Made by a program: the position numbers and the translations under genes. Shown here in pieces: positions 1 to 64,000 of a DNA stretch of 64,000 nt. The stretch is taken from assembly GCA_963971285.1 (NCBI GenBank), contig OZ020255.1, forward strand, positions 17,132,931 through 17,196,930. The letters are read 5' to 3'. How positions within the stretch are numbered: position 1 is the stretch's first letter; every line of letters begins with the position of its first letter. Origin of the DNA: Astropecten irregularis (lineage: Eukaryota; Echinodermata; Asteroidea; Paxillosida; Astropectinidae). The notes beneath the pieces were generated by a model. The model was not told the DNA's origin. It worked only from the letters and a program-made list of their open reading frames with translations, and searched no databases.

Positions 1-322
1 AATTTGAGCAAAATTTGACTACAATTGAGTGAAAAAACTAAGACTGAATCACCTAACCTCAAAACCCGATTTTCATTTTTCTTTCATACACATTATGTGC
101 GTATTGACCACTATGCGTTTTATCCTTGCAAATTTGTCTTTAGGAAGTATACTCTTTCAATTGGTCATATTTTCACCAATTTCAGTCCCAATATGCTTAA
201 ATTCTACATGGTGATAGCCAAGACATGGTGGTATCACATATCTGAATCTTGAAGTGATAAACAGTTTTATTTTAACAAAATGGGTTCCGACAGAGTGTTG
301 CGTTTTTTTCTGGGACACCCTG
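1..322. mobile_element. MITE F (mariner-like), copy cut by the window start
   Basis: The right end is a terminal inverted repeat reading inward CAGGGTGTCCCAGAAAAAAA, followed outside by TA, which fits a TA target site. The body matches the right half of the copy at 36249-36709 (the 'gatagccaagacat' and 'cttgaagtgataa' blocks). The left terminus lies outside the window. There is no coding capacity. The Tc1/mariner link rests on the TA target and terminus style only. Confidence 0.6.
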
Positions 323-560
323 TATAGGGATGGTAACATGAAAGCAATTACAATTCAACCGCTAACTATTTCATTCAAATGACGCGAGGGCCTCTCTATC
401 TACTCCGGGTGCTTATCTTCTTCTACTTGAAAACCTTTTAGGTTCTGTGAGGAAATCGCTTAGTCCATTTGCATCAGTAGATGATTATTGTACCAATTTC
501 ACACCGGAGTTGGCTTGCATTTTGTCATAAGTGAGAATAGGCATTGGGCATTCGGCTGTT

Positions 561-920
561 ATGATTGGTAAAGGTCACAGAACAGCACTCATACTTTGCC
601 AGATCCAGCATGTGCATGAAATGATAAAACTGTGAGAATTTTTAGCTCAATCGGACATCTGAGTCACGAGAAAATTGCGAGAACCTGACTTAATTTGTTT
701 TATAAAACATGAAAAATGGTTTTCATCTTACCCCGAGATCAAAACTGTTTTCGGTCTTTGTTTGACTATATTTCTGGATATGTACACCATTTCAGGCGGA
801 GATTTTTTAACGGTACGTTTCTACCAGTACCGTCTTCATAAAATTATCATGAATGCAATACGTAAATCTGTGAACATTTTCTGTTTGGATATGTATACCA
901 ATCCTGTAGTGTACCTTTAA
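561..920 (+). mobile_element. MITE B, copy 1 (GATTGG-type end, left tip missing)
   Basis: Shares with the copies at 2776 and 52396 the block 'gattggtaaaggtcac', 'agctcaatcggacatct' and the core 'tttcaggcgga', 'ggta(c/t)gtttctacca', 'acgtaaatctgtgaac', ending 'gtacctttaa'. The left terminal AAAGGTA is not preserved. Non-coding. Confidence 0.65.
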
Positions 921-1633
921 AGTGATGGAAGTTTCACGCAAATTTGTGTTTTGAAATCGCCATAATGTCGGATGTCGTTGCGAACAAAACTTCACACTAT
1001 TTGAAATTCAGATTCTTTCCATTTCATGACGGATTTGTCAAGAGCATTGGCCACGAGTGACGAAAGCTATAGTGCGTATACTATACGTCACAAGTTCAAT
1101 GCACAGGACATTACAGTGCAAGCTAAAGAACTACGAACTCTTTCAGGACAGTATGCACTACAAGACTTTGACACTAATCAATATGGCATCCCATGCTGTA
1201 TATGTCTTCATATGTGCGCTTCTTTACTAGCATGCATGTTCGTATACCCTCCAACCAGTACAATGATCCCAAACTGTGATATTTCATTTTATTTGAGCAG
1301 CCACAACAACTCGGCCTCAGCCCGTTTCCCCAGCGTCCATTGAGTCGAGTTGTCCAATCGCACAAATCAAGAATAAATGCACCACTTTGATGCGGCTGCC
1401 TTAGAGTCAGGTGTTCGCGTTTTCTCCTACCATGATTGACATTTCAAGGCATGCTGTAGGGATGTGTCAACAGAATGTTGCATTTTCAGTTACTTACTAC
1501 AAGTCAGGCCAATGGATGACACATTCGGGCGTTTTCTGACTAATTTCGCGATTCCGGATCGAGATTTTATCAGTCTATTTCAGCTGGGGATGCACAAGAT
1601 TGTTCCCTAAAGGAAAGACTCCCGTGGAATCGT
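921..1633. other. No recognisable feature
   Basis: Short open frames only, including one of 105 codons at 1026-1343 that has no recognisable motif. No repeat shared with the rest of the window was seen. Confidence 0.5.
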
Positions 1634-2279
1634 ATGATAACGCCTGGTGCGCTGACTGCGTTTGAGTTTTGATAATATTATTCTTTCTCTTCTAATTATC
1701 TGTTTTCTTGGGATCATATTGCTCAGGCGTTTCCTTGTGAAACTGAACGCGGTGCTGGTCGAATTTTTCGCTTGGTTTGTTGGCCTGCATATTCGAGAAA
1801 AAAATGATAACGCCTGGTGCGCTGACTGCGTTTGATGTTTGTTGAATAAAAATAGTAACAGGGCCATTCCACGGTAACGTATACGTTACCTCTTAAGAGT
1901 GACTTTGACCTATTCCTTGATCAATCATTCTTGAAAGACTCCAATTTAAAAAGGTTTTATTGGAATCAGCAAGTAAACCACTTATGGTTCCTTGAAATGC
2001 GTGCAAATAATTATGCACACAAACACTTACGTTACAAAATGTCCCAAAACCATGGAAATGCCCAACACGAGTTTGCCCAATCTGTATATAGTGTGCATGC
2101 AGATAGATTAAAAACCAGTGAAATCATCACAGTTGGTGTGAGTTTGGATAATATTTGTCTTCCTCTTCTAATTATCCGTTTTCTTGGGATCATTGCTCAG
2201 GCGTTTCCTTGTGAAACTGAACGCGGTGCTGGTCGAATTTCTCGCTTGGTTTGTTGGCCTGCATATTCGAGAAAAAAAA
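1634..2279 (+). repeat. Nested direct repeats (K)
   Basis: A segment of about 133 bp (1671-1803) recurs with few changes at 2147-2279; both run from 'gataatatt' to 'cgagaaaaaaa'. In addition, a 32-bp sequence containing 'taacgcctggtgcgctgac' occurs identically at 1634-1665 and 1804-1835, so it brackets the first copy of the long repeat. The open frame at 1931-2347 spans the second copy and has no family resemblance I can name. Confidence 0.75.
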
Positions 2280-2775
2280 TACCTTTCAAGTCAATTTCTA
2301 GATTACTTTGTGCATGGCAGCCACTTGGAATTAATTTTAATTTTTAATGAACATGTATTTTGATATCCCCATGAAAGGAAAGCTTAATTAGTTTTTTCTC
2401 TCTGATGTTAAGTCGTGCGTACTAATTGTTATTACGACTTGACGTCAAATTTATACCCCGCCCCCAAATGTTTGTTCATTATGAAAACAAAAAAGATAGA
2501 TAAATAAATAATTTTGATATAGGAATTTAATGTTGGTCAATCATGCATAATTTGAATCGTTAATATGTCAACATTTATCCGGATATCCACTTAATCATTT
2601 TGTTAATTAATGAAACAATATTTAAACCTTTCATAGTATTAAAACATAATTATATTGTTATTACTTTAGGGTCACTCCCTGTAACACTTTTTTTTTGCAT
2701 AAACCGTGAATATGTATAATACACTATGATAGCATTAAGGAAAATGTAGCAATGGGTCTGAATTTTTGTGTGTGG

Positions 2776-3138
2776 TATATACCGTGCATGATTGGTGACA
2801 TACCCAAACAGAAATGTTCACAGATTTACGTATAGATTTGAGGATATGAAGATGGTGCTGGTAGAAACATACCGTTAACAATTTTTCGCTTGAAATGGTG
2901 TATATATTATATCCAGAAATTAGTTCAACAAAGACCGAAAACAGTTTTGATCTCGGGGTAAGATCAAAACCATGTTTTATAAAAAAAATTGAGTCGGGTT
3001 TTCGCTATTTGTTCGTTACTGATTTCCGATTGAGCTCAAATGTTCACACGTTTATTATTTAAATTATTTCATGTTCATGATCAGACAAAGTGTGAGTGCT
3101 GTTCTGTGACCTTTACCAATCATGTATTATACCTTTAA
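2776..3138 (-). mobile_element. MITE B, copy 2 (GATTGG-type ends, inverted)
   Basis: Inverted relative to 52396-52759. It begins near 'catgattggtgacatacc', runs through 'acagatttacgtata', 'ggtagaaacataccgtta' and the reverse of the 'ctcaatcgg' block, and ends 'catgtattatacctttaa'. Both termini are degenerate forms of AAAGGTA/TACCTTT. Non-coding. The interval 2280-2775 to its left is AT-rich with nothing recognised. Confidence 0.7.
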
Positions 3139-3797
3139 TGTAACACCAAATCTATTGGTGTAAGTAAGCCAACATATAACAGCATTTCTCAAGTGACCAA
3201 TTAAACAAAATATAATATGAATTTTTAGTGGGTTAAGCTGATCATGTGAAATGCCTCCAGTAAAAATCAAATTGCATGTTGCGCTGATTCTCCTAGCGAA
3301 GTTGTAAATCAGGCCATGAATATACTCAAATATTTGTTTCTTGGGGCAAGGGGTTAACGCGTTTTGAAATTGGCTTAAACTGCGTGAAATCATTGCGATG
3401 TTTTTCATCTAATAAGCCTGTGGGAACAAGTTCACAGATCGATTCGCGATTTTTGTTGCCCTGGAAACGTTTCATACCTTATCAGATCGTCTTGGCTTTG
3501 GTATAATAGTTCTACACAGTGACCTGGAGCCAAAGAATGTGCCCATTTCAGACCGAATCAGGCGGTGGCATAATGGAAGGAAAATAAAATATGGATTTGC
3601 AAAGAGTTCACCCATCTGTGAAATTTAATGTGACATGTATTTAGTATGATATTATTCATACCCTGGTTATAATGTGAAACCCTGAAGTGTCTGTATGCAT
3701 TCGTGGTAACTTGCGCAACCAAGGTGCTATGGAAACGAATCTAAACAAGGGCTTTGGTTTTAGAGACGGGAGGTGCATGAACCACACTGGGGCAACA

Positions 3798-4394
3798 GTT
3801 ACGACGGGACAGGGAGTTGGAATACACTCGACGACTCGAGCGTGTCTACGTCTCGATTCTCGAACCCTGGTAACATTTCCAGGGGTCGATTTCACGAAGC
3901 CCTTCGATCGATCGTAACCTGAGTTACGAGGGATAACCCATCGTATCCTACGTAGGGCTGCAGCCTGCAATGCATCGTATGCCCTATGATTGATAGTAAG
4001 TTACGATGACGGGAAGTGGGGATACACTTGACGGCTCGAGCGTGTCTCGAACCCGGGTAATATTTCCAGGGTTCGATTTCACGAAGCCCTACGATCGATC
4101 GTAACCTGAGTTACGAGGGATAACCCATAGTATCCTATGTAGGGCTGCAGCCTGCAATGCATCATAAGCCCTACGATTGATAATAAGTTACGATGACGGG
4201 GAGTGGGGATACACTTGACGGCTCGAGCATGTCTCGAACCCGGGTAATATTTCCAGGGGTCGATTTCACGAAGCCCTACGATCGATCGTAACTCGTGTTA
4301 CGAGGGATAACCCATCGTATCCTACCTAGGGCTGCAGTGCATTATAGGTCCTACGATTGGTAGTAAGTTGCGATGAGTTTGGTGAAATCGACAC
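3798..4394 (+). repeat. Tandem array of element C, three units of about 187 bp
   Basis: Element C copies start at 3882, 4069 and 4256. Between them lies a spacer of about 60 bp ('tggggatacacttgacggct' to 'aatatttccag'); a degenerate extra spacer precedes the first copy (from about 3798). Each unit contains the palindromic ACGATCGATCGTAAC block. Only the last unit ends with the normal right terminus (ggtgaaatcgacacc). The even spacing points to tandem duplication rather than three insertions. Confidence 0.8.
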
Positions 4395-5382
4395 CAAGCG
4401 CAGAATATAATTCCTCGCCAGACGGACTCCCCATCGGTTTGAGCTATCGGTTTTGCTCAAGAGAACGGTCTTCAAAGACTTCACGAACCGAAACACCTGT
4501 TGAGTTTGTCCCTAAAGCCCAATTTACTAACAACTCATGTTCGTGCAGTCATCATTCAGGAGATGGCTAAATCCCAATTCCTAAATCATGAATGATTTTG
4601 ATCTAATTATCACAGTCTTGTGCCATTAAACACTGACAGTCAGCGGTACATCATGGTGTAATCTGGAGCCGAATACCTCCAAGTTCACTTAACACCACTG
4701 GTGTAAATTTAACACCAAAGCTTTTGATGCAGTCCATCATGTAAGCCTGTGCAATTCCATTAGTCCCGTGGCAACTCAATAGGGAAAAGCAAGTCCGATT
4801 CTTGTTGTTTTGTCATAAATTTTGGCAGTCTCAGTAGAGTAGATCGTGTCCCTCGTGTGCTGCTGCTGCATGTTCGGAGGAATGAAATATCAAACCCAAC
4901 AAAGATAGGTCGTTTTGACATGGAGGTTGACGAGATGGTCGTTGTTCTCCTGTTGGTCCAACAACTATGATACCAGGAACTTTCACAGCGGGTTGAATGC
5001 AGGTTCACTCCCAGGCGACCCGTGGTGGTAAAGAATTACCACAGAGTTTGTACCGTGTCAAAGACTTTGGCCTGGTAGGTCTGGAATCGTGTCCCCGCTG
5101 TGAAGGGAATCAGCCCCTTCATCGTATATCATAGACCACTTAGCTGTACAAACCCCTTGGCGGGTATTGGGTAGCCTGTTTTCATTGTGTTCAAATTTGT
5201 TGTTTTTAGGGCAAACGGTCCCACAGTACCCCAACTTCACTCTTCTGGTCTAACTTCAGTGCCCTCTTTACTCCGTATCGATGTGAACAACTCGTAGCAT
5301 AATTTGGTAACAGCATAGTTTTAGTTCAATTGTTATGAAAATTAGGTGCCTATGCTTGAATATTGGCTTTTTTTTATGACAA
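4395..5382. other. No recognisable gene
   Basis: Holds one short palindromic string around 4690 (ttaacaccactggtgtaaa) and short open frames without motifs. Nothing else recognised. Confidence 0.45.
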
Positions 5383-5621
5383 GAGCCAATTTCATGGAGC
5401 TGCTTAAGCAAAAAAAGTGCTTCATGTATGAAAGTCTTCCTTGATTTAACAGGATTACCAACCACATTTTCATGTGATGTTAACTGCTTTTGACTTGTAT
5501 TCTGCCATTATGTTGAGCATAACATTCACAAGGAGTTTTAGCTGGCATACCGATTTTATTTACCAAGGTTTTTGGTGCTAAGCAAATTTTGGTTCTTAAG
5601 TAGCTCTATGAAATTGGACCC
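5383..5621 (+). mobile_element. MITE L, copy 1
   Basis: Terminal inverted repeats: left GAGCCAATTTCATGGAGCTG and right ...TAGCTCTATGAAATTGGACC. The body shares 'aagtcttccttgat', 'ttttcatgtgatgtt' and 'gattttatttacc' with the copy at 60711-60934. About 240 bp, non-coding. Confidence 0.7.
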
Positions 5622-6283
5622 TGTTTGGGGCTTGGCATGATTGGACGTGGATACGTGTAAAAGTAGACGACTGAAAAGAGTCTTAAATGACATGCACATT
5701 CATTAATCCCATAAGGGCCTAGTCAACCCCCATAGGTTTTTCATTTGATACCCTGATTGACTGACATCATAAACTATGAAATATTTCATCATTTTAATGG
5801 ACCAGCCTGCACCGCACGAGCATGATGCATCTTCAATGTATAATTAAATTATGCTAAGCAGAAATTGGATAAGGTATATAGGGTTATTATTATTATTTTT
5901 TGTTTCGTATTGAGTTTAAAACTCACTCCGTTTATTCCTAAATCATTGTACAAAATAAATACTGTCACTACAATAAATACACGTCACATTACTTCCACTT
6001 GAAACAAAACAGGTTTAACATACATACAAACGTGTATAAAGAAATAAGCAGAAAAGGTCGAGCAATTATACATAATTATTTAAAAACTAACAGGAATAAT
6101 TATACCAAATAGAGTCACTTTAAAGAAGGAACTTGAAGAAAATTAAGAAACCATTTGCCCAACTGAGCAAAGTACATTATTTCTCGTATAGAAACGTTTG
6201 AAATTATCTTCACTGAGTCTTGATGTTTAAAATAATAGTACATGTAATAGCCGTAGGCTACTCTTGAACTGAATAATTATATT

Positions 6284-6890
6284 TATAACACCCCGTCTAC
6301 GGATTCCGTCTCGTGATTGGTTCAGAGCGCGTCACATGACATTATATATTTTTGCTATACAAGGCGCACAGCGCGCGACGCACTACCCAATGTACTATAC
6401 CATGGCAATCAATGTACTATCCCGAGCTGCATGGTACCCAGACTTATATTTTAGTGCACAGAGTACAGCACGTAGTAACCGTTGTAGTATCACACCTCGA
6501 ACCCAAGCAGTTGTGCATAATACTACATACCTGAATGAGAAATGTGTGCGAGGATGCAAAGTTTAGACTGGCACCTCTTCAAATTACATGATTGTGCATT
6601 ACTCGCGTACTTATCAGCTTATACTTGTTGAAGTGTTAAAGTTAAACAAAGTCGTCTAAATTGTTTTTTTTTTATTGTAGCGGGTCTGTTAGTTTGCAGA
6701 ATCTATGTATGGGGTGTTATAAAACAAATATTGACTGCTTTGACTCGTGCGATGGGTTAAATCTATGATACCCTCGGTGATCCCCTGTGCGTTCTATTTT
6801 CCCTCGGCTGCGCCTCGGGAAAATAGAACGCGCAGGGGATCACCTCGGGTATCATAGATTTAACCATCGCACTCGAAGCAGTCAATATTT
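6284..6890. repeat. Long hairpin, with a possible enclosing TIR element
   Basis: 6726-6890 is a near-perfect hairpin with arms of about 70-75 bp (left from 'aaatattgactgc', right ending 'gcagtcaatattt') and a loop around 6800-6815 (ctcggctgcgcctcg). Just to the left, TTATAACACCCCGT near 6284 is inverted as 'tggggtgttataaaa' near 6710-6725, suggesting a MITE of about 440 bp beside or around it. The hairpin is certain; the outer element is tentative. Confidence 0.65.
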
Positions 6891-7904
6891 GTATACTATT
6901 ATGTTACAAGGATGGTACAGAATTGGTAAGACAAAGTACAATTCAAGATCACAGATTCACATAAAACTTACATAGTGTAATGGTGATGATAGGAGAAAAC
7001 ATCACATGAAATGTTTTTGTCTGAAATGCCACATTCGTTGAGAAATAAATGAAACTATTTTCCGATTGGAATAATACGCTTCGAAGCGTTTTATTATGAA
7101 CGCATAATATCTTTGAAATGTGTAAACAGATTCTCACTATTTTCTATTGACCCAGATGACTGATTGATCTCAAACTTCTACAGGTTTGTCAGTTAAGGTA
7201 TATGATGGATTACATAATGTGCTTTCACTGTCAGCAACGGTTTTGTCGCAAAACCCAGTTCTGTACCATCCCTTTAAATGGAAAAAATGGATAAGGTATA
7301 GGCTTATTATTTGTGACTGGTGATGGCAAAAGTAAGATCCATTTTGGCAGTTTCCGTTTCAGTATAATAATGGTTGACACAAACATGATTTCATTTTCGG
7401 CCCACTGGGCAATGTCAGGTTTTTATTATTTATTTCAGTCTGTCCAGGGATCTTGACTAAACACATCAAACTTGTAATGCGAGCCGTTTGACTGTTTCCT
7501 TTTTAATTTACTGCTAGTGTCATAAATTCCCCAGACTATGTGGTTTCTAATTATGATTTGTGTATGGACGCCAAAGACCATATACCTTGGGTACCAGACT
7601 TCAAAGTAAGCCAAGTATAAACAGTCTGATTCAATGTCCCAGATGACTCGCAGCAAGCTGTCTCAGAATAGTCGACATGAAATAGAAAATTAACCCATTT
7701 TTCGTTAGGCTGACAAGAATGGGGTTAATTGTCAATATGCTAGTATTCGTTGCCAATAGAAATTTAACTTGCTGATGAAATATCAACTAATACAGCCAAA
7801 CATAATGGCTGTCATTCAAATATTATGACGCTTTGAAAAAAAAATCAGCTTCGATTTTTTATAAAGCTTACACGAAAGGGTATAATAAATTATGTAAACC
7901 TGGG
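6891..7904. other. No recognisable feature
   Basis: AT-rich intergenic sequence with short open frames only; the 73-codon frame on the minus strand at 7435-7656 shows no motif. Confidence 0.45.
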
Positions 7905-8050
7905 CCCATTTCACTAACGGTTTGTGATCATCGCTAAAGCCCAAATCCATCGCTAAACGGAAAACCGATCGCTACTTGCGTAGCAATTTTCCGTTTAGTG
8001 ATGGATTTGGGCTTTAGCGATGATCACAAAACGTTAGTGAAATCGGCTCC
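7905..8050. repeat. Near-perfect hairpin MITE, 146 bp
   Basis: Arms of about 60 bp: left 'cccatttcactaacggttt' through 'gctaaacggaaaa'; right 'ttttccgtttagtgatgg' through 'aacgttagtgaaatcgg'. The loop is about 22 bp (ccgatcgctacttgcgtagcaa). Only a few mismatches separate the arms, so it is probably a fairly recent insertion. Non-coding. Confidence 0.75.
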
Positions 8051-10492
8051 TGATGTTTACTTGTGTTGTTGTATTTTGGAGTTACAATGAAAATCGGCAC
8101 GTCTGTTTTGCTACCAGAAGCTAAAAATAACATTTTAAACAAAACTGTCAAGCTCAGGTCCTTAATCAGTCTTATTTAATCCTTCAATAGAGAGAGCAAT
8201 AGAGAGGAATGAGTGCCGAATGACCTCATGTTTTCGAACATGAAGAGCCATATAAAAGATAACAAAAACAAACAAATAAACAAACAAACTAACACATAGA
8301 AAAAAACCCGGAAATAAACTACAGAGAAAAGAACAAAAACGAAGAAATAAAAAAAGAAGACTAAAAAGCAACAACAACAAACACTTTTCACTTCTCCAGT
8401 TGAGCCTTCAGGAAACTAAATAGGCCCTATATACAGAATGGGTTGTAAACTCTAAACAACTTCAGCTGGAAGAAATAAAAGATACAGTTAGCTCGAAAAG
8501 AAACGTTACACAATAACAAACAAAAATACATTATGAAAATGACAAAATCCCGTAAAAACACAAACAAACAAATGAAGAGACTGGCAAACAAAATCATGGC
8601 TACAAATTTTTCGTCTCTATTTATTAGGCCTATGTGATGTCCATTATTGTTTACTTCGTCGGGCCATGGAGGTATTTACCAAGCTCCATGATTGGGTCCT
8701 CAGAGTGAAATGCCATGCCATTCGAGATTTGTAAAAAAAAACCAAGTTTTATTCATTCCACATCAGCTGCATTTGATTTATCCTAAACTTGTTTAATTTT
8801 CTGGTCTGCAATTCGATGACCTGACTAGTTAACCGTTGACCCCGATAATTGTTATAGGAATTGAAAATACTGTCTGAAGCTTCGGAGTACACTAACTCGT
8901 CTTATTCAGAAATCTCAACAGGTGTTTGATAAATCACAGGCTGGTGAAATAAACCGATGGTGCTTGGGGGGTCGTTCCGTCTGATCGGTAACGTACGGTA
9001 CGTGCTCGCTGTAATAGAACTTGGACATGACGTGAGTTTGCAAAGAAAAGAAACAAACTATCCAACTTCAATAATACTTTCACCGGGGAGAAAAATAGAA
9101 TTTCACCGGCTGTTTGGTCGCTCTAATAAAGTCCAATTTTGTTTGGAAACTTACACTATAGGACCGCGTGTGGCATTCTGCGAAGGAATTGGCTTATTGT
9201 AATCAAATTTTCAAAAGAAAAGAGAGGTGGGCCAACTGCCAAACATACTCACAGGCCTATATTGGGTAAACGGTTACCCCTTTGCAGAGCGAAAATGAAA
9301 GCCCATTTTCACTCTAAATTCCATTTTCACATCCAAATATACTTTCCATTTGATGTGGGTCAGTGAAATAAACAAAACAGTCCTTCTCACATTGTCTGAC
9401 CGACACATGGAATAAGGTGTCTAAAATGTGTCCCAGGCACTATGTTATAACAACCTTGTATCAAATGAACTTCTACATCGTGACATTTGACACAAGGCGC
9501 ACATTGGAAGCCTGGGTCACTAAGCCTTACTTCCCGTTTTGTACCATTGTGGAAATATATCTCAGGTTTATTATTTTATGCGTAATGCAATATGAACGCC
9601 TCTTGTGCTTGCACGGGCCGCGTATAGCTTCTAAGCGTCTAAATACTGGCAAGTGTATTACAACGGTAACCTTATCTAGCAGTTACTTTTAGAGCACACA
9701 CTCGATGTAACGTATAGCGATACGAGAAAGTCAAGGCTAGAACCAAAGTAATTAAAGGATTGCTTTCAGGGCCTGCCTGCACACACCCGTCAATTGACCC
9801 AGATATTTCAAACTCAATTCATCGTGAGAGCCATTATCTGAAAACCGAGAGAAGAAATATAAAACATTTTGGTTTAAATTGCCGATAACATTGTGTTTAT
9901 TTCTGCATGCTAGCCGGCCATCGTGGAATTTTGTGGCTAAATCGACAGCTGCCGTGCTTGACCTAAATATAGGAATTCATGTTAGTTTGTTGACGTGCTG
10001 CTTTTGTGTATGTCACTTTATCTCGAGGACGGAGAAAGATAGGTCCCATAACGACAGGTGTGGAACTATTCTCCAAGTTATGTCAGTAGTAATGATAATG
10101 CAATATTTCTGGGATTTGTTTTCCATCTATGTCTGTAGGGTCAAATATACCTTGACATCGCACCAGGATCGGGGTGGAAATTTCATTTCCAGTTTCCCCA
10201 AAAATAGGCCAAGAGGGAAATGGAACCACGCTGGTTGTATCACGTTCGCAAATGCGACGTCATTTTGAAGGATACTTTAATCTAAGCAATCGCATCCTGT
10301 CAAATGTCTCCCCTATCGAAGTGCTATCGTTTTCGGCCAAACATGTCGAAACCTTGTATGTAGTGGGTTTGGACGTCCTTCGCTTTTGCTGACTCCGCCT
10401 CCTTCGGCATACCATCAATTCACCCGCCTGCCGTACGAATATCCCCAATTTGCCCGCGATAATTTGCCATGGACTGCTTGCCATACGGTTAG
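8051..10492. other. Intergenic, no recognisable gene
   Basis: 8250-8380 is an A-rich (AAAC/AAAT-like) tract that makes misleading hydrophobic open frames on the minus strand. Open frames at 8957-9202, 9417-9692 and 9879-10268 lack motifs. A TAGGCCTA palindrome sits at 8625-8632. Confidence 0.45.
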
Positions 10493-10613
10493 TGGTCGAT
10501 TTCACGAAGCCCTACGATCGATCGTAACTTGTGTTACGAAGGATAACCCAGCGTATAACCCTACCTAGGGCTGCAATGCATCACAAGTCTTACAATTGAT
10601 AGTAAGTTACGAT
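10493..10613 (+). mobile_element. Element C, right end truncated
   Basis: Starts GGTCGATTTCACGAAGCCCT and keeps the ACGATCGATCGTAAC block and 'tagggctgcaatgcatca', then stops at 'agtaagttacgat' without the right terminus. Confidence 0.75.
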
Positions 10614-10947
10614 ATTATAACAACAAGGACATCCACATCTATACTCATAGATCAAACGGTGGACTGGGGAAATGATTGTGATCAGACCTTGGTATATAAA
10701 TTCCCCTCAGTCGTAAATGTTGCTCGTTTGTATTGCTGTCGTATATCTAATCTGACCAGCGAGGTTGTTTTATGTGTCAGGTTATTTTTTCGTGTGCCAC
10801 TCGAACAATTTGACAGCTCGAGTGAGATGTTGTTGATTTTTCGGTGCAGTAAATTTCAAGGTGGGCTGTGTGTGGGGAATATTTTACTTTGAAGCCCCGT
10901 GGTTTGAGCATCATTGTAAGTGACACTAAATGACCGATATAGGCCTA

Positions 10948-11361
10948 CTGTGTGTCCTCCAAAAAACGCAACACTTTGTGTCGGGAATCATTATGTTAGA
11001 ATTAAACTGTTTATCACTTCAAGATTCAGTTATATGATACAACCATGTCTTGTCTATCACCATGTAGAATTGAAGGAAAATCGGGCTGGAATTCAGTGGC
11101 GAAAATATGACCAATTGACAGAGTACTCTTTAAGAGAAAGACATTTTGCAGTATTCCAAAATACGATTTGCATTATCAGGATAATGAGGATAACATGCAT
11201 TGTAAGAATGATGAAAATCTGGTTTTGAGGTTGGGTAATTCAGTCTTAGTTCCTCCCCCTCAATTTCAGTTCAATGTTGTTCAAATTCCACACGGTGATA
11301 GCCAAGACATAGTTGTATCACATATCTGAATCTTGAAGTGATAAACAGTTTAATTTTCAGG
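10948..11361 (+). mobile_element. MITE F, copy 2 (right end truncated)
   Basis: Left end CTGTGTGTCCTCCAAAAAAC then GCAACACTTTGT; contains 'tatcacttcaagattcagtt' and 'gatagccaagacat' in the same order as 36249-36709. The homology stops near 'cagtttaattttca' before the right terminal repeat. Non-coding. Confidence 0.7.
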
Positions 11362-11554
11362 AATTGCCTGCTTATACATCACATTGGAGTGTAACTGCTG
11401 ATAGACCAAAACGTGTAATATTGTCAATATTATGATAGGCCTAGTGCTGGGGACGCGTCTTTCACAGTATTGATTTTGAAAGGTGGCAGGTATTATTTTG
11501 CGATAGTTCTGGATGTTGCTTTCACTGCTCAGACCCTACACCATGGGCGTAGAT

Positions 11555-11664
11555 CAGGGGGAAGGGGGGGGGGGGGCTTGTGGGGGACTGGGTGGTGGTG
11601 GTGGTGGTGGGGGTTGGGGGGGGGGGGGGGGGGGGTTAGGGGGTACCTCCCTATAATTTCATTT

Positions 11665-11701
<37 letters not shown>

Positions 11702-11722
11702 GCGTACATGTACATGTACATG
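11555..11722 (+). repeat. Compound low-complexity tract: poly-G, GGT, TA and TGTACA repeats
   Basis: Contains G runs of up to about 18 and a GGT run (11560-11640), a (TA)n tract (about 11667-11698) and a short TGTACA repeat. G runs of this length are prone to sequencing error, so their exact lengths are uncertain. Confidence 0.85.
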
Positions 11723-12348
11723 TATGAATCTATGTATTTGTGCACAAACGTATGGGAGTACGACCCAGCTACAGGATCATACCCCCAGGTTTGAGGACTT
11801 GTCTACACTTCCACCAAACTGGTGAAAAAAACCTGGCAAAATATTTTGTTTACTGGCCTTTTGTTCAATTCCCATGACAACCGTTAACACATCACCGAGC
11901 ATGCTTTGATCACTGTCGCCATCCTCCATTATATTTATTCTCTCTTCCTCTTGAATTGGTAGATCATAAATCAAGCCATTATCCTTTCACTTCAAAGATA
12001 CGTGATTTGGTTTTCAATACAATATTCCGATCTTTTCCAACCCAGGGGATCGGATTTTTAATGGAAGTGTTTAGGCTTTGTCTGGTTATACTTCCCTTGG
12101 GTCGTAGCGCAGTGGTTCGTGACGGTATCGAAATTCGGCGTGATTGTGATAACCCTGGCCATTGTATTACAACAATGCCAACCTTTTATTATCACCTTGT
12201 CCCTGTACAACTGCTACATTTTGATCAACTTCGTGTTAAAAGATTCAACGTAACAAAGTACAAGGGATTTCCGTAAATTATCTTATTAGGCATAAGCTGT
12301 ATTTTTGGCAACGTCTGTGAACGAATAACTATAATTACAAATGGGGTA

Positions 12349-12594
12349 TTAGGGAGACACGTTAGCATTGAAATGTGGACATTAGGGAGACATCGGGACT
12401 TAGAGATACTTTTTGATGTCTCCCGAAGGTACCAGCTACCTTTTAAAGACATATTTTTGCCGTCCATATTTTAATAGAAGACAGAGAATGCTCTCAATAT
12501 GAACATAATGTCAATTTCAAGTTCATTGGTTTGGAGGATGTTTAGAAATAGGTAAGTAAAGTTTGTGCACGACCCTATGGGAAAGTCTCCCTAA
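12349..12594. mobile_element. Possible small TIR element (TTAGGGAGAC ends)
   Basis: TTAGGGAGAC near 12349 is matched by its complement GTCTCCCTAA near 12585-12594, with further internal copies in both orientations (about 12379 and 12418). It could be a MITE or a degenerate foldback; no second copy was seen in the window. Confidence 0.3.
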
Positions 12595-12905
12595 GGTCCC
12601 ATCCTCGGTTATACATATAATTGTGTGTATTGCGTGTTTCGACTCTTGTCATAACTGTTTCAAAAATATTTCCCATCCCAATGAATATAGAAAACGCTAC
12701 CAGTTAGGGATCGGGGAATTAAATCTTGAGTGATTGCGTTGTGGGTTGAACTTGTGTCTGAAATTATCACGGAATGCCGAACAGAAATCTCCAGGCGTCG
12801 CTAGCATGTGAATATCTGCCTTCGGAAGGCTTGTTGTAAGCATACAGTTTTATTATCATCTGCATGTTAGCCATTTCGACATGCTGTGAAGAAGATCACT
12901 CCTCG

Positions 12906-13190
12906 AAGGGCTTTTTCGAAACGGAGGCTCATGGCTCATGCTCAAGCTCATGGCTCAAGCTCATGGCTCAGGCTCAGGCTCAGGCTCCAGCGCCTTTAGT
13001 GAATCCATTCTGAAATAACAGGTATCAAAATAGAGGCTTTTAGCTGCGGTTCGGAAGTAGATTCACTGGTTTCAACAGAGTTTCAGCTTCATTGACAAAC
13101 TACAACCTTTATTTTCAGCATTGAGAATGACGGAACGGACCGAGGCGAGGCTGAGCCTGAGCCTAAGCTTCCGTTTACGTTTCGAAAAGA
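12906..13190 (+). mobile_element. Element E, copy 1 (hexamer-armed MITE)
   Basis: The left arm has GGGCTTTTTCGAAACGGAGG and then a GGCTCA-type hexamer array; the right arm has the reverse-complement array (gaggctgagcctgagcct) and CGTTTCGAAAAGAG. The core includes 'caaaatagaggcttttagct' and 'gaagtagattcactgg'. Non-coding. Confidence 0.75.
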
Positions 13191-14074
13191 GTCTTTCTCA
13201 ATTTTTGCGATATATGCCTACATGCCCATTTTGGCTTTTTCCGGCCTCTGATACTGATAGTCTTTCGTGGATCGCTGCACTTACATGGAGCAAGCTCTTC
13301 ATGGAAATATCACCGGCAGACAAAATGCCCAGATCTCCCACAGCATTTGTCCACGTTTATATACCTGTCCCCGACGATATTGCCCTGGGGGCTTGTTAAA
13401 CTCAGCACGGGGTACGAGAGAGTTACGTAAATGGCGAGTATATCGAAATATGAATACATTTATACGACAAAGGAAGATCCTAAAAACCTCACTTGTGATT
13501 GTTAATCATGGGGATTGATCAATACCAGACAGCGTTGGACCACCAGTGAGATATGCCCCAAGCACTAATGTATCTCACTGAATAAACCTTGTGCAACATG
13601 AATGTATATCATTAAAGCTACGTAAATACCACCCTTAGGCTATAACATGCATGTAACAACAAGTGTATGTTTATATTGAGGGGATACTTGTTGACAAGTG
13701 GGAAGAGGCGCTGTTCCTATAGCTCTATGTAAGAGGTAATGGTTCATAGTTGAAAGGCAGGAGGGGTGGGGGCTTGTCTTGTCAATAAGGCAAGGCGCAC
13801 ATTATAATGTATAACCATAAGGCTATAGCTCTATTATTATGTATGGGCCTAATGTATAATTATGAACTTTTCTCGGTATTTCTGCTTGGCTCCTTTGTAT
13901 CTTGAATAGGCGACCCCCCCCACACCGCCCTCTATTGGTGCAGACGATGAGATATTTACTAGCTAAAACATAACTTGGCGTTCGTGAAATATCACAATCA
14001 TTCAAAGGTCTATACAAGTTATAAACTGCTGCAAACTGCTCATCAGCCAAAATGGCCTGAAATTTATAAAATGC

Positions 14075-14178
14075 TTAGAGTTGGGAGGGCCTGGCGCGTT
14101 TCGATCCTAGCAGGATCTTTACAGCCTTCGATAAAGATCCTGCTAGGATCGAAACGCATCAGGCCCTCCCAACTCTAA
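14075..14178. repeat. Foldback hairpin H1 (unit A)
   Basis: Arms of about 45 bp: TTAGAGTTGGGAGGGCCTG at the left and its complement ending CCCAACTCTAA at the right, enclosing 'cgtttcgatcctagcaggat' and its complement. Single-arm relatives occur at 21605 and 47715. Confidence 0.8.
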
Positions 14179-14311
14179 TCATTCAAAGGGATGGACAACT
14201 GGGTCAGTGCGGTTGAAACCCTTTACCGACGTATTGGTATAGGACTGTATAGTCTGTAGTCTTTTGAGCCCTCGTGAGAACACGTTCTTAGCCATGCTCA
14301 TGCAGGATTCG

Positions 14312-14385
14312 AACCAGGAACCTCCTGTGTGCTAGCGCAAGGGTCCTACCTATCAGACCACCAAGTTACCGTGGCCACCTGGGGA
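14312..14385 (-). repeat. tRNA-derived SINE head (unit A)
   Basis: On the minus strand it reads like a tRNA: an A-box-like TAACTTGGTGGTCTGATAGG followed about 45 nt later by the B box GGTTCGAATCC. The acceptor and T-stem pairing is poor, so it is a SINE or tRNA pseudogene rather than a working tRNA. A second GGTTCGAATCCCC lies just outside, at about 14378-14391, hinting at a dimeric head. Confidence 0.6.
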
Positions 14386-15100
14386 TTCGAACCGTGTCTA
14401 GCAGCAGGTATTTACCGAAATGCAACGACATGCTTGTATAAAGCAATAGCCCAAAGTACGGCTTGACCTATATAACTTGGCCCACGCATAACTGCTTCGC
14501 ACATAGTGTCCGAGGTTTCATAGCGTCTCTTGCCTATACGTGATCGTAGGTGTCGGTATACATAAACAAACTCGATCAATACTCGTTCATCACATCAGTA
14601 AGATGTATTAATCAAGGCAATGTCTCTAGACCTTCAGACATCATGTTCCCTCGAGAGGAGCTACATAGAGATGCAAACGGCAGACCCTCCTGACGTTATT
14701 AACACATAATGCCATTATTCCGGCCAATGCACAGATTGTAGCCGTTTATTACTTGTCTAGAAAAGAAAAGGAGACGAGAGAGATTGATTTCTTTGGAGTT
14801 GGAGATTCTATTTGGTTGGCCTCTTTCCATCATAGTCCCACGGGAAAGTTTCAGCGGATGAAGCCGGCTGGCTGGTAAGCTCTGTCAGCCTCTTAATGTG
14901 CCCTGTGGACCCAGAACCCTGCCGTATTTTAGAATATTCTGTTTGCATATTCGGATGATGAATGAATAAAAACGTCCCCCACCCCACTCGGTGCACTTTC
15001 TCGGCGACAACTTCGGTTCTGAAAAGAACGGCTCACACTTTTGGCCAATCGCGATGCGAAGCGACAATGACGTCACAGTATGGCCGCCCACCACGTTCAG

Positions 15101-15250
15101 TGGTCGATTTCACGAAGCCCTTAAGATCGATCGTAACTCGAGTAACGAAAGATATCCCATCGTATCATACGTCTTCAACGTAAGGCTGCAATGCACCACA
15201 AGTCCTACGATTGATAGTAAGTTACGATGAGGTTGGTGAAATCTGACCCC
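15101..15250 (+). mobile_element. Element C (unit A)
   Basis: GGTCGATTTCACGAAGCCCT at the left; 'gttggtgaaatctgacccc' at the right; internal GATCGATCGTAACTCGAGTA block. About 150 bp, duplicated with unit B. Confidence 0.8.
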
Positions 15251-15324
15251 AGAGGACATTACAGCTTGTGGGAGTTGTTCTGTGAATTGGGACTCGTATA
15301 ATAATATAGGAAGTTCTGAACAGG

Positions 15325-15524
15325 NNNNNNNNNNNNNNNNNNNNNNNNNNNNNNNNNNNNNNNNNNNNNNNNNNNNNNNNNNNNNNNNNNNNNNNNNNNN
15401 NNNNNNNNNNNNNNNNNNNNNNNNNNNNNNNNNNNNNNNNNNNNNNNNNNNNNNNNNNNNNNNNNNNNNNNNNNNNNNNNNNNNNNNNNNNNNNNNNNNN
15501 NNNNNNNNNNNNNNNNNNNNNNNN
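15325..15524. other. Assembly gap, 200 N
   Basis: Exactly 200 unknown bases lie at the junction between duplication units A and B. A round number implies an estimated, not measured, gap. Confidence 0.99.
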
Positions 15525-15566
15525 GTTAGCCATTTCGACATATTGTGAAGAAGATCACTCCTCTCA

Positions 15567-15913
15567 GGGCCTTTTCAAAACGGGGGCTAAGTCTCAGGCT
15601 CAGGCTCAAGCTCATGGCTCAGGCTCATGCTCAGGCTCAGGCTCAGGCTCTGGCTCAGGTTCAGGCTCTGGCTCGGGCTCTGGTTCTGGCTCGGGCTCAG
15701 GCTCAGGCTCCAGCGTCTTAGTGAATCCATTCTGAAATAACACGGTATCAAAATAGAGGCTTTTAGCTGCGGTTCGGAAGTAGATTCACTGGTTTCAACA
15801 GAGTTTCAGCTTTATTGACAAACTACAACCTATATTTTCAGCATTGTGAATGACGGAACGGGCCGAGGCGAGGCTGAGCCTTAGCCTAAGCTTCCGTTTC
15901 CGTTTCGAAAAGA
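15567..15913 (+). mobile_element. Element E, copy 2 (expanded hexamer arm)
   Basis: Same architecture and core as copy 1, but the left-arm array of GGCTCA/GGCTCT/GGCTCG units (about 15590-15715) is roughly twice as long. Right arm 'gaggctgagccttagcct' and CGTTTCGAAAAGAG. Confidence 0.75.
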
Positions 15914-16761
15914 GTCTGTCTCACTTTTTGCGATATTGTCCTACATGCCCATTTTGGCGTTTTTCAGGCCCCTGATACTGATAGTCTTTCGTGGATCGCT
16001 GCACTTACATGGAGCAAGCTCTTCATGGAAATATCACCGGCAGACAAAATGCCCAGATCTCCCACAGCATTTGTCCACGTTTATATACCTGTCCCCGACG
16101 ATATTGCCCTGGGGGCTTGTTAAACTCAGCACGGGGTACGAAAGGGTTACGTAAATGGCGAGTATATCGAAATATGAATACATTTATACGACAAAGGAAG
16201 ATACTAAAAACCTTAGTTGTGATTGTTAATCATGGGCATAGACATTATACCAGACAGCATTGGACCACCAGTGAGATATGCCCTAAGCACTAATGTATCT
16301 CACTGAACATACCTTGTGCAACATGAATGTATATCATTACAGCTAAGTAAATACCACCCTTAGGCTATAACATGCATGTAACAACAAGTGTATGTTTATA
16401 TTGAGGGAATATTCGTTGACGAGTGGAAGTAGCTAATGGTTCAAGGTTGAAAGACAGCGTGGGGGGGAGGGGGGAGGGGGGGGGGCTTGTCTTGTCAATT
16501 GCAATGAGCACATGACTTATATAATGTATGATTATGAATTTTTCTCGGTATTTCTGCTTGGCTCCTGTGTGTCTTGAATAGGCGAGCCCCCCCCCACCGC
16601 CCTCTATTGGTGCAGACGGTGAGACATTTACTAGCTAAAACATGACATTTGTCGTCATAACTTGGCATTCGTGAAATATCACAATCATTCAAAGGTCTAT
16701 ACATGTAATAAACTGCTGCAAACTGCTCATCAGCCAAAATGGCCTGAAATTTATAAAATGC

Positions 16762-16865
16762 TTAGAGTTGGGAGGGCCTGGCGCGTTTCGATCCTAGCAG
16801 GATCTTTACAGCCTTCGATAAAGATCCTGCTAGGATCGAAACGCGTCAGGCCCTCCCAACTCTAA
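16762..16865. repeat. Foldback hairpin H1 (unit B copy)
   Basis: Duplicate of the hairpin at 14075-14178; the two arms here are even closer to perfect complements, both carrying 'cgcg' next to 'tttcgatcctagcagg'. Confidence 0.8.
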
Positions 16866-16984
16866 TAATTCAAAGGGATGGAAAACTGGGTCAGTGCGGT
16901 TGAAACCCTTTACCGACGTATTGCTATAGCACTGTGTAGTCTGTAGTTATTTGAGCCCTCGTGAGAACACGTTCTTAGCCATGA

Positions 16985-17065
16985 TCATGCTGGATTTGAA
17001 CCAGGAACCTCCTGCATGCTAGCACAGGGGTCCTACCAACTAGACCACCAAGTTACCGTGGCCAC
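16985..17065 (-). repeat. tRNA-derived SINE head (unit B copy)
   Basis: Duplicate of the sequence at 14312-14385. The B box has decayed to GGTTCAAATCC, while the A-box-like region 'taacttggtggtctag' is kept. Not a functional tRNA. Confidence 0.55.
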
Positions 17066-17773
17066 GTGGGGATTCGAACCCTGTTTAACATCGGGTATAT
17101 ACCAAAATGCAATGGCATAATTATATAAAGCAATAACCCAAAGTACGGCTTGACCTACTGGCCCACGCATAACTACTTTGCACATAGAGGTTTCATCGCC
17201 TCTGTGGCCTATACATGATCGTAGGTGTCGGTATACATAAACTCGATCAATACTCGTTCATCACATCAGTGAGATGTATTAATCAAGACAATGTCCCTAG
17301 ACCTTCAGACATCATGTTCCCTCGAGAGGAGCTACATAGAGATGCAAACGGCAGACCCTCCTTATACGTTATTAACACATAATGCCATTATTCCGGCCAA
17401 CGCATAGATTGTAGCCGTTCATTACTTGTCTAGAAAAGAAAAGGAGACGAGAGAGATTGATTTCTTTGGGGTCGGAGATTCTATTTGGTTGGCCTCTTTC
17501 CATCATAGTCCCACGGGTAAGTTTCAGCGGATGAAGCCGGCTGGCTGGTAAGCTCTGTCAGCCTCTTAATGTGCCCTGTGGACCCAGAACCCAGCCGTAT
17601 TGTAGGATATTCTGTTTGCATATTCGGATGATGAATGAATAAAAACGTCCCCCACACCCTCTCGGTGCACTTTCTCGGCGACAACTTTGGTTCCAAAAGG
17701 GCGGCTCGCACTTTTGGCCAATCGCGATGCGAAGCGACAATGACGTCACAGTATGGCCGCCCAACACGTTCAG

Positions 17774-17919
17774 TGGTCGATTTCACGAAGCCCTTAAGAT
17801 CGATCGTAACTCGAGTAACGAAAGATATCCCATCGTCATACGTCTTCAACGTAAGGCTGCAATGCACCACAAGTCCTACGATTGATAGTAAGTTACGATG
17901 AGGTTGGTGAAATCGACCT
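17774..17919 (+). mobile_element. Element C (unit B)
   Basis: Same element as at 15101-15250, with a small deletion in the middle; ends 'gttggtgaaatcgacct'. Confidence 0.8.
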
Positions 17920-17995
17920 CACAGCACATTACAGCTTGTGAGAGTTGTTCTGTGAATTGGGATTCGTATAATAATATAGGAAGTTCTGAACAGGC

Positions 17996-18790
17996 CTGCC
18001 TGTGGCAGCGCTATATGTTGTTTGTCATGATTAAAAATTAATAGGTCGTATTGATCACCCAGCAGTTTACCACCATGCTTAATTGCAGCGTTGTGCATGA
18101 TATAGGTGAGCATACATTGACATTCAGAATGATTTATTTGACACGATTTTTTCCCATTTGCGTGGGAAACACAAAACAAGGGAGTTTTAGGGAAACAAAA
18201 GCTCTGATCGTGAACCATACTCTCTGATATTTTTCTAGGTCTATGCAGCTGCCCTAAAACATATCAGCTAATGTATAACTAAGGCACGGAGCTCTATAGT
18301 TTCAATAGAAAGACTGGCACAATGAGTCGTTATACCAAGCTGGAGTCTGGATTCGGCATTATTTAACAAGCAATTGATTAACTTTGCAGGCTTTGCGAAC
18401 GACACGGAGATAAATTGTGGAAGCAGGGCTGCTGGCGAGCTGGCGATCTTTCTGGTCGATATTTGGGTGTTTTCTAAATTGGCTTTCATTGTATTGCAGT
18501 TGTTGCTCATTCGCGTGCGTGTTTCAGATTAAATTGCGAAGTCCTTGCATTTTGATGCACGCAGTTTCTCCATGTCCGATAGCACTCTGGCGGTTTGCAT
18601 TCGTTGGTTGACGGTGGCGAGCTCGGTGGACCAAGTCAGGTCCAAAATGTAATATTCAGAACCATTTTCCTGTATTTTAGGTTAGTTCCTACATATGAGA
18701 TGCCTCAATGGGATGATATATCTTCAATTGTAGGCAGTTAAGTAGACATAAGTACCACGACTCTTCTTTGTGATTATTCTGTTTTATACC
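17996..18790. other. No recognisable feature
   Basis: Single-copy sequence after the duplication. Short open frames on both strands at 17919-18611 carry no recognisable domain. Confidence 0.45.
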
Positions 18791-19085
18791 AAGGAAAGGT
18801 TTGTGGAGACATCATGTATAAACTCTTTATGGATGTGTGGTTCTGAAAAGAACGATTAAGAAGTTTGGATCTCGACGTTCCGGCCAGTGTAATCTGGCCA
18901 TCCTCAGGAGAGTGAGTGCGAGGATGGACGGAGTACACTAGCCGGAACGTCGAGATCCAAACTTCTCACCGCACCGGTTCTTTTCAGGGCCAGACATCTA
19001 TAAAGAGTTTATACATGGTATCTCCACAAACCTTTCCTTATTACGTGACTTTCACCATGCAAAGCTTCAAATCCGACTTGTTTTA
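18791..19085. mobile_element. Long foldback element (AACGTTCCGG type)
   Basis: Arms of about 100 bp: left 'aaggaaaggtttgtggagac' to 'cgacgttccggccagtgt'; right 'tagccggaacgtcgagatcc' to 'ctccacaaacctttcctt'. The loop of about 42 bp includes 'ccatcctcaggagagtg'. The right flank 'caccatgcaaagcttcaa' recurs beside the related foldbacks at 41358 and 63495, so it probably belongs to the element. Confidence 0.7.
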
Positions 19086-20010
19086 TAGCACTTATCCATG
19101 GACATTCAATGATTATGCAAACTCCTACTGTACCAAGCCACCAGTTGGTTTTATTGAATCTGTTGTTTAACTCACGGTGTCTTAATAAAGTCCCATGCGT
19201 TGATTGGTGTCTATCGTCTTAACGCCTGGTCGCGATGTGATTAAGACTAGAAGCAGGGTACTCATCATTTTTTTTTCTACAGAAGGATGCGTGTTGCACG
19301 CAGGCGTATTGTATCTTGTTGGGATTTCAACTTCGCTTCAATGTTCTGTCAATTAATTAAGCAACAAGTCCCGCGTAAAGCTTAGGCCGTTAATTTGGTC
19401 TCGGAGTCGGACGGCAGAATCGTAAGTGAGTTGTCTCCACGATGGTTTGGTGGATTAATTCCCCTAATCGTGACCGTTCATAGGATAGTTGGGCTACATT
19501 AGAGCTTCCACCCTTCTGCTTGTCGGTGGTTGTATTAGATCGAGTCAGACCTACATCATCAGGGCTGTCAATCGTCCCCAGAGCTTTCTACTTTACGCCG
19601 GGAATCGAATTAAAAAGCAATTGATGCTGAATCAACCCTGGTCTATACAACTTCTCGCTGTGTGATGTAGTCGGGACTCCATCCATCCTCTTTGGCTGTT
19701 TCCTTGATTCACTCGCCCGATCCATTAATCTCTTGTCCTCGTGTCCTTTTAAAGAGGGAAGCCTGCCTCCTGCTCCAGCTCTCCTCAGGGTCATGTTCCT
19801 CTTCGTCTCCAATGATTTCCTTGATCCAGTTTGTGAGGATTTTGGGAGTGCCATGCTTGCTGATTTGGAAGGCGCCACTCCTGGATGTAAGATCTCCCGG
19901 TGGTTGGTTAGGAGGGAGGAATCTTTCAGTCTTGACATTATTGCTAGTCGGAGGAATGTCAGTTCAAGCGCCGCAGTGAAGGCAGTCTTGGAAAGAAAGT
20001 TAAACTGAAG
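19086..20010. other. No recognisable feature
   Basis: Intergenic. The minus-strand open frame of 116 codons at 19588-19938 is Ser/Lys/Arg-rich but matches no family I recognise. Confidence 0.4.
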
Positions 20011-20135
20011 TTTGTTGTTGCTGCTGTTGCGGCTGCTGCTGTTGTTGTTCCTGCTGTTGTTGTGGTTGCTGTTGCTGATGTTGTTGCTGCTGCTGCTGGC
20101 AGGTGTTGTTGTTGTTGTTGCTGTTGTTTTTGTTT
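20011..20135 (+). repeat. TTG/CTG trinucleotide microsatellite
   Basis: Imperfect run of gttgttgct, ctgctgctg and similar units of about 125 bp. It yields poly-Leu on one strand and poly-Gln/Ala/Thr on the other, which are not evidence of a protein. Confidence 0.9.
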
Positions 20136-21604
20136 GTTTTTTGATGGTTTTTGATTCTGTTTTATCAACTGCTATATCTTTCCTGATACATTAGAGTTCA
20201 CTCTAACCCGAAGTTAACTTGAGTGGCTCTGATGGATGTTCTGCGGCGTTGATGTGCAGTTTGAGGGATGGATTGACAAGCACGCAATGCAGAATATAGT
20301 TTCGCCCACACTAAGTTACCAACCAATAATTCACCATGTTCGTTGCTTTACACTGGTTCCCAGTATCTTATGCTAAGCATTGGAGACACTTCTTACCAAT
20401 TATTCTTAGCATAACATATTCGTAAAGAGAATGCTCTGATCGTTTCACAATACAACGCAAAAGAGTTGTTTGTCGTGTATTGCTTGTTAAGTCTGATTTC
20501 CACTGTTTTGAGGGTTTCGTCATAGTTTCCAGAAGTTTTTTTTTTAGATCCCTCTCTGTAATTCAATCAGCTCTGCTGCTTCGTAAGGGCGGATCATGAC
20601 CTGCATGTTTCCATCACTCGGGCCGTACAGCATGCTCTTATCCCCCTACTATACGACTCCGTCCACAGCGAACCTCCTCCTCCTTCCAGCGATGCGTGTC
20701 ACTCGTCGGCCAGGGTATTTTCTCTCGGTCCATTTATACCGTCGGAAGCTGCTGGGACCGTGAAGAATGATGTCGAGTCAACCGTATTTTCTTTTCCGAG
20801 CTTATCGCGGCCGCCTCACTGCGAATATCAGGGCACGAATGTTGCTGCCGAGCGCTTGAAATTCACGAGATTGATATCGATTACAAATTTGACCTGGAAA
20901 TACTGGGTTGGGGGAGGAGGGGGGTGGGGGGGGTGCGACAAGTGGACTGCATCATGGAAAGGGTCATTCTGTGAATCGGATGAGTTGAGATGTTTATCAG
21001 TCTTCATCATCAAGCCGAATCGTTGCCCGTATTGCCCTGGAAACATCGTCCTTCCTCGCAACAGGAAGGCGCAATCAATCTCGCTTTTGTGGTCCTTCAT
21101 CGGACTGTGTGCTCTGTTACATAAAATCAAACGTCCAAGATTATAACCGATCATCTTAACCTTTGACGCCCTAAATTCAAATTAAAGTTAAAAATCCTAA
21201 AGTTAGGAATTCCATATTACTCGGCATAGCTTACAGGAAGAATCATCACATTACATCACAATATCGTCAAACACAGCTTTCGCCTTAATGTATTTATGCC
21301 ACGACGTCATGTACGTGACGTCATTGAATAGGGCGCCCTCTGTTTTTGAGGTCATAAGGTCATTATTTGGTTCTTTCTGTGTGCCCTTCGTTTTTCACTT
21401 TGTTAATCGGTGATCTCCTTTTCAGTGATTTTGTCGCCGTTTTCCTTCTATAACATTACATTTCCTAATGTTTTCTTTTCAATTAGAGTTTTAGTAGCTT
21501 TCAATGTTTATCCTGTGTATTTTCCTTGATTTGTTACTCGAAATGACATTTACAATTAGGTAAATCTCTGCAAAGTGCTGAACAAAAATTAATGACCTGA
21601 AATA
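20136..21604. other. Intergenic; candidate CRE-like palindrome only
   Basis: No gene recognised. Two overlapping GACGTCA-type motifs at about 21303-21325 (gacgtcatgtacgtgacgtc) form a palindrome containing the full CRE TGACGTCA. The 128-codon frame at 20760-21146 contains a G-rich tract and no domain. Confidence 0.35.
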
Positions 21605-21700
21605 TTATAATGCTTAGAGTTAGGGGGGGGGGGGGGGGGGGCTGACGTTTCGATCCAATAACAGGATCTTTTCCAAAAGCTAAATATGAATTTGTGTATA
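21605..21700 (+). mobile_element. Foldback H fragment with poly-G tract
   Basis: 'atgcttagagtta', a G run of about 19, 'ctgacgtttcgatcc' and 'acaggatcttttcc' match one arm of the hairpins at 14075 and 16762. No second arm is present. The length of the G run is uncertain. Confidence 0.5.
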
Positions 21701-23021
21701 TATAAATGGAGTTGCTATGTGATGAGCTTGAGACATTCATTTGGATTAATTGTTTGGGATTATTAGGTTATAAAACAGTGAGTATTTTTATCGGACTTTC
21801 AAGATGATTTGCATTTGTGACTTGGACTAGTAACACAGCTGGCAAATGGGCTGATTGCCCCCAATTATTGACGAGACAGCTAGCACGGTGTTATCATAAT
21901 GCTATAGTATACGGTGATATAGATATTTGCTGTGGTGTTACGCATGGCGTACCTAGTCACACCTTATAGTCCGCCTATGCTGTCTATCCGCGGCGTGCCC
22001 ACCGAACAGCCAGGGGACTTGGGAGGCTGATTCCTCTCTGATCCACCTTAATACAGACATCTGCATCTCAGACTTGTTACCTTGGTGACAAGATCAGTCT
22101 CAGAGAAAAAAAAAACCGTAGTGAGATTTCCTTGTTTTAAATGTGTGATGTGTTATCAGCGTGCGATCAATGCTGGATGTTCCTCGGATGTACCGCCAGG
22201 GAAGGGCAACGAACGCCAGCCGCGGTGATACCGGCAACCGCTCTCATATTCCGGCACTTCACCTGTCCAATTCCCGCTAACGAGGGCCCATGGGAGGCCC
22301 GAACAGGCCGGTCTCAGGCTCCACGTCTCGCCTTATACAATCTTTCCATCGGTCTCCTTCTTTTTTTGGTTTATGTTCTACCCCGAGCGAGAACGGTATA
22401 AAGTAAGCCGGTCGATGGCTGGTTACGGATATACCTAGAGCACACAGTCGCGGTATACCTCGTACAGTGTCGTGCTTTTTTTCCCCCATAGCCAATACTG
22501 CTTGGGTAATGACCGTTTGTGCTCTGTAAATACTCGCAGTTGCACGGGAAACTCGGTCGTTTTTTTTCCCCATCGATTGCCGGGAGCGTTAGTTTGCGAA
22601 TTGCTTTAATATCTTAAAGGGACACTGCGCAGAGTTCATCTCGGCCACGGCGCTATCTCGGATTGATGTATGGCAGTGACGTCATTAACCTTTTCGCTTT
22701 ACAGTTGTTTACGTTGCAACGTGGTCTCTTGTGTGTCCAACTAATTTGCATTTTGCCAATAATGCAATTATTATGTGTATATCTGTCCTTAGAACAAAAC
22801 CAAGTAAATGGCAGACATTATACAGTACACACGCTTGTCCATTGGAAACTGTTCTCAGGTTTATGACATACTTTTTATCACATTACAAGACACGGTATAC
22901 GTAGGCCAGCACGAAATGTGGTTTAATCCATGGTCTATTTCTATGAAACGATACATATAGAGGGTGCGAATGTACATGGCTCTTTATGGCGACCCTGCAT
23001 GAGATAAGACTATCAAAAATG
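21701..23021. other. No recognisable feature
   Basis: Intergenic; open frames at 22141-22401 (+) and 22277-22573 (-) overlap each other and show no motif. Confidence 0.4.
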
Positions 23022-23161
23022 GGGGTCGATTTCACCCAACTCATCGTAACTTACTATCAATTGTAGGACTTATGATGCATTGCAGCCCTACGTAGGATAC
23101 GATGGGTTATCCTCTGTAACCCGAGTTACGATCGATCATAAGGCTTCGTGAAATCGACCCC
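23022..23161 (-). mobile_element. Element C, inverted copy
   Basis: GGGGTCGATTTCACCCAACT at the left and 'cttcgtgaaatcgacccc' at the right. Reading the minus strand recovers the standard order of internal blocks (ATCGATCGTAAC-like, then 'gggctgcaatgcatcataag'). Confidence 0.85.
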
Positions 23162-23175
23162 TGGATACACAAAAT

Positions 23176-23392
23176 TAAGGTCCTTTACGAAACCTCGGCT
23201 TGGGCTCCGGCTTCGGCTCCATTTCTTACATCCATCTCAAAGTAAGATAAATCCAAATAGAGGTTTCTGTTTCGAAAAAACAAAAAAAACAACGAAACTT
23301 CATCCTCAGGGATGAAATACAACCTGTATTTTCAGGTTTTAGATGACGGAGTCTAAGCCCAAGCCCAAGCCTTGGTTTCGTAAATGACCTAA
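23176..23392. mobile_element. Element E, copy 3
   Basis: Terminal repeats TAAGGTCCTTTACGAAACC and GGTTTCGTAAATGACCTAA. The left arm carries ggctt/ggctcc repeats and the right arm aagccc repeats. The core retains 'ccaaatagaggtttctg'. It lies 14 bp from an element C. Confidence 0.7.
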
Positions 23393-23729
23393 GTTATGCC
23401 TAATGTGGTCGTGCGCCCTGAACCCTCCCAATACGAACACCGTGTATAGTAGTCCATCTCACCGGTAACCATTCTTGACAATTTAACCCCGGCCGGTAGA
23501 AATGACGGTTTACAAATTGACTGATCAGCCTATGTTGACTCGTGTCGTCGGAGGAAAATACTTTAATTAAAGCGACCGGTCTACTAGACCTAGGCAACGG
23601 CATCTCTTTGTTACATATTAGTGTCAATTTACTCCCCGCATAGGGGTTCATAGGTAAATATAACACCAGTTTATTACATCGAACTTAAAAATCGCTTGTC
23701 ACTGAAAAAAACAACACTTGGATACACAA

Positions 23730-24096
23730 ACATTCATACGAAGCTGTAGGGACATGCTGAAAAAATAAATTTGTACGAGCTATATGTCGTACGTACGAGT
23801 TGTTTGTCGTACGTACGAGATGTAAGTCGATCGTACGTACGACTTATATGTCAAACGTACGACTTATGAATCATAGCTCGTACGTACGATATATAAGTCG
23901 TACGTACGAGTTGTATGTCGCACGTACGATATGTAAGTCGTACGTACGAGTTGTATGTCGTACGTACGAGATGTAAGTCGTACGTACGACTTATATCTCG
24001 TACGTACGACATATAACTCGTACGTACGAGTTACGGTAGGTCAGAGAGAGGCAATATTTTTTTCAGCATGTCCCTAATACAGCTTCGTACATTCCT
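23730..24096. mobile_element. TIR element with an interior array of CGTACG palindromes
   Basis: Inverted ends: left ACGAAGCTGTAGGGACATGC then 'tgaaaaaa'; right 'tttttttcagcatgtccc' then 'taatacagcttcgt'. The flanks carry a direct repeat ACATTC on both sides, a plausible 6-bp target duplication. The interior (about 23772-24035) repeats a unit of about 20 bp, TCGTACGTACGA plus eight variable bases, about 13 times. No coding sequence. Confidence 0.8.
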
Positions 24097-25321
24097 AGAA
24101 GAGGATGAAAAAATTGGGAAAAACCTGAGAGATTAGCGAATCATCGTCACGCCCCTACGATTTTCAATTTGCCAAGTAGCATTCATCGTTGTAAATCCTT
24201 GCGGTGCAGCTCCGGTTAACGCTTGGTATAAACTCAGCCCGTTGGACACAAAACCACGGCATTTGGTCCCAGAGGCCAGGCTGAGCATGATTGCCATACG
24301 GTGTAAAAAGATGATAAAGGCCTTTAGGGAAACACGCAGACATATTGGATGGTTGTATTGCATGTTACCACGGCTATAGGTTATTCATTTATGTATCTTT
24401 TTATTCTTCTTCATACTCATCATGTTTACATCAAATCTTTTGAACATTATGCAGTGAAATTGGTTACCGAGTATACTGACACTGTAATTATATTCAATCA
24501 CGCGATGTTACTGCGCCAACTCATTGCAGACAAATGACAATGACTGTCTGGAAGCCAACAATATTAATGAAATAATTAAATAAAAAAAATATGTCACTCC
24601 GAGAAATAAATCTTGCAATTTTATCCAAAGAGACGTATTACATTAGAAATAACATTGGATTGAGGGCAAACAAATTGAAAGAAAATATTTTTTTATGAAG
24701 ACCTTGATAGAAATTAATATGAATGTCATAAGACACGCATTGTATATTGAGTTCATAAACATGGGCAGCACAAAGACTTAAACATATTTTTCCGTGGAAG
24801 GAAGGGTCTTTTGTAACACGCTTGATGGTTTTGAAGTCCACTAATGGTAGTTTGAGCTTTATGGAACAAGGATGAGGAAGAATTTAAGGAAGACAAATTA
24901 TACAGTCGAAACAAGAAGCTTTGGGATTATTGTAATTTTGTTTCTCCGAAGTCACTTACCCAGGGGAGAATATTGTAAATCTCCTGGTTTGAGCGAAAGA
25001 TAACGAAGACGAATGGTGGAATATACACACACGGTCGTGACTGGGAAAACTAATGAAGAACGATCGTTCATCTTTTGCCTATCCAGCGAAAGGTTAATCA
25101 TTGAAGTTTCTAAGTACACAGAACATGAATAATACACTCAATCGCTTTATCCACTGGCTTCCTGTTGTGAATAAGTCAAAGAACGGATTTTGAATGTTTT
25201 CGTTTAGAAATGCTCTTCCGTTCGTTTCATGGTGAATGACGAAGCGAAAGTCCAACACGAGCACAAATAGCGTGGCGTGTTGGTTTATGTACTCGCGAAG
25301 ACGAGCAAATAGCGAAAGCAG
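24097..25321. other. No recognisable feature
   Basis: AT-rich intergenic sequence with short open frames and no repeats shared with the window. Confidence 0.45.
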
Positions 25322-25469
25322 AGGTCGATTTCACGAAGCCCTATGATCGATCATAATTCGAGTTACGAAGAATAACCCATCGTAGGGGGCCTATCCTACA
25401 AAGGGTTGCAATGCGTTATAAGTCCTACGATTGATAGCAAGTTACGATGAGTTTAGTGAAATCGACCCC
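25322..25469 (+). mobile_element. Element C
   Basis: AGGTCGATTTCACGAAGCCC at the left; 'tttagtgaaatcgacccc' at the right; full-length, about 148 bp, with an 8-bp insertion near 'gtagggggcctatcc'. Confidence 0.85.
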
Positions 25470-26359
25470 TGGTGATAATACCAGTGAGGATCACACAAAG
25501 ACGTGTTCAAATTATATCGCCTATTAAACTGACATACGCTTTGGCTTAGCTTATCTTACCGTAAAGAAAACGGTCACTTCAGCAAATTGACTGAAAGATT
25601 TGTATGCTTACGATGCATTTTTAGATATTTACTCCTAACAAACATCGTCTAAGATAGACTCTTTGAAGCATAAAGATTGTCTTTATTGATGATAGAGTCG
25701 GATATCCAAATTCAAAACGATGACTCATTTGAGATGCTTTTTCGCGGTAAAATTTCAACCCCAATTTAAGTTCATTTTTTGTGAAGCAGAGACAGTCTGA
25801 GCATAATGAGTTCCACCTTGACCCCTGGAGATGCAGTGCCATGGCGTATTAATCCGCATCTTGATTCATTTCATTAACGTCCTGGTGATGTCCTTGTGCG
25901 GTATACTCCATATACCTTTTGGCGTCAGGCATGATGAGTGGAGATAAGTGTATATAGGCGCTCACATTTCATCCTAATGAATGGTTCACATAAAATGTGA
26001 AATATATCTTCTAAATGTGCGAACGGCGATAAGATTTACCTAGTTTTACTATTGCCCTTTAGTTACATTTCACTTTCTGTTGTTGAAAGTCCAGTCCGAA
26101 ATTGGTTAAAGATACATAAATGAAGCATGGCTATATCATCCCTTTAACAGTTCATCATGTGTAACAGTGTAAGACTATCAGCGCTTAAGGTTAAGACGCG
26201 TAGTCAGCATATTCCGTGTTCAATTAATTTGAACAATTGTCTACAGGTGCATGCTTGTACGTTCAACAGCATGTGTAATCAACACGTTTGAATGTAGTGT
26301 CTCATTACACCGTATAACGATATGTTCCAGCTTACGTTGGGCAGGTAATGTCGTTATTA

Positions 26360-26806
26360 ACGGCTTTCATGTCACTGATGGAATCCTGACTTACCCAATG
26401 TGATTTTCGTTGTGTAATGAAATAGTCTGTTGTCGTTTTTAAATGATCAGATAGCCTTGAGGCCATGCGAGTACCCTGACTGCATCCAATACAATTTACG
26501 TTGTATAGTATATATTTACGAAATAGTCTGTTGCCGTTTTTAAATGTTCGGTAGCCTTAACCCTTTGTGAGTACCAAGACTGCACCCAATGCAATTTACT
26601 GTGAATAATGAAATAGTATGTTGCCAGTTTAAATGATCCGATAGCCTTAAGGCTTTGCGAGTACCCTGACTGCACCAAATGTGATTTACATTGTGTAATG
26701 AAATAGTCTGTTTCCTCTTTCAAATTATCCATTAGCCTTAAGGCTATGCGAGTACCCTGACTGCATCCAATGCAATTTACTGTGAATAATGAAATAGTCT
26801 GCTGTA
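26360..26806 (+). repeat. 91-bp satellite, array 1 (about 5 units)
   Basis: The landmark 'gaaatagtctgt' recurs at 26419, 26520, 26610, 26700 and 26791, a period of 90-91 bp (101 for the first). Each unit also holds 'agccttaaggct' or a variant and 'gcgagtaccctgactgca'. The left flank 'aacggctttcatgtcactga' is shared with array 2. Confidence 0.9.
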
Positions 26807-27082
26807 GCCGTTCGGCCCCAACGAGCCAGTAGCCAAACGGTGCTTCAACTTCCCATGAGCCTCAACCGTACGGCATCTTGCAATGCGCGCACGATGCTCA
26901 AGAGGGATTCGCTGTTGTAACAGGGAAATGTTTACGACGCATAATTTTATTTCGCTGCTGTCGAATCTAATTACAAAGCTCTGAAGGTATCTTCTTTCTA
27001 TTGTGCGTGTGCCTTGCTTTTCCACACGAGTCTTGCTTACGTGCAGGCGTGTGGAGTATGAAGACATACTCGAGTCCTCTTC

Positions 27083-27441
27083 TTTAAAGGTGATGTCAAA
27101 TTTTGTCGAAGAAATTCAGATTCATGGGCAAAACTATCAAGGAAGATACAGTAACAGTCATCTGTGAAAATTTCAGTTCCATGCCCACCTTTGAGAAAAC
27201 AGTGAAAAACGGCAACAATATTTGCTGAAATCTTTCTATCGTTATTTTTGATCTTTAAAAGGTCATAATTGTTTTTGGTCACTGGTTTTACCCTTTTCTA
27301 GATAAATATAGCATTTCAGGCAGAAAGATTGTAACGGTGTGTTTCTACCATCACCATCGTTATACCTTGTAAGTTATAGGTAAATATATGAACTTTAGAT
27401 TTCTGTTTCGATACGCTACCAAAGTATGATAGTACCTTTAA
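27083..27441 (+). mobile_element. MITE B, copy 3 (TACTTTGG-type ends, diverged)
   Basis: Starts TTTAAAGGTGATGTCAAATT and ends ACCAAAGTATGATAGTACCT-TTAA. The core blocks 'agattcatgggcaaaa', 'gaagatacagtaac', 'gtgtttctaccatcacca' and 'ataccttgtaagtta' are recognisable. About 359 bp, non-coding. Confidence 0.75.
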
Positions 27442-28216
27442 GATTCAAATCTTGTCTTTTCTTATTACTGCAAAACATGAACCGCTGACTATGTCTGTTT
27501 TACCAGAACCCAATACGTAAAACGTAAATTATGTATTTAATGGACAACGAAAGTAATGAATAGGAAGCAATAAGTAATATGCGAGGAAATAATTTGGTAC
27601 GAGAACGGCCTAGTATGACCCTGAATTTTTGCACTCATGTCGAATACTGAATGCAGGTGCATGGTCCATTCTCGCTGCCGAATATACTCGAAAGACAATT
27701 CTAATCTAACCGTTCCTTTCTTTTTTGTTTTTGTTCATCGCTACGTCGTCATTTTGCATGGGTAGATTGTACAATTGGGGCATGTAATTGCTTCCTAGTG
27801 GCTCGCGCCGCGTGGGTACAGAACATAGTCGAAAATATTATGCGCGGCAGCCGTTAGACAAAAAAAGTGCGATCGGGAACCGGTTAATTCTCGGGTGACT
27901 TTTTACATGCCGCGCGCATTGCTCAGAGCGTGAAATACTGCATTGGTACATATAGGTATAACAGCGATTACTGCGCGACCGAATTATGCACGGAAAACGA
28001 TGGGAGGCCTTCGAAAGTGAGATGTTTACACCTCGGCTTAAAATATGGAGAAATGTTAAATTCGTGAAATCGTAAAAAGAAGAAGATAAACTGCATCTGT
28101 TAATTATGCAGGTTGTTACATTGTGTGATGAGCAATTATTTCATGAGAACACGTAATGCGATTTCTTTTTTTACATTTTATTGCGGCTATTTAAATCAAA
28201 CGAAGTATCTGACTTG
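27442..28216. other. No recognisable feature
   Basis: Intergenic, locally CG-containing around 27790-27990, with no convincing open frame. Confidence 0.4.
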
Positions 28217-28282
28217 AGTGTTGCTCTTGTTGGATGAGTATACAGTGCTCATCCACGTCGGTGAAGGGCAAGCCTAATTTGC
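28217..28282 (+). repeat. SINE tail fragment
   Basis: 'gagtatacagtgctcatcc' and 'cggtgaagggcaagccta' match the 3' part of the tRNA-derived SINEs at 34305-34458 (minus strand) and 53971-54085. No tRNA-like head is attached. Confidence 0.5.
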
Positions 28283-28836
28283 ATATTATCTTGTTGTCAT
28301 AATTTTGTTGAATTCTATTAATTTAACCAGCCGCAATGAAATGTTAAAAACATGACAATAAATTGAATGGACCCATCGTTTGCGTTTCTTTTGTGGCTTG
28401 TATAATCTAGCCCACGTCCATAGCAATGAATCTTGATTATTATACCTCATTGCATTCAACTGTCATCAAGATAGCTCTATACATCTGTCCTTCATATCGA
28501 CACTGTATACTTACATTGTATTACTAATATCATTCAATCAAATGTCAATTGTCAGAAATACTCGTGCAGTCGTATTCATCATCATGGGTATTACACCATG
28601 TCCAGGCCTAGTTTGTTGGATTATGAAAAAACGGCTGGCAAATCTGCAGCAGATGTTCCGTTCCCATGCCAGCGATATAGGCTAAGTCAGTGGGCTGTTA
28701 CGGCTTCCGGCTATTCTTCCGGTCATTTCGTTCTAAACTGTGCGCGGTCGGCTACATTTTGTTATCACCTTATAACGTTACCATGGCAACATCTTCTAGA
28801 TTAAATACCGAAAAGGCTCCGTGATGTATCATCCTA

Positions 28837-29360
28837 ATTTCCTTCCTTCATTTGGTGCGCTGCCGTTGTTGTTGTTTTGGGAGGTGATGTTGGCTTGTGA
28901 ATCTACCGCAGGTTTTAACGGCTTTCATGTCACTGATGGAACCCTGACTACTTCCAATGCAATTTACATTGTGTAATGAAATAGTCTGTTGCCGTTTTTA
29001 AATGATCCGGTAGCCATAAGGCTTTGCGAGTACCCTGACTGCATCCAATGTGATTTACACTGTGTAATGAAATAGTCTGTTGCCGTTTTTAAATGATGCG
29101 GTAGCCTTAAGGCATTGCGAGTACCCTGACTGCGTCCAATGTGATTTACACTGTGTAATGAAATAGTCTGTTGCCGTTTTTAAATGATCCTGTAGCCTTA
29201 AGGCTTTGCGAGTACCCTGACTGCGTCCAATGTGATTTACATTGTGTAATGAAATAGTCTGTTGCCGTTTTTAGATGATCCGGTATTTCTTTCCTTCATT
29301 TTGTGCGCCGTTGTTGTTGTTGTTTGTGAGGTGATGTTGGCTTGTGAATATACCGCAGGC
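28837..29360 (+). repeat. 91-bp satellite array 2, bracketed by direct repeats of about 75 bp
   Basis: The landmark 'gaaatagtctgttgcc' recurs at 28977, 29068, 29159 and 29250, exactly 91 bp apart. On both sides lies a direct repeat of about 75 bp ('tttccttccttcatttggtg' to 'ggtgatgttggcttgtgaat') at 28837-28914 and 29287-29360. Units hold 'agccttaaggct' palindromes as in array 1. Confidence 0.9.
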
Positions 29361-29980
29361 GGGGTCAGTACCAATGCTCTTGTCGACTTGTAATCGCTCT
29401 GATATATGAAATATTAATCAATCATTCCGCGCGTAAACCACGAACAAACAGCTCAGAGCACAACTTGCAGTGCTGCAATTGAATTACATGCCGCATTGCA
29501 GTTTTCATGCCATTAATATCATTTGGTATAATTATACCCGGAGCCGAATAGGTCACTTTTGATGGGCGAAGTCAATGGCGCTCCCCTGTCGTGCGTTAAC
29601 ACGTAGGATGTCGAACATTTTGACATGTTTGATTGATTAGCGTTATAGGTCAAATTGTTCCACATCAAATGAAATGTCAGGTCGACTTACTTAGCTTGAA
29701 CAAGCCCTGGGTCTAACCTCCGAGCATGCTTAGTTGAAAAATAATCGCTGAAAGGAAATTCTCACGCTGAGCGAAGAGCAGTCGTGTACCAGTCAGTATC
29801 AATACACTTGACATAGACATTTGAAGCTGGTATCCCGTTTGATGCACTATGTCTGCTTCTCTAATTGCTTGAATGGAACCAAAAGGAGAATGATTTAACT
29901 TTGCTCGTTTTCAACACCTGTCAGACCTAAAAATGCAATAGGATACATCACTTAGTGTTGCCGGTAATAAATGGCATCTG
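29361..29980. other. No recognisable feature
   Basis: Intergenic between satellite array 2 and an element C; nothing shared or coding seen. Confidence 0.4.
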
Positions 29981-30129
29981 GGGTCGAATTCACGAAGCCC
30001 TACGACCGATCGTAACTCGAGTTACAAAGGAGAACCCATCGTATTGGCATATCTTACGTAGGGCTGCAATATCAAATGCAGTCCTCCAATTGAGAGTAAG
30101 TTACGATGAGTTTGGTGAAATCGAGCCCT
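29981..30129 (+). mobile_element. Element C
   Basis: GGGTCGAATTCACGAAGCCC at the left; 'gtttggtgaaatcgagccc' at the right; internal CCGATCGTAACTCGAGTTAC block. Full-length. Confidence 0.85.
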
Positions 30130-30632
30130 GATTTCTTTTCTGCAGAGCTGCAGAGACGCAGCCAAGCGCTTACAAACCTAGGCCCCGGTCGCCAAACGTC
30201 GCTTTAACACACCGTTTGCTTACAAATGGGATATGCTCCTGCTTTTATGACGCTCCTGCCCCGAAGTAACACCGAGTGACTGTACACTGAATTTCCAGGC
30301 ATAATCCGACAAAAAGCCCTTAAGAGGATGAAATTAATCCCGAGATTTGAACCCAGGTCTTCCCTTAAATCCGCCCAAGAATTCTATATAAGGACCGTTC
30401 ATTAAACTGAGAGTAAATGGAGTAATCTACCTGACTGATATTAAGATGCCCTTGGCTTCTTAAACATCGTTTTTCCCTCTCTGATGTGAAGGATCAACTA
30501 CCACATCCCTCTCCCTTGAGCTGTTTTGAAGAAGAATGAATACATGATGAATATTCATGAGTCTTAATTGTTTGCGTTAGGAGAGGGCAGGGACGTTGTC
30601 GTGTGATGGCCTTACAGCGAAATTTGCACTAA

Positions 30633-32548
30633 TAGTCCGTGGGCCGTGGCCTTTTATTCGCTCGTTTCGTGACCATCATCACCGAATTTGTTCCCACTTG
30701 GCATGGATGTAGATCTGACATTACTGAACAAGAATTGATTTGTTCCCACGTCCAATTTGTGTTCACTAAAGAGAAATTTGCGATAGAAAATCGTCAAATT
30801 TTACGTACAGAAAAAACATAAGAATAAACAGCGCCCTCAATCGGTAGAAAGTAATTATCTACATAATAATACTATAGGAACTGCATACCCGTGCTAATTT
30901 TATTCCCGATGTAAAACCCTTTACATGGTTGGAAACTGATCAAACTTCAACGTAATTATTTCTAGGGACATTTTAATTGTCGTTTTAATTAAAAGAAAGT
31001 TAGGTGAATGCCTGAATGAAAAATATGACACATGTTTCTGAAGATGTTGCTCACAGCAAACTGCTGTCGCAATTTGGCATTGTTATGTATGAGAGTCGGT
31101 TCTTGAAAACACTGGGAAATTATTCTAATGACTGTTTTGTTTTGAAATATAGAATTTCCACCACGAACAATGATAATTCATTAGGCAAAACAATGGTCTT
31201 ACACAAAAGACGGGCCCTACACTTGTAAAATTTATAGCATGTTGTTCAATTATTATTGTGACTCTAAATTTGTTCCGAAAAAAGATTTCACCACTTCATT
31301 TTGTGATGGGCTCCATACAATAGTCTTACCACTAAACAAACATTGCATTTATGATAAAGAATTAAATAAAAATATGACTGAAATTCCAACGAAGGATGTT
31401 AAAAATGTTTATTTTTAACAATTATGATAATTACATAATTGTCCTATTATGTATCCTATTTTCTTAGGATACATTGGCTATGTGTACTTTTGCAATGAGC
31501 TGCATGTAGGGTGAAAAGTAAAATAAATGATTGCAAAGGGTAAAAAGAGTACATGTACTTACACTTCACACTGTCACTTTCACTGTCTGATCCATCATGG
31601 GTACACATGAAATAATACCCCTGTGAAAGGTTAAGCTTAATCGGCCATATGAGTCTCAAGGGAATATTATTGAAAAACTTAGTGAATTCTTTTCTTATAA
31701 AATATAAAGAATACTGTAGTTTTGATCATGCGTGGCAAGATATTTCTGTTAGTGTTTTCTAAAAAAGAAATAATTTATACATCTTATAATTAGCATTTTG
31801 GACCAAAATATTTTAACAGCAAAATCATGTGAGATCATACAGTGGGCGTGGCTTGAAATAAAGATTCCTTTGTAGGAATAAAGTCATGTATGCAACTATT
31901 GAAGTCTCAACTTCATTGTGATAATTGTTTTGTTTTCTTTGTCATCAAATATTTTTATTGTAATTTTATTTAGATTAAATATTCTGGTAGGTTCAAAACG
32001 TCAGGCATTCCCAAGAAAGTTTCAGGTCAACTCAGTCCGTGATTATTTTAGGCTCTTATTTTGGTTGATGAGCAATTTGCAGCAGTTTATTATTTCCTCA
32101 TCATTTATAAATTTGCTGGGAGAAACATCTTCAAAAACATGTGTCATATTTTCCATCCAGCATTCACCTAATTTTCCCATAATTAAAACAACAAATAAAA
32201 TGTCCCTAGAAATAATTACGTTGAAGTTTGATCAGTTTCCAATCATGTAAAGGGTTTTACATCGGGAATAAAATGAGCACGGGTATGCAGTTCCTATAGT
32301 ATTATTATGTAGATAATTACTTTCTACCGATTGAGGGCGCTGTTTATTCTTATGTTTTTTCTGTACGTAAAATTTGACGATTTTCTATCGCAAATTTCTC
32401 TTTAGTGAACACAAATTGGACGTGGGAACAAATCAATTCTTGTTCAGTAATGTCAGATCTACATCCATGCCAAGTGGGAACAAATTCGGTGATGATGGTC
32501 ACGTAACTCAAAAACTAAATCGAATTTGGCCTCACGGCCCACGGACTA
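30633..32548. mobile_element. Harbinger-like foldback transposon, 1.9 kb, non-autonomous
   Basis: The ends are TAGTCCGTGGGCCGTG and its exact complement CACGGCCCACGGACTA. Both are flanked by TAA (30630-30632 and 32549-32551), a 3-bp target duplication as used by PIF/Harbinger elements. Long inverted arms of about 430 bp follow (left to about 31065, right from about 32105), including 'caccgaatttgttcccac' and 'gagggcgctgtttattct' with their complements. The central 1 kb is AT-rich; its open frames (for example 31016-31228, 31456-31659, 31918-32250) show no transposase motif. Part of the centre, near 31620-31720, resembles the 'ctcaatcggacat' block of MITE B. Confidence 0.8.
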
Positions 32549-32551
32549 TAA

Positions 32552-33030
32552 TGCCGTGCGCATTATGCGCCAAGGCTAGCGATGATGCTGCGTTTTCGCT
32601 TGTCCTTGCGAGACGCATTTGCACTGTTGGTATAGAGGAACAATGCATTTTATGATCACATCGTTGACCTATACGTATTGCACTGTATCCGTGCGACTGT
32701 TTCCAACGTCAAGACGATGTTTTCATATGCTAGTATTTGCTCAAAGTATTTGTCAATAAAATAATCCTTGCAATCATTTAAACGAAGCTATATACGATAA
32801 TCTATTGCAAGCTCATCTTAATCGGATTATAAAGTATTTAGTGGTTTTCGTAAAAATGTCATTTCGATGGATAATGGATGTTTTAGCAAATGCCATTTTA
32901 TGACATCTTGAATACATCGGCCTTAAGTGTTCATTTGAAGGACAATTTTTGTTTAATGAACATTTAGCTGAACGTTCTTTTGGCTTGTACTTGTATTAAG
33001 AGACAGCATGTTAAAAAATTCAATTTGTGT
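32552..33030. other. No recognisable feature
   Basis: Intergenic sequence between the Harbinger-like element and a SINE fragment. Confidence 0.4.
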
Positions 33031-33150
33031 TTGTTCAGGAGGTCGCCGGTTGGAATCCCGCTCCAGTCAATTTTTATTTGTTCATTTGTCAATGACTTAA
33101 AATTCATTTAGTTTCCCTTTTGGTTATTTGATGATTAATTTATTTTGTGG
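33031..33150 (+). repeat. tRNA-derived SINE fragment
   Basis: 'aggaggtcgccggttggaatcccgc' (spanning about 33040-33063) is a decayed B-box region (GGTTGGAATCC). It is followed by a tail containing 'agtttcccttttggttattt', which recurs at 39961-39990. The 5' tRNA half is missing. Confidence 0.55.
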
Positions 33151-34070
33151 TGGAAAGAATTGTCCTTGATAAATGCAGTTTGTTGTTTGACTTAATTGCA
33201 TGTAGGGTTTTGCTATTGGAGATAAATTTCGATGCCTCCGTTCAGCTCCAATTTGCACTTTTGAAAATTTGAATCAATGAAACAAATCTTTGAGTAATGA
33301 TATCTGAAACGTATTCACTGACTGTTTTGATTAATCTGTACGAAATAACCATCTGTGGTCGTTCCATGTTTCAATTATATCTCTATCCTTGAAATTCAAT
33401 CACTTGGTTAATAACATTCAGTGACCATTCAATTCAAATCATCCGGACCATTGTTTATACGCAGTACAGCACTTCATCTTCAATAAGCAATGTTGTTGAT
33501 CATGGCACAGGGCGCTGTTTGTCAAACAGAGTTTCATTCCATATCTAACTGTGGAACTTAATACTGCAACCGATCTGTAGTCCAGCGCGTTGTGTGCTGC
33601 CTGATGAGTGAGCCACGTCGCCATTCCAAGCAACCTTGGGTATTCCATGTCCTTAAGATTGTCAGTTGGACACTGCACACTAACGCTAATTGAATTTACA
33701 TATTGCTGTCTCTTTGAGTGGTCCGTGAAGACGCGCTTTACTACTTTAATTTCTCAAGCCTCAGCAACGCGCATCCTCGTAATTTTGTATTTGTAATCCC
33801 AGACACGTAAGACAGAATTGAAAAGGGTCTTTTTGACGCCATGTATAGTTAAACCGAATGCTGTAACAGCTTTGAAACAGTGTCAGTTTTCACAGTAGTG
33901 TAGTATCAGTTTCATCGAGACAGATCGTCTCCAGTTGTAGTTTCATGCGTGTTTCTTAGGAATCCTGATCCAGGAATGAGAGAATAAATTAAGACGTGAA
34001 TTCAAACACAAGGAACCAAGTCAAATAAACCATTGTGATTGTTCGTCGGTGAGATGGAATTATGCAAATT
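33151..34070. other. No recognisable feature
   Basis: Intergenic; the 79-codon minus-strand frame at 33439-33678 overlaps a plus-strand frame and has no motif. Confidence 0.4.
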
Positions 34071-34304
34071 AAGCCCACCGCACACTATACGATCCGACAT
34101 TCCGACTAGGACCCGACTGGTTTTTGGAAGGATCGCAAAGCATTTTGGGAGTTTTAACCGTGATTTCTCCCAGTCGCAGACCCACTCTGATGGCCAGTCG
34201 GCAAGATTCGACTGTCGAATCGCGGTTAAGACTCCCAGAATGCTTTGCGATCCTTTCAAAAACCAGTCGGGTCGTAGTCGGATCGTATAGTGTGCGGTGG
34301 GCTT
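34071..34304. mobile_element. Foldback MITE I, copy 1 (234 bp)
   Basis: Ends AAGCCCACCGCACACTATAC and its complement GTATAGTGTGCGGTGGGCTT. The arms extend inward through 'ccgactggtttttggaagg' and 'gcaaagcattttgggagt' for about 100 bp, so almost the whole element is one hairpin. A second copy is at 61148-61382. Open frames crossing it on both strands are a by-product of the symmetry. Confidence 0.85.
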
Positions 34305-34458
34305 TAGGCTTGCCGTTCACCGTCGTAGATGAGCACTGCATACCCGGTGCTTTCTTGTGTGCACGTGAACAATTTCTTGTGCTAGCTCATGTGAGATTCG
34401 AACCCTTGACTTCCTGCTTACTAGTGCAGATGCCATACCACTAGGCCACCAAGCTAAC
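34305..34458 (-). repeat. tRNA-derived SINE with well-kept head
   Basis: On the minus strand, 34458 to 34381 is a 78-nt tRNA-like head: 5' GTTAGCT can pair with 3' AGCTAGC over seven base pairs (one G-T). It has an A-box-like TGGCCTAGTGG and a B box GGTTCGAATC, and the middle contains CTAGTAA, which would read as an AGT (Thr-type) anticodon loop. The T-stem pairs poorly. A tail with 'gtatgcagtgctcatctacg' and 'gtgaacggcaagcctaa' follows and abuts foldback I. Confidence 0.65.
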
Positions 34459-34473
34459 TGAGGTAATTTAGAT

Positions 34474-34820
34474 TTAAGTTAGTACTTTGGTAAGAAACCA
34501 AAACAGAAATGTTCACAGATTTACTTATAATTTACAGGGTATGAAGATGGTGATGGTAGAAACATACCGTTAAAATCTTTCCGCCTGCAATGCTGTATTT
34601 ATCCAGAAAAGATTAAAACAACTACCGCCAACCTTTTTTATCTTTTTAAGAAATCTAAAATAAAAGAGAATAGACTTAAGAAATTATGTGGTTGTTTTCC
34701 ACTGTTTTCTCCAAAAGTGGGCACCTTTTTTACTGATGACTGTTACTGTATCTGTCTTGATATTTTTGCCCATGAATCTGTTTTTCTTCGATTAAAACCA
34801 AAGTATGATATAACCTTTTA
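34474..34820 (-). mobile_element. MITE B, copy 4 (TACTTTGG-type ends, inverted)
   Basis: Starts TTAAGTTAGTACTTTGGTAA and ends 'caaagtatgatataacctttt'. The core contains 'gaaatgttcacagattta', 'gggtatgaagatggtgatgg' and 'gtagaaacataccgttaaaa'. About 347 bp, non-coding. Confidence 0.8.
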
Positions 34821-36248
34821 CAAATGTGATGGACACTAATATACTATAAAAAATCAGTCATTTGTAGTACATTTAAAAAAGCATTTCATATGCGTGAATA
34901 ACGTTTTCCTAGCTTGGAATTGATATTCAGTATGAGTCAACGTCAAATAGTCACAGAGAATGAGTGAATTGTATGAAGTGCATTTTTAAGTTGCCAAGGA
35001 TGGGCCTTTCCTCTCAACGTTACCAGTTCACGTTAACTGATTGGATTTTAATTTGAAATTATTATTTCCTCGATACGTTATTGCTAATGGACTTTGAAAA
35101 CTCCTGGGTAACATACCAGGGTTGTCAGTACCACACTCCCTGTCGCAAGGATCGTTGTTTAATTGATCACATTGAGCTTTCACCTTTAAGGTTCGAGACC
35201 GATACAACCTCTATCTCCCCTTTGCTCACCTTTCGACCACGTTCTTGGCATGTGTGAACCGACATAGCTAAATCAGTGGAAAGTCAATCGAAGTCATTAG
35301 CCTCATGTACGGTCATATAAAGTCATCACCCCTTGTGTGTGTCGAAATTAAAAAATAAATGTACATTTTATTAAGTCATGGGTTTCAACCGCCACTAACA
35401 GACATCGCCTTCAAATTATGGCGCACTATTGGAAAGCTCTTTCCTTTTTCATCTCAGCATTTACAATATCGCAGTTATTTGATTTGAATTGTATGATTTC
35501 CTTTTTTTTTTTTTTTCTGAAGTGGGTTGTATGAGTCAAAGCAAAGATTGATTTTTAAAATGTATCACACTTAACTGCTAAGGAACCAGTAACATCACAA
35601 TGCGTGTTGCTATGGTGATATATTAACAACTGACGCTGAAAAACGGGGAAGCTTTGTAGAAAAGCGAACAAAGGTCGCCCAGTGGGGTCGGCGCAACACC
35701 ACATGCACACAGCACGCGGCGAAGCAGGACGCGACACGGGTATAGTGGATATTTTCCCTTTAAAGGTTAATTCATAGCTAGAGATTTCGCACAATGCCCT
35801 AATTCAATTTTTTTTTATAAAACACCGTGCATGCAGAGTATTATAAATATATAGGGCAAATTCAAAGAGCTTTTTCTGTGTTAAATGGTTGCTCAGGTTT
35901 TCAATAGATTTTTTGGCCGAGTGTTATAATTATGCAAAATCATATACGTAAAGCTTATACGTGTGCTCGTGTTTTGAATCTGCCTGCACATATACATCAG
36001 TATAATATATGTTTAAACAGCTTTTTTTTTTTGAGGTCCGACTGAATTGACTCAACGTTCAAGTTTTCCCATATTTATTTTTCCCATATTTATTTTTCCC
36101 ATTGTAGACAAATATGTATTTTGCAATCGACATTAATATTTGCCGAGTAAATTAATGGGTCTCGTTTCGCTGTTGGTGTTTTCCCCAAAATTTGTGATAT
36201 TTGTTTTGTTTCTGTTTACCATGATTTCGTTTTATTCAACCTTATATA
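34821..36248. other. Intergenic, no recognisable gene
   Basis: Holds a T run at about 35504-35517 and a threefold 'atttttcccatattt' short tandem repeat at about 36066-36102. The open frames lack motifs. Confidence 0.4.
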
Positions 36249-36709
36249 CAGCGTGTCCCCCCCCCCAAACCCCCCCCCCCCAAAAAAAAAAAAACCCGCA
36301 ACACTTTGTCAGGAACCATTTTGATAACATTAAACTGTTAATCACCTCAAGATTCAGTTATATGATACAACCATGTATTGGCTATCACCATGAAGAATTT
36401 AAGCAAAATCGGGCTGAAATTGGGACCTATTGAAAGAGTTCTCTCTAAAAACAAATTTGTAGTATTCCTGAATAAGTGGTCAATACACACATATTGTGTA
36501 TTGAAAGAAATGTGAAAGTCGGGTTGTGAGGTTGATTAATTCAGTCTTAGTTTTTTTCCTGAATTTCAGTCAAATTTTGCTCAAATTCTACATGGTGATA
36601 GCCAAGACATAGCTGTATCACATCTCTGTATCTTGAAGTGATAAGCAGTTTAATGTTCATATAAGAATTCTCGACAGAAATTGTTGCGTTTCTTTGGGGG
36701 GACACCCTG
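36249..36709 (+). mobile_element. MITE F, copy 3 (both ends present)
   Basis: Left end TA/CAGCGTGTCCCCCC with an expanded C/A run, then 'cgcaacactttgtc'; right end 'gttgcgtttctttgggggg' then 'acaccctg'. The halves are inverted relatives of each other over about 120-140 bp ('gctatcaccatg(a)agaattt' against 'aattctacatggtgatagc'). About 461 bp, non-coding. Confidence 0.8.
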
Positions 36710-37810
36710 GAAAAAGGGTGCCGCTCACTGTGAGCACAGCAAGAGACTGACATTTGTGTTTAAAATAAAACTAGGCTCCGTGTTAGGTTCGTTCTGATGA
36801 GATATGCATACCGCACATGCAAGGAACTTGAAATAGAAATCATTCGGGAATACTGCCATAATATGATTACCATTCACATTAATTTCAGTCATGTTCAAGT
36901 TACATACTATACAAGTCACATGACTATACTATAGAACTAGGTCACGATGTATGCAATCATTGTATTCCCTTATTATTGTGACATTTTGCATACAGGCAAT
37001 AATGACATGTGCAATTCCATGCGTTCAATACAGCAATATTCTCCTTCAATTCTTACCCAAATATTCCAAGCCTCTTCACGTTGAGTAGCCCAGGGTATGT
37101 TATATGCACGAGGTTCTATAGAGCAGCGGTTAAATCAATTTAAAATTCGAGAGCAAAAATGGGTTTGTGAAGAATGGGGGCCCGACCTTCCCGTCAATTA
37201 GTATATGGTTAACATGCATGCACGGCTTCTCATAACAAGACTAAAATCGGATCGGCTATATGAATTACGCCCGTAATACATGTTTTTTTTCTTCGTATCT
37301 TATTTTTCTAAAAGATGGACTGCTAAATTGTAGGCTGAAGTTAGATGTCTTTAATATACTGAATATAATGGCGGGTGTGCGTGTCAGTCAGATAACATAT
37401 AAAATGTAAAAATACAAGTAGCACTATATTGACTAAGTACAGTTTAAAAAGAGCATACTGATAACTGAAAATGGTGTATGATATTCTATAGTTTTGTTTA
37501 ATTAAGATTTGAAGCCTTCGACCCAAAAAAATCCCTGAAGGACAGAGAAAGAATGGTCAGTGGAAATGGTAGCTAATTGATTGGAGAATATTTGAACATT
37601 TCTATGTTTTATTTTTCTTGACATTTGATTGAATTGTCTCTACGGGAGATGGCTGCAATATCTCTGAGATTCCATTTGAGTTATGGGATGTTCTCTGTTG
37701 GTAATGTTTATTTTAGGATGGTTTTGGTAAGAGGACGGGTGTCTGGTAATTCAGCTTCTGTTAGGGTTTGGGTATAGATATGTTTAACATTTTGAAGGGT
37801 TTTGAAGTTA
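36710..37810. other. No recognisable feature
   Basis: AT-rich intergenic sequence with short open frames only. Confidence 0.4.
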
Positions 37811-38258
37811 CACCCTACACACTACTTCATGTATGCATACTACACCCTAAATTCTATATACAACATACAATCCTACATTATACGTCCTACACCCTACACC
37901 CTTCATTCCACACCCTACTTTCTACACCTTACAACCCTTTATTCTACACACTGTAAGTCTTCATTCTACACCCTACAACCCTACATTCTACACACTATAA
38001 CCCTTCATTCTACACCCTTCAACCCTACATTCTACATTCTGCACCCTACATTTTACTCCCAACATTCTACAACCTACATTCTACATCTAGTTCTACACCC
38101 TAGAACCCTACATTCTACACACTTCAACCCTTCCGTCTACACCTATACATTCTACATTCTACACCCTACATTCTACGACATACACTCTACAACCTACATT
38201 CTATACCCTACATTACAGCATTCTACACCCTATACACCTTACACCCTACATCCCTACA
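37811..38258 (+). repeat. CCCTACA/TTCTACA-rich minisatellite, about 450 bp
   Basis: Degenerate tandem mixture of 'caccctaca' and 'ttctaca' words, with a period near 7-8 bp and higher-order units of about 15 and 30 bp. It is read through as a 163-codon frame rich in Tyr, Thr, His, Ser and Leu, which is a product of the repeat. It resembles but does not equal the telomere repeat CCCTAA. Confidence 0.9.
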
Positions 38259-39943
38259 GATGGTATTGTCTTGACTATGCGGTTGGTAAATAGAGGCCAT
38301 ATTGGCGATGCCCTTGTTCTTATTCTGCACAGACTGGCATCCTTAAGCAGCATCTTCCTCCTTTTCTTGTCATCTATCACGATTGTGTCTCCGATGCCTG
38401 TCAGGTCTGATTATCAAACCCTGTTCCTTGACCGTGCATCCCACCTCCATCATGGCGTCTGCCTCACTTCCTATTATACCCTTCCTGTCCTCAGTCGTTG
38501 TATTCATGAAGGAAAGTAGCGAGTCGTATCTTGTATCAACCCTTGGGTTCCTCGTCCATTGTCCAGGCGTACCTCAAACAATGATTGATGCTCTGCTCTC
38601 TTGCCGGCGCTCCCCTCCCGACTTGTTACTCGATAAATGCCGACTCTTGATGGATCTGGCTGCCGCGCGATGTATAGAATGGGGTCGCCCATCAGCTTGC
38701 TGGGAAAGATAGATCTTTCAGGTTCTTTCGCAATTGGAGACCGCCGCGTTATTTGCTTAGGGTATTATCTAGGGGCCTATATCAGGGTGGGACACAACGG
38801 ATAGTAAAATTTGTGGCCCGAACTGAATGGTGGGAGTGGAAATTCGCCACGCGCCATGCTTATAATGTTCAAAAGCCAGTGTTTAATTTGTTGGCAAATG
38901 CACTCGATATTTTGTATCTGGTTTGAAAAGATGGCAAAGAACTAGGGGAAGTATGCGAAAAGACTCGGATGTTATCCCCAAGTGTCGTATATCCTTAGAA
39001 ATTAAGCTTTTCGTTGGCTCTCAGCAGTCTTCTAGCAGTAATGGGGTATCTGGGGTATCTGGCACATGTAGTTCCGAACCATTTTTGTGGTCAACCTTAC
39101 AGGCGTCCCACATAAGCACCGCCTAGGTTTAATAACAACCCGTGAGCATTATGCAACCTTAGATATGGGACTATAACATTTTCACCTTAATCTGATGACT
39201 GTGGAACGCAAAAATAGGCTTTTCATGAGAAATGGACGTTGATGCTGGCCTCATGTTCCAAAACGGCCAAAATGAAATATCGCATCGCACAGTACATCAT
39301 CACATATCCCAATTGATCAGAACTTGACCAAGAATAAACATCGGTCGATTTTTAATCTCGCGGATGAGATTTAATATTAGCGCTGAGATTTACAGGCATC
39401 TGTGTGTTCTTAGCCTCCTTCCTTTTTACTTTTCAATGCTTCCCAGGTGTGACGTCACGGACAGCTGTCCACTTGATCCGACGGCTCTTTGGAAATTCAT
39501 TGAAGCTTTCTCCTTGAGTCCGGTCCATTATTCATTTTCAATCTTGCAGCTGTCTTATCCAGCCTGTTCCATCCTCAAATACCCCTCATCAATTTACCCA
39601 TCCCCGTTCCGTCTTCCCCCTCCCCTTTTCATTTCTCTTCTGTTCTTTTTTCTGACACACTTCGCTGTTTACTTGTTGGTGAGTGATGGCGTACGTCCAA
39701 TGGAGGCTTACGTACCTTGCTGTTAAGTGTTAATTAAGGGCATCTTCTTCGACTGTGAAGTGTCTTTCTGTCTTTCCTGAGTTTAGCGTTCGTACATCAA
39801 AATATTCATTCTCCGGACTGTACCATTTCCCACCATTTCCCCCTCTTTTTATCGTCTTCGTGTTGTGTAATACACCTGTATCTGTAATATACCTGCGAAA
39901 TGATCCTTGGGGTTGGGCAGTCACTTTTTCTTTGTTCACTTTT
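38259..39943. other. Intergenic, no recognisable gene
   Basis: Open frames at 38383-38712 and 39364-39726 are hydrophobic or Ser-rich because of pyrimidine-rich DNA. I see no domain, and no confident exon. Confidence 0.4.
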
Positions 39944-39992
39944 CAATAACATTAAAATTCAGTCAGTTTCCCTTGTGGTTATTTGATGATTA
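39944..39992 (+). repeat. SINE tail fragment
   Basis: 'attaaaattcagtcagtttc' and 'ccttgtggttatttgatgat' match the tail of the SINE fragment at 33031-33150. No tRNA-like head. Confidence 0.5.
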
Positions 39993-40183
39993 TACCTGTA
40001 TCTTGTTTGTTCTATATTTATTGAGCGATTCCTCGGAGACATTTTGGATCAGTTTGATTAAGTTGCAGATGTCGCACTCGTTGTTTGTACTAGAAAGGAA
40101 ACGTCTTAATTGCGTTGTTGTGAAACGCTCCCCTGTTTTAATCAATCGTGTGTATACTGTAGCCAAACAAACCATAAAAGCAG

Positions 40184-40393
40184 TAAACTGTTGGGGTCCC
40201 AGTGGTAAGTCTAACAGACAGGATCGTCGTAGCTAACGATGGCATAGAGAGTAGACCACGGTCTTACGATATCTTGTGAATCTGCAGTATCTTCAAACTG
40301 TTGAGGTTCAGCGGTAATATACAACATGCAGGATCTACGTGGCTTACCAGTCGTCTAGAGTAGACCCACGCTCTTACGATATCGTGTGAATCT
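40184..40393 (+). repeat. Two-copy tandem repeat, period about 110 bp
   Basis: 'aaactgttggggtcccagtgg' (40184) recurs diverged at 40294. Each unit has 'caggatc' in the middle and ends 'tcttacgatatc(t/g)tgtgaat'. No other copy was seen. Confidence 0.75.
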
Positions 40394-41357
40394 TAAAGTT
40401 TCCTTCGTAAGGGCCATCTGGGAAAACAAGACGCCTTTTACAAACGAGGAACGGTAGCATGTTTCGCGACACCTGCAGCCAGCAACACGTTCAGGTGTTA
40501 AACGCAGGCTCGTCCACCGCGAGAGCAGCTGCAGTCAATTAATGAGTAATTTTCACCGGGAAATGCCTGGCGTATAACTCGCACATAACCGGTATTAAAA
40601 AGCAATTAATTTATTTGTCAAGCGACAGCGCGCGAAATAAAAAGGAGAAAAGTTCTCGCAGCGAATTCCCACCTCGATCGGGACTCTATTCGGATCCGAT
40701 CAGTGTATTATATCCATGGGTTATTTAAAGATAGAGTTAATGATAACCGGTCTTAAAATAGCATTGATCCATATTTATTAGTCGCAGAATTGCATCAGTT
40801 TATTATCAAGGAGAACTCTACCCCATGTGCATCATGCAGACTTATTCATGAGTTGAACTTTCAGAGCATATTCGTACTATGACCGTCATGACCGTCTGTC
40901 ACCGCGGTGTGTATGTAGTGCATGTAGTGTATAAGTATAACCATCGTCAGCCCTATCGATCATATTTGAAGGACACCCAGATATGTTGTCATAAGACTGA
41001 AGAACGTAGCATCATATTGAGCTTTGGGAATATTTTTTAGCATGGCCAGTCCCTATTTCCCCCCTAAAATTGTGTCAACGAATTTGGTAGACAGTGCGGA
41101 TGATATTATGCGGTTCTGGAATTAGAAACTCCCTTTCCCCGCCTCTTATATAGACCAGACAATTTGTCCTGACACTCAAGCTCCATGAAGGCTGCCTGGT
41201 TGCAGAAACATCCTGGAGACGGAGGTGTGAATCTCCTCGGCTTTACCGTGGAGTATGCGCACTCAATCATGTCCTGCATCGCATCTGTCTGCTTCACTTT
41301 CAGTCAATCACCACATACCGCCTCTTAAAGGGATGATTGAACAGAAATGCTACATCT
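40394..41357. other. No recognisable feature
   Basis: Intergenic sequence without shared repeats or convincing open frames. Confidence 0.4.
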
Positions 41358-41600
41358 TATGTGGATCGGTTTGCAGAAACACCATGTAAGAATCATTTGT
41401 ACTTTCGTACTTCTTATTACGTCCAACTTCTCGTATCAACGTTTCGACTAGCCTGCTGTAGTCCATCTGATGAGGACTAGAGCAGGCTAGTCGAAACGTT
41501 GAGACCTTACGAGAAGTGCGAACGAATTTTATTATATGGTGTTTTTGCAAACCGATCCACATACCAATTGTTACCATGCAAAGACTCAAATCTGTAATGT
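41358..41600. mobile_element. Foldback element (AACGTTTCGAC type), full copy
   Basis: Arms of about 95 bp: left 'tatgtggatcggtttgcaga' to 'aacgtttcgactagcctgct'; right 'agcaggctagtcgaaacgtt' to 'tttgcaaaccgatccacata'. The loop is 'gtagtccatctgatgaggacta'-like (41457-41482). The right flank 'taccatgcaaagactcaa' is shared with the foldbacks at 18791 and 63495. Confidence 0.8.
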
Positions 41601-42249
41601 AACATCTTGTTTTCTTCCTCATCGTGTACTTTACTTACATCAGCAAGATTGTTTTGTTGCCCAAATGATTTTGGACATCAACTTGAGGCAGCAGGCTCTT
41701 CGATCGTAAATCTAATTTGCTTGTCATGCATTATGCATTTATTGATCATTGATACGAGGTATTAGGTGATATGACGTTAAACTTCGTTTGATCAATAAGG
41801 TAGCATCATAATTTGACGAACTGTGACTGTCAACACGTGGAATTGAGTTACCGATAAGTTTATCTCTTTTGCGTATTATCCCCTTAGTTAAAAACCAATA
41901 CTGCAATGTTGGTATCAAAACACATTATGCCTATAAATAGCGCCATTTGTTTATGTAATATTTCGCAAGCGCACTTTCCATGTCAACGGTTGTCCCACAA
42001 AAGCATGTATTATGACAGGACCATTCACACTGCTGTACAAGGTTGATTCTTTCAACCTCCGTGAGATAAAAGTGCATGGATACATGTAATCTATACACGC
42101 AGTCGTGGGCGACTGTCGGTGGCACAACGGCTCAAATCTCTAGAGTTTTTGCACTTTTCGAAACGTAATTGTATCACATATTTTGACACAAGAAGGGCGT
42201 GTTAAGGAATTGAATAATGCAAGGAAAAAACAAAGACAAAATCAGAAGC

Positions 42250-42604
42250 TTAAAGGTAGTATCATACCTTGGTAGCATACTGAAACGGAAATCTTCACAG
42301 ATGTACCTATGACTTACAGGGTATAAAGATGGTGATGGTAGAAACATACCGTTAAAATTGTTCTGCCTGAAATGCTGTTAATATCCAGAAAAGAGTAAAA
42401 TCAGTGACCCAAATTATTTTGGATCTTTTCAAGATCAAAAATAAAAGAGAGAAGACTTAAGATATTACTGTGGCCGATTTTCACAAGTGGTCAGCATGAC
42501 TGAAATTTCACAGATGACTGTTACTGTATCTTCCTTTCCTTGATATTTTTGCCCATGCATCTGTAATTTCTTTGACAAAAACTAAAGTATGATATTACCT
42601 TTAA
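42250..42604 (-). mobile_element. MITE B, copy 5 (TACTTTGG-type ends, inverted)
   Basis: Starts TTAAAGGTAGTATCATACCT and ends 'aaagtatgatattacctttaa'. The core contains 'agggtataaagatggtgatgg' and 'gtagaaacataccgttaaaa'. About 355 bp, non-coding. Confidence 0.85.
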
Positions 42605-45341
42605 GGTTCACTGGGTGTTTGTTTGCTGAGATTGGAGAGTTTTACCATCTTCATTTTCTTAGTCCACCCGCGCCTCTTGTAAGACCTATGGTAAGACAGT
42701 CTTGTTGCCTCTGCGGCTCGCAGGAAGACATGTATCAAAGTGGAACTGATGATCATGTTCTTGTTTTTGAAGGGAAGGGGTTGTGGCTTGATACAACAAA
42801 GCGCAGGTGTAATCACTGGGATGGGATGTTGTTTTTGTCGATGGAAAGAAAATAACCCCCGACCGGCAACTCAGTGATGAGGCACAGATTTGTCTTTCAG
42901 AAAACTGACACGTCGCATTGAGTATAGAAAGATGTTGATGATGTAGGCCTAATAATCAGAGCGGTTGAATTTTGTTTGATTTAAGCTTTCGCTGTAGCAA
43001 TTTATAATTTGACGACATCGATAGACTGGCGTCAGTATGTACACCATTATATTGCCATGCTGTCAGATGCTCCCTTATAAATGAAACACGTGCAGACTGG
43101 AAAGTCTGATAACGTTCAATACAAAATACGAGAAAAGAAATGTAATTTATCATGATAATTATTGCTCTGCATGTCATGGAGTGAGTTGGACTGCCGTTGG
43201 AGTCTATATACTTCTCATTAACTGTTTATTAATGCTACTGGCATTTTTCATTTCATTAACTTTTCCTCATATTACTGAACGGTCTGGGGAACTCGTAGGC
43301 CGAAGCCAATGCACAATGCTTCCGCACGTTTGGAGCGATTACCAGTAGAAACTCATTCGCATGTTCCGACCTGGCTTCCAACAAAACGTCGGCCCGTGTA
43401 AAAATGTATGCTGATTGATGACTTCTATCGACCACCGCCCTAAGGCAGAATCAGTAATGCTATACGAGTATACTGCTTACATAAAATAACACGCTAGGTT
43501 ATAATAATCCAAGATGGCCGCCATGGGCGCAACAGTGATAATTGCATGTGTTCAGATGCCACGCCGATTTTGTTTGGCGCGCGTTCTTTTGCAAATGATG
43601 CAACATTAAAATGAAATTGTTGGCACCTATAGCCCCACGGGTATATGGCTTCTACGTGCGTTGTCGTCTGCGATGATATATGTATAACTAAGGGAAAGCG
43701 ACTGACGTTGTATCAGTACTTCTAGCCTTCCATGTACCTCAGAGACGGGGTGGAATACAAAACTCACAATGAGATACAAGTGCCCCTCGATCGTCACTTT
43801 ATGCTGTTCATTTGTGATGCCGATCGCGCCTCCACCAACTAATAATTCGTCGTTTAATTGAGCAGGTAGCTGTGGGATTTAAACGGTCCACGAAATTGAC
43901 GGTGCAAGGAGGCAGGCAGGCAGGCTGACACGTACGGGCAAACCCCAATGGAGGCAGGGCCGTGCGATCTAATGAAATACCAGTTAATTTCGTTTGCCTT
44001 GGCTTCGAGTGGGAATGGTTTGATCTCCGGCTTGTCGAATCGACCGTGTCCGGGCCTCCAGTTCTGTTTCTTCTTTCAAAAAAGACCTTGCCAAAGCAGT
44101 TTACACTGGGGAACCATAACATTCAATTCTTCTCGCTCGGCATTCAGTCTTAGGACGCACGCTTGCTCGGGGCACCTTTATGAACACCATTTTTTTGCTA
44201 GGTTGTTGACAAGCCAACCATGGGTTTTGCTCTGTCACTTCCTTTTGGGTTCTCTGTACGCTGCCATATCATTTTTTTGATGGATTGCCTGACACAGCAC
44301 CAAGCTTGAAATCCACGCGGGTAGCACGTATTGATTGTCTAATGTCATGTTTGTCCTAGGTTCGCCATAGAAATCCCCCAACGCTCCCCGAAAAGTCGAA
44401 GTGTTTTTGTTTGGCAAACATTGCACTCAACCTAAACCACTTAATTCAAGAGGTGATGGATGAACACGTCGCTAACTAATCCAGTGCCAAGCAGCCAATG
44501 TGAATGACTCTCTCTCTCTGTTGGATGGTAGAGACCTCCTATACGGAACAAATACCAGAGCGAAGCAATTCATCTTCTTATATGCAAACTTCGACGGATA
44601 TCAGAACCTTACTTCTGTCTTTTGTCACGAGAGAAAAAAAAAGTGGCAAAAAAGAAACATTTTTATCACTCCAAAGACAAAAAAACGCCGACAGATATGT
44701 CTCCGTGTTGCGCATAAGAACTGATACTGGAGCCTTTTCATCCCTGAGTCTCTCCACCGAAGTTGAATCGGAATCCCCGACCAACCTTTCATTGTATTTG
44801 ATCCAGGAAACCTGAAAAGGGATGCCAGCGAGTATCGCTGTTCATCCTTTCAGTCACCCCCGCTTCGCTGAAACCGAATCCACCAGCCGCTCTGCCCCCA
44901 GTTCTAGAGACAGAACATGAAGACGGTGAAATATCGGGTGACGCTATGTCACCCATCGGGGAGTTTTGTTCAGGAGGCAAAGGCAGGGTGATCAAAAGGC
45001 ACGTGCGGACTGGAGAGTATACCTGAAAGGAGGGCTGATAATGCACATCCTGAGCTATATGAAACAAAGCTGACAGCCTTTAAGGGGGAACATACACCAA
45101 TCGGTAACAGTGATGGTCGTGCCTGGGGTTCTAACTCCAGTTTCACTGGCTCTTTGCACTGGCTCTTTGCTCGGAATTGCAGATTATTCGATTTGTCCTG
45201 CTCCTTGATGGGCGAGTACCGGGTATAAATGGATTCATTAATGACTCAAGTGTGTTCGGTCGTATCCCATCACGAAATCCTTCTTTTTGGAAGTCTTAGA
45301 AGTATACAATACCTCCACAGCTAACTTCTAGGATGTCTGCA
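42605..45341. other. Intergenic, no recognisable gene
   Basis: A YY1-like string 'aagatggccgccatgg' lies near 43512. Open frames at 43808-44122 (-), 43948-44280 (+), 44504-44815 (+) and 44789-45067 (-) overlap one another and have no motif. Confidence 0.4.
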
Positions 45342-45521
45342 TCCTTTCTCAAAGGTCGGCTCAGGCTCAGGCTCCGACTCTGAATCCAAATTTAATACAG
45401 GTATGAAAATAGAGGCTTTTGGCTGCAGTTAGGAAGTAGATTCTCTGGTTTGAAAAGGACAAACGCGTATGAAAACAGAGACGAATCCGGAGCCGGAGTC
45501 GGAGCCGAGCTTTGGGAAAGG
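45342..45521. mobile_element. Element E, copy 4 (short)
   Basis: The left arm 'tcggctcaggctcaggctc' and the right arm 'gagccggagtcggagccga' are inverted. The core 'gaaaatagaggcttttggct' and 'ggaagtagattctctgg' is the best match to copies 1 and 2. About 180 bp. Confidence 0.75.
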
Positions 45522-47714
45522 CCATTGGTTTTACTTGACCTGATAGATGTAGGTCTACACTTTGGATTCAACTTTGTTCGTGGACTTCTTTCATACAGAA
45601 GCAAGCCTTTAGCCTTGATTTCGCCATTATTTATTTCCCACTTACTTTATTAAGGTTTGCTTGTTTGCCAAATACTTCGTAGGTCTGATGGAATGTAGAG
45701 GGTTTAACTTATGTACATATTCCTTTCACAAGCAAGTTTGTTTAAGTTTTCACTGGGTGAATGCTGTTTGTTTTCTTTGGAGTGGGTTGAGCCTTCTTGC
45801 CTTTAGCGGTTTTCTTTTTAAGTTCGATTTAATTGTGTTGCTTTTTGGCATAAAGCAAACACCGTACAAACATAAAAAAGGACATAAACGGATTTAAAGC
45901 ACGTACTTCTAGAGAGACGACTTTAAGTTCACTGTCCCGTTGGCCTCTTTAACAGCCAGGAATAGATTCGACTTGTAGGATAGGTTAACAAGTTTCAATC
46001 TGTAGTTCCTTGGACGAGAATTATCCCCTTGAGCACGGATGACGTCTGTAATTCATCCCGCCCCCAGTGCTGGAAAAAAACTGTAATGACCCTGAATCTG
46101 AATCAGCCCGACTGTTCACAGACTCTTTTACCTGTTCAGGGAGGGACTTAGCGTGTGATAAATTGACAAGAGATCGAATCGAGAGAGGTTGCCTATGAGA
46201 ATGCCAAACCAGGGAAGCTTCATTAGATTAGATGACTGTAGACGTTACCTTTAGGGCTTCCTGACCGTCTGGATAAAGGCCCAGCAGGCTTCAGTTAGAT
46301 CGTAAGAAACTATAGTCTTCTGCTGCATCTCTCGGTTACATGCATCGACCAATTTTTGCGGATGACTCCAAATCAAATCAGATTTGAGGCACTGCATTTA
46401 GAGGAAGTATGCATTTAACAAGGTTTGCGACAGATATGCAATAAGACTCTCTTCAAATTTTGAGCTGCTGGGAAGAAAGGAACTCCGTCAGTAGGAGAAA
46501 GGGTACTGCAAATTGGTACAAAATTGCTGTTCTGATTTGCAGTGTGTTTGAAGGGTATAGACTGATGATGCAGAAGTAGAATGGCTTGATCCCGGGGCCT
46601 GCGATCCAAGAGCCCTGGCTTGATCCTACGGATGTGATGGGACTGGTATAGATACACGTTTCTGAGATCCTTCTGATCTGCAATGCCAAGGGTTTTTCTT
46701 CTATTGAAAGGTTTTCAATTCAATTTTCCTTGACTGACAGAGGAGTCTGTTATTTCCAAGGCATGCAGCTTGTGTTAGTTCACAGAAAGTGTACTATAAC
46801 TGTCTAGTTTGTATTGCACGTACGTACAATGACATATCAAATTATAATTATACCATCCAGTCATGCCTGTTTGCGTGCTCTTCATTGCTTCGTCAGTCGC
46901 TGGATCTCACGTATTATGTTCATGGACTTTCCCCCAAACAACGACATCGTGATTTTCATGAAGAAGTTGAAACGTTAAACGGGTCACGTAGAGCACTCTG
47001 TACGCTCGATGCACAGATAAATACAACGGTTGTTGTCCGTTTGGCGACGCAGATGCCATTTGGGCGGGAAAGTGCTCCGCGTGTTACAGAAAAAATGTGC
47101 TTGAAAAACGTCACGCGCGCGCGCGGTTTTTGTGTGCAGCACGTGTCGTCTGCTCGCCACAGGCCACTGGTAATACGTAAGGCATAGCATGCACCCATAT
47201 ACACGTTCGCTTGGCCTGGTTTGAATTTTGTCTCTGTGTCACTTCACAGTAACATTGGAAGATACCCCAAGCAGGATGCAAAAGCTTCAATAGGAATCCC
47301 TTGATTCTCACGCCAGGAGAGGTTTGATACTCACAGTTCGTGCATGAAATCTGCTTGGGGCATCAGCAACGCGATGTCTAGGTAGATTAATCATTTGGTA
47401 CAGCGTTAGTTGCTGCAGCTCACAAGCCAACAACCCGCTCGAATCTAATGTGAAATTACTTTGATCAATCAGAAATGGCTTAGCTTGTCTGCTTCTCTCA
47501 CTGTCTACCCCATGACTTAAATATGTTCAAGTAAATTTACTGAAAAATTTCAAATATAATTAAAAAAATAAATTCAACATACTTTGTACGTAATGTGCAG
47601 CCAATTGCTGAATCCAGTTATACCATTGTTTCTCTTGCAGTGGATTTAATTGATATAAAACAAAGGACATGTATTCCTTGTGATGTTTTAGCTAAATTAA
47701 TTACCAATTTAGTT
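45522..47714. other. Intergenic, no recognisable gene
   Basis: The 132-codon frame at 46789-47187 is shadowed by frames on the other strand and has no motif. No shared repeats were found. Confidence 0.4.
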
Positions 47715-47790
47715 TTGCTTGGCGTTAGGTGGGTCTGACGCGTTTCGATCATAGTTGGATCTTACTCAAAGGCTAAGTGACAAGAGGTCA
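47715..47790 (+). mobile_element. Foldback H fragment
   Basis: 'gtctgacgcgtttcgatcat' and 'ttggatcttactcaaaggct' correspond to one arm of hairpin H1 at 14075 and the fragment at 21605. Single arm only. Confidence 0.45.
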
Positions 47791-48614
47791 AGAACATGCA
47801 ATAATTTGAAATAATTGAATAATTTCGCGGCTGGCATCCGTGTCACTTCAAAGCATCCTTTCATTATGTTGTCAGAACATGGTCATACGCAGTATAGATA
47901 GGCCTAATCGTGCATATACATGTATTTTCATAATATTATAATTGTCCTCGCTCAATGTCAGACTAAATCAACACATTGGCGAGGCGCGTCGTGTTATTCT
48001 AACCATCTGCGGCTGTCGAAGTGGAAATAAAGCAAAAAATAAAACACACACATGGTCACGTTGTCAGATGGCGTTCCCATCTTCACCCTCAAAATGTCAC
48101 CCAAGTCGCTTCTGCGTGATGCTGCTCTCACGTGCAGAAAAAGAAGAAGAAGAACTTAAAGAAGAACTTGAAGAAGAAGAAGACAAAAATATCATTTACA
48201 CATTGATGGTTTCAAAACATCAGCTTATATAACGTGTAACTTAATCGCGCCATTTGGGCCTCGTGCGGAAATGACTTGTGATTATAAGAGACAAATAAGC
48301 CAGAAGCTGCTGGCTGAGGAGAAGTGGCAGACATCTTGACGTCAGGAGTATGTTTCCCTGGGGTTTGTTTTTGAGACTGATGGCAACATCCTCCCTGATG
48401 ACACTTTTTGATCGTTATAACAGGTTCTTACGTACCAGGCGTTATGCAGAAAAATACACACACATAGTCCTATGTGTAGCTTAAATGGCTATGGTGAAAA
48501 CAAAATTATCGAGCGATTAAAATGTATGAACCAGATAATCGTATATTAATGCAAAGCAAGATTTTATTAATTTTGTACGGATTTGCATATGCATGCCTAT
48601 TCTTTCTGTTTGAA

Positions 48615-48971
48615 TTAAGGTAATATCATACTTTGGTTTTTGTCAAAGAAATGCAGATTCATTGGCAAAAATATCTAAGAAGATACAGTGAAAGTAATCT
48701 GTGAAAATTTCAGTCCCATACGGTGCCCACTTTTTGAGAAAACAGTGAAAAACGGCCACAGTATTTCTTAAGTCTATTCTATTTTATTTTTGATCTTTTA
48801 AAAGATCAAAAAGATTTTCGGTCGTTGTTTTACTATTTTCTGGATAAATTTCAGGCGGAAATATTTTTACGGTATGTTTCTACCACCACCATCTTCAAAC
48901 CCTGTAAGTAATACGTAAATCTGTGAACATTTCTGTTTTGGTTTCTTACCAAAGTATGATACTACCTTTAA
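48615..48971 (+). mobile_element. MITE B, copy 6 (TACTTTGG-type ends, best preserved)
   Basis: Starts TTAAGGTAATATCATACTTT and ends ACCAAAGTATGATACTACCT-TTA, giving inverted ends of about 23 bp. It has an internal palindrome 'gatcttttaaaagatc' and the full core. About 357 bp, non-coding. Confidence 0.9.
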
Positions 48972-51900
48972 AGGTCGTTTGGAACTAGACTGTTCATATC
49001 TCTTTGGTATCAACAGAGGGCGCTACATACATTTGGACTCTTCTATAAAATATAAGTTTTGTTATTACATTTTGAAAGGACGTGTTTTGATTGCACTTGA
49101 ACTTCGTGTGATAAATCTGTTGTACAATACTTAGAATTACATCCTTTAGACTTCAGAGGGCGCCGTTTGGTAGCAATTAGTCTTTATTCAAGGACGCGAC
49201 AACACGTCCTGCAGTCATACCTTTAGAGGCAAAATATGTTTCCCCTGATTGTGTTATTTTGGGATATTACCGACCTCTGTGATACAGATAACAAAAACAA
49301 ATATATATAACAAATCCCAGTTGTGGCACGATTGCCGTTAACTCACCGACAAACGGCGCAGCGTTATGCAAGGTAAACGGCCCGCATTTGCCGCTAATGC
49401 CGCCCCAGGGACCGGTCCCACCGAGTGAGTCCACCAAATCGCTCACTCAATTTCCGACACGACGAAATAACGAGAACAGATTGGAAGTTGCCGAGGGCAG
49501 TTTGTGCTGTGTTCCCCACTTTCCTCTTCTGCAGTCTCCCCGTTTTTTCGTGAAGGCTTTTCACGAGGTGGCATATTGCTATCAGCCCAGACGATCTGAG
49601 CTTCGATGTATGAATATGATGTTACCCACGGTTGGCTTGTGAATCGACCCAAGTCAGGTTTTTACCCGTTCCCCTGTAGCCTGCCCTGCGAAGTATAACT
49701 AGTGTGAACGGTGCAAAGTGCGTTGTTTGGTTCAACCTGGCTTTAATTCAATGTTGGCAGCATTATCCGAACCGTGTCCGTGCATCCTGTCCTGTCGAGC
49801 GATTCCAATCGAGTTAGGAATGGCCGGGGAAATTGCCTCAACTTTTGGGAGGCCTGACCGAGGGGCTTTGCAGCTCATGGAGCCCGCGGAGTCGTCGCGA
49901 ATTTTACGCCTGAATCATGCTCGTGTCTTTGTTTTGTCGATATTCCATGATCACGCGGAACGCCCCCTGGACTCGTTGGGGGCAATTATCCACGGACTAA
50001 ATGCTCGACTTCCCATTTTGGTCACGAGCCGAAGCATGACCTGTTTTCCTCACATTATGTGGACACCTGCGCTGTCTTCAGTCACGGTCTTCTTTTTTTC
50101 TGTCCATCCTTTCTTTAAATTCTCAGAGTCGATATGAAGAAGGCCTTACTTAATCAGTAGATAACATCGCCAGCTCCATGCATGTTCACAATAAAATACG
50201 TGGTACTCATTTTATCAGCAAATTCAGTTTAGAAATCCGCCATTGTGGATAGAATTGTTTATCCAAGGAACTGACGCAGAGACAGTTATCTATATCCCAC
50301 ACAACGTAAATAATGTGCAGTATATGGAGTGCCTGAAAAAAAACACCACACCGCACTTGACCTGCATTTGCATAAAAAAGCAGCAAATAAAATGAGAATA
50401 AAGAGAAAGCATAACAAGCAAGCTCCATTAAGCCACTTGATGGCCACAAAACAAGCAAACACGGCCCTGCCTCTAAAATAATGATCGGAGGCCTCCATGT
50501 CGCTTCCTCTCACTTCGAAGCGATGCGAAAACATTTGGATTCCTATCCGGCCTCAGCTCCTTATCAGTCCCGCTGAGCTGTTTTTCCTGGGCGCCTTTCA
50601 TTCACCGTCACGTCTAACCGACCGTTCTATCTCAAGTTTAGAGAAAGAAAAAATCCACTATCTCCTTTTTCTTGACGTTTGAGCAACACGGCAACAGATC
50701 AATACTGCTTGGGTAAACCAATTACCAGCCTGAACAAAAATTGATAGAAAGAAACCGAGAAATTTGTTTTTTTTTTCACTAGAAAAGTTATCTCATTTGA
50801 TGAATATTAATTCTATTTTCCTTCTTGCTTGTACGCGCTGTGGTCTTGTAAAGGTATACATTTATCATGTACCTTGTCAATAATGTACACACGTTCCATG
50901 GGATATCTTGCTGAGTGATATCAGGTGATTAAACATCATTTTCTCGAGAGGTTTATTTGTAGAGTGATGAACTGTATGTGCACGAAACAAATACAAAGAG
51001 TTGTAGAATATTGTGACAAATTCGAATTCATTGTAATTGATTCCGATCAGGGAAGTATGTCTCCTCATATTAAGCTTGTTTTTCCATACGCCATCACGTT
51101 TGTTTCTTCTGTTTTTATTAGATTACATGCAGTCTATACCAACGTTTTGATGAAATGGTACAATAATTTTCTTTGTCAAATTCTGTTTCGTTAGCATTGT
51201 TCCTTTTTATACAACTGACAGTTAGATCTGTAGTTAATGCCCATAATCATAATGTGAAGCCACAGCAAAGAACCAAACGATATCAGACCCTAGTTTGGAG
51301 TACAACATGCATTGAACCTTTCAACTCAATTCTGTATACCCAAATAATTGGTAATAACATTGTTTCGCTGTTCCACATCTGTATAAAAGCAGTGTATTAA
51401 TTTATTCCCAGAAAAACACTCAAACGCACACATGTGAAAGTAACCGTTCAAGGTATGCGTAGTTTTTATAGAGACATGAAATCACTCAATGAAATGAGTC
51501 TGGATCCAAGACGAAAACAAGCTGCCCCTATTTCTCCTCAAGTCGGGTAGCGATACATTTTATATTGGAAGGCTAATTATATTTCCACGGAGCTGATTGT
51601 CGGCCAACATCAATCACAAATGCTAACCATGTCGTGGAGGGGAGGGATGGGGCTTGTGTTGGTTAAGGAGTGGTTGTATACAACATTGCAGACATCCATT
51701 TCCCTCAAGCTAAGAAGGAAGGAAAATCGCCTCGGATGGACGGACGGATTATAAGTTTAACGGCCGGTCACAGCAGGCTCGTAGAACCTGGCCGCTGATG
51801 TGAGAGCCCGTAATACGCGCTGTGATGTGACGGATTCGACCTGTTTTTATCCTCAAGGTCGGATTTGACCTGATTATTTAATTTGTTTGATTTGTTTTAT

Positions 51901-52395
51901 GTCATTTTTCTTCTTCCTCCTCTACCAATACGAGGGTAACCAGAAACCTGGTGGACGAGGGATGGCATTGATGATATATGGGTGTCTCTCAAAGACAGCG
52001 CGTGACTGGAACGGTCGGTCGAAAATATCACCCATTCCTCACATTGCTGTGAATGAAGACAGAAAGCTAGAGGTTTATTCCTCCACAAACATAGTTACGT
52101 AGGGTAAAAAGGGTCAACCTCTCATCCATAAAAACGGGAGTATAGGAGATCAACAGCATCTGGATTTCATATTTCATATTTCTGGAATTGTTTTTATAGC
52201 CTAGCTATGCAAAGCATGGTCGATAACTATGATCGTTGTTGAAGGAGGGCCAGCCAATTGAAAGAATGTACTCGTATAAAAATGATAATAAAAAAAGAAT
52301 CGTATTCACAAATGACACGGATTCTTCATTCACATTCCGTGAAACAACTATTCGGTCGGTTGGGGAAAAATAAAAACTCCGAAAAGTTTGTTTGA
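48972..52395. other. Intergenic, no recognisable gene
   Basis: The 139-codon frame at 49718-50137 is preceded by no ATG at its start and has no recognised domain. No shared repeats were found in this stretch. Confidence 0.4.
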
Positions 52396-52759
52396 TAAAG
52401 GTATAATACATGATTGGTAAAGGTCACTGAAAAGCACTCGTACCTTTGTCTGATCCAGCATGTACATGAAATATTAAGCCAGTGACAATTTGAGCTCAAT
52501 TGGACATCTACTAAGTCACGAGAAAATATCTAACTCAATTTTTATTTTAAAACATAAAGAATGGTTTTGATCTTACCTCAACATCAAAACTGCTGTTTTG
52601 GGGCAATATTTGACTAATTTCTGGATGAATACACCATTTCAGGCGGAAATATTTTAACAGTATGTTTCTACCAGAACCACCCTCATACCCTGAAAGTTAT
52701 ACGTAAATCTGTGATCTTTCGTGTGTGGGTATGTTATCAATCCTATACTGTACCTTTAA
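52396..52759 (+). mobile_element. MITE B, copy 7 (GATTGG-type ends, best preserved)
   Basis: Starts TAAAGGTATAATACATGATT-GG and ends 'caatcctatactgtaccttta'. The left half carries 'ggtaaaggtcac' and 'agctcaattggacatct'; the right half carries the core shared with all B copies. About 364 bp. Confidence 0.85.
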
Positions 52760-53970
52760 TAATGCTGGGACCTACCCTGCAGTCAACTTGATAACCGTTA
52801 CTTTGATATAGGTCGGCTATTCGGTTATTTGGTTATTCGGTTAAACGGTAGTGAACCTAAAAGGTATTGTGCCATAAGGCACCATACATACGAAACCGGT
52901 TCAGTGGTCATGCTAGTACATTATGCCAGTAGAGCATGTATTGTAACCGGTGATGCAACGCGAAGACGGCTGTGGCGCTGGACAGTAGTGAAAACAAACA
53001 CGACAGAGCAATTATGACGCTGGTCGCTGCCGGCTTCACCAACAAAATACAACTCGCCACAGAAAAGAAAAAATTAATTTCAAGGTTGTATTTCAGAGTT
53101 GCAATTTCCCTCGACAATGGTGTCCTTGGTGTGGCAAAAGCAAATTACATTGCAGGTTTAAACCAACTTCACCATAGAATCCAACGACTTGGTTCTTTCA
53201 CAAACCCTGTGCCGCTATCGAGCGTGCCATTCTCCCAAGAGTTACAATCTGCCGCAATATACCCTCAAGATTTTAAAATGCCGGCAATGGAAAAAAAATA
53301 CATGTAGATATTGTACATTTCCTCCTCACGACACGGTTTTCTGTCTATCGATTGTGAGGCATCATCAGGCTTGGCAAGACGAGATCTCCCCCGGGGGAGC
53401 TCCTTGCGCAATTTGGTGCGAAAGAAGAAGAAGAAAAAAACTAGAGGATCTTTGGGCGTCGTTGGTGAAGATTGATTGTTATTCTGGTACATGTAACGGA
53501 AGAAACGACCACTCAGGAGTAAGGGAAGACGGGGAGAGGTAGATTTAGCTCTTCCCCTGTCCAGCATCATGACAAATGCACGGAGGTTTTGCTTTTTACT
53601 ACGTCTCCTGGTGTTTGATTTGAATGGATTGATGTCTGATCGAGTTGGGATTTAGGGGAAAGAAAACAAAGTGCCTCAGAGATTGATATCTTCGCAAATG
53701 GAAATGGTGCGAGGGGATAGCTTGTAAAGCGACTTGACGCCCGACATTTGTTTCTTTTCTCACCCTTAAGCTTATGTGAGTCTGGACAGTCTTTTTTGTT
53801 TGTTTTACCTTTTCCTTGGCTATAGTGGCACAACTGACCTTACTCCATATCACATACAATTGATTACCCTTAACAATTAAACAGGACGTGATTTTTATTA
53901 CGTTTCCAGAAAATTGGAATTCAGTTGCGAAAATATCTGAAAACGAAATAATTACTCTTTAAAAACTCTT
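52760..53970. other. No recognisable gene
   Basis: Several overlapping open frames of 80-117 codons on both strands (52972-53307, 53189-53542, 53567-53859) with no domain; mutual overlap argues for chance. Confidence 0.4.
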
Positions 53971-54085
53971 TAAATGCAGGAGGTCGTGGGTTCGAATCCT
54001 ACCTGAGTCAGTGCATGATTTGTTTTCCATGTTCACTCAACAGGCACTAAGTATGCAGTGCTCATCTACGTTGTTGAATGGCAAG
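53971..54085 (+). repeat. tRNA-derived SINE, 5' truncated
   Basis: Contains the B box GGTTCGAATCC after 'caggaggtcgt', then a tail with 'tatgcagtgctcatctacg' and 'gaatggcaagcgtaat', matching the SINEs at 34305-34458 and 28217-28282. No A box is visible. Confidence 0.6.
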
Positions 54086-55361
54086 CGTAATAACTCCATA
54101 GATTTGTATGGTGTATAATCCCTTGCTCTTTTGAAACTTGTGATAATTTATATAGGAGATTTTGATTGGTAAAATGATACAATTTTTATTATTATTAAAG
54201 GAGCATCAGCTGCTCATAGTGCCAACCACTCATTGTGTGATGCCAGCTGTCACATAATTCCGAATGACGGTGTCCGCCCAATGACCTTTACGAGGTACGC
54301 CTCATGTGGTAAATGCGTGGCAAGAACTAGGATATTGGATGCACACATTCGGTGTCACATGCATTCTTCCGTATAGTGTCATTATAATAATTGTTAATAT
54401 CGGTAATACCAATTGGTGCAGTTTTATCTTTGTTTTCAAGTCTTGATGCATATTCGTGATGCAGATAATGTATCAAAATAATTGTCTACAGACATTGTCG
54501 TCTGTTACGGAATTTCCTGAATATGGGAAATTTTATTATAAATGCGATATAATGACATTAAGTTTGCGAGCATTGTAGCTTTGGTCGATATTTGATCGAC
54601 CTAGTTGACTAATACTGATCGTGTACCCTTACTAGTTTCTCTAGGATTCAACAGAGGAAAGTGGGACGAAAATCCACACGTATAGGTTTCAATATAGGCC
54701 TAGATTGATTTTCCTGATAGTCGTATCTTCCCCACCAATATCATAAGGAAAACTATACCGTGGAGTTGATCTGTGAGATCACTTAATCTGTGGGACATTC
54801 AACACTCGCAGCGAGAGTGCATACAGTACTTTTTCCCCTTGAGTCAATACGGTGCATCCCTGATTTATATCCTGCTCGTGTAATTCCTGTCTCGCGCTGT
54901 CTTCGTGATTCCGTTCCTTAAGAATTGTTTCTCGCATTTCGGTCTTGGACCGGGCAGGATTTACACCGTCGAATCACTCAATCCGACATCAGATTTTAGT
55001 GATGGTGTGTTTTTTTCCCCGATTTTTTTTCAGCGGCGGAGGTTTCTCCTTACAAAGATTAGCAATCAATCAGAAATGTATACACCTGCTTGCGATTTGT
55101 CAGGAGTTTTGCCTCAAGTGCTAACTTATACGCGCGGAAAAGAAACAAAATCGTTAGACATCTTCTTGAAGCGCGGATCTGTCCCTGGTAATTTACAACG
55201 GTTGGCCAATGAGATGTCTGAGATGTCTCATTGCAAAGATGTATCAAAGCTTCGTCAACGCACTTTGGTCTGGTACCCTGACTGTCTGTCTTGTATTGCA
55301 CAAGTTATATGCAAAGTGTATAGTAAGAGCAGGCTGTTAATTTGTCTGTTAGTGCGAGCTC
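54086..55361. other. Region upstream of the Ly6-like gene
   Basis: Contains most of the first half of a 250-codon open frame (54905-55654) that starts at GTG, has its first ATG at codon 58 and no recognised domain. Otherwise AT-rich with no shared repeat. Confidence 0.35.
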
Positions 55362-55370
55362 TATATATAA
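55362..55370 (+). promoter_or_regulatory. Candidate TATA box upstream of the Ly6-like gene
   Basis: The sequence TATATATAA followed by AGTGC lies about 480 bp before the chosen ATG. A start site about 30 bp downstream would give an untranslated leader of about 450 nt. TATA-like strings are frequent in AT-rich DNA, so this is a candidate only; its position upstream of the first recognised exon is the main argument. Confidence 0.25.
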
Positions 55371-55843
55371 AGTGCAGCCTGAAACGAGAGATAAACACAG
55401 AATCGGCGGGAAAAGGCAGCTTGGTGCACACGCGCGCACACGCATATAAATCTGACAATTATTATGGAGCGCAAAGACTGATGGGATGCGATGGAATATT
55501 TATCCAATACGTGAACTTCCCGTCGCTCAAAGTGGATCGAAGTGTCGCACGTGGAGCTCCATATTACATACTTGACCAAAAAAGAAAATGGTTAATGCCC
55601 CAGCACATCCAATCGTGTAGATTTCTGCTGGTATCGTTAAACGTTCTACTATAGCACGCGCTGTGCATTACTCGTCGTGTGTACAGTATGTACTTCTCAG
55701 TTCTTGACTTGCGTTCTGTGAGCGACGCACGCGCTGCTGTGATGTCTCGTCGTGCTGTGTCACTCACTACTGCCCGGGGTGTTTAAGAGACTTAAAGGTG
55801 TGCAGATTGCGAGTAAGTGGAGGTGTTGCAAAAAGGGCGCACC

Positions 55844-56116
55844 ATGGCTTTACACCGCAGGGGACTAATTTCCGTCAATGTCTTCTTTCTAGCGCTGCTG
55901 GTTATGAGAGTTACCTGCGAGGCGGCGTCCGGTCGGGACCTGTCGGCGTATCTGGAGTGCTACAGCTGCCGGGCTTACGAGTTCGAAGAGGACTTTACGA
56001 CCAAGCTGCTGAGATGTGAGAGCGCCCAGACCGAGGACACAGTACAGTGTCCTTACAAGATCTCCAGAGAAAGCCAAGGGGAGATGAAATCATTCAACCT
56101 CGTACCAAGCTGCACG
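55844..56116 (+). CDS. Ly6/uPAR-like (LU domain) protein, first coding exon
   Basis: Predicted secreted or surface three-finger protein; its ligand and role are unknown. The exon encodes 91 residues from an ATG in good context (gcgcaccATGg). Residues 1-29 look like a signal peptide: basic MALHRR, then a hydrophobic stretch around VNVFFLALLVMRV, with likely cleavage near CEA-AS. The mature part starts the LU pattern: LECYSC (C39, C42), then C58, C69 and C90 in VPSCT. The exon ends exactly at a consensus donor (ACG/gtaagt) in phase 0. Reading past the donor stays open for a while but loses the domain pattern, so the splice is preferred. The next exon at 63914-64000 continues in frame. CxxC near the N terminus of the mature chain and the cysteine spacing are typical of the Ly6/uPAR family; most members end in a GPI signal, which would lie beyond this window. 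Family assignment is fairly secure; orthology is not. Confidence 0.8.
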
Positions 56117-57318
56117 GTAAGTTATACATTTCTCTCTATAATGTATATCAAGCTGCAGGCGCTTACGTGCATCCCGAAGTCAAGCCAGGGCCAAGTGCTC
56201 ATCGCGCGTCCACTTTATTAAAAGCACAACTGTATTAATTCACAATACTTAATATACTCTTAAACGTAACCTCAAGGCTCCCTACTTGGTAAGGATGTAA
56301 ACTGAGCATGCAGGTCGTATGCTCAGTGGTTCAAGTTTCCACTTTGTGATTCACGTTCCTTACCGAGAATAAGCAATAAGATAATCTGGATTGAAAGTTA
56401 ATATCAATCCCTTGGCAGGACCGAATCGCAAACACGCAATAAACGATTACTTGTTTCAAAATGTAGATATTTACCCCCCAAAACCTATACTATAGCTTCC
56501 AGAAATATTATATTGCATGATGAAGAAACTTCGACTTTCATTCGCAAATTGCCCAGCCAACCAAAACCTCCCACCAATATTCAATTCGTAATTGGAACCG
56601 CACAGGAAATTAAAACAAACCCACAACAGAAGACATTGAACAGAACCACGTATAGGCAGTATAAGATGGACAAAACACACTAGCATCCTGGATGAAGTTT
56701 TTAATCAAGTAATTGTGCTATGTGGTACCTTGAGGGACTGTAATATCACAGAGGATGTCTTATATACATGATTAATGTTCTCATGTAAAACATTCGTTAT
56801 TCATCTCTTACGTGAGGTCAGCTTGGAACAATAATTAACTGTCATTATGATGAAGCAGCATTCTGTTGACTTTCCTTATTAAAATGGATTAAAATAATTA
56901 TGTTCTCTGAAATTAGCAACCGCAGTGCATGCCATTTTTAAAGTATTGGGGATAAATTGTCTGCAGTTCTGCGCGAAATTTACCCTATGAAGATTAACAA
57001 TATTGCTTTTAAAGATATGTGTCTGAACTTTGAACTTGTACACTATTCCTATATTTCATGTTAATACATTGCTGCTTTTTGGTGCTGCAAGTCTTGATAT
57101 TTTCGAATAATTATGAATGCAAATTGTCACTGAGTTTGTGGCAAGGTACTGACAATTTCGAAGGAACACTGCTCCATTTTGGTATCAATTTGAGCTCGCT
57201 TGCCCGAATATCAAGGTGTGATATTGCCTTTGAGATGTTGTTACGTCTTAACACTGTTAACACTGCATTTCTCCACACCTATACGTGTTGTTGGTGCTTA
57301 GTCACACTAGAAGTCCTT

Positions 57319-57457
57319 GGGTCGATTTCATCAAACTCATCATAACTTACTATCAATCGTAGGACTTATGATGCATTGCACCTCTATGTAGGATACGATG
57401 GGTTATCCTTCGTAACTCGAGTTACGATCGATCGTAGGGCTACGTGAAATTGACCCC
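57319..57457 (-). mobile_element. Element C, inverted, in the Ly6 intron
   Basis: GGGTCGATTTCATCAAACTC at the left and 'ctacgtgaaattgacccc' at the right; the internal order is that of the minus strand, as at 23022-23161. Full-length. Confidence 0.85.
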
Positions 57458-58822
57458 TGCCCATGCGTGGTGAAGATGCTCACGATTTCTGATCGAGCTT
57501 TTTCATCACATAGCTCTAGAAACACCAAACCGTTATGCATTATGGCCCTGTTTGGAATGCCATTTCACATAACAGTTTCGCGTGGATCATAATACGCGAA
57601 TGTCAATTGTGGGGTTTTGTGCTCACCATACGTCATCTGTGGTACCAGCTGCACTGCTGTTTCCATCGTGATGAGAGAGTTTTCAGAGTTTTGTACAGTC
57701 AATTCTGTCAATGTAATGATTGACAGAAATCAAATAGTCATATAAGTTATTATAAGTCAGACAAAATGATGGTGCTTTATAAGAATTCAGTACCAGCACA
57801 TTTTGCAGATTTCTTGCACACCCTCAAAGCAAACGAGCACCAATACCATCGAAGCTAGGATAGTGTTTCTAGCCTATGATATTTTACATTGCTGCACTTG
57901 AACTCAAACAATATTTTTACGATGCGGTTTAATATTTGTGAACGAGCACCAATACCAACAAAGAAACGTTCGTGTCAAAAACCACAACAAACCACCCTCA
58001 CAAAAATGAAAAAAGTACCAGTATAATTAAGACAACCAAACACTCAGGCAATTTCTCATATCGGGGAAAAGGATATAAACGTCCATAGAAAAACAATTTC
58101 CATTGATTTGGGATTAATTGGAGCATGATATAAAACAAAGCCAGTGTCTATATAATATAATAAGCAACATGTCTTGGTAGTGGAAACACAAAGCAAAACA
58201 AAAAATAACAAAAAGAAAATGAACAGAAAAAAAACACAAATTTACACAAATAATATTAGAGGAACTAGAGACACTTGCATTAGATATAATATTAAGATCA
58301 TAAAAATAACCTAGAAATCTCCCCTTTTTGAGAGTACAACATCTCGGAAAGGCCTTTAAATATAAAATGGTGTTATAATGTAATGCATTTTAAACCTGTC
58401 GTGTATTTCTAATTTCCTTCAGTAGGTTTATGCTATCTTCGTTTACGATCGTTTTTCTTCAGACCCTTTTGCCAGTTGACTTACAATTCATGGTTGAATT
58501 ATTGTACGACTGTGGATCTTTTTATGCAACACGCCTATCCATTGAAATATTTAAGGAAAGGAGGTTCGATGACCTTAAACATATTCATAATTGAAGGACA
58601 CCTTCTCTATTCGTGTTTATTTACAATCTTGGTTCTCACTGGGCAGACACACCGTAAGTCTTCCCTTAGATCCCCTGTGGGGGTTCTGGTTTAAGGTGAT
58701 ACCCTTCCGTAAGCTGGGGCTTGGGAAGGTGTCTTGCTTACTCGGTAGATCAACGTGTGCTGACTGTTTAAACTGGATAAATTTCCCAGTCATATTATGG
58801 TACCATGTCTGACTGAGTCACG

Positions 58823-59224
58823 ATGTGTTTTAGGGAGACACGGCGCACGACGGGCGGTGACGACGCGGGGCGTTCGCTCCCCAAGAGCCCGGCATCCGCG
58901 GTGAGAAAACCCGCTGCTTCCTCGTACGGCGTCCGGCCTCGTCGGCTCGATTTCATCAAGTCAATTCGCAGCGGGTCGAAACTTGAGCCTCCCCGCTCTT
59001 CACGGAGTGAATCTCCGTCGCATCAACCTAAGACCTCCTCTCGCTTGCAAGGCCGGATTTGTTCAGAGTTCAGAGCTTTGTTTCCTCTCCCCCTTTCCTT
59101 TATTTTCTTTGGATTGATCGGAAAAACGAGAGCTACCGGCCCGAGTTTGTCGCTCCTGGCTGGCTTGAATGAATGGCGCGCACCTTTCCTTGGCTTGCCA
59201 TTTACTGTATCAATATTAGTTTAA
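58823..59224 (+). CDS. Possible exon or CpG-rich open frame inside the Ly6 intron
   Basis: This open frame of 133 codons begins at an ATG and lies in the most CpG-dense patch of the window; roughly 58837-59040 is packed with CG dinucleotides, unlike the AT-rich intron around it. The first 75 or so residues are rich in Ser, Arg, Pro and Lys (for example PPRSSRSESPSHQPKTSS), the look of a disordered segment; the later part contains a hydrophobic run around FPLPLSFIFFGLIG. A potential acceptor (tgttttag) and a potential donor (GCG/gtgaga near 58900) occur inside it. I recognise no family. It could be an alternative first exon, an exon of another gene, a CpG island, or chance. Confidence 0.2.
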   Translation: MCFRETRRTTGGDDAGRSLPKSPASAVRKPAASSYGVRPRRLDFIKSIRSGSKLEPPRSSRSESPSHQPKTSSRLQGRICSEFRALFPLPLSFIFFGLIGKTRATGPSLSLLAGLNEWRAPFLGLPFTVSILV

Positions 59225-60710
59225 AGTTTCAAGACGTAATCAAATAAAAACCGAAAATGAAGAAGGATGTAGTGATTGACAAAAGCTTTCAGGATTCCTT
59301 TTCGTGGCTGGCAAGATATTAAAGACTAAGAGCCTGCAGCTAGCTCCACAAAAGAAGGCGTGAGTCATTCTGAACTGTCCGAAAACTGGCCCAGGTAAAC
59401 CATACTTTGATGCGCATTCCTCACCATGCATTCATAATTAATGTTGGCTTAACTTTTGAGAAAGGTTTGCTACTGATATCGATGAGCGTTTGCAACTTCC
59501 TTGAAACACATCAAGCTACTGCCTCTTGTTTTTCTTCAAGGAATCGATAGAAGATCCGTTAAAGCTAAAAAGTAGTTTGGTACGTCTGAAATGCATCTCG
59601 GTGCATTATACAAATTTCAATTACTTTAAATCCTATTTTCCCCTTGAAACCATCTTAACTCCCTGGAGAGTATCCAATCCGAACTGCTATATACCCGCTA
59701 TAGGCCAATCGAACACGCTGCTATCTATGTACATTCACTGGTACCCACGCGCCCAGGGTATACGTCAATTACGTTACGCCATTACAGTCAGCGTGTAATT
59801 CGTATGCTAATAATAAAGATCATATTCATGAAGCAAACAATTATGGCGTAATTTATGTCAGAAGCAGAATTGTTCAGTCCAAATGGTCTGTGCACAACAT
59901 TGCTGATAATCATTCTCCCTTATACTCGCTGGGTCAATGTGTACACTTGCAATCCGAGCAATCTAATGTTTTCTTTGCCACGCGCATGTGTATAAGTGAA
60001 GGTTTCTAGTTTCACTGTTCAATGCATTTCTGTTTTGTTTGTCTTATACTAAGGTTCTCTGCCCAGCTTCATGCTTAGGAACAACGTGTTCATATTACAA
60101 AGATTACTTGCAAACATAAATCGACTCGCAAACCGATGTGTTATTTTCTCCTTCAGACTGCAGTACAATAATGCCCAAATGATTCGCACACAATTGATGA
60201 GGAAACCGAACATGATTGAAAACAAAAAATGTAATTTCATGGACGATTTCACGATGACAAATGAAGCAAAAAGAGAATTAGCCGAAACCAATTTTTCTCT
60301 GTATGTGCTGTTGCTGGCATATTGCTATTATTCTCCACACTATCCCTATGACAAACAAAAACCCAAACGAAAAGCAATCACAATTTACTGCTGGTTCAGT
60401 TGGTTTTCAATTGGTCTGGTGTCCATGGCAACGGGCAAGGCACGGCTCTAATATGATGTACTCGAAGTGTGAGGACCGCCTATGTCTCAGCGAGGCAAGC
60501 GGTCACTGAACGGTCGAAATTATTCGGATGAAATCGCCCGCCTTTTTTTGCCGTTGGGAAAAGATTGATTTTGTCAAGCTGACCGGATTGATCTCTGATG
60601 TAAAAGGTTATATAGCGCGTAAACACACCAGTCGTATTGTATTGTACATGTATTGTATTGTGTGTGATGTGTCCTGTGTATGTATAGCTGTTGCAGTGTG
60701 ATCACACCAT

Positions 60711-60934
60711 GGGCCAATTTCATAGAGCTGCTTAGGCACACAATTTGCTTAAACATGAAAAGTCTTCCTTGATGGAACATGGTTACCAACTAAGTTTTCA
60801 TGTGATGTTTACTGCTTTTGGCTTGTATTCGGCCATTGTTTGCTGAGCATAACATTTATACAAGGAGCTTTGGCTGTCCTACTGATTTTATTTACCGATG
60901 TTTTTGGTGCTTGAGCAGCTTTATAAAATTGACC
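60711..60934 (+). mobile_element. MITE L, copy 2, in the Ly6 intron
   Basis: Left end GGGCCAATTTCATAGAGCTG; right end 'gagcagctttataaaattga'. The body is collinear with 5383-5621. Confidence 0.7.
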
Positions 60935-61147
60935 TTAGTCATGTAGCTAGTCGCCGATTGTGGTATATCGCTCTTGGCTTATCAGCATCCTTATGCAAAG
61001 ATCCACAGTGTCATCTACGCATAACACTGTCATGTATGCATTATGTAGTGTTACATGTATGTGGTCTGCTTGTATTGTTGTAATTCAGATAAGGTTCAGA
61101 CATTTGAAACTCCATGCATTAAAAATGACGCATGTATTCTACATGTA

Positions 61148-61382
61148 AAGCCCACCGCACACTAAACGATCCGACTACGACCCGACTGGTTTTTAGAAGG
61201 ATCGCAAAGCATTCTGGGAGTCTTAACCGTGATTCGACAGTCGAATCTTGCCGACTGGCCATCAGAGTGGGTCTGCGACTGGGAACAATCACGGTTAAGA
61301 CTTCCAGAATGCTTTGCGATCCTTCCAAAAACCAGTCGGGTTCTAGTCGGAATGTCGGATCGTATAGTGTGCGGTGGGCTTA
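61148..61382. mobile_element. Foldback MITE I, copy 2, in the Ly6 intron
   Basis: Ends AAGCCCACCGCACACTAAAC and GTATAGTGTGCGGTGGGCTT followed by AA. The arms match those of 34071-34304, with the middle (about 'ttgccgactggccatcag') in the opposite orientation relative to copy 1. Confidence 0.85.
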
Positions 61383-61943
61383 AGTCATATTGAAGTGAAG
61401 ACTAATGTCTTCGGGTGGTCGTTCACACGACTTATGTCGTCTGATATAATTCCCATACAGGGTTAGATTTAACGTTCATTTAACTTCATTTCTAAGATAC
61501 AGTTTATCATCAATTAAACATCAAAGGAAAACGAATTGAAGTCATTTAAGGTTGAGCAGAGAGTGGTAACTGTATTCGGATTCTAACCTGTAACCATTGA
61601 TTAGCAATTAAGGATATGATTGAGTTCAGGTAGCCTGGGCAACTTGTGAGGCATTGATCATAAAGTTGTGAGTGACATTTGGGTGACCTTCTGAGCTGCC
61701 CAGCTCGACTGACCAGACCGTGACGGTTGCACAAGAATCCAATAAAGGGTCACGAGTGACCGGGTCTTTCGTAACAGCTTTATGACAGTTGTCTACACGG
61801 TCAATCTAGCATCATTTTAATGACCCAGACAGGAAGGTCACGTGGAGCGCATGCTTACCAATTACGTACTAGCTTATATCATCAGACATCATTCCTCATT
61901 TGACAGTCAACATGGTGTCGTAGGCATCAATTACCATAAGGTA

Positions 61944-62175
61944 TTAAAGGTAATATCATACTTTGGTTTTTATCAAAGAAATACAGATTCATGGGCAGAA
62001 ATGTCAAGACAGATACAGTCGTTGTTTTACTAATTTCTTGATAAATACACCATTTTATTCGGGAAAATGTTAACGGAATGTTTCTACCACCACCATCTTC
62101 ATACCCTGTAAGTTATACGTAAATATGTGAACATTTCTGTTTGGGTTTCCTACCAAAGTATGATACTACCTTTAA
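61944..62175 (+). mobile_element. MITE B, copy 8 (internal deletion), in the Ly6 intron
   Basis: Both ends intact (TTAAAGGTAATATCATACTT and 'aaagtatgatactacctttaa'), but only about 232 bp because roughly 125 bp between 'agacagatacagt' and 'cgttgttttactaattt' is missing compared with copy 6. Confidence 0.85.
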
Positions 62176-63009
62176 AGCAACCAAATCAACGCTTAATGTC
62201 TTACACTGTTATAACCGCCACTTAGGAAGTCATTTGCGTAGATTTAGGAATGAATGTACCGATGAGCCTGTTTAACAGTCGGTTCATATACAACAGACCA
62301 TATGGGGTATAGTCTTCAATTAGAACAATTCTGTCGTAATTTATGCATTCAGGGCTGTTGCTAACACGAGACAGACGATTGTAGTCACGGCTGGTTGCAT
62401 TATGTTAATTATTCATTCCCAATAACAATCTAATATTTACGACATTAGGTAACAGGGCGGACACTTGAAGGTGATAAAAATGAGCCCAACGATGATTTAT
62501 TTAGTAAACTCGAAGTCAGGATAATAAACTTGTCCATTGGAGTATATGACCCTAATTCACGTCGTGTTATAATGGTAAACATGGTCTTATTATACCAATT
62601 ATATTACATCGTGCAAAGTGTAAGGACATTTCTTTTGCAATGTCACAACCCAATTTTTTTCAATGAAGATGGCAGAAAAAAGTACGGAGGGCCACCAATT
62701 CCATACGAAAACAGAAATGCTTGGTAAACTTTCCCGAAGAACAGATGTATAGCTAGAAAGCGTGCAAAAACGTTCAATTTGGTCACAACGTCCGTAGAGA
62801 AGATGTTTTGCTACATTCAGCCGTCCATACCAACTGGTGCCGTTTGTTTGCAAAATGAAGATAGACCCTTATAATTCCTCGGTGAAACTTCTCTTAGCTG
62901 TGCTGCTGTTTTTTTGTTATTACAGCCTCGTGGTTAAACACTTTGCATGATGAATTACGTCTCAGATGGAAGTGTAGAAGACAATTAGTTACAAGAGCCA
63001 GAGGTTTGA

Positions 63010-63115
63010 AATCGATGCTCCGGATGTTCCGGCTTGTATGCTCATTTGTATCTCTCCTGAAGACGGACTAGAGACACACTGTCCGGAACGTTTGAGTTGA
63101 AACATCCGGTTCCCG
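63010..63115. mobile_element. Degenerate foldback (GTTCCGG type)
   Basis: 'ctccggatgttccggcttg' and 'ctgtccggaacgtttgag' with 'acatccgg' are inverted around the loop 'tctctcctgaagacgga'. Related in layout to the foldbacks at 18791 and 41358. Confidence 0.4.
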
Positions 63116-63494
63116 GAACAATCTGCTCTGTCCACAGATATCTTGTGTGGTGATGATACATGAGATATAATTAGTATGATATCGTGTCAGTATCAAGTAT
63201 ACATCCCACAGTTTCATTACTCCACCCATGGCTTGCATAGTCTTTTGATTGATTAGTGCTATCATTGGTATCTCCTTCATCAATCATCCCTTGTCAGAGG
63301 TAACCGTATACCAATTGGTATTATTCCGTCTGATTGGCCTTCCGTGCCTGCTATTCTCTACACACAAACTGCTTATAGTTTAAAGTGCAGTAGTCTGCTG
63401 GCTTTGCGGTAATGTTTTAAATCTGCTTTGCCAAACTTGACCACAAATTGCAAAATCCGGCCTTAAATCGCTAATCGCAAGCCTGCCTGGTCTC

Positions 63495-63650
63495 CTGATG
63501 AGGACTAGAGCAGGCTAGTCGAAACGTTGAGACCTTACGAGAAGTGCGAACGACATAGAAGTGCGAAAGTACGAACGATTCTTACATGGTGTTTTTGCAA
63601 ACCGATCCACATACCAATTGTCACCATGCAAAGCCTCAAGTCTTTCAAGC
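63495..63650 (+). mobile_element. Foldback, right arm only, next to Ly6 exon 2
   Basis: Matches the right half of the element at 41358-41600 from 'ctgatgaggactagagcagg' through 'tttgcaaaccgatccacata' to 'caccatgcaaagcctcaa'. The left arm is absent. An open frame using its ATG (111 codons, 63527-63862) is probably chance. Confidence 0.7.
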
Positions 63651-63913
63651 CCGCCTGGCTTAAAATTCGAAGGTCCCGTCTTGTTTTCTTATCCATAGTC
63701 ATAATTCCCACAATCCTCCTGGCTTCCTGTCAGGATATCAGCCGCTTTGACGTAATTATACCCGTTGATTTTCTTTCAAACTCATCCCTGCATGTAGATG
63801 TGTTGATTTTCAGATTTCCGGCATGTCCCATTTCCCTTGACAGGGGAGGTGACAAACCATGAACCACAGACTTTCGTGCTCACTGCTTCTCTGTTTTCGT
63901 GTACTCTTTTCAG

Positions 63914-64000
63914 GTCGTTAAACAGAAAGCTGCCGGGGCAATCACTAGCTACACGAGGGGCTGCCAATTCGTCACAAACTGCACGAACCTGGACTTGTGC
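63914..64000 (+). CDS. Ly6/uPAR-like protein, second coding exon (runs off window)
   Basis: Continues the protein begun at 55844. A clear acceptor precedes it (tgtactcttttcag/GTC), and translation in phase 0 gives 29 residues starting VVKQKAAGAI and including TRGCQFVTNC and LDLC. Joined to the first exon, these are residues 92-120, adding cysteines C108, C114 and C120 in the region where LU domains carry their later disulfide cysteines. N113-C-T is a possible N-glycosylation sequon. The exon is still open at the last base of the window, so the end of the domain and any GPI-anchor signal are not visible. In-frame joining, matching phase and the continued cysteine pattern are three independent supports for the exon call. 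Confidence 0.75.

Follow-up and report, generated by a model that had tools for sequence, protein, structure and literature searches.

A 64,000-nucleotide stretch of Astropecten irregularis DNA (hereafter the window) contains an array of short palindromes enclosed by inverted ends, raising the question of what kind of element this is and what purpose, if any, its palindromes serve. A first-pass annotation, made from the letters alone, had marked positions 23730-24096 as transposon-like, with inverted ends and a possible 6-bp target duplication, and this span proved to comprise an element and its flanking duplication. The element is a 353-bp non-autonomous DNA transposon, located at 23737-24089, that contains no gene. 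It starts with TACG and finishes with CGTA, and thus has TA..TA termini; the sequences of its two ends are TACGAAGCTGTAGGGACATGCTGAAAAAAT and TACGAAGCTGTATTAGGGACATGCTGAAAAAAAT, and its inverted repeats of ~32 bp begin TACGAAGCTG, with three bases absent from the left repeat. Its parts are as follows:

23731..23736, no strand: target duplication on the left side, CATTCA, identical to the right flank at 5/6 bases
23737..23765, plus strand: terminal inverted repeat at the left, TACGAAGCTGTA(three-base gap)GGGACATGCTGAAAAAA, as aligned to the family end
23787..24029, no strand: array in which TCGTACGTACGA, exact or slightly altered, occurs 12 times between spacers of 8 bp (one of 12 and one of 15 bp), from motif count and TRF
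23863..23877, plus strand: the long spacer CTTATGAATCATAGC (15 bp), a variant of the family 15-mer (GATATGATTCATAAG on the opposite strand), from spacer count
24030..24052, minus strand: linker from the array to the right end (GCCTCTCTCTGACCTA... on the minus strand), found at one end only in 30/36 copies
24058..24089, minus strand: right terminal inverted repeat, TACGAAGCTGTATTAGGGACATGCTGAAAAAA, a 32/32 match to the family end
24090..24095, no strand: target duplication on the right side, CATTCC, from flank comparison

As the annotation had it, TCGTACGTACGA recurs about every 20 bp, and TRF delimits a 20-bp array of 12.4 copies at 23773-24030. The description of its units as perfect 12-bp palindromes is correct for 10 of the 12, the other two having one and two mismatches, and that of eight-base spacers is correct for nine of 11, the remaining two being 12 and 15 bp long. 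Outside the element, the 64-kb window has no copy of the 12-mer at ≤1 mismatch and three at two mismatches, and Rfam returned no match in the window. With long inverted repeats made up of internal tandem repeats, the element belongs to the foldback class, which is a structural description and not a superfamily. Other repeats in the window include a pair of tandem arrays, ~2 kb apart, with related units of 90/91 bp (26415-26801 and 28941-29285), a 187-bp unit in 2.8 copies (3858-4376), to which sequence near 23020-23160 and in locus L080 is similar (GGTCGATTTCACGAAGCCC...), and a CCTACAC-like heptamer array with higher periods of 22 and 44 bp (37886-38258); positions 15325-15524 are a run of N.

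The genome as a whole (475.7 Mb in 168 contigs) was searched for further copies. The 12-mer is found at 1011 sites versus 46 for a reversed control pattern, and the 26-bp end at 190 sites with ≤1 mismatch (94 exact) versus none for its control, so that chance is excluded as the source of either abundance. A DNA search in which 40 of 222 candidates were scored gave 139 matching stretches, and both ends were present at 36 of 50 distinct loci read, revealing a dispersed family with common ends. TA is found at both ends in 30 of these 36 copies, and in these 30 (the six without TA at one end being left out of the flank count) the 6-bp flanks are exact duplicates in 13 and differ by at most one mismatch in 20, versus 1/870 and 15/870, respectively, when flanks of different copies were paired as a control. 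Exact flank matches peak at 6 bp, with 2 bp in two copies, 3 bp in one and 8 bp in none. The 6-bp target duplication is real at the level of the family and imperfect in the window copy. For four of the 36 copies, related sequence that has no element, with 69-91% identity, was recovered across the joined flanks, and the window family has been inserted into pre-existing sequence; the same search for six elements of other families found no such site (4/42 queries overall). These observations bear out the annotated transposon-like character of the element. The annotation had also named the outcome that would make it a lone minisatellite, namely the lack of any genomic copy with common ends. A plain minisatellite placed fortuitously between short inverted repeats would account for the 20-bp tandem array reported by TRF, but the 190 genomic end copies, the 6-bp duplications and the empty sites refute it and leave it a negligible probability.

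Not every copy is complete, as seven of 20 window-type loci have no partner end and, when read inward, six of these seven run into other repeats or other sequence (L067 only via its match to L065). At L065 and L067 (C1:4785744 and C1:5436523), a window-type end and a short array continue into other sequence, and the two loci are ~90% alike across 1.6 kb and have their outer flank in common, apparently representing one insertion that was duplicated with its surroundings. COX1 searches of the same assembly gave a COX1-family match of 501 bits with a bacterial-looking, stop-free frame of 552 aa at G000:C131:32162-33484, suggesting a symbiont or contaminant contig, and a COX1 match with seven in-frame TGA codons on a chromosome-sized contig at G000:C25:9951047-9952018, probably mitochondrial DNA copied into the nucleus. 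In the mitochondrial contig (16,335 bp), a COX1 fragment has AAA at 3/3 Asn sites of a solved homologue and TGA at five Trp sites, which is the echinoderm/flatworm code; its close similarity to vertebrate COX1 favours an echinoderm over a flatworm. GFP-family matches were absent here and from the controls alike. With an amphioxus host thus set aside, the amphioxus 'mirage' minisatellites (PMC3087553) have no bearing on the array.

Several superfamilies were considered for the window element. Tc1/mariner elements duplicate a TA target with no additional flank match, and were rejected as the 6-bp flanks beyond the terminal TA match in 13/30 copies. Elements of the hAT superfamily and the sea-urchin TU elements generate 8-bp duplications, and were rejected on the 0/30 copies with exact 8-bp flank matches. 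CACTA elements have the termini CACTA. Their target duplication is 3 bp according to the available portion of PMC2613891, and they were rejected on the window-family ends, TACGAAG..., and on a duplication of 6 bp and not 3. As far as the accessible parts of the two accounts go, IS3EU families have TA..TA termini and target duplications of usually 6 bp (PMC10045372), and fungal IS3EU elements have TAYGG ends, 6-bp duplications and inverted repeats >30 bp (PMC12730594). The ends and duplications of the window family agree with this description, and on these sequence features its identity as IS3EU is well supported. The annotation's remark that no known family has this layout therefore does not apply to the superfamily, which IS3EU fits by ends and duplication; it does apply to the layout itself, as in the literature searched on IS3EU/GingerRoot, transposon ends and echinoderms, part of it available as partial text, no subterminal palindrome array was recognised, although the arrangement may be known in Repbase reports or subscription papers. 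Within the literature searched, the 12-mer TCGTACGTACGA turned up in one paper, on a bacterial plasmid.

The Pfam family rva_4 (PF24764) matches this genome 61 times and 14 control genomes not at all, and from ends and duplications we infer that it is the IS3EU transposase. We read the best 30 of the 61 loci together with ~1.5 kb of flank in either direction. At 18 of them, representing 9 of 17 near-identity groups, the transposase is accompanied by arrays whose units are 21-22 bp long and show dyad symmetry, complete or partial. No such array was found within 1.5 kb at the other 12 loci (8/17 groups), and we count this absence against the explanation proposed below; L042, one of the 12, has a repeat of 31 bp that lacks dyad symmetry. 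The units of the array-bearing loci are:

L060: TCGTGCGCACGA plus GATAATATG
L059: TCGTTCGAACGA plus GATAATAAG
L053: TCGTAATTACGA or TCGAAATTACGA plus GATAATAAG
L057 and L058: TCACGTACGTACRTGA
L051 and L052: GGGCGTTATAACGCCC
L054: GGCGATATAACGC
L043-L045: GCGGCCGC
L047/L056 and L048-L050/L055/L061: half-site unit types

In four families the core takes the form TCGT-NNNN-ACGA with ACGT, GCGC, TCGA or AATT at its centre, and elsewhere other palindromes are found. Tests of single units for 12-bp palindromy gave P values from 0.005 to 0.82 across the related families; some families therefore have perfect palindromes and others only weak ones, which likewise weighs against the proposed explanation. 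When eight relatives' transposases were aligned, the region before the first catalytic Asp contained no invariant H-H-C-C set, as expected of IS3EU and as an observation on the relatives only. A profile of these transposases matched no PDB sequence at E 0.1, and none of 40 pattern matches in viral contigs was confirmed as a relative.

Three gene-bearing elements could be delimited at both ends. The L060 element is 1710 bp long with inverted repeats matching at 21/22 positions, the target duplication TTAAGC, an array at each end and an open frame of 312 aa (PF24764, E 5.6e-23). A second element, C16:8489675-8492924 (3250 bp, target duplication ATTTTG), has four exact cores on the left and 13 on the right, the nearest lying 40 bp from either end, with spacers CATAATTATC on the left and GATAATTATG on the right, and thus in mirror orientation; in the part translated, its transposase region has frames of 138 and 100 aa only. 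The third, C9:6015515-6023348 of the L048 family (7834 bp, target duplication AGTTTG), has mirror-oriented arrays inside both ends and two frames, of which one matches PF24764 and the other HECT. The latter, a second gene of an IS3EU-type element, is a 461-aa frame (L088:1005-2387, minus strand) whose match to the HECT ubiquitin-transferase domain has an E of 2.2e-9. At L048, L049 and L050, the transposase frame extends upstream through the entire 21-bp array, giving the repeating peptide LLIRFNG, as a 21-bp unit keeps the reading frame and has no stop codon in it. Further array-bearing groups were observed at one end only, and L058 and L059 had no partner end within ~6.4 kb.

Two of these other families also include miniatures consisting of ends and arrays. 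The L048-type end has 41 matches at ≤1 mismatch (control 0), among them three elements that have ends and arrays only and an exact target duplication:

L092: 326 bp, target duplication TGGAGG
L093: 267 bp, target duplication GAATTC
L094: 257 bp, target duplication CCTTTC

L091 is a compound case with L048-type ends and no clear duplication. In the L060-like family, L102 is 275 bp long with the target duplication GAATTC and an array that is degenerate by eye. From L092-L094 and L102, the gene-less state with both arrays arose in other families of the clade as well.

Taken together, we think it likely that the window element is an internal-deletion derivative of an IS3EU-type transposon, and that its subterminal arrays are putative sites for a dimeric, element-encoded protein. 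The gene-bearing parent would have had the order inverted repeat, palindrome array, genes, mirrored array, inverted repeat, and deletion of the genes from between the arrays would have yielded the window element, in which the two arrays lie directly between the inverted repeats. Such a MITE-like element could then be mobilised by a DDE transposase of IS3EU type supplied in trans, with the arrays acting as subterminal cis sites. Since the palindromes are about two helical turns apart, lie inside both ends and are family-specific, a dimeric element-encoded binder is suggested: a parent-encoded protein, either a second product or the N-terminal region of the transposase, which in the relatives we take to be a helix-turn-helix, might bind each palindrome as a dimer, load along the ~two-turn pitch and help the ends to pair. 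Sites for a dimeric protein and amplified transposase sub-terminal sites, both offered by the first-pass annotation, appear to be its best options because transposase-bearing relatives carry similar arrays just inside their ends, and its interpretation overall is partly supported.

The order of spacers within the arrays bears on this proposal. In 22 two-ended copies we counted 307 cores at ≤3 mismatches, of which 170 are perfect. Spacings (n=285) are 8 bp in 198 cases and 15 bp in 46, and five words, taken in either orientation, account for 137 of these 244 spacers (GATGTAAG, 37; GATATAAG, 31; GTTATATG, 27; GTTGTATG, 25; GATATGATTCATAAG, 17), each about equally frequent in both orientations. 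Four-spacer words are common to 44 of 528 copy pairs, versus a mean of 2.2 and a maximum of 6 in 300 shuffles, and this agreement in spacer order speaks for the proposed explanation. The linker that stands at one end only in most copies can be used to orient them, and in 28 copies oriented in this way several spacers flip between left and right, with mean relative positions for opposite orientations of 0.03 vs 0.86, 0.27 vs 0.74, 0.42 vs 0.84 and 0.46 vs 0.71. One spacer is weakly polar (0.35 vs 0.55) and another non-polar (0.55 vs 0.57); the little or no polarity of spacers B and D is a point against the proposed explanation. So is the finding that a three-spacer word together with its exact inverse occurs in 0/33 copies (0.7 expected), and mirror symmetry therefore holds on average across the family, not copy by copy. 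A perfect palindrome spanning the whole element was rejected, having failed in single copies.

The wear of the arrays allows a different view of their origin. Cores have 6.8% mismatches per base (n=33) and spacers 5.3% (n=64), the latter being a flattering figure, as each spacer was compared with its closest word. As cores are no better conserved than spacers, old copies give no sign of selection for binding, again to the detriment of our explanation. This result, together with the widely varying core count (1 to 23 per copy) and the local runs of a single spacer type at L011 and L030, would suit the main rival explanation, in which the arrays are a by-product: palindromes near the ends grow by slippage or unequal exchange, and the clade tolerates them. 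Independent families nevertheless place arrays of differing sequence ~40-60 bp inside their ends at a pitch of 20-22 bp, and the arrays are in mirror orientation in both families whose ends were compared in detail. Furthermore, the 12 array-bearing rows of a 20-transposase tree, from which 10 of the 30 were left out as near-copies or fragments, fall on one side of one branch with a support of 86/100, although the 1.5-kb flanks could hide arrays in array-less rows; the same split was recovered in 84% of 200 bootstrap trees, and 0/500 label shuffles were equally clustered. As the array trait tracks this branch, placement and pitch recur, and orientation is mirrored, we regard a by-product origin as unlikely.

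The palindromes might also act through DNA structure and not sequence, with hairpins or cruciforms promoting excision, copying or the birth of miniatures. The element folds very strongly as single-stranded DNA (-127.9 kcal/mol versus -53.6 ± 3.8 for 100 shuffles, z -19.4), and its inverted arms reach 82 nt at 80% complementarity. Several related families with imperfect palindromes, however, retain the pitch and placement of their arrays, and we consider a purely structural role quite improbable.

We also searched for an autonomous element with the exact window end. None was found among the 100 listed of the 190 ends, the 30 transposase loci and the 54 locus records of the window family, the last being searched with the profile of relatives' transposases, which found nothing there. 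None of the 61 PF24764 matches has one of the 100 listed window-type ends within 20 kb, and neither the 12-mer nor a good match to the window end was found at any of the 30 transposase loci; we count both results against our explanation. Families with ends similar to the window type do encode PF24764. The L060-type end, TACGGAGCCCCTAAAGGGACATTCAA, is by eye the closest to the window type, TACGAAGCTGTATTAGGGACATGCTG, and lies ≤5 kb from 9/61 PF24764 matches, with L048-type ends near six.

Only tentatively, and with somewhat more doubt than confidence, we suggest that within one IS3EU-type clade the arrays may be a fast-changing family address read by the dimeric region of each family's own transposase, such that families would be orthogonal and miniatures would parasitise their own parent only. 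IS3EU is sparsely treated in the literature searched, and related transposases that each lie beside their own palindromic array would form a natural series for how the DNA specificity of a transposase changes. They would also bear on why some transposons yield miniatures, as two families here preserve both the parent and its array-only miniature.

Parts of this layout are found in known systems, here compared from the available portions of the cited accounts. A Porphyromonas gingivalis MITE with a minisatellite likewise holds a tandem array in a short inverted-repeat element, but is bacterial (PMC4596501). CACTA elements have short repeated motifs inside both ends that are family-specific and retained in deletion derivatives, and in En/Spm the element-encoded TNPA binds subterminal repeats whose motifs diverge between families (PMC2613891). 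In contrast to these, the window family has a 6-bp duplication, palindromes on a 20-22-bp pitch and another type of transposase. Sea-urchin TU elements are of foldback type, with tandem repeats within long inverted repeats. The foldback-type elements Tetris and Galileo also have long inverted repeats composed of tandem repeats, which in Galileo are reported to hold additional transposase-binding sites (PMC4079207, citing Marzo et al. 2013), but the repeat units of Tetris are ~220 bp (PMC4079207), the elements are from other superfamilies, and in the window element each unit is itself palindromic. The closest match is IS3EU/GingerRoot: the window element differs in being gene-less, and the accessible parts of the published accounts are silent on subterminal palindrome arrays, but it has in common with them the TA..TA termini, the usual 6-bp duplication and, with the fungal elements, inverted repeats of >30 bp (PMC10045372, PMC12730594), and the transposase encoded by its relatives in this genome is DDE integrase-like.
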